Both the position numbers and the translations under genes were made by a program. From Oidiodendron maius Zn (taxonomy: Eukaryota; Ascomycota; Leotiomycetes; Myxotrichaceae), in the NCBI GenBank assembly GCA_000827325.1, contig KN832894.1, positions 186,001 to 250,000 on the forward strand: a stretch of DNA of 64,000 bases, written 5' to 3'. The notes under the pieces were generated by a model. It had not been told where the DNA came from, did no database searches, and saw nothing but the letters and a program-made list of their open reading frames with translations. Below, piece by piece: positions 1-64,000 of the stretch (position 1 is the stretch's first letter; each line of letters begins with the position of its first letter).

Positions 1-952
1 CGGGGCCTTCTCTGCGTTGCGAAAAAGCTGGCGGCCGCTCCCAAGGGTGGTGTTGTTATTGTCAATGCAGTGCAAGATGAAGACATGCTCATATTCTGCA
101 CGGCCTTGTTTGAAGGTAAGAGAATCGCTCTGTTATTCCTGTCTTTTTTGAACCCCTGGATGACTGGTCATGTTTTCAGTGCAAGAGAGCCACAATCGCC
201 GATTCGGATATCGCGTTGCCGCGTCTTTTGTCTCCAGCTTGCTTGGGCTTACACGCAAAGGATCAATCCTGCCACAAAACTTGCCCGGCTTCCAGGCCAG
301 CAATTGCTCCGGTGGGTTAATTATTGCAGGGTCTTATGTCCCCAAGACAACATCACAGCTACAGTCCTTGATCCAGCATCGTGGTGACAAGCTCGAAGTG
401 ATTACCGTCGAGGTACCTGCTTTGATAAAAGAGTCAAACGAAACCCCCCTGCACGCATCAACACTGACGGCAGACTCAACTACTGTTCGAAAAATTATTG
501 ACAAAGTCTCTCAACTCCTAGCATCTGGTAGAGATGTTCTTGTCATGACGAGCCGTCAGGTTGTCACAGCAGGGAGTGACTACGCAAGGACTGGCTCGGC
601 CACAGATCTAGATATCAACAACCTAGTTGCACAAACTCTTGTATACATTCTTCAGCAAATCAAGATTAGGCCCCGTTATATTCTGAGCAAGGGAGGCGTG
701 ACTTCGTCCGATGCTGCTACCGCCGGACTAGGAATGAAACGTGCCAGAGTTCTTGGCCAAGCAGCACCGGGCGTACCATTATGGTGGTGCGATAAGAATT
801 CAGATTTCAAAAGTGTTGGTGAGGGAGGGAGAGAGCCAATTCTAGACGCTTTTGGTATGAATCTATTGACTCGTCTACCACTGATTGTTTTCCCAGGCAA
901 TGTCGGTGGAGTAGATACTTTAAGTGAACTAGTTGAACAATGGACTATCTAA
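1..952 (+). CDS. Four-carbon acid sugar kinase (DUF1537/YgbK-like), C-terminal part
   Basis: The reading frame is open from base 1, so the gene starts outside the window. One intron (116-179) joins ALFE to VQESHNRRFGYR in frame. The C-terminal nucleotide-binding domain shows the family signatures SKGGVTSSDAAT, RARVLGQAAPGVPLW and VFPGNVGG. Known bacterial relatives (OtnK, DtnK) phosphorylate 3-oxo-tetronates. In fungi the domain is often fused behind a 6-phosphogluconate-dehydrogenase-like domain and sometimes before a class II aldolase. Here the protein stops right after the kinase domain (DTLSELVEQWTI), exactly where GC-balanced coding DNA gives way to AT-rich repeat DNA. Either this is the natural end or an aldolase domain has been cut off by the repeats; the sequence does not decide. 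Family sure, fusion partner inferred. Confidence 0.85.
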
Positions 953-1682
953 TATTAAAGAGCTATAAAAAAGGGGCTATCTAAATCTAGACTCTCTTTC
1001 TACTTTAAGACTTAATAATTTAGTCTATTATATAATAATAATAATAATATTCTTACTATCTAGACTATATAGTATATGGAACCTCTAATAATATATGATA
1101 TTTATATAGTAAAACCCTATAAAAGCAGGATAAAAACCTATATATAAAGAATTAATTGATCTAGTAAAGCGCTAGAGAGATACTAGGGTTTTATTACTGC
1201 CCTACTAGAACTTAACCTTCTAGTCTAGTAATACTAGATAGAGTAGGATACTAGCAACCCTCCTAGCCCTAATCCTAGACCTAAATCTCCTTAGCTCTAT
1301 AATATTCAGCTAGCCAGAATTTAGAGAACTGTTCTATAGCTAGAAGCTAATAAACTAATATTCTAGTACTTCCTCTCTCTACTATTATATCAATAAAGTC
1401 TTAGTAGAATTATAGAGCTTTAGGATATAGGAGTCTTTAAAGGTTCTTCCTTTATTAGTCTAGTTATCATTTTATCAATAGCTTAAGACTAGATAAACTA
1501 TAGTCTCTAGTACTTTATTATAGAGATATTGGAGAGTTATTATCTCTAGTACTCTTTATTTAAAGAGAAAGATATAAAGGTCTATCTTCCTTATATAGAT
1601 TTAAGTAAAGAGAAAGCTTTTATACTTTAAAAAATAATAATATTTCTTAAATACTTTTACTAAAAAGACTAGCTAATATAAT
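953..1682. other. AT-rich RIP-like intergenic block
   Basis: A very AT-rich stretch dominated by TA-containing words (tata, ctagta, attata), with no open frame of note and abrupt borders with coding DNA at 952. The composition and the excess of TpA look like repeat DNA degraded by repeat-induced point mutation. No coding content was recognised. Confidence 0.6.
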
Positions 1683-1965
1683 CTTGAGCAGAGGTTCAGG
1701 TTAATGCACAGGTTGTAGTTGGATATCAGGGTGAAACTCAGTTATATTGACTATAGGCTTTCGGTATAGCAGAATGCTGAAAGCAGTAGGTAAAAAGAGT
1801 GATGCAGAGACAACTAATTAAGCACAGCTACACTAGAGTAAAGGCCCCTTTATATAGACCTATTCAACCTCTTATTAACTCACATGAATCCTCTGAATCC
1901 TAGATCCTGAAGGATATCCTAAATCCTAAAGGATGTGTCATGCGTGCTTGAGGCCCTGATCAATA
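1683..1965 (-). repeat. Decayed solo LTR, copy A
   Basis: Read on the minus strand this matches the LTR family seen at 2137-2407, 18738-18993, 19080-19285 and 37273-37513. Shared blocks in order are the start TATTGATCAGGGCCTCAAG, a ggatccaggattcagagg-like block, a TATATAaaggggcc promoter-like block, gttgtctctgcatcactc, the gagtttcaccctgatatcc block, and an end near cctctgctcaa. The start reads TATTGA where copy B has TGTTGA, a G-to-A change of the RIP type. No internal retrotransposon domain is attached. Confidence 0.7.
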
Positions 1966-2136
1966 TATAATATAGAGATAAATATCTAGTAATAATCTAG
2001 TATATTACTAGTGTATTATAGCTAGTACTATTTCTATTATATATATAGTTTACTTTCTGGATTTATATCTATATATTAGATTCTAGTCTAGATAGTCTAG
2101 TCTAGTCTAAATTCTAAAGATAGCTATTATAGTATA

Positions 2137-2407
2137 TGTTGACTGATATCAGGGCCTCAAGCATATGAAAGGCGATACAGCACTGATACACGCACAGAGC
2201 CTATGCATTGAGTGCTCAGTCCTCTTGCATTAAGCTTGCGTATAGAGCTTACGAGTCCTACGGACTATAAGCATGTATATAAGGACTGTATTGCATCCCT
2301 AAGGAGGTTCCTTAAGTTGTCTCTGCATCACTCAATAGTCAATATAACTGAGTTTCACCTTGATATCCGACTACGACCTGTGCATTGCCCTGACCTCGGT
2401 TCAACAG
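2137..2407 (+). repeat. Solo LTR, copy B, with 5-bp target duplication
   Basis: A 271-bp unit that begins TGTTGA and ends TCAACA (perfect terminal inverted hexamers, TG...CA). It is flanked on both sides by GTATA (2132-2136 and 2408-2412). That is the signature of an LTR-retrotransposon insertion reduced to one LTR by recombination. It carries the same internal blocks as the other copies (gttgtctctgcatcactc, gagtttcaccttgatatcc). It lies head-to-head with copy A across 171 bp of AT-rich DNA. Confidence 0.8.
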
Positions 2408-3969
2408 TATAGATAGTATAGTAATCAGTATCCCAAGAATTATTGTGGAGAGACGTATTATTAGTGTTTAATATGAACTTGATTAAATTATTCCAATTCG
2501 TCGAAAAATACATATGCGGAAGAAATGAACGAAGAAAAGAGGATGATAGTAGCGAGGTCCAGCTATATATTTCAATACTATATCTAACAGCCTGTTTATT
2601 GGCGGGGCCGTATATACAGGCTGGCTCTCTATACATAAAAAAAAAAGCAAGATTGTGGGTCGTAATATATATCATGCGACTGAATCATCTATTTGCTCCG
2701 GTGAGGTAGGTCAGCAAATACCTCTTCTACAAATAACCATCCCTCATCATCGATCACTGTTAGCCCTTCCTGGTATCCATAGAGCGTGCTTCATTGGGGC
2801 TGTGACACTGCATTGATCTTGGCATGTGAAGTAGCTTTCTGATATGTTACAGGCCTTCCTGGTGTCCCAACTAAGATTAGTAGGTTAAGGCGCTCCGGGA
2901 CACATTGTAATCCACAATCGAGACTGTAGGTTCTTCCGTTCTTGACTCTAACGCACTTTGGGAATCTCTGGACAGGCTACTTTGATTAACAGATAGTACC
3001 GATTCTGGTGTAACGGATAGGCTTCGAGATGTTTTGACTCGGGGTATTGCTAGTCGCCTTAGGATAGGGCTGTGCACCTCTCCAAGACGTGCTTCAGGGC
3101 TATAAGTGGATAATATTGCCCTTTCATGGCAAGGTTGCAAGTACCCCTTTCGCCGCCTTACAGGCTGTGCCTCTTCGTCCTCATCATCCTCATCCTCATC
3201 ACCCTCATCCTCATCACTCTCATCGTTCATATTATGACTGCGGCCATTTCCTTCAAAGTGGTGGATGTCACTGCCCGACTCTACTCTACAATCTTGACGC
3301 TGCCGCCTGTCTCCCCTTCCCTTAGCCCAGGCTCGACCTCATCATCTTCTGCCCCGCTCATCGCGTCTACTGCTACCTCCTACCGCCCCTGCTGCGACTC
3401 ATCCTCCTTGACTTAATGCAGAAGCGAGCAGTGATGATGTTCTTAATCTGCAAGTGTCTAGTAGTGCACAAGATGTAGGAAGAGACACGGAGGATTCGTA
3501 CCTAGCAGCAATTGAATATGAATGCAACCAATCCCTTCAGCTCTAAGCTAGAAATATTGGCAGGACCCTGACCATGTGCAAGCCCAATCAAGTAACTGCT
3601 CCCATACCTGGTCTTTGGTCCTCTTGTCCAATTTGTCGTATCTCACAGTGAGATGCATGCGGCTAGGAATTGCTTCATCAAACTAGGAAACGCAACTCGT
3701 TGTCAAGAACATAGGCCCCTTGCAATACATCACTTTGCGAAGGAACACTGAGACTAGGCTGTTACGGACCAGCTCGTGGCTGAAGGTTGCTCAAGGTATA
3801 CGTCAGCTTCATCAAGAAAGAACTGGATAGTTTGCTGATTGGTCGGCCGCCTGACAGCTACGACGAACCATCCGTCGGCAGTGGGTCCTCATGTCATAGG
3901 CATCTCCCGCCTTAGGCTGAATTCGCCCCGTTCCGCAGTTATCATACCCCGCGTTTTGCTGAGACATAC

Positions 3970-4188
3970 AGTATCCCCTCGACCGCAAGCATGCCTTCGC
4001 TTGGCAGTCCTTGTACCGTGATTGGCTCTCGTATCAAAGCGTTATACAGGCGCTAGTCCCGAATAGGCTATTGCCCCACCTGAAGATTCCCTCACAGTAA
4101 TTACTGGGGCGTTAGTATCAGAATAATAGATTCTATTGGTGAAAACCACAGCTAAGCGAAGGCAGTGGCTGCCGGTCGAGGGGATACT
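3970..4188. repeat. Small inverted-repeat element (MITE-like)
   Basis: A 16-base perfect inverted pair, AGTATCCCCTCGACCG at 3970-3985 and its complement at 4173-4188, extends imperfectly inward to about 34 bases on each side (gccttcgctt shared). The 219-bp unit has no coding capacity. TA dinucleotides sit inside both tips (AGTA...TACT), compatible with Tc1/mariner-type TA targeting, but the exact ends and target duplication cannot be fixed from one copy. Confidence 0.55.
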
Positions 4189-4211
4189 TCTCCATCAGCG
4201 CCACGCCTCAC

Positions 4212-4314
4212 TTTATTCCCTCGCAAGCTTACACCATCTAAGTTAATGACCACCCGTGCTGCATCCCATTTATTCTTTGCAAGCTTCTGCCAACTAAAGT
4301 TAACGATCACCACC
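4212..4314 (+). repeat. Imperfect direct repeat, about 43 bp x 2
   Basis: The stretches at 4212-4254 and 4269-4314 share tttattc...gcaagctt...aagttaa.gatcacc with scattered substitutions. They lie just outside the inverted-repeat element. Purpose unknown; probably a local duplication. Confidence 0.5.
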
Positions 4315-4999
4315 TGAATAACCATACTATTGCGTAACCACTTTTCGATTACGTATATTGCAAGCGCGTTATCTGGGGCGTAGTTACTATACCGGTGCTC
4401 GTCAGGGGTTGTCAGAGATTGCTTATATAATTGATACCCACCAGCACCAGCACCAGGGGGTGTCAGAATTGATGGCGCAGGTGCATTTTAGCCCAAAACA
4501 CCAGGATCGCAGAATAAACAACTCTCAATACACGCCACAATGGCACCCTCTACACTGCGTCCTAGTACTCCCTCAAGACCTATTAGAGCCTGCGAAGCTA
4601 ATACAATCAAAGGGCAATCATTTTTTTGAGCTTATGATAATAGACACGAGGGAGAGAAAATTAGAGCGATTGCTGCTTCTGAGAAAATCACATTCTGAAC
4701 TGCGAATCGATGGCTACACTAACGACGTGAATTAGGCTCTCCTGCTTATCGGCGTCTTCAAAAGAGGTCTCAGCGTCTTGGCAGGCCTTCAAGAATCTCA
4801 CAAGGGCAATGCCATATCCTACTTGAAGCTGACATGCTCGCCCTCACCTTCCACGATTTCCATTGCTTCGTCTCTTGCCAAAGTTATACCGTGATGCTGG
4901 CATTAGCCGCTAGTGGCATAAGCCTGACTTAAGTTAAAGCATTTTAAGGTCAGTGCCGCTGAAACTGATAAGTTCGCTCGTAGCCACATTTATTTGTAT

Positions 5000-6004
5000 T
5001 TAATTATGGTTGGTGGGAGAAGTGACTTGAGGTGGTTTTCGTATGTATATCGTGAGGTCCCCGAATCTCTTGTCAACGTCTTGGAAAGCTTCTTGTGAGT
5101 ATTGCTGAACCATATGTCGCACTCGAGGGGAATCAGGGTCTGTAGTGAAAGGGGCCAGCCAAGCTTCTCTATTGGACATAATAATTTTAGTCCACGTTGT
5201 CCTCTCCTGTCCTTCTGGCTCAACAGTATTCCATATCATCCCGCCCGGCCATTGTATATCTGTAATTATTTGCTTTACAGGGATGTTTGGATTGATAGAG
5301 ATGACGAGTGTGTTACTATCGACTTCCAAAAATCCTTTTGGATCATTGATTGGCGTGATGCCTATACTCCGGAGAACTTCCTTATCGGTATCGTTACATG
5401 CAGGGTCTTGAGCATAACAAAGAATATTATATGAACATTGCTCCTTTAAAGTTTTAACTATCGTCTCAACTGCAGCGTGTTGTGTATGCGAGTAAGCTAC
5501 GTTCTGCTCGTCCATTAGTCCAAGAGACCCAAGGCCAAAGCAGACGATTTTGTTGAGGCAAGCGAGATGTGCCATACTTCTAACTTGGTGCATAAGCCAC
5601 GGGTAGGTCTCGCTCTTCATCCATGCCCGACGATAGGACCTAAATGCTCGTCTTACAGAGGCAAGACTTCGTCCCGGCCCTTCGTACTTAGCATAAGCGA
5701 TCGATACTGGATTTAGCTTTTGTTCTTCAACCGACGGATTTAAGTTCGTAAGCGATTGAAGGCTGTTGTACCGGATCCGATACGAGCCGGCATCCCCGCA
5801 CCAAACCGGGGCCTTTAGACTATACTCATGCGGGTTGTTGTCAAAGTCGGTGATATGTACGTGGGTTTTGCCTAGCGCCAACTGTCTGTTGAGGTCCTCT
5901 AGCAAAGATCGAGGGAAGAGTGATGCACCCGCAGCAAATGACCTGAGAATTTGCTTAGCCCTCTTTGTTCTCCTGCCAGTTTTAGCATTGCCTTGGAGCA
6001 TCAC
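5000..6004 (-). CDS. SRR1-like domain protein
   Basis: An uninterrupted 334-residue frame, start chosen at the first Met (an MM pair). The SRR1-like domain occupies roughly residues 125-300: KIVCFGLGSLG at about 152-162, then ILCYAQDPACND, LVISINPNIPVKQIITD, and a WPGGMIWN segment. SRR1 proteins are named for a plant circadian/phytochrome gene. In filamentous fungi the family is expanded, usually single-exon and of unknown biochemical role; no catalytic function can be claimed. The basic N-terminus (TGRRTKRAK) could be a nuclear signal. Immediately upstream lies a 16-bp x 5 tandem array. The gene is flanked on both sides by repeat DNA. Confidence 0.8.
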   Translation of the reverse strand: MMLQGNAKTGRRTKRAKQILRSFAAGASLFPRSLLEDLNRQLALGKTHVHITDFDNNPHEYSLKAPVWCGDAGSYRIRYNSLQSLTNLNPSVEEQKLNPVSIAYAKYEGPGRSLASVRRAFRSYRRAWMKSETYPWLMHQVRSMAHLACLNKIVCFGLGSLGLMDEQNVAYSHTQHAAVETIVKTLKEQCSYNILCYAQDPACNDTDKEVLRSIGITPINDPKGFLEVDSNTLVISINPNIPVKQIITDIQWPGGMIWNTVEPEGQERTTWTKIIMSNREAWLAPFTTDPDSPRVRHMVQQYSQEAFQDVDKRFGDLTIYIRKPPQVTSPTNHN

Positions 6005-6024
6005 TGATGGGTGATATAATTATA

Positions 6025-6104
6025 GGCAGTGGTATTCGCAGGCAGTGGTACTCGTAGGCAGTGGTATTCGTAGGCAGTGGTATTCGTAGGCAGTGGTATC
6101 GTAG
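6025..6104. repeat. 16-bp x 5 tandem array upstream of the SRR1-like gene
   Basis: Five consecutive copies of ggcagtggtattcgta, with one or two substitutions and a shortened last unit. The array starts 21 bases upstream of the minus-strand gene's ATG, so it lies in its 5' untranslated region or core promoter. Confidence 0.85.
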
Positions 6105-6321
6105 CGCAGTGAGAAGGTGAGATATGACGCAGTCTTGGTGGGCGGTTAAGTGTGAACACCAACCTTCTATAATGGTCTGGACGTTCAATAAAAGTCTTCT
6201 ATCTTGATGATGCTCCAAGTCTTCATTGACTATGATATCACTGCTGCCAGCGAACTATAACCGTAAAGCCTTGGTAGGATCAATATTTCTACCCACTTTT
6301 GCCAAGATGCTTAATAAATTT

Positions 6322-6405
6322 GGGACCAGCTAAATCGAGGCCACCTTTCCGCTTTAGGATAAATTACTCAGCACACCTGAAATACCCGCACCACAGTACT
6401 GTTTC
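6322..6405 (+). repeat. Relic of a Mutator-like terminal repeat
   Basis: GGGACCAGCTAAATCG..., then ccacctttccgctttagga, actcagcacacctgaaatacc and ccacagtact follow the same order as the 144-bp terminal repeats of the element at 32983-35423, with many substitutions. No partner end with a matching target duplication was found nearby. Confidence 0.65.
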
Positions 6406-6589
6406 CGTTGGCCAATTAATCGTCGGCTGGATCGGCCGACTAAGTGCAACGAGCACTTAGTCGGTAAAAGCAAATGCATATTCTAAGCAAATGTATATTC
6501 TCAATCAAATTAATTAATTAAAGCACTTTTATACTGCCACTACAGCTACAGGTGACTTGAATCGATTATTAAATATTATATATTTTGCG

Positions 6590-6787
6590 AGAGCCTAGGC
6601 ATATCTTGTGTTTGCTCCATAGATGTAAGGTGACCTGAGATCCAGAGACAGCCAAAGCATACTGGCACATTGTACAGATCAGGGCCGGTCCGGTAGGGTC
6701 AAAGACGAGATTTAAAGCAGCCAACGAAGAATAATCCGGTATTGGAGTGGATAATTGAAGATTAAGAACAGTTGCAAAATTCCACAA
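6590..6787 (-). pseudogene. OrsD-like zinc-finger fragment
   Basis: A short frame contains ALICTMCQYALAVSG, then LHLWSKHKI, i.e. Cys-x2-Cys followed by His-x4-His. This resembles the N-terminal finger of the OrsD family (PF12013, named after orsellinic acid cluster protein D), which in fungi is mostly found in repeated, mobile-element-like genes. The frame closes soon after the finger and nothing recognisable continues it, so it is probably a remnant. The assignment rests on motif resemblance only. Confidence 0.4.
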
Positions 6788-7391
6788 GATCTAGACCAAA
6801 GTTTTTTTATATATAGGAGGAATAAGAGCTGCCAAAATATCAAATGGGTTATGGGAGTAAGATTAGGGGGTGGTGCACGGACGATTTCCGTGTATTGTAA
6901 TACGATGCGTCCAATTCAGTCGCGTCTAGGAGCTTGGACGATTTCCGCGTATCGTGTCATAATACAGATCGTCGTAAAGGTCTTGAGGAAACAAGTGCGA
7001 GTTCAAGGACAATTGCGACTGGGGTAAATAGATTGATTACAAGTGAAAATAGAGTTCTTAAGGAAACTCTAGCTTTAAGGAAATAATTATACATATTCAT
7101 AAAAGTGATACAATTCACAAAAGAGGTCACATGACCGGAGCCTCTGACAGGAGGTCAAGAAAGTGGGACAACATTGGACAGCATGGTCAAAGACAGCCTG
7201 AGGACTATGATGGCCTGGCTTCCGAGGTAGGGAGGATTCAGTCTCGCCATCCGTTTGTTCGCTATTGTGAAAGGTTTGTATATTCAAAGATGATTAAGAT
7301 CCTGTATACTTGCTCGCTTGAAAAGCAAGTATAGGCATAATTGCCTGCGTGTCCAACTAAAGTAGCATCTTCGCACGATTTATACTTCATC
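6788..7391. other. Intergenic, nothing recognised
   Basis: Short overlapping frames on both strands with no domain. A near-duplicated 30-base stretch (acgatttccgtgtattgt and acgatttccgcgtatcgt, around 6880 and 6939) is the only internal structure noticed. Confidence 0.4.
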
Positions 7392-9142
7392 TTACTTCCT
7401 GGTGGAGCTGCTCACTCTGGCAAGCTTGGCACCCATGGGCACGTTCAGTCCTGACTGATTATGGTTCGGTGCCGGAAAGTCTACCAGGTCAAGCCCCGGC
7501 TGAAAGATGAGCGCATAACTCGACCCTCCGTAATGGAACGACCCCGTCTCGTCTCCTTTCTTCACATGCTGCCCGATCTTGACGGTGATTTCGCACGAGC
7601 TGATCTCCTCCATGCCAATAGCGATGAACGCCACGAGACCAATCTTGGGGTCGTCCGCCTCGAGGACTACGACGGCCCTCGTAGCCATGGCGCTGAGATA
7701 GCTCCTCGAGCCGTCGATCGCAGCGGTCTCCCCGACAATGAAGTCCGACGCGTTGAGGCCGACGAAACTGGCAAACAGGGGGTTGCTATAGTAAGTTCCC
7801 TGGATGTTGTATGCGTAGCGCACCGTCCCCGAGATAGGCGAGTGCCAGCGGTGGTACGACTCAGCGGAAAGGAAAGCCTGGAACACGGTGCCGTTCACGA
7901 AGGAGGTTGCGATGGTCTCGTCGCCAAGCATGTCGACGAGGGAGTAGGGCTGTCCCTTGGCCCAGAACTTGTCGCGCAGCTGCACTCCCTTGGACGTTCC
8001 GACGGGCCTGGATTCGCAGGCGCTGACGATGATGTCGTCGTCGTCGGGGCTGGCGATTGGCCTGAGGCCCGGCCGAAATTGACGTGTGAAGAAGTCTGGA
8101 GGGAAGGACGTCAGCGGATATCGAGGTTCTGGTGGAAACTATGTCCTAACCCCCGTGCTGGGGCACATACCGTTCCACGAGTTGAAACCGTAATGCTCGG
8201 CTCCCGGATCGCACTCGAAGATCTGCTCGAAAGTGCGCGTCGTGTTGAACGGAGCATTGGCCGTGGCGGCGAACGATGCGAGAACGGTCGGTGCAAGCCA
8301 ACCTCCGTCTTGCGTTGTGAGGTCGCTGGCCGAGTCGTTTGTCTAGCAAAAGACGCTTTAGTTAGGATCAGACACGCGCAAAACGGATGAGTTTACAGAG
8401 CAATCAATCTATAGCTTACCTTCAAATATGCTCCCCATCTGCTGAGCATGCAATGTAACAATTCGTTGACCTCGGGATCCACGAACGCAGCGAAACCACT
8501 GGGGGCCGATGTTAGCTCTAGCGAAACAAAAAAAGAACAACTAAACTAAACCCGCAAAGCTAACGCATACCTAGTGGTCCCGAGAGGGAAGGCCAGGAGA
8601 TCATAGATGGGGAGTGGCAGGGACGACTGCGGAGGTGGATTCGTGACGACCAGATTCAGCGCCTGCAGGAGATGCTCATAGTCCCGAATCAGCGGGTTGC
8701 CAGCGATGTCCTCTGTATAGAGCGACGGGACTTGGTCAAACATCTGCGTAAAGTACAAGTGGAACCTGGCGTTTGTCTCGATGAGTATTTTAAGCTCTTC
8801 CAGCTCCGGCGTCAGTGCTTGGCCCTTGTTGTTGGCGGCTCTTTCGGCGATGCTCCGCCTCGCTTGATAGTGTTTGTGGTGGTCTTCCGCCGTGAATGCA
8901 CCGGGCCTGCTGTGAACGTTAATTGAGGCTGACAACAGATATGACTCTGGCAGACCATACCGGATTCTAATGTGTGTAATTGACTTGAGGTCTGCAGGGC
9001 GAGGTCCATCGCGGGTGGACACCGGCAGGCTTCCTCGTTTGTGGTGCTCCGATGATGCTTCGAATGATGGCCACCATGCCGCTGCTGTGATGGTGAACAA
9101 CGACAACAGCGTTGCGCCGATTCGAACTTTGCTAGGCTTCAT
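7392..9142 (-). CDS. Secreted phosphatidylserine-decarboxylase-family enzyme (PsiD-like)
   Basis: Five exons: 9142-8961, 8909-8571, 8498-8420, 8342-8171 and 8095-7392, giving 491 codons. The first intron (51 bp) is a multiple of three and could be retained. The N-terminus has a hydrophobic signal-peptide-like stretch (GATLLSLFTITAAAW). Then comes the PsiD-type N-terminal domain (GAFTAEDHHKHY, DYEHLLQALN, TTSGFAAFVDPEVN, GFNSWNDFFTR). The catalytic domain has the conserved HRWHSPISG at about 339 and the self-cleavage site SFHYGGSSYAL, with Ser about 449-450, where a pyruvoyl cofactor would form. Relatives decarboxylate phosphatidylserine or, for PsiD, L-tryptophan. Family and splice model are strong; the substrate and actual secretion are inferred. 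It stands alone, with no biosynthetic partner next to it. Confidence 0.85.
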
Positions 9143-12060
9143 TGTGAAGTGCTGTTCACTTAGAATTTGCAGCGCCAGCTACCAGAAAACAGGGAATGAA
9201 GGTTGATGCAGAAGGTTCGTCAAGCACCTAGAGAAGATATAATGATGGTACTTCAGGACACTTACACCCGCGTGGAGCATGTGCGGTTAGTAAAGGCCAA
9301 ACGGGGCGTAAAGTAAACAGGAGTCAAGAAAAGGGTTGATGAGCTCTATAGCTTTGAAATGGAAATCCAGGGGACATTTATATTCTGGTCACAACCAGTC
9401 TAGAGACGGGGAAAGAGAATATCCAGTATAGACGTCTAGGTTACCCCTTCTAGACTAGCTCTATTAACCTAGTGTACTGACGTCTAGGTTGCCACTTTTA
9501 GACTAGTGTAAGTAACCACTAACGCGGACTTTGAAGCTTTATTAATAACAGGCCTAGCTAACGTTAATAATCTCCGCCTTATTAGCCTACTTCCAAGTTC
9601 ACTATTTCTACCTGCCCTACAATCCATTCTCTTAGTGATCTCAAGTCATGTCAATGAAAACAACTTATTCAACTAAATCAACATGTCACGTCAAAATAGA
9701 TGGGTTAACGAGTCTCCCTTTTTGCACCTCCCTAGGTACAACCCTATGAATATTACTGGCAGAAAACTCAGAAAGGGTAAGGTAGCCGATTAGTAAGATT
9801 GACACTCACAGTGGTCGTCTGGGTCCTGCCGTCCATGCTTGGCAATGAGCAGTGGCTGACACGTCGTGAATATTTTAGGGGAATATTAGAGCGGGTTCAA
9901 ATACTAGTAAGATGTGATGAACGGCGGGATCCACTAACTAATGAAATCGTGCAATTCGAGCGGTCTATACCTCATACCATAGGCACTATACGGTCGTACA
10001 CTATTATACGGCCATACTACTGACAGCACTGGACAGGAGAGTGGTCATGAGGAAATCATATCTTCTTAGATGCTCACCCGAGTCCCTCTGGCCTGAGGTT
10101 GGAGACGGGCTGATCCATATTATCAATCTTTTCCTGAAGATCGGACCAGCGATTTAGTCGCTGTGGACAGGTAGTGGAACCTGAGAGATAAGATTGGATG
10201 TTTTTTGTCAGCAGCGACTGTCAGCGATTGTCGTGTCGGTGATTTGTCGCGTCAGTGATTGTCGTGTCAGTCACTGATTGTTTTTGTCAGAGATTGCTTA
10301 TATGATTGATACCCAATCCGGTGGATTGAAGCCCAACCCTGAAAGCATATATACTCCTAAGCTAGAGGGTGATATTCCAAAATAAATTGAAGTACTTTTA
10401 CACCCTTTACAGCTGTATCTACGATTCATCCTTCTGTGCGTGATATCCGTAAAGATATCATTGATCCTTAGTAGTTAGTAGCCGTATTGAGTTTAGCGCT
10501 GTATTGCTCGTAAACTTTGACAGTTTTGTCAGCAAAAAGCACTCTTGAGCTCCCCTAGCGTGACAATTTCGTACCGTGAGAATTTCATGTCAAGGCTGTG
10601 GCTTAGTTTGTTTAGCGGTAGTTCGCAAAACTAGCTTACATAGGATAATTAGACGGGGATCTTAGCGCTTTGTAAGACTTATTAGGAAGCGGAATAAACT
10701 CAGGCAATGCCAATTGCAAATGATTAAATGGGGCAAGAACCTATGTTCTGACACGCGGCACGATCTGCGTCTCCCACAAATTTACCAGTTCCTTGAAAAG
10801 TGGTACTTAGGCAGGAAAATCGATTAAATAAGTGATCTTACGACGCAGACAGGCTTCTGGAAAGATATCAGGGGTTTTGTGGCGATGTGGCTAGAAATGT
10901 TGCAAAGCCTCCCGCAGGGAAACATCTATCTTTACTGTCCCGCCATCTCGTTCCGGATATGGTAGGTAGTTCGGTCACAGGTCCTGGTGTTATGAAGACT
11001 TTGCCATGGGCCAGGATCAATGGCAAGAGTGAGTGGTTATACACTGTATCCTGGTGGATGGTCATACAGAGCATTGGCACTATGGAGCTTCTTGTTAGCG
11101 CTCGCAAAAAATAGGGGATATGGCTGGGCCGACGACCATTGTCGTATCCATTGCTACATAGTTATCCTGTTCCTGAGCACTAATCCGAGCTATCATGTTC
11201 GCAGTTTGGGAAGACGCTAGATTGAGCTTCTGCTGTAGCTTTTGCATACCTTTAATATCGTAGGCCGCCTCAACTTACAAGCTAATTCAGACATCCAGGA
11301 GATGCAGGGCGGCGACCTTATGGTCTATCATCCCATTTACCATCTTGTTGGTTTTAATCGCAATGTATTCAATGCTTCACAACCGGAGAGTACAACCCGG
11401 AACTAATTATGCTTAGTAGAATGCTATGAGCTGTATTTTCGCCAAGATAATAGTTATGGAGTTTACTTCTCGTTGACATTGCCATCGTTAATTCAGAGGT
11501 GTGCCTTAGAGTGACAGAGCGCTACTTTCTGCAAACTCCTACCAGCATAGCGTATTTTGAAGGGCCGTTAGCGGATAAGGCTAGTAAGTTGTATATAAGA
11601 TCTTACATAAGCTCAGGTGAACCATCGGCCACGTAGATACTGAAATGCAGCTTAGCATGTATCTGGGTAAAAAGTTAATCCATAAGTCTTAACTACCCTG
11701 GTGTTTCTACTGGCCGGCAACTAACAAACCGAGTTAGGTGATACGCTTCATCGAGGTTTCTCCTCGTACAAAATAGTGCTTACTCTCGAAGTAATTAGGA
11801 TCGTCGGCACTCAACCCGTAAGCACTAAACACCCCAAAAGGTAACATTAAGCTCACTTCCTGAAGAGAGAAAATAGGGTGGGATTTGCGGCCATATGGCC
11901 CTAGGCGGACTGTCTTGGACACGGTGGAGGAGGCGATCTTGCAACAGTGTATTTATTTATCTTGGATGCATGCGCTTATAGAGCCCCGTTTTGTTCCAGC
12001 TATTGATCGTATATTCATCAGTCACATACTTTTCCATTCTGCTACATTGTGAACTTCGCC
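9143..12060. other. Long intergenic region with degenerate repeats
   Basis: No gene recognised. At 9420-9510 the words gacgtctaggtt and ctagacta recur. At 10206-10300 there is a degenerate short array of gtcagtgattgtcgt-like units, followed by the 30-base word shared with 4410-4441. Frames around 10868-11220 overlap on both strands and show no domain. Probably decayed repeat DNA. Confidence 0.4.
10206..10315 (+). repeat. Degenerate short tandem array and dispersed 30-mer
   Basis: Repeats of gtcagcgattgtcgtgtc / gtcagtgattgtcgtgtc with drifted spacing, ending in gtcagagattgcttatat.attgataccc. The last stretch is also present at 4410-4441, so it belongs to a dispersed repeat. Confidence 0.5.
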
Positions 12061-13617
12061 ATGAGACTCGTCCCTATTGCCTTGGCGACAACACTGTCGG
12101 TACTCTCTTGCTCAGAGCCGAACCCTTTCTACGGTCGATCTAGGCTATGAGATTCACCAAGCAATCTCTTTCAATGTAGGTAAACTTATCACTGCTAAAG
12201 GAGATTGGGCGAACTGATGGGAATTGGAAACGGGCGGATTCTACCATTTCTCCAACATTTGTTACGCTCAACCTCCTGTGGGCCTATTCCTGAACGTATA
12301 CGTCCCGAGGTAATTTCCTCGTAGCGGAACAATGATTCGTGCAAAAGAGCCTCGGTCATGGTTTGGATCTACGTTGACGGGTTTACATTTACTGACCGCA
12401 ACTACAATCCGGCTGGTTTGATTGCGCGGAGCAAAGAGAACAGTGACGGAGTTATCTATGTTTCTATTAACTATCGAGTGAGTGACACCATGCCTGACTG
12501 TGGTGAGCCGTGAAAACTAATTTGCTTGTACGCTTCAGGGAGGTCCTTTCGGTTTCCTGTCTGGACCCGAACTCAGAGCAAATGGCACAGCCAACGCAGG
12601 TCTCTTGGACCAGCGATTTGCCCTCGAGTGGGTACAGAAGCACATACCGAAGTTTGGAGGTGACCCGAACAGAGTCACGGTATTTGGTCAGTCCGCTGGC
12701 GCTGCATCGATCATGCACCAGATTACTGCCTATGGCGGTCGAGCCGGCCCCGCTCCATTTTCGCAGGCTATAATGGCGTCCCCCGCATTCCAGCCCATTA
12801 ATTCCAACTTCCAACAGAGTCAGGTATGCACAAACTTCTTGACTGCATTGAACGTTACCTCTATTCAGGAGGCTCATCAACTCCCATACGACAAGCTTGT
12901 AGCTGCTAACACCAAGTTGGTCACGCCAGCTGATTACGGCCAGTTCACATTTTCAGCAACCGTCGATGGATCTTTCGTCCCAGGCCTGCCGGGACAGCTC
13001 CTCCATCAAGGAGAGTTTGACTATCATGTGAAGATCCTCATTGGGCATAACTCTAACGAGGCTTCATACTGGATTAACCCGAACGCCACCAGCGAAGCCG
13101 ATTTCACCGCGAATCTCCAGTCTGCCTTCTTGACCATCCCCAGTTCGATTACGAATTACATCTCTGGCGTTCTATATCCATACCCTAACTACTCGAATAT
13201 CAACCAAACAGCGGCGATAGGGTACACTACACCCTCTGACAGGTTTGAGTTATCTTAAGTGATGCCTCGATCAACTGCAATGCATAATTTTTGGCTAGCG
13301 CATTTTCCGCGATCCAACCAGAGAAGTATGCCTATGAATTTAGCGTTCCACCAAGGTACCATGGAGAAGACGTCCCTTACTTCTATTACAATGGCCCTTC
13401 GCCTCTCGTCAAGAATGAGACGATCGCTTTGGCCATGCAGACTTACTATACTCACTTCGCCATTACGGGGTTACCGAATAATGGCCAGTATCCCGACTTT
13501 CAGCAATATGGAACAGGCTCAAATGTGCTAGGTCTAAATGTGACCGGAATTGCCGTGAAGAAGGATCCCGCTGACAACTCGCGGTGTCGATGGTGGCAGC
13601 AGGCCCTCTATTTCTAA
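12061..13617 (+). pseudogene. Type B carboxylesterase/lipase pseudogene
   Basis: The order of family landmarks is kept: a signal-peptide-like start (MRLVPIALATTLSVLS), GGFYHFSNICYAQPPVG, LFLNVYVPR, GVIYVSINYR, the intron 12478-12539, [39 protein letters not shown], the nucleophile elbow [24 protein letters not shown] with the acidic residue, and PPRYHGEDVPYFYYNG with the His. Damage includes a frameshift near 12120; loss of the segment normally between PPVG and LFLNVYVP; replacement of the oxyanion-hole HGGG by YVDGF; a frameshift near 13250; and a stop in CNA*FLA (about 13284). It would have been a secreted ester hydrolase. Confidence 0.85.
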
Positions 13618-14884
13618 GTATGGATTTAAAGGCCTTCTATATTGATACTAATTATCGAGTAAACCTGAAATTTTCACAAGTGGACCCTCTCTACAACCTA
13701 CTTGTACACTTTATTTGCAAATAAAGGGCCGTTTAGAGTAACTTAGGAGGTAAATCAAATTAAAGATAGACGTAAAGTGGTTTCTCAACATGCTACCAAC
13801 ATTAACTGAAGCTACTCAGAATCTGATGAACTAGATGTTCGTATAGCATGACAAGTTCGCGTAATATGACCAGTCTTTCCGCAAGTGAACAGCATCGCGC
13901 AGTTGATAACCTCCTCTTGAGCTCTTATTACGTCTTATCTGCTCATCAGCCTCCTTATGAGCCGTAATATCAATCGTATACTCTGTAGTAAGTACACCTC
14001 CCCGACAGATACAAGTCTCCTACTTACAATTTGCCCAGCCTTCTAGTATTAAATTAGATATCCTTGCTACAGCTATACAGTAAAATAGTGATCGATTCAA
14101 TTACCTTATACTCTAGCTAAGGCAGCAGTTTTACAGTGAGCTGTCGCTTCCTTACAAAGGTCGAGTATCCAGGCCCTGACTGCCTTCTTCGTATCAGTAA
14201 TATTTGTCCACAATTTGGATGTGATATCTATGACAGGCTCAGAGCGCCATTGATAATCAATGGACTCCATTGTGATCGATAAGGGTGGTTGATCAAGGTG
14301 GTTGATTGAACAGGTTTGTTGATTGAACAGGTTGGTTGCGAAATAAGACCCTGAAAAGCAGAAATAAACAACGCGTCGCGTAGGAATAGAAAGGCACTTA
14401 AGTTTATACGAGTACATTGACCTATTGTAGATTACTATCTTATTCTATAGTGACACTCAAATGAGCCTACTATACCATGAAAGGCGGTCCTAGTAATTAA
14501 GTAATTTGTTCGGGCGGTTTGGATAATAAATATTTTCATGGGCGGTTTTAGAGATTTGCCGTTAAGAATAACATGGAATATCATTAAGGATTCTCGCTAA
14601 CATCCGGTTTTGCAACGGCTAAGGCGCCAGCAAAGGGCGCAGATCTATTAGCTCATGAAATGCACCTTTAGATCCTGAGATCTGCACTCTTTGTAAGGCA
14701 AATGAAGCACATAGCAAACGTCGAAGGGCCAATTCTGTGAGGATCCATCATGTGTTCGAGTAGTGGGCCCTCCAGCAGCCCTACTAGTAGTCCCCTGATA
14801 TAGAATTACATAACAGCCTAAGAAACTGTACTCACCTTTCGCTGACGAGAGAGCAATTTCTAAGCAGGTTAGGCATTCCTGTTT
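13618..14884. other. Intergenic, repeat relics only
   Basis: No gene recognised. A 19-base direct repeat (gttgattgaacaggt) lies at about 14301-14336. A minus-strand frame at 14106-14417 has no domain I can name. Confidence 0.4.
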
Positions 14885-15222
14885 AGCCACCTAGTTAGCC
14901 AGGGCTTCGATACTGGGGTTTCCCTTATAGCACACAATATACTACTCGCAGCAGCCCGAATATGCTGGCGCTCTGGATTCAAGCCTGCCTTAATTCACCT
15001 CTCGTAATACAGCTTTAAAGCTTTATCTTGCGCGTCATTTAGACGCGTATTTCGACCACCTCGAGATGACTTAGGAGGCCTACCCTTTGTACAGGCAATA
15101 AGGACCCTGTATTGAGCAGTATATCGACGCGCTGCAGCCCTCTAGGACATGAATTGACCCCTCTTCATTGCCTGGATAGCCTGCTGGATGCGACCCTCTT
15201 CTTCAGCCGAAGGTGTTCCCAT
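14885..15222 (-). pseudogene. Pogo/Fot1-like transposase, N-terminal remnant
   Basis: Starting at an ATG at 15222 the minus strand reads EEEGRIQQAIQAMKRGQF, then a stop, then RAAARRYTAQYRVLIA and GRPPKSSRGGRNTRLND. This is the psq/CENP-B helix-turn-helix start typical of fungal pogo-superfamily (DDE_1) transposases. Downstream pieces such as GLNPERQHIRAAASSIL and PVSKPWLTRWLNRNAY continue the second DNA-binding half in another frame, with stops and small shifts. The catalytic DDE domain is absent. Confidence 0.7.
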
Positions 15223-15445
15223 ATCGTCGATATCGAATTAGCCGGAAAAATTCACAAAAGGTCAATTTGAAATGGTTGTGGTGGTGCTGGCATTGAATTA
15301 CTAGTAAAATTGTATGGGGACGGGCGTTTTGGCTGTACCTCGCCTAGTTTACCGGAAACTAGGTGAGAAGGTGGAAACCTCGCGATTAGGGGTTCTGATC
15401 CACTTACTGTCCTGATCCGCTTACTGTACAACTACGTTACACGTG

Positions 15446-15522
15446 ATGGGCTGAATCATTAAATCCTAAAGCGGAAAGATGGACGGGATTTAGCTACTAG
15501 CGGACGGGATTTAGCTGGTCCC
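15446..15522 (-). repeat. Relic of a Mutator-like terminal repeat, right-hand orientation
   Basis: The complement begins GGGACCAGCTAAATC and continues through a duplicated agctaaatcccgtcc, catctttccgctttagg and tgattcagccca. This is the same block order as the terminal repeats of the 32983-35423 element. It shares GGGACCAGCTAAATC with the relic at 6322, but the flanking bases show no common target duplication. Confidence 0.55.
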
Positions 15523-16097
15523 TAGATCTATCATAAAAGACACTACACCGATGTAACTTGGCATGTACGCAAGGTAATTTTGCGACCTGTGGGCTTTCCC
15601 AGCTTCCTAGGCCCCGATAACGATCTTCAGGTTCTGGAACCTGGCGTGGTGGTGGCAATATGTTCGCGATTGAGGGTTGTGGAAGCAAACCATTATACGA
15701 CCTCAAGCAAACTGTACCTGTCTAAGAATTGGGAAGAGGGGGCGCGGCTGCAATATGGTGGTGGAGGGATTCGTTACCTAGCTCCATCACTAGCGTCCTT
15801 ACAATAGTATAGTTGGGTAGTGCTAATCATAGGAGAACTGGCACGGGTACGATGAGACAGAGCCCATACTTGTGAGCGTTCGCACACATTTAATCACCAA
15901 TATCAAAGGGACGCCATCCAAGTCACGAGGCTAGTATAGTGACAGCTGCTGCAGAGCCACGAAGTCGTCTGAAACAATATAGATGCTGTTATTGAGCGGA
16001 GTTTACCTCATGCTCCGCTTGTCCCAACGCAAAATCTATATGCCCTTCGCATCTCTATAACAGTTTCATCAATAATCTCTTTCAGACAAGTGCTATC

Positions 16098-17107
16098 CTA
16101 GGCGGCGGCGGCGTGCTCCATAGCACTCGCGCTCTTGATTCTGCTGTTCTCCCCTGTGATTCCAGTGGATTTCTCCTGCTCCTCACGATGCTCCTGCTTT
16201 CTCAGCTTCCTCTTGGATCTCAGGCCACCGAAGCCAGTCATAGCCTCCTTAACGGCGAAGACCGGGTTGAAGACGTTCAGGGCGAGGCAAGTGACGATGA
16301 CCATGATGCCCTCAAACCCAACGAACAGCCACTGATGCCTGATGAGGTTTCCGGTCCAGCCCTCGCTCAGCTCCGCGACTCTGTACACGCTTCGCCAGAA
16401 GATGCAGATCGTCGCGAGCGTCAGCGTGCCGACGAAGCCCTTGAACCTCAAGCTCCCGCGCGTCTGCACAAAGATTGGGTTCTGGTCGAAGGCGTCCTCA
16501 CCCATGGACCTGTAGCGCTTGTAACTCCGGAGCGCGAAGTCCACGCAGAGAATCATGAAAATGAGAAGCGTGACGACCTGGATAGACAACCCGGCGATCA
16601 TGATGTTGTCGCCAGTATTGGGGTTCTTGCCAGAGTGCGAGGCCGCGGAGGCGATTCCACCACCGGCAGCCTGGAGCAGCAGGGACCCGAGATCGCATGG
16701 AATGAACTGGTTCGGGAATTAGTGAGGAAGATTTTTTTGTTCCAAGAAGGATGGAAGCTTACAATTCTAGTATACGACTCTGGGGCGATCCTGGAGTTTC
16801 CGGACCAAAGTCATACACTATTCTCCGAAGACAGGTAGATTCCACCCGCCATAAACGTCAAGCATACGACCTGCATGAGGAATCCATTATTGTCCCACTG
16901 ATTCTTCCAGATCATGATACGGCCCGCATAGCCCTGGACTTCCAAGATGACACCGCTCAGCATCGAAACCGTGAAGGCTGTGGCGCGCCGGGTTAAGGTA
17001 TAGGTGAGGATGTATGCGAGGAGAGAGATGGAGAAGAGAGCCAGGAAAGCCGCGTTGGCGCCTATGGACACGCGGTAAAAGTGGATGGACGACGACCAGA
17101 TATGACA
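16098..17107 (-). CDS. RTA1-like membrane protein with two frame lesions
   Basis: The RTA1 family (lipid-translocating-exporter-like, seven membrane spans) is clear: FYRVSIGANAAFLALF, SGVILEVQGYAGRIM, QVVCLTFMAGGIYL, RIAPESYTRI, intron 16707-16762, FIPCDLGSLLLQAAGGGI, IMIAGLSIQVVTLLIF, RGSLRFKGFVGTLTLATICI and FWRSVYRVAELSEGW, then a charged cytoplasmic tail. Between GGIYLS and SRIAPES the sequence RRIVYDFGPE lies in a different frame. A missing CT and a missing A (three bases in total) explain this, and the frame is restored afterwards, but a stop (TGA) is met in between. Either two lesions or two assembly errors. The 5' exon is not resolved upstream of 17107. Relatives confer resistance to lipid-active stress. 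Confidence 0.7.
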
Positions 17108-18737
17108 GTGATCAACACGACCCTGATGTGACAGCTGGTGCTAATAATAAGGGCAGCAGTCACTGCAGAATATTCGCGGCAGCAACAAGAGAAAGGGTGG
17201 GAAGCCAATAACAACCAGTAAATGACGACGAAGGGAGAGACGAGAAGATGATAAGAAATATAGAAGCAGGTAAGCTGAATCTAAGAGTCGAAATAGTACC
17301 GTTGGGGTGTCGCGGCGCGGTGCCCGTTAGTGGAAACTTCAAATTCAAATGAAGCTGGCTTCGGTGCATGGGGCCGGGTACCCTCGCATTGTCCGAGGTG
17401 ACAGTGCTTCTCATGCTATCTCGACACGAGTCTAACTTTATTTTCGAGTTTCTTTCGTTAATGAGTCCTCCATGTATATAAGCTCGCTAAACCCCTTTCG
17501 CCTTTTCTTCATTATTCTCAATCACTTGAGCTTGATCGTCCCTCCTCATTGCAAATTTTCTGGTTAAACCGGAACGCCACCCAAGCTTAAACGAACCGGA
17601 GGCAACCCAAATGGCCAATCAGAATCGCCAGAGTCCGAAGCCCTCGCTCCCGACGTCTGCTGTCAGCGTGTCAGTCATGTGCAGTATCGACGGGGCGGGC
17701 CCATGACACTTATATATTAACAGTAAGCAAAGTATTGCATTGCTAGTGACATATAGCCTCGGTTAGCCAAAACTAACTGGTGGGTACAGGAGAAGGGTGC
17801 AAGGAGAATGCCGCGAAGATCCGTAGCTTTTCGCAAAATCTTCCTAACGGGGTACAAAGTTTTGTCATAGAGCCGGTTGGCACGGCTCCTGGTAGGGTAC
17901 TTATTGCACAATTGAGTTTCTTGGTCAAATTGCCCGCTTCAGGAAAGTGGTATCATGTGGCTGAAGTAGAGGAGGGAGCCAACACGAGTGAAGACAGAAA
18001 GTATTTTACGATTTCGAATCATGGTCAACGTTACAAATTGCATGAGATATAATTTCACCTGTTGATGTTACACTCGCATCCCTACTCCATAATAATCCTC
18101 GAGCTTCAAGCTCCGCGAGACATGGCTCCAAATATGTATGCACCCAGGCGTACCTCTTCGGCACAACACCACCTAGCACTGCACTACAGCTTGAGCTGCA
18201 GCGTCAAAGCGATCATTTTGATCGAGATAAATGTATTATCATTCATACCCTGTTTTTATGATCAGTCATCTAGGAATATTTTGCCTTATGCTGAAACTTT
18301 ACATGAAAATCTGTAACAGGGCTATTTGATATCAGCGATGCTACAGCATTACCTTCGTCGCCTATATTTCCAATACTAGTACCATAATGAATACATCAGT
18401 TTCTAACCCTAACCCTTGCCTTCCAAGCTCTCCAAAATAATCCTAAACTTACTTTCTAGAATGCAGCTCAACTATATAGTGTACTATATACAACCTTCAA
18501 TAACTGATTCGCCAGTTAACAGTTGCAATACGACTGCTAGACTAAATCTTGAAAAACCTACTAATTCTAAAGAAATAGTAACTGTTTAATATATTCTTGA
18601 CCTTATTTCTAAAGGGTTCCTTTTTTAGGCTATATAGTATAGAAGATACAGCTAATCTTCTATTTACTAAACGAAATACAGAATATATTAGACTGTACTA
18701 GACTTTAAACTTTATAAAACAACAACTATAGTTTATC
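17108..18737. other. Intergenic, no gene recognised
   Basis: It probably holds the promoter and unresolved first exon of the RTA1-like gene. A TATA-like tgtatataag occurs near 17472. The frame at 17780-18052 has no known domain. A two-unit telomere-like ctaaccctaaccc occurs at about 18403. The last 300 bases are AT-rich and merge into LTR copy C. Confidence 0.4.
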
Positions 18738-18993
18738 TTGAACTGAGGCAATATAGGTGCACAGGTTGTAGTCAGGAATCAAGGTGAAACTCAGTGTTAT
18801 ATTAAGTGATGCAGAGACAACTAAAGTAAGAAGAGATTCAGGAGAACTAGAGCCTTTTATGCTCAACACTATACACTCAATTGAGTCACCAAATAGGCTC
18901 CCACCTGGTTACCTTATAGGCACCGGTAGGCAGCCTAATAGGCAGATGTGTAGTATGTGTAAATGTGCCTGAAGCCCTAGGACCTAGTCAATA
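18738..18993 (-). repeat. Decayed LTR, copy C
   Basis: On the minus strand it runs from TATTGACTAGG, via a tttagttgtctctgcatcac block and gagtttcaccttga, to a cctcagttcaag end: the same LTR family as copy B. It faces copy D across 86 bp of AT-rich DNA. Confidence 0.65.
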
Positions 18994-19079
18994 GTTTATT
19001 ATATATTTTAATTAAAAGTATAATTATTAAAGAGCTAATATAAAAATCTAACTATAATTAGAGTCTAGTTTATATTTAT

Positions 19080-19285
19080 TGTTGATCAGGGCCTCAAGCG
19101 TGCATCCCTCAGGATTCAGGATCTAGGATTCAGAGGATTTATATGAGTCGCTAAGAGGCCGAATGGGCCTCTATATAGAGGCCTTACTCCAGCGTACCTG
19201 CATTCGATAGTTGTCTCTGCATCACTCAATTTGTCTACTGCTTTCCGCAAAGCTGTACGCCGAAAGCCTATAGTGAATATAACGT
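19080..19285 (+). repeat. Truncated LTR, copy D
   Basis: Begins TGTTGATCAGGGCCTCAAGC and carries ggattcaggatctaggattc, a tctatatagaggcc promoter-like block, agttgtctctgcatcactc and gctttccgcaaagc. It then stops matching after agtgaatataacg, short of the 3' end seen in copy B. Confidence 0.7.
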
Positions 19286-19710
19286 CCGTCCCTAAGTGCC
19301 GAGAAACCCACCGTGCCGAGAAAAAAATAAATACTTCACCTTAAACTTCATAAAATCCATACACACACAAGCACCCCCTATATTTTTTGTATTAGTTATG
19401 TTCTATAGCCAATTCTAAAGATATTAAGAACCTCTTAGTAAGAGGACGAAATTGTATGATCTTTCTCGCGCTTGATTTGCAGGATGCTCTCATTTATAGT
19501 ACAATAGAATTCTTCCGCTACACCTCCACCACGGTACTTTTCCCACTCCTGATATTTATAAACAGGCGTTACCCTAGTTGCATATATTCAATACCATGCT
19601 AGAAATGATTATCAAGCTTTGTGGCTACTATAGCATGGCAGACTAGGATAAATAGCTCGCTATCACTCGCTTATAGTCTTAAATACTCGCCTACAGTTAT
19701 AGGCCTAGTA

Positions 19711-20076
19711 TTAGAGCAGTATATTTAACCTGTCTTCACCCGCAACACTACTCCACCTCTTAATAGCCTCCTCGATCTTCTCTCTAGAAGCCTGAACAGG
19801 CAGGAGTCGTAGCCTCTTCCTTTGCCTCTGCCTGTGTTTTGTATTATTGTTTATTTGCCGGCAAGTAATGCAAGTTAAGAGTTGACCTTTAAACTCATGG
19901 AAGGGTTTTAATTGACAGCAACTTGAGCAGTAGTCTTCCTGGCCCTTTTGCGTCCCTTGTGCCTGCCCTCCTGGGTGTGGCCCTCCTGAGTGCAGCCTCC
20001 CCGAGTGCAGCCCTCCTGCCGTATCCTCCGCTGCTCCTTTTGCCGCCGGTATTGTCTCTTCCGTTGTACGTGACAC
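19711..20076 (-). CDS. Small Cys-rich (zinc-ribbon-like) hypothetical protein
   Basis: A 121-codon frame. Residues 10-40 are low complexity (GGLHSGRLHSGGPHPGG, from short DNA duplications). The middle has two CxxC pairs, YCSSCCQLKPFHEF and LTCITCRQ, followed by a basic KHRQRQRKRLR. The spacing suggests a zinc ribbon of the kind found in small repeat-associated fungal proteins. No family is assigned with confidence, and the gene lies next to LTR debris, so it may belong to a mobile element. Confidence 0.35.
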   Translation of the reverse strand: MSRTTEETIPAAKGAAEDTAGGLHSGRLHSGGPHPGGQAQGTQKGQEDYCSSCCQLKPFHEFKGQLLTCITCRQINNNTKHRQRQRKRLRLLPVQASREKIEEAIKRWSSVAGEDRLNILL

Positions 20077-20511
20077 GCCTGGCAGGAGAGTAAGTGGAAG
20101 CCAAGTCTATCAAAAGGATATTCTTGAACATATCAAAATTGTTTGCATATAGAGCAACAAAAGCGCTCAAAAGGAAAGGAAGGATTTAGTCGTGTTTGAC
20201 GTGTATTTTGACGGAATTTATATGATTTGCATACCCTGTCTTGACAACAATTAAAACAATATAGCATTCTAAAGTAGATAGGTTAGAAAATAGTATTTAA
20301 GAAGGATAGTACTTACCTAAAGATATAGACTAAAGAGGTAGATCAAAGAAATAGGTTAGAAAGGCTATAGAGGTAGATTAGAGGCGCCATCTAGACCTTG
20401 CAAGCTCGGCCTAATGGCGCCAGGGCTGGTGCGTAACCACGTAAATTTGGTACGGAGTAAGTCACGTTGTAGTGACTGTATTGTACGGATAATTTTTCAG
20501 TATATATATAG

Positions 20512-20922
20512 GATTGTTCAAATGGAGCGTGTGGAACTGCTGTTGCCAGCACTGTCATTGCTTATGAGAGCGCCTATTGCTCATCAGCGCTAGCAACTCG
20601 AGGCTCGGTGACCGCGACCCCTACCGCGACAGGAGTTGCGGCTCTGCCCTCTTGTGGCCAGACATGTTTTAACAATATGCTCAGGCAATATTCGAGTCTG
20701 GGATGCGCAACCGCCGATCCGGCATGTCTTTGCCAAAACATCAACTTTTATTACGGCCTTCGAGACTGCTCGAATGCTGTCTGCGGTTCAGATATGAATG
20801 CTGTCTCGACCATACTTGCCTTTGAGAGCTCGTACTGCGCCTCGCGACGGCAGCTCCTAAAACCAAGTAGTGACCGTAAAAGGATGGATTTTGAAATGTA
20901 TATATACGCATACCACTGTTAG
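20512..20922 (+). pseudogene. CFEM-domain protein, 5'-truncated
   Basis: The frame opens abruptly after a TAG at about 20512 with DCSNGACGTAVAST and VIAYESAYCSS, the tail of one CFEM module. A short Thr/Ala linker follows, then a complete second CFEM module: ALPSCGQTCFNNML, LGCATADPACLCQN, CSNAVCGSDMNAVS and FESSYC, with eight cysteines. The protein was therefore a secreted or wall-anchored multi-CFEM protein, a family that includes haem-binding and GPI-anchored effectors. The signal peptide, the first module's start and a GPI tail are missing. The break at 20512 follows a tatatata tract and suggests a rearrangement. Confidence 0.75.
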
Positions 20923-21001
20923 GTACATAATCTGTAGCATAATGAATGGATATTTCCCATGCATCAAACGTTTTCTCCTTGCAACTACCCTCGAGAGCTG
21001 T

Positions 21002-21844
21002 TCATACAGGATATGATATATCACTAGTCTCACGATCGTGAATACTCATCCAATTCGGGCGTCGCATGCTCAGTTCCCTAACCCACTCCGACTTCTCTTT
21101 AATCGTTAAGCATTTTGGCCGTACGAGGTCCACCACCAGATCCATATCCTCTAGATCAGGCATTTGCTCCCAGCGGTCCATGGCCTTCAAGATGTCGCCG
21201 CGGTTGCGCATTAACCAAGGATGCACGGTCGTGATATATTCATGAACGGTGATAAAGCCTGGTCCAGACGGAGATGCCGTTACCAGCACGCCGCCCTCCT
21301 TGCCCCTTGGTCGGTCGGTGCCGCAGCATTTCAGTAAATGCGGTGGATCTCTATCATTCTCAGGATCATAGTCGGGCAAAGTTCCATACTTGAGAATTTC
21401 GCTCTCCGTGTACGAGTCGGGATCGGAATGGTTTTCGTGAAATTCTAACCAGTCCGACTCCCACAATTCCAAGTCATCGACCGTTGCTGTGATTGCTGAC
21501 ACGGGCGGGTGCGTCAGTGGCGACTTCGAGACGACGTGCCATGGTGAACCTGAACCTCCGCCGACCGTTTGCTGAAAATATGGTTCCAGGACGTCGATGT
21601 TGTAGGCAGAGGCCATGATGGAAAGAGATGTCTCTAGGGAACCACTACTAAAAGACCAAACGAGGCGGACGGCGGCGAGAGTAGGATAAGGCATGACATC
21701 GCGGCTGCGGAGTTCTGAAAAGGTTGGATACGTATCCCGTGCTGGTTGAGAGTCAGAGTCCGAGTCAGAGTCAGCTTGTCGGTGGAGAACGAGTCGAAGC
21801 TTTGGCGCATTGCCAGTCTCGGGGGTGGCGCCAGATGTCGACAT
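21002..21844 (-). CDS. Conserved-looking hypothetical protein, 280 aa
   Basis: A single clean frame of 280 codons with balanced codon use. The N-terminus is disordered (an SDSDSDSQ run); the rest looks folded, with Trp-rich segments (LELWESDWLEFHEN, SEWVRELSMRRPNWM). There is no signal peptide or membrane span. No domain recognised; it looks like a fungal orphan-type cytosolic or nuclear protein. It is kept open in a region where neighbours are broken, which argues for a real gene. Confidence 0.6.
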   Translation of the reverse strand: MSTSGATPETGNAPKLRLVLHRQADSDSDSDSQPARDTYPTFSELRSRDVMPYPTLAAVRLVWSFSSGSLETSLSIMASAYNIDVLEPYFQQTVGGGSGSPWHVVSKSPLTHPPVSAITATVDDLELWESDWLEFHENHSDPDSYTESEILKYGTLPDYDPENDRDPPHLLKCCGTDRPRGKEGGVLVTASPSGPGFITVHEYITTVHPWLMRNRGDILKAMDRWEQMPDLEDMDLVVDLVRPKCLTIKEKSEWVRELSMRRPNWMSIHDRETSDISYPV

Positions 21845-22854
21845 TGTAGGTAATTATTCTGAAGTTACGGACTAGAACTCTGAAGGGAGATGATTGCGGA
21901 CGCAGTGGGGAGCTAACAGCTTTTATACTTGGTGTTTTGGGTGAACAAATGTCTACAAGTATAATCCCGGACCATAGAATTTCTTTGAATTATATAATAT
22001 CATTGGCTGCACACCCTCGCTAAGATGGAATTTACTAAAACCACACCCTTACTAGGGTAACATTTGTTTATCCATCATACCCAAGTACACACCACAGCGT
22101 CCTAAAGGGGTAATCTTAGTAATACTACACTCCCTTTGGCCGAAAAGTGTAAATGATATGCATGGTGTATCAGTTATATCAGCATCTGTGGTGTGTTTGT
22201 AACACGAGCCCTCAGGTCTAGTCAGGTCTGCTAACAAATCTTACTAGAAATCGTCATCGACAATCTCGACCTGCCTTTCCGGTGCGATCCAGTCATATTC
22301 CGCCGTGCTGTTTCTTGCGCCGGGTATTGTAGAGGGTGTCTCGGGGAAAAAAATAGTTACTAGCGGCCCTACAATGTAACAGTTCCTGGGTCGAACTAGC
22401 TGGTAGAGGCATATCTCTGCATGCACCTAGACTATATCAGGAGCCTAGATAGTAAGGGCTCAATTCTATGCCCGTATTCATTATATTCTGCGGAGCTTCA
22501 TTCAGAATCAGACTTGTGGGGCCTCAGAGACATTCATAGTATCCATAAACCAGACAGGGGGAAGAAGCGCTAATGTCAGCCGAAAGGGGGCGAGGATGAG
22601 AGCTGAAGGGCAGACAGTTTGTCGCTAGACCAAAACGACACACATTGCGAGATATCTTTACTCACAGCCGTCCAAGTGACCTCATAATAGGTAATAACGT
22701 AGGTATTGGTTTGGTATATAGAACATCTAAGGTACTGTTATAATATTTGTCGTACTACTTTTTTTTGTTTTTTAACCTCTGTCAGTTCATTGATAGTTCG
22801 TTTTGTCTTCTTCTCTTCTAAAATTTCAATACTAAGACCAGGCTTTAAGCAATC
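21845..22854. other. Intergenic, nothing recognised
   Basis: It separates two divergently transcribed genes and so should contain both promoters. Two short minus-strand frames (22052-22237, 22244-22426) have no domain. Confidence 0.4.
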
Positions 22855-24320
22855 ATGGCTTTACACCAAGAAGCCACTAACTTATTACCTGTGTATAGGC
22901 ATACCGGCAAATATACGGATATAGAGGCACCTGTGGAACAAGACTTGACGCCACAGACTCCCCCGTTAACATCGAAGCAGTGGCTGCAAATCCTGAGTGC
23001 ATTTGTTGTGTTTTTGAACACATGGTAAGTTGATTCAAAATGCCAAGTTTGTGTTTAAATGGGAAATCACTCTGTCTGATTCACAGCTTGACTTATACGT
23101 CTCTAGGGGTCTACTTCTTGCATTCGGGGCTTTCCAGACCTACTATCAGGAGACTTTGCTTAAGAATCACACTCCTTCAAGCCTAGCATGGATATCTACT
23201 GTCTCTGCCTTCATACTTCTCTTTAGTGGACTGGTCACAGGCCCTTTATTCGATTATGGTTTCCTCCGTCCATTGTTGTTCTTCGGTAGCCTCTTGGAGA
23301 TATTTGGTCTTATGATGCTCAGCGTGTCAACGGAATACTATCAGGTATTTCCGTCACAGGGGATCTGTGTTGGTTTGGGGGGTGGAATGATTTTCATTCC
23401 TAGCATTGCGGCTGCTGCTTTCAGCCTGCAAGAATTTAGGCGTGCGAAATTTATAAGTATTATTTCTTCCGCAACTGGTATTGGTAAGTCCTAAAAATAA
23501 AGGAGCCTAACAAATGGACGAGGCTGACAACGTCAATTCCTTCTTAGGTGGCGTAATATACCCAATCGTCTTTCGAAGATTAGTATTTAGTGCTGGCTTC
23601 CCTTGGTCAATACGGTGCATCGCCTTTATCGTCTTCGCAACATTCCTTCTCTCTTGGCCAATACTAATGTATCCACCTAATAAAAGCCCAATAGTACGCA
23701 ACTGGATTGATATATCGGCTCTCACGGATATGGCTTTCGTCTCGACGGTTTTTGGGACTGTCCTTAGTGCAATGGCTTACTATCTACCAATGCTCTATCT
23801 ACCCCTATTTGCTGAAACGGCGATTGAGGGATTTCACAACATTGATCTAGCTTTCTATTTGGTATCTATTGCAAACGGGACTTCTGTGATCGGGCGTCTT
23901 TTGGCTGGCCTCGTGGCGACAAAGATTGGCCCTATCGAAACATGTAGCCTGGCTGTGATTACAAGCGCTCTTTTACTTTACTGTTGGCTTGCCCTGAAGT
24001 CTACTGGGGGACTCATCGTCTGGGCAGCCTTCTGGGGATTAATATCTAGTGCCATAGTCGCTATGCCTGGTGCCATTGTACCGCTTCTATCCCCGTCGTT
24101 AGGAGTTATCGGTACACGAACTGGAATGTTGTGGGCTGGTGTGGGAGTGGGCATGCTTATTGGAAGCCCTATTGCGGGGGCTCTAGTTGACGAAACATCT
24201 GGCAAGATACATTGGTGGCACGCGCAGCTATTCGCCGCTCTTTGTATGACTTTTTCGTCTTTCTTTTTCGTATACCCGACGATCTATGTACGGAGGAAAA
24301 AGGCTGGTGGTTCTGCATAG
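22855..24320 (+). CDS. MFS transporter, monocarboxylate-permease-like
   Basis: Three exons, 22855-23024, 23107-23483 and 23548-24320, sum to 439 codons. After a 45-residue cytoplasmic N-terminus (ending PPLTSKQWLQIL) come about twelve hydrophobic spans. Landmarks are GLLLAFGAFQTYYQETLL, SSLAWISTVSAF, GPLFDYGFLRPLL, a Gly-rich GICVGLGGGMIF, and SVIGRLLAGLVATKIGP at the start of the second half. This order is typical of fungal monocarboxylate-transporter homologues (MCT family, MFS). Substrate unknown. The gene is intact and lies about 2.7 kb from an intact Zn2Cys6 regulator, with a broken peptidase gene between them. Confidence 0.85.
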
Positions 24321-25160
24321 GCATTCTGATCTATCTTTGCTACTTTATATAACATACTCGAGTGATAGTAAAAGAGAAAGACGGAGTGTAAATAGAAAGT
24401 TCAGGACTAATCTGGACTAGGGGTAAACTGAATTATGAACTGCTATAACACGGTGATAATTGATCTACAAGTAAATCGGTATATTTATAAATTAGATATT
24501 TGAATGAGATTTGAGTTGTGCTGTACATTAGAAGGCTCCAAATCTACAGTCCTTCAGTGCAGGATCTAGATATTCTATCTAACATGCTCACGTCAGATTC
24601 AACTGTAAGTGAAGTGATATATTTAGGTCTCGGAAAATGTGCACTTTTGGTAGCAACAAGATCCACACAAGCCTTCCAATTTCAGAGGCACCAGCTTTGT
24701 GGCACTACCGTGGGATAATCTTTCAGTCCCACAGCCATATTTTCAAAAGATGAAGCATTTGATCAAAAATCGCATTATACGCTAGGCAGCTAGATCTCAT
24801 GTAAGATTCGAAAATGGGTCGATTTGCGGGCATGGAAATGAATGTGTGTTGGCGAAGGATTGGCACTCAGGCCATGCTACGCACATTTCTTGGTGCATGG
24901 TTGATCCCTGGAACGATACATAACAATCTCCCTACTGTTGCTATCCACGTGCCTGGTACCTTTAGCACGGATGCTACTATATTTCTCCCTGGTTGGCTAG
25001 CTTGTATTTTCTAGAATCGCCTCAGAACCCGGCGCTCGTTTCCAATTTACTTATGTACATTGCGAATATGACAATCCAGTCCTTTTACAGTCGTTTCTTG
25101 GTAACCCTAACCCTTTCCATTTTTTTCAATATCTTTGCTTGCTTCTCCCTCAATCGCAGA
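24321..25160. other. Intergenic, nothing firm
   Basis: No gene recognised. The last 100 bases may contain the first intron and signal-peptide exon of the broken peptidase (a cag acceptor lies at 25157-25159). A two-unit ccctaaccc word occurs at about 25101. Confidence 0.4.
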
Positions 25161-26661
25161 AGACACCTGTTACACTCTTGATTGGAAAAACTGCACGTTG
25201 GAGAATTTCCCTGCACTAGCTCACCTTGGTCTTCCTGCGAAGAATATTTTATAGCTAGGAAGTGCACCAAATCTCGACTGCACTAAGCTCAAAGTGCCAG
25301 TGAATTGGGGCCACCTGGATGGGCCAAAGATATCTCTGGGAATGACAGGATATAAGGCTGCCAGCCCCGAGAAAAGACTTGGAAGTATTATATACAACCC
25401 CGGTGGGCCACGAGAAGTTGGGCCCGTATCTTCTATTGCCCAGGCTCTTGTTATTCAATCTTACAGCTTAAAAATTGTCGAGTATTACGATGTCATTAGA
25501 CTGGATCCCCGCGGTATCGGATTGAGCACTCCTATCAAATGTGATCCAGACTTATACAATAAACAAGTTTTCATTTTCCCCACCGACGAAGCGGCTTTTC
25601 AAGAGATGGTTTCCGCGAACAAAACCTTTGCTGAAAGCTGTCGAGATAGGACTGGCGCATTATTCTTTCACGTAGATACAGCCAGTGCTGCGCATGATCT
25701 TGAAGCGGTTCGCATTGCTCTAAAGGACGATAAGTTGAACTGGATTGGACTGTCGTACGGAACTATGCTTGGTGCAGCATATGCAGAGCTATACCCAGAG
25801 AACGTTGGTAGAATGCTGCCCGATGGTGATGCTGAACTATTCACTCTCTGAAGCAAGTGCTCTACACGCTGAGTCCGCGGCATATGAGGATGTGCTAAAC
25901 CAATTTTTCGACTGGTGCAACACGACGACAACTGCCGAAGAGTGTCCCTTTCAAGGTTAGAACTTCCCAAAATCTTTGACGAGCTGGTTGTAAATGCAAA
26001 CAAATCTCCAATTCCCGCCATAGGATGTACAGGAAACGCGAGCGCCTGCCGGCTAACTGTAAATGGAGAAGACATCCTGTCCAGCGTCCAAGGTAATGGT
26101 TATCTCGCATTTGCGGATGTTATGCACGACGTCTCAAATACTGGCTGTCCGACCCTAGCCCAAGTGCTAAATGCGGCTGTTGCAGACGATGCCACGGGGC
26201 TTTCTTCTGCCTTTGCTACCAGCGAGACGGATGGTTCATACCCAAGCATTGCCATTGGTTGTTTGGACTGGTATCACAATGCGACGACCTTTTCTGATGT
26301 TATGTACAAGGAGCAACTTGGAAACTACATTGAACCTCACACCAAAGGCTCAAGTCAAACTTATAGGTATTAGACGGCCTTTATCGGATGGCCTGCTGTG
26401 GTGAAAAAACCAAACCATGCCTTAAACCGAACTGCCATGAAGATAGCACCACCGATATTAATGGTCAATTCTTACCATGACCCTGAAGCGAGCTATGTCT
26501 GGGCAGAGGGTTTACAAGCTCAAATTCCATCTGGTGTTCTGTTGTCTCGCAATGGAAGCGGCCACATCAGCTATCATCTCATGGGAGAAGCAACTGTAGT
26601 TATAGACGCCTACCTTGTAAATGGTACACTCCCACTTCCGAATATTGTCGTTAACTCTTGA
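25161..26661 (+). pseudogene. Secreted alpha/beta-hydrolase peptidase (TAP-like) pseudogene
   Basis: The family order is kept: TLDWKNCTLENFP, NLDCTKLKVPVNW, GSIIYNPGGP, YYDVIRLDPRGIGLSTPIKC, the nucleophile motif WIGLSYGTMLG, ELYPENVGRM, SLSEASALHAESAAY, FDELVVNANKSPIPA, ILMVNSYHDPEASY (acid) and NGSGHISYHLMGEATVVID (His). This is the tripeptidyl-aminopeptidase-like group with a PF08386 C-terminal part. Lesions: a stop in KNIL*LGSAPNLDC (about 25251), a one-base shift near 25830, a compensating shift near 25950, and a stop at 26371-26373. The signal-peptide exon could not be joined. Confidence 0.85.
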
Positions 26662-27063
26662 TCTTTTAGAGTGATATTAGCACCTCAGTTGGAAAATTAG
26701 GTTTCATTGCTGTATATATAGATCTCATCTCATTTATTCCGACATTATTTTATGTCTCTCTCTTCAGTTGCTTTCAACAGTTAGTAGATTCAGCATTGAC
26801 ATAGATTGTGAAATTTGAGAATGTAAGTCAAAAGAAATGACTATTAAGTTGAGACCCTCAGGTCGTAGGGGCTTAATAGAGCGTTTGTATCAAGAAGTAT
26901 ATGCAGAATGGAAAGATTCACGGTGAAGTTGACTTTAGATCGCCTTTGAGCTTTTATCCAGTTTTACTTGGTAATCACATAAGTAGGCCGTTTATGTGTA
27001 GTCACGTATGATCTCTAAAAATAATGTTGACATGAACTAAATTGTTTTGAGATCCACAATAAC
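26662..27063. other. Convergent intergenic, nothing recognised
   Basis: A 3'-to-3' spacer between the peptidase pseudogene and the regulator; AT-rich, with no open frame of interest. Confidence 0.4.
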
Positions 27064-28716
27064 TCAAACGGAGCCATCTCCTCTATAAAACATGGCTCTC
27101 CACATGAGCTTTTGTCTTGTCCAGGTATCGCATTTCAATCTCTGACAACTATCAAACTCATTCATGATCTCAATGATTTGATCTTGCGCCTCCCAATCGG
27201 CGGAATCTGCTGTTGTTAATAGAGCTGCTGGTAACATTGGCAGTCCTAGAGGTTTATTTTTAAGACCATGCTCGACCAACATCCAAATGCGGCGAGACAG
27301 CCTCAGAATTTCATGTTTCAGCTCCGGCTCATGGAAGGGATCGGCACTTAGAGACACCAGTATTTGATATACTGTGATGCTGTACATAGCATGATAACAT
27401 AAAAGTACAGCAGCCATCCGATCTTTAAATTCGAACATTTCAGAAACAAGATCAGACAAACAAGTTGCCGGAATGTGCCTTATCAGCATATCACTCTCGA
27501 TCAGTGCATCGAGATCCCGTCCAATCTCATCCACTGCTGCCTTGACTTGCTCTGTTTTCTGTATGAGGGCAAACGGATCGACGTATTGATCACTCTCGAA
27601 GTAATATTGTTTTTCGCGGACTAGAGCTGGCCAAAGCGTCATTTGTCGTAGAAGTCGATGAAATAATATTTGGAGATGGGTCTGTCCGTCCAAAACGTCC
27701 ATGGATGCTGCCCACTCTTTCGAGGCAATGAAGCAGGTTTTCCTTAGTACAAGTGACTGATGAATCTAGACTTGTCAGCACATTTCAGCAATTATAGGGA
27801 TAGGAGAAATTCTTATGGGCGTACAATACACATATGACTGTCCGCGGTGAGGAGGCATTCAAATTTGTCATTAAGGTTAGGCGGGCCCCTCTTTTCGAGA
27901 AGGGTGGCTAATCCAGACGCATGGATAAGTTCACTACGTCCAAACGATTCTCCAAAAAGCGCCTGGTCCCCTATCAGTTCTTCTATTGATGAGATGGAAA
28001 GATGTAACCTACCTCTATCCGCTGCAGGAGAAGTATTGCACACAACGTATTCGAAGACCTACATTCGTTCGGATCTTCAAGAGCCGAGTACACGCTACGC
28101 AAAGCACGAGTGTAAAGTTTCGGGTTAATTCTCGAAAATTGACTCGCTCCTCGAACTATGGCCATGTGAGAGGCCATCATGCATGCAGCGACGTCATCCA
28201 GTGCATCACTCAAGCCGAACCTCTGGGGAATTTGCCAAGCAAAGGACCCTATGATTTCTAAATTATATGCGGGAGGTTGAGTGTGCAGGCAGTCGAGAAA
28301 CGCACAACAAAGCTGGTTGGATGGTGTGAGATTCATCGTCGCCTGTAACAAAAGATCAAAAGCGCCACGTCCCACTTTGCAGTGAGAGATGGCAAACTTG
28401 TTCCTGGAGGGTGCTTCCTCGCTCTTCTTCACATCTTCGTCCTTGCACGATCTTCTGGGTTTTTTCCTGCGGACCTGTTTTCCCAGTTGCTGTCTCAATT
28501 GCGCGCTGCTGTCAATCACCTTAAGGGAGGGACGTGGAGGACAATCGCGGTTACCCCGTTTGCAAGGAGTGCAGACGGGCCAAACTTCATCGCACTGACC
28601 GAGTCCTGTCAGTGAGCTCTTCTGTCATGCGAAACGTGGTCGGGCGCATTTATTCATACCTTGATCTTTCTTTTCCTGCATGTCTCGCACCGATTGCTTC
28701 GAAGGGCGCCAACCAT
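27064..28716 (-). CDS. Zn2Cys6 transcription factor, 489 aa
   Basis: Four exons, 28716-28660, 28594-28013, 27962-27825 and 27756-27064, sum to 489 codons. The binuclear zinc cluster is split by the first intron: NRCETCRKRKIK joined to CDEVWPVCTPCKRGNRDC, cysteines at 10, 13, 20, 27, 30 and 37 (CX2CX6CX6CX2CX6C). A basic linker follows (RRKKPRRS). The rest is the helical fungal regulator domain (LCAFLDCLHTQ, LLLQRIEALFGESFGRSELI, HASGLATLLEKRGP). The third exon is short, and its 50-bp intron (with an ACTGAT branch site) is needed to keep frame. It would bind CGG-type sites and control nearby or distant metabolic genes. A 16-bp palindrome lies 240 bp upstream. Confidence 0.85.
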
Positions 28717-31384
28717 AGCGGCGATACGTCGTTTATACTATTCTTAATAAATGGCATAGGTCTGCACTGTATATCTTAACAGCTGTCTATCGTATTGTAC
28801 TCGCTGGTGTGTTCTGAGGGGATGAAATTCAATCCGACAAGATAAATTTGATCGCAGATCAGGAGCTGAGGATAGGATGATGTCATGAGCTGTAAGCGCT
28901 AGCACTCTGTAAAGCTTAGTGGCTGATAGAGTATACAGCACGACGTACGAAGTACGAGGTACCGGTACCTCCTCTTACCGACAAAAGAGTGGGCTACAGT
29001 AGGATGGTATCCCCAGGGTCTGAGTTCGTCAACTCTTGAGTGACGCTGAGGAAGGCGCTAAGCCTTACTGCAAAGAACCAAGCCTCGAAAAAATAAACAT
29101 GGCCTCCCAAGGTTATTATTTCCGGAGTTCGCAAAACCACTCGAATGTGGTTTAGTGCTTACCTGCAGCTACTGTATCACAGACAGCCTCAATGCCCCGC
29201 GGTCTGCTGCTTGTGATCGAATCGGGACGAATCGGAGTCTCCGATTGATTTTACTCGATACCCATTGGCCTCCAGATCTCCCCCTTTTTGGCTTTTGAAA
29301 TGCCGAAAAGACTTCTTAGAAAGACTTTAGCGTGAGAATGTAGGAGTTTTATCGAGGCACTACAAAACAGTTGGTAGATATCACTTTCATTTCCAGCTTG
29401 TCCTTGTCGACCAAAGTTCCGATACCGTCCATCACATGTCAGGCCAGAACTACGGATAAACAGCGTGCCCGTCATTTCCAAAAGGGGAAATGTTTGTGTC
29501 TTGGAAGCTTTACTTAAGAGATAGGCAGAGTACTGAATCCACATACGGACATGACTATGTAAATCAGGGCAATATCCAGTAAACTGACGAACAGGTTGAA
29601 ACCACACAACATTTCGAAATCTGATACAACACGTATTCTAATTATATACCTTGACCCTAATTCTGACGATTCCAATTTAGCCGACATCCGTTGAAGAACT
29701 CTGTGGCGTAACCTTTGACAATGCGAAATCAACTTCGCTCCAAATGCCTAATCGCAAACGACCTATTATATACAATCCCAGCTAAGCAGCGAGGACCACA
29801 TTGACAATGGCTGCCACTGCACCACCTGCTAGTAAATGCAGAGCAGTCGGCTCCAGAATCATCCCTCTCGCTGCCCCTTTGCTAGAAGAAGTGTATACAC
29901 TATCAGTGCCTCCTGTTGTTTTTGCTGGCGCATTTCCAGGAGAGGTTATAGCTGTCAAAAGTGGTCGTTGCTCTCGAGACCTGTTCAGAATAGTCGCTCG
30001 CTGTCACGGGTACTTTGGCGATGCATGACGAAGTGGAAGAGCTGCTGCCGCTAGAAAAAAACAGAGGGAAGCAGAAGTCATGCCCCACTTCTCTCTTGTT
30101 ATTGTTGCTTTTATTATCGCCGACGCAACAAAATTGTAGATCACCAAGGTTGGTGGATGTGCCTGGACAACAGACTTATGGGAACGGAGGCTATCTTGAA
30201 AGGATAAAATGCCAGGATGAGAATTCTAAATATGTCTTGAAATCTTTTTAAACGATACTGTTCAGTAGTAGTACAAAGGCTCAGTATAACCAAAGGAGAT
30301 ACAAAAGAAAAGGGTGAGTCGTTAAATAGATGAGAATAGTTGGGCTTGAGGCCCCCTCCCTCGACCATATGAAACTCTACCTTCAGCAAAAAGAGGTTGA
30401 AATGCGAGCTGAAGCTACTGAGCCAGAAGTATGAAGATTCCGTCTCCGGATAAGACTAGGGTGATCGTTAAAAAATCCCACGGGGATTCCTAGATCTGGG
30501 GCCATGCTGAAAGTACAGTCAGAAACACGGCATGCAGGACGCGGAATCCTGTTGATCACAAAAAGCAATTCTTACGGGATAGTCCCCACGGTCCAGCTTA
30601 TTATGTAGCGCAACGCCCCACACCAACAGTGGGATACGTCTCCTAGCCAGCCAAGAAGCCGAGAGCCGCTCTGAAACATTGGCTGTACCTTGAATTAAAG
30701 CCATTGTGGCTGTGAGCTTACGGATGTTAAGTTTAGATTATATATTCACAAATTGTTGCCACATGGCAGTACTCACAGCTTATTCTTTCTCCTTATTTAG
30801 TCTCGACTTCAACCATCAGTTTCAAGACTCCAATATATCAAAGAGCATATACTCATCATGTGCCTTCTTCTACTTCATTTTCTTTGTAGGTCTGGAAAGT
30901 CAAACCCAAACCACAATCGTCAGAACTACGACCCTAGACCATCGCCACAACCTATGACTTATAATCCACAACCGGCGATATACGGTGGAAGAAAAATTGG
31001 AAGAAGGGGTAGGCGTTATGAGGCAGATGTCAATATGTATGGATACGAAATTGCTGAGAGGAATAGGAGAAGGAGAGTAGGAATTGCAGTAGCGTAAGTC
31101 TTTTACTTCGGGTAGATCGGGCAGATATAGTGGAAATATCTAACTCTTAGCTATTTTAGAGCATGCTGAAATACCAAGTACGGTGTTATTGTGTCTCATT
31201 AATCTTAATTCTCGGCTGGACAAAGGGATCGATTTTATTTTATATATTTTTTTGGTTGGAAGATGAGCAAGATCGGGAGGAAAGGGCCAATGCGAAAGGC
31301 TGTTTTGTGATATTTGATGTGACTCTTGGGATAGAAAATTTTGAGTCCTTCTAATCGCCCTTTTTGAAGTATCCCACTTCTGTG
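28717..31384. other. Long intergenic region
   Basis: Nearest the regulator, a perfect palindrome GAGGTACCGGTACCTC lies at 28956-28971. Minus-strand frames at 29251-29732 look faintly protein-like but match nothing I know. At 30858-31097 an Arg/Pro-rich frame (RPSPQPMTYNPQPA, then RRGRRY) could be a gene's 3' end, but no 5' part was found. Otherwise nothing is supported. Confidence 0.4.
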
Positions 31385-32575
31385 ATCTTCCTTAGGGAGT
31401 ATTCTGTCGCAACCACGTTCTGCAAATCTGATTCATTCCTTGGGGTCTTCCTATAGCGACCAGTGTGCAGTGTCAACTTCCATGACTGTCAGCTCTGGAA
31501 CGGATTCTATCATGCCTTAGCCCATCCAAAGAGGAAGGGCCTGATCCAGCAGTGCCTGTATATGGAGGATAGGTACTTTTATCGTCGAATCTTCAAGACC
31601 AGATGTCTCCTTTCGATGATTTATCTCAAGAGTGCGATACCAGTTTGCTAATTTGATGTAAGCACTCTTATTTTCATGGAGGTGAAAGTTTTGCACAACG
31701 TGCCCGAATACCATGGTGGGAGAACTCATCGACATAATAGTTTAATTCCTTACCTTTAGTCAGTATAAGACTTCTACGAAATTTAATAACGTGCCTCTTC
31801 AGAAAACAAAGATGAAAGCTTCAATTGCTTTAACTTGTCTAATCACAATCCGGTATAAGCATCCCCTGCAAGACGGTCCTAATAATCTCGAACGCCAAAC
31901 ATAGCTACGACGAATAATCGGATATCGTGCTTTGTATGAATCTCCTTCTCTAACTCTCCGCTTTCAAAGTGCAATTGGTAGGTCAAGTTTGCGAACTTAG
32001 TTTTTTGTAAGTTCCTCTAATGGGATGTATTCGCCTTTTAAAGGGATGTATGGAACTCAGAGGGTGATGACACGAGAAACAAAAGACGGATGCCAGAGGC
32101 TAAGTCGATAAGCAGTATGAGCGCCCTTTATAGTATTGTTAGTGTTGCTTTCATTCTGTTGTCAAATTTTGAACTTATCAATCAGGACCGCAAACAACAA
32201 ATAGTGTGATGCCCAACTGAGTCGCCAATTCTTTCACATCATCAGTAATTGATCGATAAGCATATGGTTCAATGGCCTCTGGGGCATCCTGTATATATTT
32301 CATTAGCCAAGCAAACATAAACTTAGATAGTTACAACCGTTCGTCCGTATCCGAGACAGTCAATTGCTGTGACTCGAACCCTAAATCCAGGAAAGGAGGC
32401 ATCTGATAACGCCATCCGATTGCCAAGTCGGGGAAGCCATGGGACTTAATGAACATATCGTCATTGATACGGAAATACTTGTCCAAAGATAAACAGGTAT
32501 ACCAAGAATATATGTGCTTTTATCTCGCTGGTATTAGGCTTGCAGTCCAAGTAGTCTGCCATACGGAATTCATCA
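31385..32575 (-). pseudogene. Epoxide-hydrolase-like alpha/beta hydrolase pseudogene
   Basis: Read on the minus strand and allowing introns, the family order appears: KAHIFL, HGFPDLAIGWRYQM, RVTAIDCLGYGRT, an intron, DAPEAIEPYAYRSITDDV, LWHPSFVSRVITL, EYIPLEELTKN, NLTYQLHFESGELEKEI, HTKHDIRLFVVAMFGVR, LANWYRTLEINH, TIKVPILHIQALLDQALP, GMIESVPELTVMEVDTAHWSL. The nucleophile segment (normally GGHDWGG) is not readable. There are many in-frame stops and shifts; HWSL* where relatives have HWALWE looks like TGG to TAG, a RIP-type G-to-A change. It was a soluble cytosolic hydrolase; now dead. Confidence 0.8.
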
Positions 32576-32974
32576 GACATTTAATTTTGTTCAAATTGAA
32601 ACTACAATAGAACACTTCCATATGTCTTTCCGTTAACTATTGCAGTGCAGCGTTCAGCATGTTTATCGTTATGCATTGTAATCTTGTCTATTAGGACAGG
32701 CATTTTGAAATGGTTTCTTCCTTGATGTTCCTGGTAAGTGCGTAATCATGTAAATATGTATCATAGAATAAAAATTTTCCTTTAAGTGGCGCTATAAACC
32801 CCAACTTAGAGCCATAGCTATACGGCGCTTGATTAAACCTCTACGTCTGACTGTTTCCAGACTAGGAATTGCAGTAGCTCTGAAATAGTGTACTTCGAGA
32901 TAGCAAAGGCCAAACAATCAGCTTGTCAGCACTAAGACGTTTATTGACCACTTTGCGATAAAGCTTATCTAAGT
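32576..32974. other. Spacer between hydrolase pseudogene and Mutator-like element
   Basis: No gene or repeat recognised. The element's target duplication starts at 32975. Confidence 0.4.
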
Positions 32975-32982
32975 TTCAAATA

Positions 32983-33126
32983 GGGCCCAACTAAATCGCC
33001 GCCAGTGTTAGCTATATCGCTGCCACCTTTCCGCATTAGAACAAATGACTCAGCACACCTAAAATACCTGCGCCACAGTACTTTTTTCTGCGCGATCGCA
33101 TGTACCTCGAATGCTCAGCACCATCA
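32983..33126 (+). repeat. Left terminal inverted repeat of the MULE
   Basis: 144 bp matching the complement of 35280-35423. Internal landmarks are ccacctttccgcattag, ctcagcacacctaaaatacc, and the palindrome gcgatcgc followed by atgtacctcgaatgc. The same landmarks let relics be recognised at 6322, 15446 and 44992. Confidence 0.9.
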
Positions 33127-33142
33127 GTATATTGAAAACTAC

Positions 33143-35208
33143 TTAAATACCAGTATCTACCTCAATACAGTCAATCACATCGCTCTCAATAAGTGATATA
33201 GCTGCAGTTGCAGCATCCACTAGACTATCTGGCTGATATATTGAGGCCAGGCTACGCATATAAACCCTCTCCCTCTCAGTTCCAGCAATATACATATCCT
33301 GGTGGCCGTTCTGAAGCCGAACTAGCCCTGAATTGACGATATAAAGAGGCTCCTGTGGCGTACTTAGGGCAGGAGGGGCTGAACTAGAAGGGATCTCAAA
33401 GGCAGAAGGCTCTTGGCGTGTACTAGTAGGCTGTATAACACCACCTAATGCACCGCGTGGGCGTCCTCGACCCTGAACTGGCAGAGGGTTCAAGACTGGC
33501 AAAGGGTATGATATGGACTGCTCAGAAAGAGTACCTGGTTCTGGCCTAGTAATGTGCCAATGAGGGTGTATATCTTCAAGCCGAATCACACTGACTTCTT
33601 GCCTTCTTTCCTAGATTGTATGGTAGCATGGCAACCCAATTGACTGCTGAATTGAGCAGCTACAGCTAGAAGGAGGCGGCCCACTCTTAGGAAGCTTTGT
33701 ATACTCCTTAGCTAGTTTCTGGAGCGCGTAGCTATGAACCTTCTGTAATATAGCTGTAAAGAGAGGGATATTAATACCATGTTTTGGCCGAATCTGCTGC
33801 TAAGCAAGCTCTGATTGAAGCGTAGCGTATTGAGCGTTCCAGAAGTTCTTGAGCCTACTAAATACACCTCTAAGATCACCGTGGCCACGCTGAAGGTAGC
33901 TCTTAAGCGTTGCATGGCAGCCCTCAATTGGACTAGTTACAGTGATCCCGAAGTGGAGGCGGCAGTTGATATAGCAGGCAACTAGAGCCTCCTTCCATAT
34001 TAGCCAGGTATCTGTACAATATTTCATTGCAGCTGTAGGGTATTTAGCCTGCATTTCTGACAACTGCTGGAGGTATATTGACTCCGAGAGGCTACTAAGG
34101 AGCCTGTTCCAGCTGCTTAAAAACTCCTGAAACTGAGGGTGTCGTACAAGTTGGCCATTAACCCGCGTCGGACCTGGAAAATATTGCTTTGTTTTAGCCA
34201 ATACATTTATATTGATATGCCAGCGGCAAAGGAGGTGCTGAGAGGAAGGGAACCATGTATTTAGGCTCTTTATTAAAGCTAGCTCTCGATCTGTAACGAT
34301 TGATACTGGCTCTTCAATCGAGTTTTGAACCATTATATTATATATATAATCAAGAGCCCAGTTGTAGTCTGCCTCTGTCTCATGTCTCAAAAAGACTAGC
34401 CCAATCTGAACCACCTTATTAGCACCAGTAATTGCACAAATATTCAGTAGGGCCATGTTGAATCGGTTTGTTTTGTATGTACAATCAAGGAGTAAGACAT
34501 CAGGGTGCTGCTTCTAAAGGCAAACGGCAGTGGGGTGTATAAAGGCTAGTCGTTCTAGAGGGCCGCTTTGAGGGAAGTGTTTAGGCTGGAAGTCGGTGGT
34601 TTCAAGCTCCTTTATAGGGTATATAGGTTAGTAAAGTAGTTAAAAGGGTATAGATATCTTATATCCAAGAGCCACTGGATTGGAGTCCTTCCATTCAATT
34701 CAGTAAGCCTAGCTTCCTGTATAATGTTGCTAATATCCTTTACAATAAGGGGTATTTCAGGTGTTGTATTCCGGAGAATTGTTAGGATTTGACTGGGGTT
34801 TAGACCTGACTGTGATAAGATATCGATCTGAGCACGAACTTCTGTTGTAAGGGCACTGTTCCTATGCACTGAATGGGCTGTAACGTGTGTTGCTGCAACG
34901 TGGTTATGTGCTCCCTCAAGCACCTTAAGTATCCAGTTACCTGAGAGGTAGTCTAATCGTAATTCTACCATCATTAAGCACCCGCACTTCTTTGAGCCAG
35001 TAAATACACGTTGTTTTGACTTATGTACAGCTGGATCCCTGCCCTTTGCATCATATTGACCTGCACGATCACAAGTAAATACAATCCTAGAGCCCTTTTT
35101 ATCACGCTTCTTGAACGCGTATCCTTGGTCTTTTGCGTGTGCCTGAATCGTGGTAAAGGCAGCCTCTGGATCAGGGTAAATAGCTTCAGGTGGTGGTAAA
35201 AGAGCCAT
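33143..35208 (-). pseudogene. MULE transposase with FAR1-like, MULE and SWIM domains, interrupted
   Basis: The start chosen is MALLPPPEAIYPDPEAAF at 35208, just inside the right terminal repeat. Domains in order: a FAR1/WRKY-GCM1-like finger (FTCDRAGQY, KKCGCLMMVEL, VLEGAHNHVA); the MULE catalytic domain (DVLLLDCTYKTNRFN, NICAITGANKVVQIGLV, VSIVTDRELALIKSL, HLLCRWHININVLAK, SPIEGCHATLKSYL); a SWIM zinc finger (CSCSIQQSIGLPCYH); and a Pro-rich tail ending at 33143. Lesions: a frame discontinuity near 34620, and stops before KQHPDVLL (about 34516), at SELA*QQIR (about 33799) and at CYHTI*ERR (about 33613). Several are TAG codons compatible with RIP. Confidence 0.85.
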
Positions 35209-35279
35209 TGTACTAGTGAGAGTAATAGGGTGTAGTTGAATGTTGTGGTGGCTGCTGGACGTGGTGAAAAAAATGAGGT

Positions 35280-35423
35280 TGATGGTGCTGAGCATTCGAG
35301 GTACATGCGATCGCGCAGAAAAAAGTACTGTGGCGCAGGTATTTTAGGTGTGCTGAGTCATTTGTTCTAATGCGGAAAGGTGGCGGCGATATAGCTAACA
35401 CTGGCGGCGATTTAGTTGGGCCC
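35280..35423 (-). repeat. Right terminal inverted repeat of the MULE
   Basis: 144 bp, the inverted copy of 32983-33126 with one mismatch seen. It probably also carries the promoter of the transposase gene, whose chosen ATG lies 72 bp inside it. Confidence 0.9.
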
Positions 35424-35431
35424 TTCAAATA

Positions 35432-35991
35432 TCCGAAGCGCTGGGGAAATAACCCCTGAACTAATCACTTATATTATCTGGGGTAAACCGTTACTCATTT
35501 ACAGTAAATCCTACATAAGCTGACGTATCCCTCGTCTAGCGGGAATTGACCCCACTAGTGAGGCTGTCGTATTGGAGGTATTGTTTAACGTAATGCATAG
35601 AGTTGAATATGTAGTCTTAATTCTGACGTGTTCTATTGGACCAGTTAACCCCAGTAGTGTGGCTAACTCCTGTCGGGCGAGGGAATAGACTGTTCTCGCG
35701 TCATTCACTGTCGCTCAAACCGCTCTGTATATGTACTAAACTTAGAAACTGTTTTAATTGAGTGGAGAACCAAAAAGAATCGACCCTTAGCTATATAATT
35801 AGAAGCCTCGCCGGCTAGCAAATATGTCAAAGTTTAAGTAAAAGGCGAAGGTGCATTTTCCAGAACTTGAGGTTTCATTTTTACGCGGTTTGGGATAACC
35901 ATATATTGAAGGAACATCTGCTTCGACCGTCTCTGCATTAGAGGATCTGTTTACTAGTACTGCACAGTACAGCAATTCTATAAAAACAAAT
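35432..35991. other. Spacer and presumed promoter of the methyltransferase gene
   Basis: No gene recognised; the MULE sits about 570 bp upstream of the methyltransferase ATG. A 65-codon minus-strand frame at 35511-35708 has no domain. Confidence 0.4.
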
Positions 35992-37054
35992 ATGTCGACA
36001 GGACTAGAAGATTATGTTCTCGGCAGAGATATGCACGGATCTGTTCGGTTTGTACGTGCTACCCCACCAAGTTCTATGCTAACTACCACGTTTACCAGGT
36101 TGGACGCACAGCATCTCTTATGGAAGATTCATAATGGGTATGCATTAAACCCTAAGATTGCGATTAGTCCGGGTATGAAGATTGCGGAAATTGGCACCGG
36201 AACAGCGTATGTACATCTCATTATAATTTCATACTGGTTAACATGCTTTTATTGACTCTCGATCAGACTTTGGCTTTTGGATATAGCAGACCACCTACCT
36301 AGTACCATTGAGCTTCATGGTTATGATGTCTCCGATGGACAGTTTCCGCCTCAGACTTCATTGCCCCGTAATGTGAGCTTAGGTATACTTGATGCATTCG
36401 GAGACGTACCGCCTCATCTAGTAGGAAAGTACGACGTCATACATCTTCGATTCTGGTGTTGCGTCGTGAGAGGCAATGATCCTAGCCGATTAATTCGGCA
36501 TGCAGTGACACTGTTGAGTATAAATTTCTCCCCAGATTTTGAGATATACGTAACATACACTTACTTGAATCGGCAGAACCTAGAGGATATCTCCAATGGG
36601 AAGACGCACATCTCGGGCGAAACATTACCAAGGGCATAATGGCTGAGGAATTTGGAAGTGTTGCACAAGAATTTTTCAGGGCTTCTGACATTAATTACAA
36701 GTATGATACCGCCTGCAGACAAAAATTTGGGTTGCTCGATCTATTAACAACGCTTTTCATAGTTGGTTGGGAAAGCTTGACAAACACGTTACAGTCGAGG
36801 GCCTAGAAGTTATCGACTACGAAATTGGCACTTTTCGTCCTACTTTGGTACCATTGTGTACGAGTACATATTTGACAGGTCATTTTGAGCTGTTTCAAGC
36901 CGTTCCGAAATTGAAGGAGGAGGGTTATTCCATTCCAAACAAGAAGGAATGTGAGAACCTTCTGGTCGCTCTGTTTTCTGAGACCAAGAAAGGTGAGGTC
37001 TATCATTGGCCGCCGGTAACTCTCTTGGCCAGAAAGGCTTTTAGCAATAACTAA
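35992..37054 (+). CDS. LaeA-like SAM-dependent methyltransferase, 293 aa
   Basis: Four exons, 35992-36206, 36267-36517, 36577-36700 and 36763-37054, sum to 293 codons. The N-terminus has LDAQHLLWKIHNGYALNP, typical of the fungal LaeA/UmtA-like group. SAM-binding motif I is KIAEIGTGTALWLLDIA (residues about 62-78, completed only after splicing). Then come ELHGYDVSDGQFPP, VGKYDVIHLRFWCCVV, and LLKPRGYLQWEDA built across the second intron. The C-terminal part ends KGEVYHWPPVTLLARKA. Members are often specialised-metabolite tailoring enzymes or LaeA-type regulators; substrate unknown. It is intact although flanked by a MULE on the left and an LTR on the right. Confidence 0.85.
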
Positions 37055-40000
37055 ACACTTCATTATGATAGCAGTATAACTTATGTCAGGGGTTACAAAA
37101 TCAAGAGATTCATTAGGGTTAGGTGTGGAATCAATGTATTAGTTGTCTAAGGGTCTAAATGGCATATAACCACACTATTCTTGCATGCCTTCGCTCGCTA
37201 CCTTACAGATATACTGACCATCCTGGCGGACCCGAATGTCCAAATATTTTATCCTTGGCAACTTATACTATATATTGATCAGGACCCCAAGCACGCATTA
37301 TACATCCCTTAGGATCTAGGTTATCCTTTAGGATCCAGGATTCAGAGGATTCATGTAAGTCAATAAGAGGCCGAATAGGTCTATATAAAGGGGTCCTTAC
37401 TCCAGCGTAGCTGTGTTTAATTAGTTGTCTCTGCATCACTCAATAGTCAACATAACACTTAGTTTCACCTTGATATCCGATTACAACTGCGCATTAACCT
37501 GACCTCTGCTCAAGATAATCTAACTAGGAGGGGGCTAGTATTACAAATATATACTAAAACTATAGCCTAAGGCTTAGCAGATCTCTATATAGAGAATTAT
37601 AGCAAGAGTTATATGCTAGGCAGGACTGCTAGAGAACGGCAGTCTATAAAGGGATATGGCGGTCGAATCAGAAACGAAGGTCTATATAAGTAGGCGGACA
37701 CTCATTAGAATAGAGTTTTATGCTTAATTCAAATAAAGTATTTCCTCAGCTACTTAGTAACTTCCCTAAGTTATCTTATTATACTTCTTGACCCAGATGG
37801 CGCCCCTGCCTTACTAAACCCAACTCAACTACTTACCCAACACCAGGCGTGAGCCATTCGTTACACATTGCTGCGGTGCTAAGCCAAGAATCCAGGAGTT
37901 GACAGCAACTGTAAAGACGGTAAGAGAGGTTGGAAACTTGCGGAATTTAGGCAAAGTCTGGGATCGTGTAGTTTCTCTATAGTTCAAGTATCTACATGAG
38001 TAAGGGCCAATGCAATCCAGGATTACACACTCAATACGGGCGCCATCCGTGCTATAGCAGGAAGGATGACTAGACACCGATTACATGATATGCAGAGAGT
38101 ACCGGAAAATACATGGCTTTGAATCAATGTTCAGGTGCCTCTATTTTGAAGACTATGGAGTACATATTACAGTAGCATCAATATCTCATCTGCAGGACTA
38201 GTCAAAACAAAAAGGAGTGTATGATTGGTTGGGCCGCTATTGGATGCCACTTCTTACTTCGCAGCATATTATGACTTGACTGAAGAGGTATGAGCTCATA
38301 TGCGGACGCCTCTTAATTAATGAAATACATCTGAAGCTACGTTGCGTCTATAATAGGGGTGATTGATTATAGCAAAACGGCCGTTCCTGTAAGCTTCGCT
38401 AAACCTTTTGTAGGGGGCATTGCGGGTGGCCCAGGGTCTAGCCAGCCACAAATACAGGGCCGAACGAGTAAATCCTACGGTAACGTCCGATGCGCATCTT
38501 AGTTCCATGCGCATGTCGCTTGCATGCACAACTCGCTTGTTTGGTCCGGTATGCCGCACTTCGAACCATGCTTCATTCCCTACGTCTGGCATTGAAATAT
38601 TGCGAGGATAAGCCGTTATTTCCTTACGACTCTCTCTTGGATAGCGGAATTGAAAGCTTATGCTCTAAGTTAATTAAGGCACTTCTTTAGATCGGTGTAA
38701 AGCAGAGGCCTTCAGCTTCGCAAGCCTCGAATCATACGTGGATTATCTTATGCGGGTCTATAGATATATATTAGTTCATAAATACACCTATAAACTAACT
38801 GAAGTCAACTTAGGCTCCAATGCCGGAAAACTTTCAGAACATCTTCTACACCAAGCTCTATAAGATAAATAAGATGGATCAAGAGCCTTCTGTCCCTCTG
38901 CTGCTTCCTATTCCCATCCGATACGACCGCTCCATCCATGACAAACTAGGTTGGTGTATTGCGCCCGGCGTTGCTTCAACCTCGTTCTGCACATAGCTGA
39001 TTCTTTTTGAGGAGGGTGGCGTGTTGCAGGCATTAGCTCCGCTCGGCTCCGCTCGACTCCACCACCTGAAGTACCATTTGGAATTCGGATACGGGGGTTG
39101 CTGGAGACTATGCAGAAGCTGTGGCCGAACGTATACTTGGCATCCATTAGGAGGGTTGAACTTGCGAGCCTCACCTCACAAATCGGAAACTCTATTGGGG
39201 GACGGGATTGTTCCGGCGGTGCAGGACCTGGGTGCTGGACGGGAGGTACCACAGGGGAAGGACCGCGATTGCTAAGGTCAGCCGTTCATGATCATTAAAC
39301 TGACTATTATCTATTGCCTTAGCTACATCAACTACTACGGGTCACCATTGAGCACCTTGTCCTGGCCGATGACCCGAAACCCAGAAGTACTCGCGATTAC
39401 CATCATTGAAGTGGACGATGATGGAGGAGTTTATGCGGATGAAGAGAAATATGTGAACGAAGTTATTTCATTATCCACTAAACCAATAGCATACACAAGG
39501 AAGACGGTGTTCTGTATGCCAAAATGTCGTCGGCATCAAGAGGGCACGCGGGATCCCCGGCGAATGGATAACGAAATAGCTGAGAGGGTAAGCAAAATGC
39601 AGAGAAATTCAAGAAGGTATAATTGTCTGAAATATCGTTGCAGTTTCTATTTTATTTTCGCCGAAGACGCGACGAATGCAACGTTCCTAATACCATTTCC
39701 TTATTACGTTTCGTGGGTTACAATGTGAATTTTACCATTCCATCTGACCTGCAATCAAAAATAATCTATAAAGATATCCTGCATGCCTCTTTAGATTAGA
39801 GGTGCATACCATTATAATTTGGACTGCTTACCCTTTCTCAATTAAATCGGTTGATCAGCGGACACAAAAAGGCGAGCCAATTGACGATTTCAGCAATGAC
39901 TCTAACCCGTGATAGGTGTATCACGAAAGAGTTCCATAGGCCGCATAACGCAACGGCGTTGCATTGCATTGCATTACAGGGGTTTCAGCTAGCCAATCTG

Positions 40001-40287
40001 CAGTTGTTGCTTAACGAGTCGGCATTTACGTGGGTAGTTCCTCCAGGACTGGGTTTCTCACGGGAGCATGCCATACCATTGCATTTATTGATTTTTCGCA
40101 TGAGATACTTCGTCCTGCCGATTAGAGTTTTAGAAGCGTATATGTGGCTGGCTGATGCTTGAAGATAAAGAGTAAGATTGAGCCACTCGCTCAAACATAA
40201 AGAACACGGAAGCAGATAATTATCTCCCTCTCCAGTCGATATTGCTACTATCGATTTAAAAAATTTGAACTCTTTCTACTTATCACT
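37055..40287. other. Long intergenic region with LTR copy E
   Basis: No gene supported. LTR copy E is at 37273-37513. Sequence at 37640-37800 (TATA-like tctatataag, aataaag, then cttgacccagatggcgcc) has the look of a second LTR end and primer-binding region but no second copy was found. Frames at 37829-38077, 38317-38611, 38908-39275 and 39288-39728 overlap on opposite strands and show no domain. Confidence 0.4.
37273..37513 (+). repeat. Decayed solo LTR, copy E
   Basis: Begins TATTGATCAGGAC (RIP-type change from TGTTGA) and carries ggatccaggattcagaggattc, tctatataaaggggtcc, gttgtctctgcatcactc and gtttcaccttgatatccgat. It ends near cctctgctcaag. Same family as copies A-D; no target duplication seen. 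Confidence 0.7.
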
Positions 40288-42874
40288 ATGAAGTTATCAA
40301 CTCTATTTCAGCTCTCTCTTTCTGGGGCCTATCTAGCTACCGCATTGCCTTCGAGTCCCCCTCACATCATCCATTTACCCGCTGTCCATGGAAGTGTTAA
40401 CCGCTCGGACGTCAATAATTTGCTAACCGACACTGCGGTGAACTTGTTCTATGCTGAGCAAGCACCTAGCACCTCATGTATGCTTTTATCTTCCCTTCGC
40501 TCGAACCTTTTATACAGGCCTAATATTTGTAGCCACTTTATCTGTCGCCAACGTCACCATTCCCGAACTAGCCTACCCAGCTGTTGTTCTGGAGCATTCG
40601 GATGCTATTTCCGGCCTTTCTTGCTCTGCCAATTCGTTGACAATCACCTTCAATAGCAACGTCGCATTTGATGCTGCCCGAGTGGATTGGACGAAGTTGT
40701 CAGAATTTGTTCTTGTTACCTACAGTCCTAATTGTGGAGAAGCTGCCTCCACTGGAGCTAGAGATTATATCCTAGTTTCTTCAGTTAGCTTCACCGAGTC
40801 CACGCTGAGCGCCACAGCAAATATCACTCCAATAAATTTCCAACAGTTTGTGAGTGCCACAAACAATGTCACGGTAACAACTGGTCGCTTCACACCCATA
40901 AGCTCGAACAGCACCGGAAGACAGTTTCCTGCTAGCTACCGCCTTAATAGCGACTTAGCGGGCACCGTCATATCTTCCTCCAATTCCTCCAATTCTACAA
41001 ACTCAACCATTGACTTCGATGTCGCACTGGACGAAGCAATTGGATTTCTCAATCTTGAGAATTCATCTTTCTGGCCTCAGCTCTTCCCGGGAACCACTGG
41101 CGAGAATTTCTCTCCTCCCGCTAGCGACCAAAATGGATCATTCTTAATCTCAGACACCAAGAAACGACAGATACGTTCTCGACGACCTATAGAGAAGCGC
41201 TGTGATTGGTACGACATCATCTGTGGGGTTGAATCCGCGTATGAATTTGTTGCGGGCAAAATTACTGGCATATTCGACGGTATTATAGGGACTATCACCA
41301 CCGTTTTTAATCAGATTATCGTGGATGGCGTCGAGCAAGCGGCCGAGACTGTTATTGAGGGATTTTATATGATAAACTCATGGACATCTTACACCTTTAC
41401 TCCAATCGATGATACATTCAATTTTTCCACTCCTGTAGGAACTGCTACCACAGCGTGGGGTCCGGCAACCAAATTGTTTTCCCAGCAAGTCAGCGCTGGC
41501 TCTATCGCTATTTATTGTGTTGGCTGTGGTGTTGCGGGGAATATCGATGTCCAGGTAACACTAACATTCTCCCTTTTCGAAGGAATTACTTCTGGAAGCA
41601 TCAGTGCGGACGGCCCCATCGTTGCGGCAGTACAGCTAGGAGTTGTAGCAACTTTAGAGCAAAGCTGGGATTACGAACAAGAAATCGCCAGTCTCCCCCT
41701 TTCCACATTTGCAATCCCCGGCGTTCTCACCATCGGGCCTGAAATTACTCTTTCAGCAGGAGGTAACCTAACAGTAGCTGCTGAAGGAGGCTTACTCGCT
41801 GGCGTGTTACTTAATTGGACTGATATCTCCGCAAACATCAATTTGGGTAATATTGGCAGTTCTAGTGCAAGTGGCTTCTCACCCAACGTGTCACCTAATT
41901 TCGCTGTGGAAGGGACCATTTCAAGCACAGCAGAACTTTTTTTGATGTTGAGTCTCGAATTCGGAATCGACATCCTACAAGGCGCCATCAAGAAAACGGT
42001 TGCCCTGATAGAACAACCACAACTTTCTGTTACCGCCTCGGCCAGTACCCAAGTTTCCTCGGGTGGTACGAGCACCAGCTGTACTGGAGTCGAATTGACG
42101 GCAATCTTCACTAACTTGGTCTATGCCGATATCTTCGGATTAACCGAGATTAATATCAATACGGTAACAGCTCCTCTAATCTCTGAGTGTGTACAAATTA
42201 CCCAGAAACGTAGTCTATTATACCCAAGGCAGGGCGACGGTGGTGAGCTTCCGGCAGCGCCTGGCGGTGTCATCGAGGTCAACCCTAACGGAACGTTTAT
42301 TTCACCCACGTACTCTGTGATGGACTCGGTTGATGGTGTTCTCCAGCTTCACTACGGGGCTAATGGCAATCTGTATCCTGTCCCGTCAAACATCTCAACT
42401 GGGGAAGGAGTGGACAACACTATCCTCTTTGCTACCCTTAACACAACCATCATCGGAGACTCCCAGGGTCGTCTTTTTCATGGCTACGTGGACACTTTGG
42501 AGGAGCTAGAAGTGTCGCGGTTCCGACTCGCCAACCTAACCGAGATTCCAAGTACATCTGTGATGATGTACGCCGATTTTAACTCTCCCGTATTATGCCA
42601 AGCGAGAAGTGATAACTAACTTTTTCCTTTTAGATTCCTCGCCCCAGCCAATGTGACCAACGCCACCACTACCGTCATGATAGCATCTGATACTGCCGGT
42701 AACACCTACTACCCGATTACTTGTTTATACGAGACTTTGCCGCCTAAAATGTTTTTGGCTAGAGACCCCGCAGCAGGCGCTGCTATTCTGGAGGACACAG
42801 ATAATATCCCAACTCTAACGGGGGGCCAAGTGACCCAATGTTACTATATCCCATTTACTGCAGATTTCGCTTGA
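40288..42874 (+). CDS. Large secreted glycoprotein (DUF7029/DUF7223-like), 821 aa
   Basis: Three exons, 40288-40477, 40533-42567 and 42634-42874, sum to 821 codons. The second intron uses a GTACGC donor, chosen because it alone keeps frame with FLAPANVTNATTT. Signal peptide: MKLSTLFQLSLSGAYLATALP. The N-terminal half is rich in NxS/T sites. A dibasic stretch (RRPIEKR) lies before CDWYDIICGVESAYEFVAG at about residue 287, a plausible Kex2 cleavage site. The following part (AIYCVGCGVAGNIDVQVTL, ITSGSISADGPIVAAVQLG) is beta-rich. A second KR lies in TQKRSLLYPRQ. Architecture resembles fungal secreted proteins with DUF7029 and DUF7223; function unknown, probably cell surface or extracellular. Confidence 0.8.
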
Positions 42875-43779
42875 TTACTACAAGTTTGAGTTTGCAAATT
42901 GAAAGACAGGTTAGAGTGACTGTAGTCGCTATGAAGAAATTCACGGTATGATTGCTATTTTTTTACTTTATAGGGCGGCTCTACAGCTTCTGCCTGATGG
43001 GGTTTGATTTGTTAATTGTTTTGTCACTATAATGTTAGCGCTTTCTTGGCAAGTTATACACTGCGGCTATTGGAGCCAGAAAATGAATATTAGTTGGATA
43101 AATAATTCTTTCGAGTAACTATCCGTATCATTAGACATTTGCGCTGATCTAGTGTTCGTTCGCCGTCGCTCAAGGTCTGGTCGATACTCCACCGTCTCGG
43201 GTAGGCAGAGATTGGCAGTGGGGTTAAAAGGCCAGTTCATCATTTGTTAGGTATTGCTCCCTCAGTAATTTCGTACCTTGTATATCCCGTAAATCCACAA
43301 GCCCAGCCCGCGGTCCCTAAAATGGTTAAAAGACCAGCGACAGGTACAGTCTTGAACGAATTAGAAATGCCTTTTGTTGTTCTGAATTTTGCCATTTGGT
43401 CGATGTTGTCAGCTTTGCTGCAGGGATTTTCGCTTCGCAGGTAAGGTGAACATAAAGGGGTGCAAATATTGCGAAGCCAGTTTCGAAGCCTATTCTAAAA
43501 GAATTTATAGAATATATATAATGCTGTTCTACTACAGTACCTTCTTTAAACGCTGTAGAATATTCGATATACTTGAAAAGTTACATCGTAAAGAGCGCTG
43601 TGTACGAAGGCAATCAATGAACTAATTATTCGAAGTAGAATAATAGTATTCTTGTCTATCTCGTCTGATTCTAGTGGAACATCACTGGGAACCAGTATCC
43701 GGTTAAATAAGTAGTCAATTTAGATACTCAGCATCTCGACTTACATCGAATCTGGACAAGTGGTTATGGTGCCTTTCGG
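42875..43779. other. Intergenic, nothing recognised
   Basis: Small frames at 43244-43444 and 43389-43625 without domains; no repeats noted. Confidence 0.4.
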
Positions 43780-44295
43780 TTAACAGGCTATATTGTACAG
43801 AGGCTTAGCGGATCTAAAGCGGATTCTCGAAGAAGAGGCTGCAGGAAAGCATATCAAGAGAGTGTAAGAGGAGGCGGCAGAGCGTGAAGACATGCTAGTC
43901 ATTGGTAAGAGTTCCTGTATAACATAACAACCACACAGCTGGTCAATTTCTAGTGTCAGGTTAGGCAATATTGGCGGTTTCAAAGATCGACAAGGAAATT
44001 GTAAACTTATCAGACCCGTTAGTACATAGTGCTGACAGTCCGTACCTGGGGCGCTGCAAATATTTAACCTTGTTTTGCGTTTCTTTTTATGTATACATAC
44101 ATCTGGAACAAATACTGGGACTCGTTTTGATATTAAAGGAGTCACCTGACGCCAGACGTAGCTTGACTCTGGATAGCCATGGTTAAGAAGCATGATTGGA
44201 ACTTCCTTGCTACCTCTGTTTGGAAATATATCAGAATTGGTATGATATACAGAAAAGTTTGCTCCGCAACTCGTTGGAATAAAGCTATGAGTCAA
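43780..44295 (-). pseudogene. Alpha/beta hydrolase, N-terminal remnant
   Basis: The minus strand reads FIPTSCGANFSVYHT, then VPIMLLNHGYPESSYVWRQ and ISKRVPVFVPDV. An intron-like gap (GTATGT...TTGCAG) leads to RPRYGLSALCTNGSDK. This is the start of an epoxide-hydrolase/haloalkane-dehalogenase-like fold (HG-P motif, then VPD..YG.S). After ETANIA the sequence meets a stop and no nucleophile motif follows, so only the first third survives. Confidence 0.65.
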
Positions 44296-44991
44296 AACTC
44301 GCTTTCGCCATTATATCCATATAGACGGCTGGTTTTGTACGCGAGTGTATAATCGAGGGGAGCATTGCTTTCAGGTTCTGAAGCATTCCGAATATTGAGA
44401 GTCCCATATGAAAAGCAAAAGTTGGCAATGAAGCCGAGAATGAACAGTGGCTGGAACATTGGCATTTGCATTTTGTCAAGCTTGAGCTTTAAAACTTGTG
44501 ATAGACTTTGGGCAAAGGCCGTTACTTTCGCATCGACTATGTTCGTCGAGAGACTCAGGACAAAGTTCTGTAGTCAAGCCGTCTTCATTCTTTGTCGTAA
44601 AGAGAAGGTCTAGTGTGTTGAATGATGATGTCGGAGTTGGTTCTAAACTTAACTCAGCTGCTTTGGATCTCCATCGACAAACTTCATGTTCTATTTTGAC
44701 GTAAGATGGTTTGTGTTGTATAAATTATGCCCAAAATCTACGATTAACTTCGGGTAGCCGTATCATGCAACTTTGCTAATATCCATTACTACGACTATGT
44801 TCTGTCTAATTTATAAAGGGCGGGAGCGATAGGTAGAAAGTAGTGGAAGACGAAAGAAAGACGAAAGAGGCCCTCAGGTAGGTAGCCACTATCTCAAGTG
44901 TAAATAGCAAAATCGAGAAGAATGGACTGTGAAGCTGCTTATGCGTGAAGTAGCTAGGCCTCAAGGTGGTAGGCTCCCTACTCATTATATA
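44296..44991. other. Intergenic, nothing recognised
   Basis: Overlapping short frames on both strands, none with a domain. Confidence 0.35.
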
Positions 44992-45105
44992 GGGCCTAGC
45001 TATATCCCGATCACCATTCTGCTTTAGGGACAGATAGCTCAGCCTATTGCCTGTACCTGTGTGCCAGTACCATTTTCTACGCGATCGCATGTACCTGTAA
45101 TGCGT
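44992..45105 (+). repeat. Relic of a Mutator-like terminal repeat
   Basis: GGGCCTAGCTATATC, caccattctgctttagg, agctcagcctattgcctgtacc, gtgccagtacc, tctacgcgatcgcatgtacc and taatgc occur in the same order and spacing as in the 144-bp repeats of the intact MULE. Clearly diverged; no opposite end found. Confidence 0.65.
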
Positions 45106-45144
45106 AGTTAGTCCGTTTGCGTAAGGGTTCCTAGGAAAGAGGAT

Positions 45145-45491
45145 TTACTTCATGCTATATACGTCACTTATACATATGTTGACTAAAATCACCACTCCTC
45201 CAGCCGCAGCTCTCTGGGCGGAACGACCTACCGACAAACCCACCATACTTCCAGCCCCGATATAAGCTGCGGAGCCAGCAAAGAAAGTCGCAACAGCTGC
45301 CAGCAACAATGTGTTGAATATTTAGGAAAATCTTGCGTCTCCTAATAATGTCCCATCGCTGTGGCCCCCGCCTTTTAGGACGATTCAAGGACACCACCAG
45401 TGGCCCGTCCTCGTTTAAATCTTTTAGCACCTTTTCTTTCCGTCCTCCCTGCACTCCGAGCGCGGCCCATCATGTCGGTAAATTTACCCAT
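45145..45491 (-). pseudogene. Small membrane-protein pseudogene, unknown family
   Basis: Three consecutive protein-like pieces lie in different frames: MGKFTDMMGRARSAG then GRATGGVLESS; DIIRRRKIFLNIQ; and TLLLAAVATFFAGSAAYIGA then GSMVGLSVGRSAQRAAAGG with one membrane span. Two small shifts would join them. The look is of a roughly 100-residue basic protein with one transmembrane helix. Not recognised; a chance run of frames cannot be excluded. Confidence 0.35.
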
Positions 45492-46512
45492 TTTACGAAA
45501 ACCAACCGGAGCCCGTCGATGGAATCGCGACTTTCCAAGCCCAACTGATTTTGAGCTGAAAGCAGTGACAAGGTCCAATTTCTTTTTTTTTGTTTTTGTT
45601 TTTTTGGTTATCGGACGGAAACTCGAAATAGCAGATCGAGTGCTTTGTGCTTCTAACCCTCCAGGTTATCAATTTAAGCACAAGTGGAGGTCGATACATG
45701 AGATGAAGCGTGTATCCAGACTACGATAGGTCTTCAAGTTACCAAAGCTTGGCTGTATTCCGAACAGCGAAACCGCATGCGAAATATGAGTAGATGCGCG
45801 GCTGATCTGGTGACTGTTTGTTACAACTCTGTAACCCGACTATATTCGGAACCAATGGAAGCTATAGCCAAACAGGATCCTGGCCCGAATCCCGGGCCCA
45901 CAAGCCGTGACCTGATTTGGCTAAAATCTGCCCTTATCACGCACTATTCTGAAGTGGAGCCCGATGTGCGATGAATCTCGATCCAGCTACAGAGTAGGCG
46001 GCCCTGCTAGGAAATGATACTCCGGTGCGGAGTAGGGTCTAGAACAAGATCAAGTCGACTACAAGTCCTTCCCAGAGCTGATCAGTGGGTCAGGTACCCA
46101 CCCGCACACGGCATGCATGTATACAGAAATGCCAGCTGTTAAGTAACAACGGCCCTTTTTCTACCGCCATCGACAGTCAGTGTCGCACCTAGCGCCTCCC
46201 AAGTTTCATTTCCCGCACCATAACTTGCCAGAGACATAATCACGAAACCGCTACTCTCGGCCGAAAAGCCTGCTTTCTTACCAACTCAGCCGGCCGTACC
46301 GTCCCTTCCGAACCACCTTTCCCGATAAACTAGTCACGTGGGTCATACACCAGGAGAAGATTCTCCCAGGTCTTAATCTGCTCTGCTCTTTGCTTGGTCT
46401 GTGCTCTTACCCATCCTCGTTCTTGTTACAAATTTATATCTACGATAGGTTATCTCGCCTTCTTCAGCAGCTTATACCTAGTTATATATTATATGCCAGC
46501 GTCAAGCATCAT
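45492..46512. other. Intergenic
   Basis: A T-rich tract (ttttttttgtttttg at about 45585) is the only marked feature. It likely contains the promoter of the C2H2 gene. Confidence 0.35.
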
Positions 46513-48659
46513 ATGGAATTTCGACTCGGCACCCAATTCCCTACTGATATGGTCCAATTTGGTGCATTCCAGCATCGCCACGATCAGACGATCAACGACA
46601 CTCTTAGCTCCAAGTCCGAGCCGTCGAGCGCAGCGAGCGCAACTAATTCAGCGCTTTGACCCCGGCACACAAACGGCAGAGAAATGACTCCATTGATGGA
46701 CAAGCCACTTGTCCATCTCGAGAACTTATTCCGCTAGCATCAAGCCAGGTTAGGAGACAGTGCCGGACAGACCCTGTTAAAGAACAAAAGGTGAGGGCAT
46801 CCATTTTATATATCTATTCCGCCCGAAGAGTGGCCAAACATTGCGGGAATATATAGAACCTACTTCTCCCACCCACCTCATCGACGTAATAGAAGTCCTT
46901 CATTGCACAGAATCCTATCTCTCGCTCATACCTTCTTTCTGACTGGCAGCCTCCTGAGTGCAGCTGTGCATAATCTCTGCCTCGTGCTCCTTGCTGATCT
47001 TCATATCCATTTTCATCATTTCCAACTTCTGCTCTTATGCTCCTACACTGAGGGCGTTTTCTTTCCCAAGATCTCACCGCTCGCCGCCGCTAGTACTAGG
47101 TCCAACTTGCAGCAACTTGCTTGACATATTATTTATCACCTAGATCGTATTAACTCGTCAGAAAACTCGGTTTCAATAATAATAATCAACAGTCTTTGGA
47201 ACAGCCTATTCATAATATAGCATCAGTTCGTACTGTACAGTACTTCCACCGCCTTGGTCGCGCTATTGGCCGAAGTAGCGGCCCGTAGTACCCTTGACCG
47301 TCCAGATTGAGTCAATTCGCATTGCCAATGTACTTCATGGAACTAGTAGAGAACGAGTTAGACCATAAGCCGTTTCAGTGTGGCTGGCAGACATGTCACA
47401 AGGAATGTACAATGTCTCGAGATAATATGTAGAGTCTCGCTAATTGGGTGCTCTAGACCTTTAGCCGGAGATCCGACCTCCAAAGACATTATCGTATACA
47501 TACGAATGAGCGACCCTACTCCTGCATAACTGCAGGCTGTGGAAAGAGCTTTATCCAGAAAAGCGCTCTCATGGCTCACACCCGTACTCATACTGGCGAG
47601 AAGCCATATCGATGCCGGGATATCGCTTGCGGAAAGCGATTCTCTGATGTAATAAGACTACCTAGTTTGTTTTCGTATCATAACTGATAGTACTATAGTC
47701 ATCAAGTCTTGCACGTCATTGTCGCATCCACACTGGTAAAAGAGCCTGCAAATTTTTGCACGATAAATGCTTGAAGAGGTTCGTTATGCTGCCTAAATTT
47801 GACCCGTTTACTACTTACATATACTAGTTTAAGCCGCGAGAAAGCAATGGTCAAATATCATTCGTATTCTGATCACCATCCCACTATTTTCGCAGAGTTG
47901 GATGATAGGGATATTTCAGACTATGGTAGTGTTGAACCTTCTCCTGGACTCCAACAACCCTGTCCGGTGCAGTGGCAACCGAATATATTGAATGCGGCAC
48001 TTTCAGAGATGCCGCATAAGGCCCTTAGCTGTCACGCACAAATCATTACAAACCCTGGACAGCAGGATATGGATGGATATTCACCCCTGCCAGGTTATGG
48101 TCATGGCTACAATCTAGTCGGCAGTGCTCAAACTTACAACTCACCCGCAACACAATATCCCTCTCAGAATCCATTTATAGTTAATATCGCGAGTCTGCCT
48201 GCTGATGCCTCATATTCTGATGCCGAGCAGTCTAATTTGAAGTCATCCACTTTCAATATAAACCCGTCTCATATCCCGCAGGACCCTAGTCTTCGTCATC
48301 TCGATCCGCAGGGAATGCTTCAAAGAAGTCCAACCGGCTTCTCAACTGTTTCCAAGACAAAAGCAGTACTCCAAGATCCATATTTTTCTAACCGGACTGC
48401 ACAAGCGGCGACGTATGCTATTCAAAACTGGCCTCCTGCCGAACGGCAATCAATTTCCTTGTTCCAAACATTGGCGTATCATCCAACCCAAATACAACCC
48501 CATTTGACTCACCCACAGCATATCCAGTGCTACGATAATATAGACCACCAAGAACTTATTAGCGTTAGTCATATCCAGGCGTGGGCCAACTATCCAGCTT
48601 ACATATCCCACAATCCTTGCATCCAGCAGATGCAATCATTTGATCGCGACTCCTTATAA
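46513..48659 (+). CDS. C2H2 zinc-finger transcription factor, 5' part damaged or unresolved
   Basis: Clear part: a [13 protein letters not shown] half finger; then [36 protein letters not shown] (HTRTH) and [17 protein letters not shown] up to 47648; intron 47649-47698; [18 protein letters not shown]; intron 47779-47827; [12 protein letters not shown]; then a 270-residue Pro/Gln/Ser-rich tail to 48659. That is a fungal regulator with about four tandem fingers. The first finger cannot be joined to the second with any canonical splice pair I can find, and stops lie between. The putative start ([19 protein letters not shown] at 46513) ends at a TGA, with matching sequence ([13 protein letters not shown]) continuing out of frame. 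The DNA-binding core looks real; the whole gene may be a recent pseudogene. Confidence 0.6.
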
Positions 48660-50311
48660 GTAACCGAGTTTGTGGGTCAAGAACCTATAAGACATAATCA
48701 CTATATACTACAAAAACATTTTGCGCATACCGTTGAGCCACTTTATTAGCTCGGCAAATTTGGTTCGAAGCAATGACTTGTTAGGGGAGGATGGGCAGTA
48801 CTTGCACAACGGCAAGATTAGGGAGTGGGTTTATCCGGGGGAAATTTGCGGGCCCAGATTGAGTCAACTTGAGCTAGAAATTATGAAATGAAGGACTCTC
48901 GTATGCAATATGGTTGGTTAGTAATAATGATGATGTAGAGTTTGTTTATCTGACTATTGTTGGAAGTGTATAGTACTGAAACAGGGGACTGGTTGCGGCA
49001 GAATTGTCTCTTTTGTAAATTCTATCCACATTAAGATTTGCATAGCTTAGTTGGGGCGAGCAATTCGAAGTCAAGATAGTACATTCTCTAATTGCTGGTA
49101 GAGACATGACTTGGATGGATCAACCTATACGCGATAACTAATCCTAATGCTTCCGGAGGGTAGAAAGGTAGCTTGCTGATATAACGCGTGAGAGTTGCCT
49201 CGAAGGCATTGGATATGGAGGGGCACGTGTTCTATTTTGATTCTTGTAATAAATTAGCCACAGTCATCACCTCTTGAGCCCAAGCCGTCAGAAGCTACAG
49301 TGCTGATATTAGTCAGGGAAAGATATGCCACAGAGCGGTCTTATTGAAAGTCATCTTGATATGTAAAGTTTTCTGCCACAATTTAGAGAGTTAGTTCAGC
49401 TTCGAAGTATATAGTCCATGCATAGTGGCTGGAGTACTTCGCCTATTGGTTTATGGACTCGACTTGTCTTTTTGAATAAGTTTCTAAGAAGGCGCCTCCA
49501 GCGGATGGTGCCATTAATTGACAAACTTCTGAAGCTTAGTGTCGAAGGGAATATTGATAATAATGGGGCGACAGGGAATAAAGCCTGAGCCTAGGTGCAT
49601 GTAAGGTCCAGTAAGGCATCATGTGATAGTTTCGTACTTTTTAGGTAAAAATGCTTTTTTGTTCTAAAGATAGTGGGTTCAACCGCCACCTTTATACTTC
49701 ATGGTTATACTAGAATCCTAAATACAGTCTTAAATAACTCAAATAAAGTAGTTTCTGCACGTATGACATGTACTCTTTCACACAGTCTATTATATTAGTA
49801 TTTTAGGCTTTAGTATTAGTATTTGAGCTGGTTATCCAGTACTAGAAGTAGACTAGCTTCTAGATACCGCAACAAGTTTCTATCACGGATTAAATGCAAT
49901 GAGCTAAAGCCACAACTAGTTATGTTACGGGAAGGTCTAGTTAACGAGAGAAGACTAATCTATAGGCAGGAAGAAAGTAGTATATCTAAGCTTAAGCATA
50001 GGCTGTACTATAGCCTATGCTTCATACGATTCAGAGACTTGGCTCACGTGTGCACAAGTGATCCTTCAACCGGGTTCCACCCGCTCTAATAGTAATAATA
50101 CCCCACTAGTCTTCGTTCGTAGTGTCTTCAACGATGTAACAGGTTTAGACAAAACTAGCCCGAAGTTGAAACCTCATTTAAAAATATTTGTATAGGAGCT
50201 CAAGCTCTAGCAGTAGTAGTAGGCTCCAGTATCAGTGTGAAAATACCTTGAGTTAGTTGTGGATTTAAGCCGCCGCTATATTTGTATGACTTCCACCGTT
50301 CGATGCCCTTT
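48660..50311. other. Intergenic, nothing recognised
   Basis: No gene or clear repeat; the part from 49600 is AT-rich. An 88-codon frame at 49823-50089 has no domain. Confidence 0.4.
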
Positions 50312-51463
50312 CTAAAATCCTAATGACTTTTCGTAGTCTGCAGCTCCGCTTCCTATAGGAACGACTATAGAGTAGCTATCGGTCGCACCGGCCTCTTGAA
50401 CCCCATTCGCCATAAATAACGGTGTCATCTTCCCATCTGTACTAAAATATAGCTGCGGCCTCTCCCTTCGAGAATAGGATATTGTTTTACCATTTGTAAA
50501 TTTCACAGCCGTCGTATATGATACCGTGCTTCCATAGGTCCACGTGCCGTTCCATGACGTGGCAAACGCGTGGCGCCCTACGTAAGGTGCTTCTCCCAGG
50601 GCGTGCATCAGCATATGAAAGTTGCCGCGCTTATCGCGCCAGATGAAGGGGTCTTCATCGGCGCTTGGGAACAGCGGCTCGGAGGCTGGGGGGTAAGTTC
50701 CCTCATAACTAGATGCGCTTGTGATAGCATTGTGTTCATTGCTCGAATTACCTCCATTGCTCTTGCCTCGGTATGCAAGAATGATTTCAGAAGTGTGGTC
50801 AGAATCGCTATACAACGCGAGGGCGGACGGGTTCGTGACAACCGAATCCCATGCGCTGCTCCCCGCCCCATTCATGATCTTGCCGTGAGAGGTCCATGCC
50901 TTAAGATCAGGAGAACTGTTAACAGTGATGCCACTGACGGGGCTGCCATAGCCAGAGCCGCAGGAAAATCCTGTGCCATTACAACCAGACGGTACTGCGT
51001 GTGGGCAACCGATATGGTAGAGAAGATACAGTTTATCAGCTGGGCTGTAAATAACTGTTGGATTGTGAGCGAAAGTGCCAACGACCTCTGCAGCGAATGT
51101 GTAGGGGCCTTGGGGACCAGTCGTAGACTCTGCCCTGATAATATGACTATAAGGTATCCAATCACTGAGACCGCAGCCATGAATGAATTCTGATGCAATT
51201 AGATGAAACAACCTGTCGTTGCGTGGATCTTGAACGATGTGGGCACCCCAAGAGGAGGTACCTGAACCGGTCAAATTGTAACCACTCGAAGGTTTGGCCT
51301 CTCGAAGGTCTAACACTCCGCAATCAGTGCCAATCCAGCCAGGATCGCAAACACAGCGGTCATGGTGACAAACGCCATTAAGGCTGCAGTCGTGGTTGGT
51401 CGTACACGCGGTGGCTGTAAGGGCGGCAGAGAGAAAAATGAGGACTCGCAGAAACAGTGTCAT
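50312..51463 (-). CDS. Secreted EGF-like plus five-bladed beta-propeller (GH43/GH32-like) protein, 383 aa
   Basis: A single exon. Signal peptide: MTLFLRVLIFLSAALTATA. Then comes a six-cysteine EGF-like module at residues 20-48 (CTTNHDCSLNGVC, HHDRCVCDPGWIGTDC). The remaining 330 residues resemble a glycoside-hydrolase propeller: GAHIVQDPRNDRLFHL, IIRAEST then GPYTFA, FAHNPTVIYSPADKLYLLYH, PFIWRDKRGNFHMLMHA and RERPQLYFSTDGKMTPLF. Asp and Glu residues at the usual blade positions (DPFIWRD, RPQLYF) are present, but catalytic identity is not proven. An EGF module before such a propeller is a fungal secreted architecture of unknown substrate, presumably polysaccharide. Intact. Confidence 0.8.
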   Translation of the reverse strand: MTLFLRVLIFLSAALTATACTTNHDCSLNGVCHHDRCVCDPGWIGTDCGVLDLREAKPSSGYNLTGSGTSSWGAHIVQDPRNDRLFHLIASEFIHGCGLSDWIPYSHIIRAESTTGPQGPYTFAAEVVGTFAHNPTVIYSPADKLYLLYHIGCPHAVPSGCNGTGFSCGSGYGSPVSGITVNSSPDLKAWTSHGKIMNGAGSSAWDSVVTNPSALALYSDSDHTSEIILAYRGKSNGGNSSNEHNAITSASSYEGTYPPASEPLFPSADEDPFIWRDKRGNFHMLMHALGEAPYVGRHAFATSWNGTWTYGSTVSYTTAVKFTNGKTISYSRRERPQLYFSTDGKMTPLFMANGVQEAGATDSYSIVVPIGSGAADYEKSLGF

Positions 51464-53310
51464 ATTAGCAAGCTTATTTCGGAGATGCTCCTAAGTGATT
51501 CAGAAGGATTGGTATCCGAAATTTTCGCAAGGGTCTCCACCGCATCTTTATACCTTTTCTAGAGTACAAGCCGGGGAGTACAAGCCGCGGAGTACAATCA
51601 GCTTGCTGATGAGAACTTACAGAAGTTAAACACCCGACACACTATACCCCCTAATACCCGAATCGTTCATGTTGGAGAATTAGGCTAATTTAACAGGTGC
51701 CTTCCCTTAAGATACTACGGGGTGTAAGGTCTGATTAGCGTCTAGTGAAATCATACGGTACTTGGGGGTGGAATAAGCCTCGGGGGATCGGGGTAATTAA
51801 TAAAATATAATACACAGCACTACTGAAGTCACTGGCAGTGGGCTGATTTATACTCTAAGTACCTCGGTGATAGAGCCGCGGCAATCATCTCATGTAGCCA
51901 TTTAAATCGTGAACTTAGCCAACCAAAAGGAGTCAATTACGAGGTAATCGCCTGCCCAGAAAGATTAGAAAATTAGAGTTAGAAGGCGATGCATGACGTA
52001 AAAGAGTGAGTGCATAGCGCGCGCGACATTAATTAAACCCTTGGTGCTGTTATGTAAAATTAGTGCTGCTGACCTTTCGGAGCAGATAAAAGGGGGCTTT
52101 ACAGGGCAGCAGCAATACAACAATTCATGATTGGCTCAATACACGTATACTGCAACAGATGGCCTTCCCCGCATCCCCCGCACCCTCCTCGCCCCCGCCC
52201 CCGCTACAGGGCGTAATAGTCTCGGAGAATCGGACTAATTCTAAATCAGTCCCTTTTAAGGCACGATTTTTCTTTCTTTTTATCAAATAAACCATTGTGT
52301 TACGCCTGAGACAACTACTCTGAGGCAGGGAGTTAATACTATGTTTGAAGATTTTCGCGTGTTTTTCCGGTCTTTTCATCAACTGCGGCGCTCACGGTGC
52401 GGGAAGCCTGTTTCGCAACTGTGTTTCTAAGGCACGGATCATCAATCATAAGAGAATGGGGAGGTGGACAGGCGGAAATATCCAGCGGTTGGAGGGCAGC
52501 ATAGGTTCAGCGACAAACAAGAGCGTGTGTGGGATCGAGGTGTCGGTTTATCATTGTTCACGTAGATAAAGAAAAGGAAGCCTCTATAATAAGAAATTGA
52601 TTGCTCTTCCTCTCTTTAGTGCTGTAATTGAGACTGGGCGTTCTTGTGCGCTTCACCCCGAATCTGCCTCGCCCCTCATTTCTCCTCGCACTACCTAAAG
52701 AGAAATCTCCATCATTCCATGCCACTACTGTCCCTAACCCTCGGTGGAAACTACGTAAAGGTGGAGCACTATATGAGTAAGGTCAAGATAGCGTTGGGAT
52801 CGGTTGCATTGTGGCTCGGTTCGGAATTGTAATTAAGATGGGTATTAAGTAGCTGCCGTATGCCGAGATACATTGGGGAATGGAACGCGGCCTTGCGTAA
52901 ATCCGGTTCCTTGTCTCAAACTTTGTTGAACAGTCGATTGAAGTAAGAAAATAAGCCTATACCGATGCTGAAATGCATATTTAAATTATTGGAGAGTTAG
53001 AGTTGAACGGGTAGCGGGAAAGGGGTGCCGGAATTATTGTCCTATATCGACGTACAGACGGTCTGTTGCAGTATACTCTGTACCAATAAATACTACCGAA
53101 ATTAAGATTTTACACCACCAATACCTAAATCCTCTAACCTCTGATATATCTGGAACTCATCTTAGGCTCGTCTGAATTCCTAGTGTTGCTACAATTCACA
53201 ACACGGCCCGTCTGATACTATAAACCTCTGGTACAAAATAGTGACAAGACATCGAGACTTCAAGTTTCTAAAATATCTGCTTCATATCGTTCAGCTCCCG
53301 CTCCAGAGCT
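51464..53310. other. Intergenic; left border of the intact gene block
   Basis: No gene recognised. A strongly C-rich tract at about 52163-52203 (ccccgc/ccctcc) and a short gcgcgcgac at 52018 are the only marked features. The 85-codon frame opposite the C-rich tract looks spurious. Confidence 0.4.
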
Positions 53311-54428
53311 ATGCCACGACCGACTTACGATTCTCTACCTTTGCGCTCTGGCGACCCGCCATGCTCAGCGTGGGGTCTGTACGGTACCGATGACCAGCTA
53401 GGGACTCTAAATCTTCTCAGCCCCGAAGTTGTGGCTGAAGCGGCAAAAGAAATCCGCACAGGTGCCCGTGTGGGACTAAATCTGCCTGTTGGCTATCTTG
53501 TGGAGCCAACGCATGGCCGACTTGGGCTCAAACACACCGTGTTACCCTCCAAGGGAGCAATTGCAATACATGACGATGTAATTGAACTGAACACACAGGT
53601 GAGCTTACTGCATTTTTGAGGCGTGAAAAATATAGCATCATATGGCGAAGCAAAGCTGATTGGTAATTCAGTGCTCGACTCAGTGGGATGGACTCCGTCA
53701 CGTTGGATATCGGAAATCGGGTCTATTCTATAATGGGGCGACCAAGGATCAGATCTCCGGCGCGAATACCACCCCCATTCTAGGGATACATTGTAAGTTA
53801 ATCCTCCGCTTGAAATTCGAAGGGTCTTTTTCAGTAGACAATATCTGAGAAGCTTGTAGCGTGGTGTGAAAAGGGTATCGCCGGCCGCGGCATCCTTCTT
53901 GATTATCTGCGCTGGAGTCAAGAGCAGAATCAAAAGTACGACGTACTTAAAGGCCATGCTATAACAGTGGAAGAGTTGCAAGCCTGCGCTAAAGCTCAAA
54001 ACATTGTCCCTAGAGAAGGTGACATTTTGTTCGTAAGAACGGGTTTCAAAGTGGGATACGCGGCTTTGAGTAAGGAAGAGAAGACTGAATGGGCACGCAA
54101 CAGCCCCACTTTATGGACTGGAATTGAAACGTCAGAAAAGACAGCGAGGTGGCTGTGGGATACAGGTTTTGCTGCCTGCGCAGGGGACCAGCCGGGCTGG
54201 GAAGCCTTTCCCATTTGGACGACGCCGGACGTTGGTGGACTAGGAGAACTGAGTCTACACGAGGTGATGTTGGGAGGGTGGGGAATGCCTATCGGCGAAT
54301 TTTTTGACCTTGAACAGCTTAGTGAGGAGTGTGCAAAACAGGGAAGATATTCATTCTTTGTTACGAGTATGCCATTAAACATCCTTGGGGGTGTAGGCAC
54401 TCCTCCTAACGCTTTAGCTATCTTCTAA
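53311..54428 (+). CDS. Cyclase-family (PF04199) metal-dependent hydrolase, copy 1, 325 aa
   Basis: Three exons, 53311-53598, 53672-53792 and 53860-54428, sum to 325 codons. The acceptor at 53859 was fixed by comparison with the paralogue at 60034-61192. Landmarks: LPLRSGDPPCSAWGLYG, DDQLGTLNLLSPEVV, HDDVIELNTQ, the metal-site region CSTQWDGLRHVGY (residues 97-109), GIAGRGILLDYLRW, GDILFVRTGFKVGY, GFAACAGDQPGWE, LHEVMLGGWGMPIGE and LGGVGTPPNALAIF. The family includes kynurenine formamidase and isatin hydrolase: zinc or manganese amidases/lactonases. Cytosolic; no signal peptide. Its 3' end faces the regulator gene 42 bp away. Exact substrate unknown. Confidence 0.85.
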
Positions 54429-54470
54429 ACTCGGTAGGCATAAGCATAGAGTTTTGACTGTAAATGGCAC

Positions 54471-56953
54471 TCAAAACATAATATCGAAATTTTCCATCTC
54501 AAACACCGGCAAAAATTGATCTCCATCCCAGACGCCTCCAGAAAGAGTATCATACATCATCTCCTCAGGACCTCCGTTGAATTCGTACGGCCTGGCTCCT
54601 TCATAATCAAGCCCAAAGGTCTTTCCCACCAACGTAGCATCATTTTGTAAAGCACCATCAGTCTCATCTATTAGACCCTTGGCAAGAATCTTCCTATTCG
54701 CCGCATCCACGATTCGTCTCAGCTGCATCAGCACCCGTCTTGCAAATGTGTATCCGGGTGCGATCTCTTGGAGCAACGATAGAGCTTTCCGAAAAGCTCG
54801 CCCGGCGCGGAGTCTTAGATCATTACCAGTGTCGTTGTCGTCTTTGATAATGATGCAAGTTAGAGGAATTATGGCCCCGGAGAGGTAGATAACCGAAGAA
54901 TACCGATCCGTTCGTTGATGAAATGGTGAGGTATGGAAGGCATGGATGGCGTCGATAGAAGATGTTGTAATAGCAACGCAGGCCTCGGCTTCACGAGGAT
55001 GGTATTTGAGATTCAGCATCTCCTTGCGACGGAGAAGAAGCCGTAAATGATTAGTTCTCTATCAAATTAGTGTTTGCAGTAATGACAATGTCCAGTGTGA
55101 ATCATCAGTGAATACGCACGAGATGTATTACTACAGCTTGTCGAAGTACATATAACGGATATCTTCTAATATCTGCCGAGTCCAGATAAGTGGGCGTCCA
55201 TTGCAAGTCGGGTGGCAGATCATGGACGAGTAACATTATCCGTGCATCCATAGTGGCCACGAACTCTTGGTTCGTCAGATTAGAGGCATTCATGCCGAAC
55301 ATCGTATCCCATATCTCAGAACATAACTTGGCCCATTTGATAGTTCTGTGTAAATATGGTATTGAGGAGGAATCTGGATCTGAGGATGGTTGGCTAATCA
55401 AGACATCTGTCCCATCCATAGAGTGTGGCAAGTCGACCTTGAAGTTGGACTCTCGAATTAGAAATGGTACTCCGCACACAAGAGCTACGTTACGGTCCAG
55501 ACAATAAAGACACCAGAAAATCCGTTGCCTCATTGTGACGTCGAACGAGCTGCTGTTAAGCCATGACGTTTGATCGTGTAGACCAATCTGATACGTTAAT
55601 CTGACAGCTGTGCTGATTGCATCGTAGGCTGCGTTCTGCCTCTCAATGAACAAAAAGTAAATTGTTTTGAGGATGAGACATTGAATGGTGAGCAGATTCC
55701 CGCGGCCTAGCCATGTTGTGTGACTTAGTAGGTGCTCTGCCCGGCTAAATTCTTTCCATCCCGGGACAGTCTTCGAATCTACGCAGTACTCTTCTAGTAT
55801 TTTTATCACAGCCACAATGAGACTTACAAGAGCCACGAACTGACGCGAATCCACATTGTCTGATGCGACTGGGTCTTCCGCTAGGTAACTTTCGAAGCGT
55901 GAGTTAAAATAAGGCTCGTGAAGACAGAGATCTGAAATGCTCTGTCAGTGAGCCTCCGATTCCAAGTTTGAGTCACTTACAATGAGGATTCAGACAGTTG
56001 AAAAACTTGCGGAATGAAGCGCGGAGGATTTCTAAGTCCTGTGATCTTGTTCCTTCGTTCCATAGCTGTAAATCGCCTATACAGCAACTGGGAAAGCTTC
56101 TACAATTATTGAACCGACACCCAACTTCCGGCTGCTGGCTGCTTTGAGGGATAATGTTGCACTGCTCACCGGATGGGCCGATAACTCGGTCCAATATTGA
56201 TATTGCGTTCAACAAGTCGGTTCCTCCTTGGAATTTCGGACCCGCATGATCCAGGTCTGTAAATCCTTCTTCACTCGAAAAGAATGACGAGACGTCACTA
56301 TGGCCTGTGGTTTTTAGCATCAAACTAAAGATAAAATGGTTTAAGATGCCCGTCAACCCTAATAAACTTTAACCCACATCGTTCTGAATCATTAAGCCTC
56401 TGCTCAAGCCTTGTAATCCGTGCACCGAGGTCTAGTGTCCATCGTGGCTCATTCTCGTGCGACAGCGGCCGAGTTGCGTGATATGATGTGACATCTGCAA
56501 CAGATTCACTTGATATAGATTCGTGACTATTGTCGGATTAGCCGAAATGCGATCCTCTAGGTCATCAATCTCACTTTTGAGCTTGCTCCTCTGGTATTTC
56601 AGAATGCGGGGCGTTGCTTCGCCTGCGCCTTCTAAAACGTCCAGTACTATAAATGCAATCCCCTCCAGTATTGCGGCATTGTAGGCAAGGCCGTTCTCCC
56701 GTGCACTGAGGATGCCATCAATGTTTCGTTTCATAGTGCCTAATGGAGACTTGTACTAACTTTGGTTTTGCGCTTTCGGCAGTCCAAGCTAGACCGTAGG
56801 AGGTTAACAAATTCAAATTCGTATTCGAACTGAGATGAGTGTAGCTCACCATGCACGTGAAACGTAGCTATTTCTTTTGGGGGCTAGAGAAATGGCCGCT
56901 GATCGCCGCTGGTCGTCCGTATGTGTTGTCGATGCAACCAGAGCAGTATCCAT
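54471..56953 (-). CDS. Zn2Cys6 transcription factor with fungal-specific domain, 721 aa, seven exons
   Basis: Exons 56953-56850, 56788-56761, 56705-56575, 56526-56368, 56324-55981, 55931-55120 and 55058-54471 sum to 721 codons. The zinc cluster is spread over three exons, the middle only 28 bp: C35-LD-C38-RKRKTK-C45-TGERP-C51-LQ-C54-RNTGGD-C61, followed by a basic RFRRRRRSN. The first Cys codon itself is split by an intron. A short leucine-rich coiled segment follows (GARITRLEQRLNDSE), then the PF04082 regulatory domain (SAEHLL-type repeats, YQIGLHDQTSW, QRIFWCLYCLDRNVALVCGVPF, KWAKLCSEIWD). Start MDTALVAS at 56953 is the first in-frame ATG. It lies inside the enzyme block and is the natural candidate for its pathway-specific activator. 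Confidence 0.88.
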
Positions 56954-57598
56954 AATGCGAGAGAATATGAGCAACTCTTGGTCTGGGATTCATGGACTCT
57001 GATCTGGTTAATTTTTCCCGGATGACATGAATTTTAATCCCAGAGGCACCAGGTGCGGGGTACACAGGGTGTCCGTGGAGATTAGGTGGGATTTAACAGC
57101 ACATTGGCAGGCTCCAACCGAGGCACATCCGGCACCCGGTAGCCAACCAGCCATCCAGAAGTATTTAATCTCCAAGAACCATAGCTTCGAGATCTTGTAT
57201 ACAAATAGTAGATTCTGTACATGGACGAGAATATCATGTTAGTGGTGTACTTCCAATATGTCGATAAAAGCTTTCGGGTATGGTGACTGGAACGGGGTAT
57301 GGTGACTGGAACGAATACCGCTCTTTTACGATTATGTCTCCACTGAGCCTGCCGCTAGAATGAAATCCTGCTGCTGGCTATAATTGGCCCCTTTCAACCA
57401 CAAAGTGCTCTCCAGTCAGTGCTAATTTCTGCTTTCGTTAAACTAGTTTGTTATTTATTGTCTGATATGCAAGATTATACTTGTTCCTCTCATTCTCTCT
57501 CTCTCTTCTCGCCCACTAGCATGCTGGGATATCCATCTTGTGCGGATGCCATATTTCGACTATGCAAAGCCGACTTTTCTGCCCTTTGCCCACCCATT
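56954..57598. other. Spacer upstream of the regulator, downstream of the bicupin
   Basis: It contains the regulator's promoter. An 18-base direct repeat, gggtatggtgactggaac, occurs twice in tandem at about 57277-57314. Nothing else recognised. Confidence 0.45.
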
Positions 57599-58486
57599 CT
57601 ATACAGCCTGCGGCTTTTCGTGGATCCACATAATGTAAACCGGTTCGTCGCCATGATTCCTGATCGTCCTGGGACTTTCAGCGGGTAAATAAAGAGCATC
57701 AAGTCGACCGAGTTCCTCGTTCCCATTACCAACGTCGACAAGAGCCTTCCCCCGCATGATTATATAGAGCTCAGCGCTGGTACCACTCTTCGAGACCTGC
57801 TTCTGTGCAGGGAGGATAACCATCAATCCCATGAAAATTTGATCGCTAGGCGCAGCGTGCTCGGGGTTGAAGTTAGTAAAGCCCTGTTTTCCACCAACCC
57901 AATTCAAAAGCCAATGCAGGTGTCCCGGCTCCTTCACGTTCGGTCCAGTCCATCTAGGTTCCAAATCGTTGAATTTAATAACAGAAATGTCGCTCGTCTG
58001 AGGCACCGTAATTTTTTCTTCCATGGTATAATAAACTGTAGTGCCTTTTTTCTCTATCTGATCATGCAGCCAGATAACCTCTACCTCTTCCGTACCATAA
58101 GTTCTCACCCCATGCGGCACACCGGCTGGGATGTATATACAGTCCATAGGTCCGGCAATATGTTCTTCGTGTTTGCCATCCCATCCAAGGACCTGTCCTT
58201 TCAATATAACATATATTTCAGTGACACTGTGGTAATGGAGACCTCGTTGTCGGTTGCCAACGTCTAAGTACATTAGGCCAACCGACATCTCTTGACTGAG
58301 GGCTGCATAACCAGGATTGGAATTCACATATCCATCAGGTCCTGCAACCCACTGCGTGAGCCACCGCATCATTCCAGGCTGTTGGTGAGGCAAATGCCAT
58401 GATGGAGCAAGTTCGTTGAAACGTATTACACTGGCGCCTGAAGCTTCTGTCTTTGCGTGGCCGTTGTTGATCTTTAACTGGGACAT
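57599..58486 (-). CDS. Bicupin protein, 295 aa
   Basis: One exon, no introns seen. Two cupin domains in tandem: residues about 17-140 and 160-290, each opening with the same phrase (SVIRFNELAPSW and SVIKFNDLEPRW) and GxxHWL/RWLTQW. The first cupin keeps metal ligands, GLHYHSVTEIYVILKG (H84, H86, E90) and PAGVPHGVRTYG (H125). The second (SAELYIIMRGKALVDVG, LPAESPRTIRNHG) has lost two His ligands and is probably structural. Such proteins can be dioxygenases, isomerases or decarboxylases of small acids. Likely cytosolic. It sits about 650 bp from the regulator and 590 bp from the dehydrogenase, as expected for a pathway member. Confidence 0.85.
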   Translation of the reverse strand: MSQLKINNGHAKTEASGASVIRFNELAPSWHLPHQQPGMMRWLTQWVAGPDGYVNSNPGYAALSQEMSVGLMYLDVGNRQRGLHYHSVTEIYVILKGQVLGWDGKHEEHIAGPMDCIYIPAGVPHGVRTYGTEEVEVIWLHDQIEKKGTTVYYTMEEKITVPQTSDISVIKFNDLEPRWTGPNVKEPGHLHWLLNWVGGKQGFTNFNPEHAAPSDQIFMGLMVILPAQKQVSKSGTSAELYIIMRGKALVDVGNGNEELGRLDALYLPAESPRTIRNHGDEPVYIMWIHEKPQAV

Positions 58487-59077
58487 GATGACAGGCAGAG
58501 GCCGTAATGAATAGATTTGAATATGTAACGTTGTTCCAGAGGCAAGCTACCGAAGCTATCTTGAGAGAACCAGAGGAGATCAATATAGAAGAATACTGAC
58601 ACCTAAGATGAACAGTCAAAAAAAGCAAATAAGCACCACCATATTCCTCCACATCCCTTCTATGTACGTTTGACTTCCATATCGACCGAGATCAGTCAGT
58701 ACGTAAGGAAGTGAGTTCCATTATCTCTAATTCCGTGAGTTTATTCCGTGATTACATCCGCAAATCTGTATACACCCCACCTTCGGCTAGAATGGAGTTG
58801 TGTAATTAAAGCGCACATCAGCGAGTTGAGATGGAGGTTCGGGAATGGATAAGATACGGCCCGATTTCCGGTACTCTGAACTTCGTAAATCAATTCAAAA
58901 GCATCTTGGCCTAGAGGGGCAGGCCCCATCCTTCCTGTCTCAAAAACCAGGAATTTCTGCACATTCTAGACATTTTTAATCGCCTCTATAGAGAAATATC
59001 CTTTGCATTGACACGAAAGATGAATTAAACATTCTACAAGCAAAGCAGCGCCACTTTGTCTTCAATTTGTTGATACA
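58487..59077. promoter_or_regulatory. Divergent promoter region between bicupin and dehydrogenase
   Basis: A 591-bp non-coding stretch between two genes reading away from each other. It must hold both promoters. I see no certain TATA box or regulator site; CGG-type half sites would be worth listing by computation. Confidence 0.5.
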
Positions 59078-59894
59078 ATGACCTCTCAACACCCCTTTGC
59101 AGGGAAAGTGATTGCTATAACAGGGGCTGCATCTGGCATCGGGCTTGAAACGGCCCACTACCTGGCACATCGAGGTGCATCACTGTCTCTCGCCGACGTT
59201 CAGCAGAAGGAGCTTTTAGAAGCTGAAACTACTATTAAGAAGGAATTGATCCCCAACGCCAAAGTTCTTGCGAGACTTGTGGATGTCCGGAGCAATTCGG
59301 AAGTAGAGGAATGGACTGCACAAACCATCAAGGAATTTGGGAAGCTTGATGGCGCAGCCAATCTAGCGGGTGTCTTTATTGAGCCCGCAACTGGTATCAA
59401 GGGCATCGATGATAATATCTGGGAGTCCGTTCTGGCAATCAACTTAACAGGACTAATGCACTGCCTGCGGGCGCAGCTCAAGGTGATATCAAGAGGGGGG
59501 AGCATTGTCACAGCGTCCAGTGTCGCTGGATTAGTTGGAAGCAGTCAATATCCAGCATATACAACTAGTAAGCATGGAGTTATTGGATTGACGAAGTGTG
59601 CGGCAAGAGAGATGGGTGACGCGGAAGTGAGAGTCAATTGTATCTGCCCGTAGGTACCACCCGCATCATACTGCAAGCTGTACTGGGGCTAAAGCAATGA
59701 GCAGAGGCAGAATCGAGACCCCGATGATGGCAAAGGCTGCGACACTTAGCACAGCCGCATTTCCTTCTGAGAGATGTATCAAGAGGCCTGGGATGCCCAA
59801 TGACGTCTCTTCTTTAATCGCGTTTCTTCTTGGAGATGAAAGTCGATTCATTACAGGCTCTGTTTACCAAGTGGACGGTGGCCGTCTATGCTGA
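59078..59894 (+). CDS. Short-chain dehydrogenase/reductase, 253 aa
   Basis: Two exons, 59078-59649 and 59705-59894, sum to 253 codons; the joint makes NCICPGRIETPM, as expected. Classical SDR: cofactor motif TGAASGIG at 15-22, ADVQ at the acidic cofactor-choice position (D40, favouring NAD(H)), NLAG at about 95-98, N122 in LAINLTG, catalytic S147/S148 (TASSVAG), Y161 and K165 (YTTSKHG). It ends FITGSVYQVDGGRLC. Cytosolic. It would oxidise or reduce an alcohol/ketone in the pathway. Its 3' end lies 139 bp from the end of the second cyclase gene. Confidence 0.9.
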
Positions 59895-60033
59895 TTGATC
59901 AGGTTTTGAAATGCAAAAGTTTATTGGCATTGACATAATCTCTGTAGTTTTGTCTGTTGTGAAGATAACAGCATGCCAAATCGTAGCCAATTCTGCCCCA
60001 TCCATCTGCAGGTATCTCTTTTTGTGCCCCAAA

Positions 60034-61192
60034 TTAGAATACTGCAACCGCATTTCCTGGGCTTCCTACTCCGCCAGGAATATTCAAAGGCATGCTCATC
60101 AACAAGAATGTATGCCGTCCTTGACGTATGCATTCCTCGCTCAATCTCTCAAGGTCAAACATCTCCCCTGCAGGAAATGGGACAGTTAGGATTAAGCAGA
60201 TTTATAACAGGGGGGGATTTTTTCCATACCAATTGGCATTCCCCAACCATTCAACATGATCTCGTGGAGACACATGTTCTCGATACCTCCCAACTCCCTC
60301 TCCCGCGGCGGGGCAGGGAATCTCTCCCATGCTGGGGCGTCTCCAGCACAAGCGCTGAAGCCGGTCTCCCAAAGCCATCTAAGAGTCTCCACCGATGTTT
60401 TTACCCCCACGTAGCGGACCGGATTTGCAACGCCCCAGACTGCCTTTTCCTGATCGTTCATTGCATCAAACCCCACTTTCCAGCCGGATCGCACAAAGAG
60501 AATATCGCCCTGTTTGAAGGTGACCTGCTGGGCCTCTGCGCACGCTTTCAAATCTTCCACATCAATTGCATAGTCTCCAATCAACTCGTAATCCCTGCCT
60601 ACCGAACGGCTCCATCTATAATAATCAAGCAATACCCCTCGACCAACAATGCCTTGCCTGCACCATGCTGTCAAGACATCAGTTGGGGTCATGATTGAGA
60701 TATTAATCCTGCTTACCATGCGTTCCTAACTTTGTCGTCGGGTTCGACCCAGAGATTTCGTCCACCGTGACTCCATTGTAGAACAGCTCTGATTCTTGAT
60801 ATCCGTAATGTCGAAACCCATCCCATTGAGTAGAGATCTTACTCAAATGAGCCCAAGTCCTCTAATAATGCGGCAGGGAGTCTTAAATGTACCTGGGTAT
60901 TCATTTCAATCACATCGTCGTGAACTGCATTCTTGCCCTGCCGAATCACCTTGTGAATCAGCTTTTGACGGCTATGCGAAGGCTCTGCAATATAATTAAT
61001 AGGCAGATCCAATCCGATCCGCACACCTGTGCGAACTTCTCGGGCAGCTTCAGTTACGACTTCTGGCGTCAAGAGATTTAGACTCCCTAGCTCATCATCC
61101 GGGCCGTATAAGCCCCATGCCGAGAACGGAGGATCTCCCATTCGTAGGGGCAATGCCTCAAAGGCTGGTCGCTTTCTGTATATTACAGTCAT
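60034..61192 (-). CDS. Cyclase-family (PF04199) metal-dependent hydrolase, copy 2, 330 aa
   Basis: Four exons, 61192-60893, 60837-60717, 60667-60230 and 60167-60034, sum to 330 codons. Introns 1 and 2 are at the same places and phases as in copy 1; intron 3 (60168-60229), just after GWGMPIG, is extra. Landmarks: LPLRMGDPPFSAWGLYG, HDDVIEMNTQ, ISTQWDGFRHYGY (residues 101-113), GIVGRGVLLDYYRW, GDILFVRSGWKVGF, GFSACAGDAPAWE, LHEIMLNGWGMPIG and PLNIPGGVGSPGNAVAVF. Clearly paralogous to copy 1 but well diverged, so not a recent duplicate. The two may hydrolyse successive or related intermediates. The first acceptor is AAG, less usual but the only one keeping frame. Confidence 0.88.
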
Positions 61193-61828
61193 GATCGATG
61201 TCGTGACTTGAATTCACCAGATGTCGCAGAAATGTTAAGAGGACTATTTCTCTTGATAGGTGTAAATATTGACCCCAAACGCGAGAGGGGAGCAAGCCAA
61301 GGGGTAAGGACCGGAGCTTGAAGGCGCGGAATTTCTAAGACCAAGCTAGTACTCTGCTATAGAGATGAGGGGTAATGGGGGAGTAAAGGTATTGGATTAG
61401 CGACGCGATTAGTTGCCACCATTTTATGATAAGGTTCATGACTATCAATGTCCTCAGAGAGGCAGAAAAACTATACATGCTCTCCCGAACTCGGATCCCG
61501 GGATGGGAGATTCCGAAGCAATGACAATTAGGCGAACAATGTCAATTCCCGTGAAGAGCGTTATCCCCTTCTCCTGCGAGGTGCATCTCACGTAGCAGCC
61601 AAGTCGCAAATTTCTTGCACTGTATGTGAGCATGCATCCTAAGGCTACGGACTACGAGTTAAGCGGAAATGCGGCACACGGAATTAGTACCTGGAGGCAA
61701 GCTGGCGGAACTGAGCTGATCATCCTAGGCACGTGTTTGAATAACCACAGTACTGCTATTCGCAAATAATGTTCTTCAATTCGCAGTAACTTGAAGTAAC
61801 AAAAAGAGAGCGAGCGAGGAAACAGAAA
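61193..61828. promoter_or_regulatory. Divergent promoter region, cyclase copy 2 and CMD-like gene
   Basis: 636 bp without coding content between two genes reading outward. Contains acgcgagagggga near 61279 and aactcggatcccggga near 61489, GC-richer than the rest. A shared bidirectional promoter is plausible for co-regulated cluster genes. Confidence 0.5.
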
Positions 61829-62846
61829 ATGACTCCACCCACCAGCCAAGAAGCGACTTTAGGTGTTCGCTCAACACTTGATTTAAAAGAGCCGATTCAG
61901 ATCATGTTTAAAGAAGCCCGTGATGCAACTCCAAAGTCTCTGGCAGACGACAGCTGGTACCTTATCGTGGTGCGTACATTCAGACAATAATATCCCACAG
62001 ACGTTGCCGTTCAACTTGGTGGCACAGAGGGTGGTTCTTCTTTTCATATATAGTCCTACTACCTTTCTAATATTGCCAACATTCTTAGGCCGCAACGCTA
62101 CTCTCAACAGATGGTGGTTCCCACTTTGGTGAGCTCTTCCAATATATACTGCAAGCCCAAGACAACCATTCCACGCCCGAGTCCCGCAAACGCGCCTCCC
62201 GCCGCCTTCGTGAAGTCTTAGGGAAGGGCTGGACGCTGACAGGTATTCCGAGGGCGTGTGACGCGCATTTCTCACTCTCAAGGGTTGAGGGCGAGGATGC
62301 CGATTTGACGACAAGTGATCGGGAGAAGATTGTAGGGGGAGTGAATGGGAAAGAGGCGGCGTTGGCACGAACGGATGAATGGTTCAAAAACGTCTTCACG
62401 GGCGCGGACCACAAGCGTATCTGGGCCAGTACTGAGACAAATGTGGATTTAAGTACGTGGTGTTCTTTACTTATGCTCCTGCTACCATTTCTTTTTATTT
62501 CTGTTTACCCCTTCCAGAACCCATCATAGCTGTATAATTACCGTTCTAACGAATTGCGCCCTGGTATGTCACAGCATTCACAATCAAGTATACCGTCTAC
62601 GGCTTGTACTTGTCTGACCTCGCTGTCTTCAACCCCCTTGAGAATGAACTCGTCATGGTATCATGTGTGCTCTCCCAGGGTGGCCGGGTTGCTTCACTAA
62701 GCCATCTGAAAGGCCTGCGCATGCTAGGTGTGAACGCGTCGGATGCAGAGGGGGTGCAGAGGGTAATCGAGATTGTGGCGCAGTGGATGGGAAAGAAGGT
62801 TGATGGATGGGTGCAAGCCAGTGAGGTGGCACATTTCTTTGATTGA
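61829..62846 (+). CDS. Carboxymuconolactone decarboxylase-like (AhpD-fold) protein, 258 aa
   Basis: Three exons, 61829-61969, 62089-62452 and 62575-62846, sum to 258 codons; the introns (119 and 122 bp) are longer than elsewhere. Landmarks: SLADDSWYLIVAATLLS with the joint inside, GGSHFGELFQYILQ, LREVLGKGWTLTGIPRACD, then the CMD helices LSDLAVFNPLENELVMVSCV, GRVASLSHLKGLRMLGV and NASDAEGVQRVIEIV. The CxxC of peroxidase-active AhpD proteins is absent, so a redox role is unlikely. Members act as lactone decarboxylases or have unknown roles. Family call is by helix pattern, moderately sure. Confidence 0.7.
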
Positions 62847-63569
62847 ATGGGTGAATTGCCCCGGATCTACACTGACCGTAGCCGATTGCTGGTGTAGCTT
62901 ACTGTAATTCCGAGTAACGGCCGAACGTCAGTTGCCTTCATTTCGCTTCGCTTCCGTGTAATGGCATCTCTACATCTCCTCTGCATGCCATTGCCCCTTA
63001 GATCACATGAGCTAGGCGGACGGGGAAATGTATTGGGAGTTGACGACTTGATCAAGGCAATATGGTAGGGAAAGCCCAATACTTACGCCGGGTATAGAAA
63101 GTACCGCGTACAGCATACACTTAATTATAACTGAATAATCAACTCCCCCCCTCTTCCGTCCACCGGATCAGATTGGATAAAATCGCCTCCAGACTTAATA
63201 AACGCGCCTTAAGCTGATACAGATGAGCCGTGCCGAACAGATCGTAGCCCTTCCTTACCCGAACTCCATCGAGAATCCGATAATTCAGATTAGGTGCACT
63301 GGCCACGCCTCACACATGCCATTGATCACGCCAGAGTACCCTGAGCTACCGAGTCTCAGACAAACCAATGGGCTCAAGCCTAGTCGTAATTCCGCTCCGA
63401 TGTACCGTGATATAGAGCGCCCCTATATTTTCCGGCGTACTCCGTTGACTGCTCTTATCGTTAGTCAAATATGGCACCTTCGGCGAGATACCAGCCTCAT
63501 CTATTGACAGTTACAAACTGACGAGCAAAGAATTGCGTTCTATTTCGTGTTGAATTCACCCTAGCAATC
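62847..63569. other. Spacer upstream of the flavoprotein gene
   Basis: No gene recognised; it must contain the promoter of the flavoprotein. The plus-strand frame at 63223-63507 has no domain. Confidence 0.4.
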
Positions 63570-64000
63570 ATGTCTACCAACGTTGATCTTCTCGCGACCA
63601 ACGGGACGATGGTAAATGGGGCTATGTCAAATGGGACCTCAATCCCAGTCCCTATGGAAGATAGGCCCAAGGTATACGACTGGCCTACTGAGAATGAAAG
63701 CGGCTACAGGATTAGAGAGGTGCCATCTGGAACCAAATCTTTTAGGAAAATAATTGTGATCGGTGCAGGTGCTTCTGGCCTTGATTTTGCAAAGCACCAA
63801 CAGGATCTGCTCGAGAATGTTGAGACTGTGATATACGAGAAGAACGCGGAGGTCTCGGGCACGTGGATCGAGAATAAATATCCGTGAGCATAACCCTTAA
63901 TTTCTGATCCTTTTTGAAGCACTGACAACGACAATAGTGGCTGTGCCTGTGACATCCCTTCAGTGACTTATCAGTATATCTGGGAGCCCAATATTTGGTC
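63570..64000 (+). CDS. Baeyer-Villiger-type FAD monooxygenase, N-terminal part
   Basis: Exon 1 is 63570-63883; an intron (63884-63937) leads into exon 2, which runs off the window. The N-terminus is a 60-residue extension (NGTMVNGAMSNGTS..., YDWPTENESGYRIRE). Then come the FAD-binding Rossmann motif KIIVIGAGASGLDFAKH, YEKNAEVSGTWIENKYP across the joint, and GCACDIPSVTYQYIWEPN. The pattern W...YPGCACDIP..YQY is the start shared by fungal class B flavin monooxygenases that turn ketones into esters or lactones. The NADPH domain and the BVMO fingerprint lie outside the window, so the subclass is inferred. Rightmost visible member of the block. Confidence 0.85.

Follow-up and report, generated by a model that had tools for sequence, protein, structure and literature searches.

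The window analyzed here is a 64,000-nt stretch of the Oidiodendron maius Zn genome (contig KN832894.1, positions 186,001 to 250,000), and its right end is occupied by seven adjacent genes. Positions are given in window numbering throughout; the genome measures 45.9 Mb, and the region we read runs to 123 kb in this numbering. The first gene, cyc1 (53311..54428, + strand; exons 53311-53598, 53672-53792 and 53860-54428), encodes a 325-aa cyclase-family hydrolase (PF04199). It is followed on the − strand by the gene of a 711-aa Zn2Cys6 regulator (54471..56953; 7 exons, 54471-55058, 55120-55931, 55981-56304, 56378-56526, 56575-56705, 56761-56788 and 56850-56953) and by an intronless bicupin gene (57599..58486, − strand, 295 aa). 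Next come a short-chain dehydrogenase (SDR) gene (59078..59894, + strand, 253 aa; exons 59078-59649 and 59705-59894) and cyc2 (60034..61192, − strand; exons 60893-61192, 60717-60837, 60230-60667 and 60034-60167), which encodes a second PF04199 cyclase-family hydrolase, of 330 aa. The last two genes, both on the + strand, encode a 258-aa protein (61829..62846; exons 61829-61969, 62089-62452 and 62575-62846) and a 596-aa Baeyer-Villiger-type monooxygenase (BVMO) with 7 exons, which begins at 63570 and continues past the window edge at 64000 to 65761.

After splicing, all seven models (7/7) have intact ATG-to-stop frames with no internal stop, in line with the clean reading given in the preliminary description of this DNA, and their introns are GT..AG throughout. 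That description's account of tight spacing, with two convergent pairs and two divergent promoters, was exact when re-measured: the convergent pairs lie 42 and 139 bp apart, and the divergent promoters span 591 and 636 bp. Coding density from a simple gene finder is 0.61 at 53.3-65.8 kb, compared to 0.20 at 12-48 kb and 0.33-0.52 in five 40-kb controls. The preliminary description called most genes at 12-48 kb broken. This stretch is gene-poor, and carboxylesterase, MFS transporter, alpha/beta hydrolase and MULE transposase fragments are among 10 open-frame pieces from it, whose interruptions may be either damage or introns. RIP was rejected as the source of this stretch, as the composite index is negative in 28/32 windows.

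Six of the seven family labels given previously are backed by Pfam matches: PF04199 twice, Zn_clus with Fungal_trans, Cupin_2 (two stretches), adh_short and an FMO-like match. The seventh label, "CMD-like" for the 258-aa protein, was not borne out. Neither the whole protein nor exons 2 and 3 matched Pfam at E 10, a null limited by the HMMER filters, which discard most weak matches, and the 7 CMD loci returned by a PF02627 profile search of the genome all lie elsewhere. The identity of this gene as a carboxymuconolactone decarboxylase is thus unsupported, and so is the decarboxylation step that depended on it. The protein has two weak partial matches elsewhere in the genome (on C5 and C3), and its structure predictions are of low confidence, with a mean pLDDT of 59.5 for exon 3 and 40.7 for exon 2. 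For the bicupin, the genome search returned no match besides the bicupin gene itself. By eye, its N-terminal cupin retains the HxH...E / PxGxxH metal motif and its C-terminal cupin does not.

Type I BVMOs are recognized by two Rossmann GxGxxG motifs and the fingerprint FxGxxxHxxxW[P/D]. Both Rossmann motifs are present in the block BVMO, as GAGASG and GTGASG, and the fingerprint reads FKGIIAHSASYP, with Tyr at the Trp of the consensus. Steroid, phenylacetone and cyclohexanone monooxygenases lead its nearest PDB relatives in a search made with an incomplete 567-aa model.

The two hydrolases share 59% identity and score above the Pfam gathering score for PF04199 of 23.1 bits (cyc1, 50.7 bits; cyc2, 59.3 bits), and cyc2 matches the solved chain 5ibz at 4e-34. 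The metal motif of the family is HxGTHxDxPxH, which includes a metal-binding His of the bacterial members. The four aligned PF04199 copies of the genome, and 5ibz with them, depart from this motif and read S[TS]QWDx(3)H, with Gln in place of one His.

The regulator contains a complete six-cysteine motif (CLDCRKRKTKCTGERPCLQCRNTGGDC; Zn_clus, 32.6 bits) and a Fungal_trans domain. On inspecting the block promoters we found CGGAATTA in 4/5 of the promoter-bearing intergenic regions, the exception being the regulator's own promoter; because the motif was found in this way, its count in the block is partly by construction. The sites are CGG-N11-CGGAATTA upstream of cyc1 (53015..53036, + strand), CGG-N10-CGGAATTA in the divergent bicupin/SDR promoter (58728..58748, − strand), CGG-N12-CGGAATTA in the divergent promoter of cyc2 and the 258-aa gene (61664..61686, + strand), and both CGG-N8-CGGAATTA (62905..62923, − strand) and CGG-N10-CGGAATTA (63387..63407, − strand) upstream of the BVMO gene. 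The CGG partner, 11-15 nt upstream of CGGAATTA, thus accompanies 5/5 block sites, compared to 49/928 elsewhere. When random sets of five intergenic pieces were drawn, an equally rare 8-mer was common to at least four of the five regions in 2/3000 sets; without the rarity condition, some 8-mer was common to at least 4/5 regions in 149/3000 and 125/3000 sets (two runs).

The genome holds 54 paired sites, 49 of them scattered outside the block, and the motif alone is therefore no marker of the block regulon. Within the 123 kb read, the block contains five paired sites and the remaining ~110 kb none; 200 kb of control sequence has none either. As there is also no paired site across the 33.7 kb right of the BVMO gene, the seven-gene block looks, from its sequence, like a separate Zn2Cys6 regulon. 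It encodes a complete C6 domain within the cluster, and its promoters have CGG-type sites in common, for a motif defined post hoc.

Seven PF04199-type hydrolase loci were located in the genome. At 3/7 of them, the block included, a BVMO-like gene lies within 10 kb; at the other four (C2, C18, C23 and C32), no BVMO-like match was found within that distance. With the block left out, hydrolase and BVMO lie within 10 kb of each other at 2/6 loci (nominal P about 0.003), and at a 5-kb distance at 1/6 (P 0.05). On C8, the hydrolase gene is divergent from the BVMO-like gene. C20 carries the best genome match of the block BVMO (46%), separated from the hydrolase by an SDR, a P450 and an MFS gene (by eye); the match contains two in-frame stops, reflecting introns or damage. 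A direct repeat, CGGAATTCGCGGAATTA, lies 343 bp upstream of the ATG of the PF04199-type gene on C20 (measured from the site start); around the BVMO match, paired sites with N2-12 spacing are absent. A prokaryote scan with the PF04199 alignment returned three loci: L030 and L031 (Thermomicrobiales), at which no BVMO was seen by eye, and L032, which by eye resembles a fungal contaminant. No relative was found in the viral contigs and plasmids searched.

The gene families of the block are not rare in this genome, with 7 hydrolase loci, at least 29 loci returned by the BVMO query and 48 in a wider FMO set, and unrelated genes from such families might come together by chance. We regard a chance neighborhood as very improbable, however, because the promoters have a rare motif in common, paired at every block site, and because hydrolase-BVMO neighborhoods recur at two other loci, C8 and C20.

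The preliminary description raised the possibility that the right-hand part of a biosynthetic cluster lies beyond 64 kb. When the reading was extended rightward, about 15 more gene models were indeed found after the BVMO gene, up to ~99.5 kb (coding density 0.54), but they are catabolic-looking and include no recognizable backbone synthase. Their products include P450s, an FAD desaturase, an FAA hydrolase, an aldehyde dehydrogenase, an MFS transporter and a second BVMO; a LigB dioxygenase is encoded at 81869-82729, beyond the motif-defined block. Because this dense run adjoins the BVMO gene, the seven genes could be the left end of a single catabolic cluster of ~22 genes at 53.3-99.5 kb that serves one pathway. 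Consistent with this, CGGAATTA cores occur right of the block at 66337, 70802 (380 bp upstream of the MFS gene) and 93166, three where the local background predicts 0.37 (P 0.006) and the genome rate 0.69 (P 0.03). However, 0/3 of these cores have a CGG partner, so that the paired motif ends at the BVMO gene; the right-hand stretch has a Zn2Cys6 gene of its own, an open piece of which encodes the full C6 motif; and LigB, FAA hydrolase and desaturase suit a different chemistry. We consider the larger cluster unlikely. An excess of Gal4-type CGG-N11-CCG sites at 65.8-99.5 kb (11 sites; control, 1.3 per 10 kb) was weak after 21 spacings and was set aside.

BVMOs, SDRs, TRI12-type MFS pumps and in-cluster Zn2Cys6 regulators are frequent in secondary-metabolite clusters. 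All of these families are found here, as they would be if the genes formed a tailoring cluster whose backbone enzyme is located elsewhere. Against this, and in agreement with the earlier remark that no backbone synthase is visible, a crude motif screen of 53-123 kb in six frames found no ketosynthase, NRPS carrier or terpene-synthase NSE motif (the 17 DDxx[DE] matches are to a short and frequent word), and the longest frame in 62.5-123 kb is 557 aa. A tailoring cluster therefore seems to us decidedly improbable.

The metabolic cluster proposed earlier stands as a compact, intact unit with its own regulator, to which a rare promoter motif in common can be added; its decarboxylation step is not supported. 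With somewhat better than even confidence, we read the block as a regulon complete in itself and specific to one pathway, catabolic or detoxifying, with paired-site control, in which a BVMO makes a lactone and PF04199 enzymes open the ring. The Zn2Cys6 protein, probably with an inducer, would bind CGG-N8-12-CGGAATTA in the promoters of the other six genes. The BVMO would insert oxygen beside a ring ketone to give a lactone. Opening this lactone to a hydroxy acid, and perhaps opening a second lactone as well, would fall to the two PF04199 hydrolases, members of a metal-dependent family. The SDR could interconvert alcohol and ketone either ahead of these reactions or following them, and the bicupin, with its one metal-binding cupin, and the 258-aa protein may perform or aid a further step. 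The substrate is probably an alicyclic or terpenoid ketone. We infer that the resident regulator binds these sites, that the reactions run in this order and that the route is catabolic and not biosynthetic. Weighing against this reading are the Tyr in the BVMO fingerprint, the Gln in the hydrolase motif, the four hydrolase loci with no BVMO-like match within 10 kb, and, on C20, the two in-frame stops in the BVMO match and the absence of a paired site near it; lactone hydrolysis is also possible as a biosynthetic step.

More tentatively, and as a reading less likely than not, we hypothesize that fungal BVMOs have the Gln-for-His PF04199 hydrolase as their regular partner for opening lactones, in the place that alpha/beta-hydrolase lactonases take in bacteria, and that the seven genes are a regulon dedicated to alicyclic or terpenoid ketone breakdown, with the bicupin and the family-less protein as further enzymes. 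To our knowledge, genes have been assigned to few fungal pathways that cleave rings by way of a Baeyer-Villiger reaction. A delimited unit of seven genes that includes its regulator, has a candidate binding site and shows hydrolase-BVMO proximity at three loci lends itself to gene-by-gene tests, which would assign functions to poorly assigned proteins, namely the fungal PF04199 proteins and the family-less 258-aa protein.

Bacterial cyclohexanone-type BVMO pathways generally use an alpha/beta hydrolase to hydrolyze the lactone. The proposed route has the same logic of ketone to lactone to hydroxy acid, but its lactone opener would be a PF04199 hydrolase. Among the literature matches listed (titles, abstract openings and passages), none describes a cluster with this gene set, although one may exist in print. 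The scheme of fungal degradative gene clusters (DGCs) of Gluck-Thaler and Slot 2018, as outlined in passages of PMC10735191 and PMC8120277, has 13 core genes. Like DGCs so described, the block is a compact oxidative and hydrolytic set without a recognized backbone synthase and probably acts on a compound from plants or the environment, and the neighboring 65.8-99.5 kb stretch carries a member of the LigB ring-opening dioxygenase family. Unlike them, the block is anchored by a BVMO and PF04199 hydrolases, and none of the 11/13 core genes that could be compared, by name only, lies inside it. Monoterpene (limonene) utilization in Grosmannia clavigera employs two BVMOs (Wang et al. 2014, in passages of PMC8120277), a case of fungal BVMOs in ring-compound breakdown, as is proposed for the block; those passages mention no PF04199 partner such as the block has, a comparison by description only. 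The Aspergillus 3-hydroxyanthranilate cluster, also from Ascomycota and catabolic, as the block would be, has a syntenic BVMO and SDR alongside, according to passages of PMC7842363. Unlike the cluster described there, the block has no dioxygenase, decarboxylase or aldehyde dehydrogenase recognized by Pfam; an aldehyde dehydrogenase is present in the right-hand stretch, outside the block.

In the 45.9-Mb genome of Oidiodendron maius Zn (58 contigs), we added 59 kb to the right of the window (C25:186001–250000) and 200 kb of control sequence, and modeled genes with a simple splice-aware finder that had been trained on the same genome. The seven genes of the block, which runs from 53311 to the end of the BVMO gene at 65761, were then corrected by hand. 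All seven genes are intact in these models, as the preliminary description had claimed, and their introns are without exception GT..AG. The tight spacing given in that description is exact, with convergent gaps of 42 and 139 bp and two divergent promoters. The block has a coding density of 0.61, compared to 0.20 at 12–48 kb and 0.33–0.52 in five control stretches. The hydrolase gene cyc2 has an extra intron, its third (60168–60229), that is absent from its paralogue cyc1. To the left of the block, the gene-poor stretch holds a MULE transposase domain fragment (92.4 bits) at 33803–34513 and an open frame of 725 aa with DUF7029 and DUF7223 at 40442–42616, among the few long open frames at 12–48 kb.

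Pfam matches agree with most of the family labels first proposed. Both hydrolases match PF04199; the regulator has Zn_clus and Fungal_trans, the bicupin has Cupin_2 in two stretches (the metal motif is kept in the first), the SDR matches adh_short and the last gene is FMO-like. The label that lacks support is CMD for the 258-aa protein, which has no Pfam match at E 10 and no solved-chain match at E 1, and whose gene is outside the seven CMD loci found genome-wide. Among solved structures, the BVMO is closest to steroid, phenylacetone and cyclohexanone monooxygenases; two GxGxxG motifs are present, and its fingerprint, FKGIIAHSASYP, has Tyr where the consensus has Trp. cyc2 matches the solved chain 5ibz; its identity is 59% to cyc1, 44% to a draft hydrolase on contig C23 and 41% to one on C8. 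The alignment of these four has S[TS]QWDx(3)H in common, in which Gln stands at the position of a metal-binding His in the bacterial family.

Across the five intergenic regions able to hold promoters of the block genes, CGGAATTA is the sole 8-mer found in four. It occurs upstream of cyc1, in the bicupin/SDR and cyc2/258-aa promoters and twice upstream of the BVMO; the regulator's own promoter is the one region without it. Some 8-mer was present in at least four of five pieces in 125 of 3000 random intergenic sets, and one as rare in the background as CGGAATTA in 2 of 3000. This core was picked without regard to flanking sequence. A CGG starts 11–15 nt upstream on the same strand at 5/5 block sites vs 49/928 elsewhere in the genome (nominal 4e-7, with the offset range picked afterwards), and five of the 54 paired sites genome-wide lie within 10.4 kb at the block. 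Three core sites occur in the next 33.7 kb, more than expected (P = 0.006 from local background, 0.03 from the genome rate). Because none of the three has a CGG partner, the regulon's right edge likely lies at the end of the BVMO. The block as originally delimited coincides with the likely regulon extent, the paired sites stopping at the BVMO.

We consider the block most likely to be a substrate-induced regulon, in which an inducing substrate would switch on the genes, the BVMO would form a lactone and the PF04199 hydrolases would open its ring. The gene families, the hydrolase–BVMO neighborhoods and the promoter motif are observed; regulator binding, reaction order and substrate are what we infer.

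Protein search gave seven hydrolase loci in the genome, six of them also found by the PF04199 profile, and two BVMO queries gave 29 BVMO-like loci. The two kinds lie within 10 kb of each other at 3/7 hydrolase loci: the block, C8 and C20. With the block excluded, this is 2/6 loci with 1.4% of the genome in reach (nominal P = 0.003); the wider FMO set gives P = 0.008, and a 5-kb reach only 1/6 loci (P = 0.05), all under an assumption of even gene spacing, contrary to the uneven spacing of genes in fungal genomes. At C8, draft models place the hydrolase and BVMO-like gene divergently, about 470 bp apart. The C20 BVMO is the block BVMO's top genome match (46%) and has two in-frame stops, maybe introns or damage; between it and the hydrolase, an SDR, a P450 and an MFS gene can be made out by eye. 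The C20 hydrolase has CGGAATTCGCGGAATTA in its upstream region, 343 bp from the ATG; about 0.015 paired sites with N2–12 spacing are expected in six 1-kb promoters. At the C23 locus, the 10 kb read contain no BVMO, and C2, C18 and C32 were assessed from hit positions alone. Downstream of the C23 gene, CGGAA units stand in a row about 13–14 bp apart (L028:3268–3351). A seemingly intron-split PF04199-type gene also occurs in NYXK01000119.1, labeled a Deltaproteobacteria MAG; its neighbors look fungal by eye, and the sequence is probably fungal contamination.

Extending the contig rightward, as had been suggested, added about 15 catabolic-looking genes at C25:253146–285483 (window coordinates 67146–99483), but no KS, NRPS or NSE motifs in 53–123 kb. 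The added genes, several of them draft models, encode ALDH, MFS, a zinc-type dehydrogenase, SDRs, P450s, a LigB family dioxygenase, NmrA, FAA hydrolase, a second BVMO-like protein, a second Zn2Cys6 protein, an FAD desaturase that is nearest to KstD and ChcC1 though far under their cut-offs, and a 159-aa protein whose only match, SnoaL-like, is sub-threshold. This stretch may be a separate catabolic cluster or a continuation of the block. This 392-kb contig makes up 0.85% of the genome and carries four of its 29 BVMO-query loci (C25:167845–169860, 249570–251758, 273429–274906 and 321605–323279).
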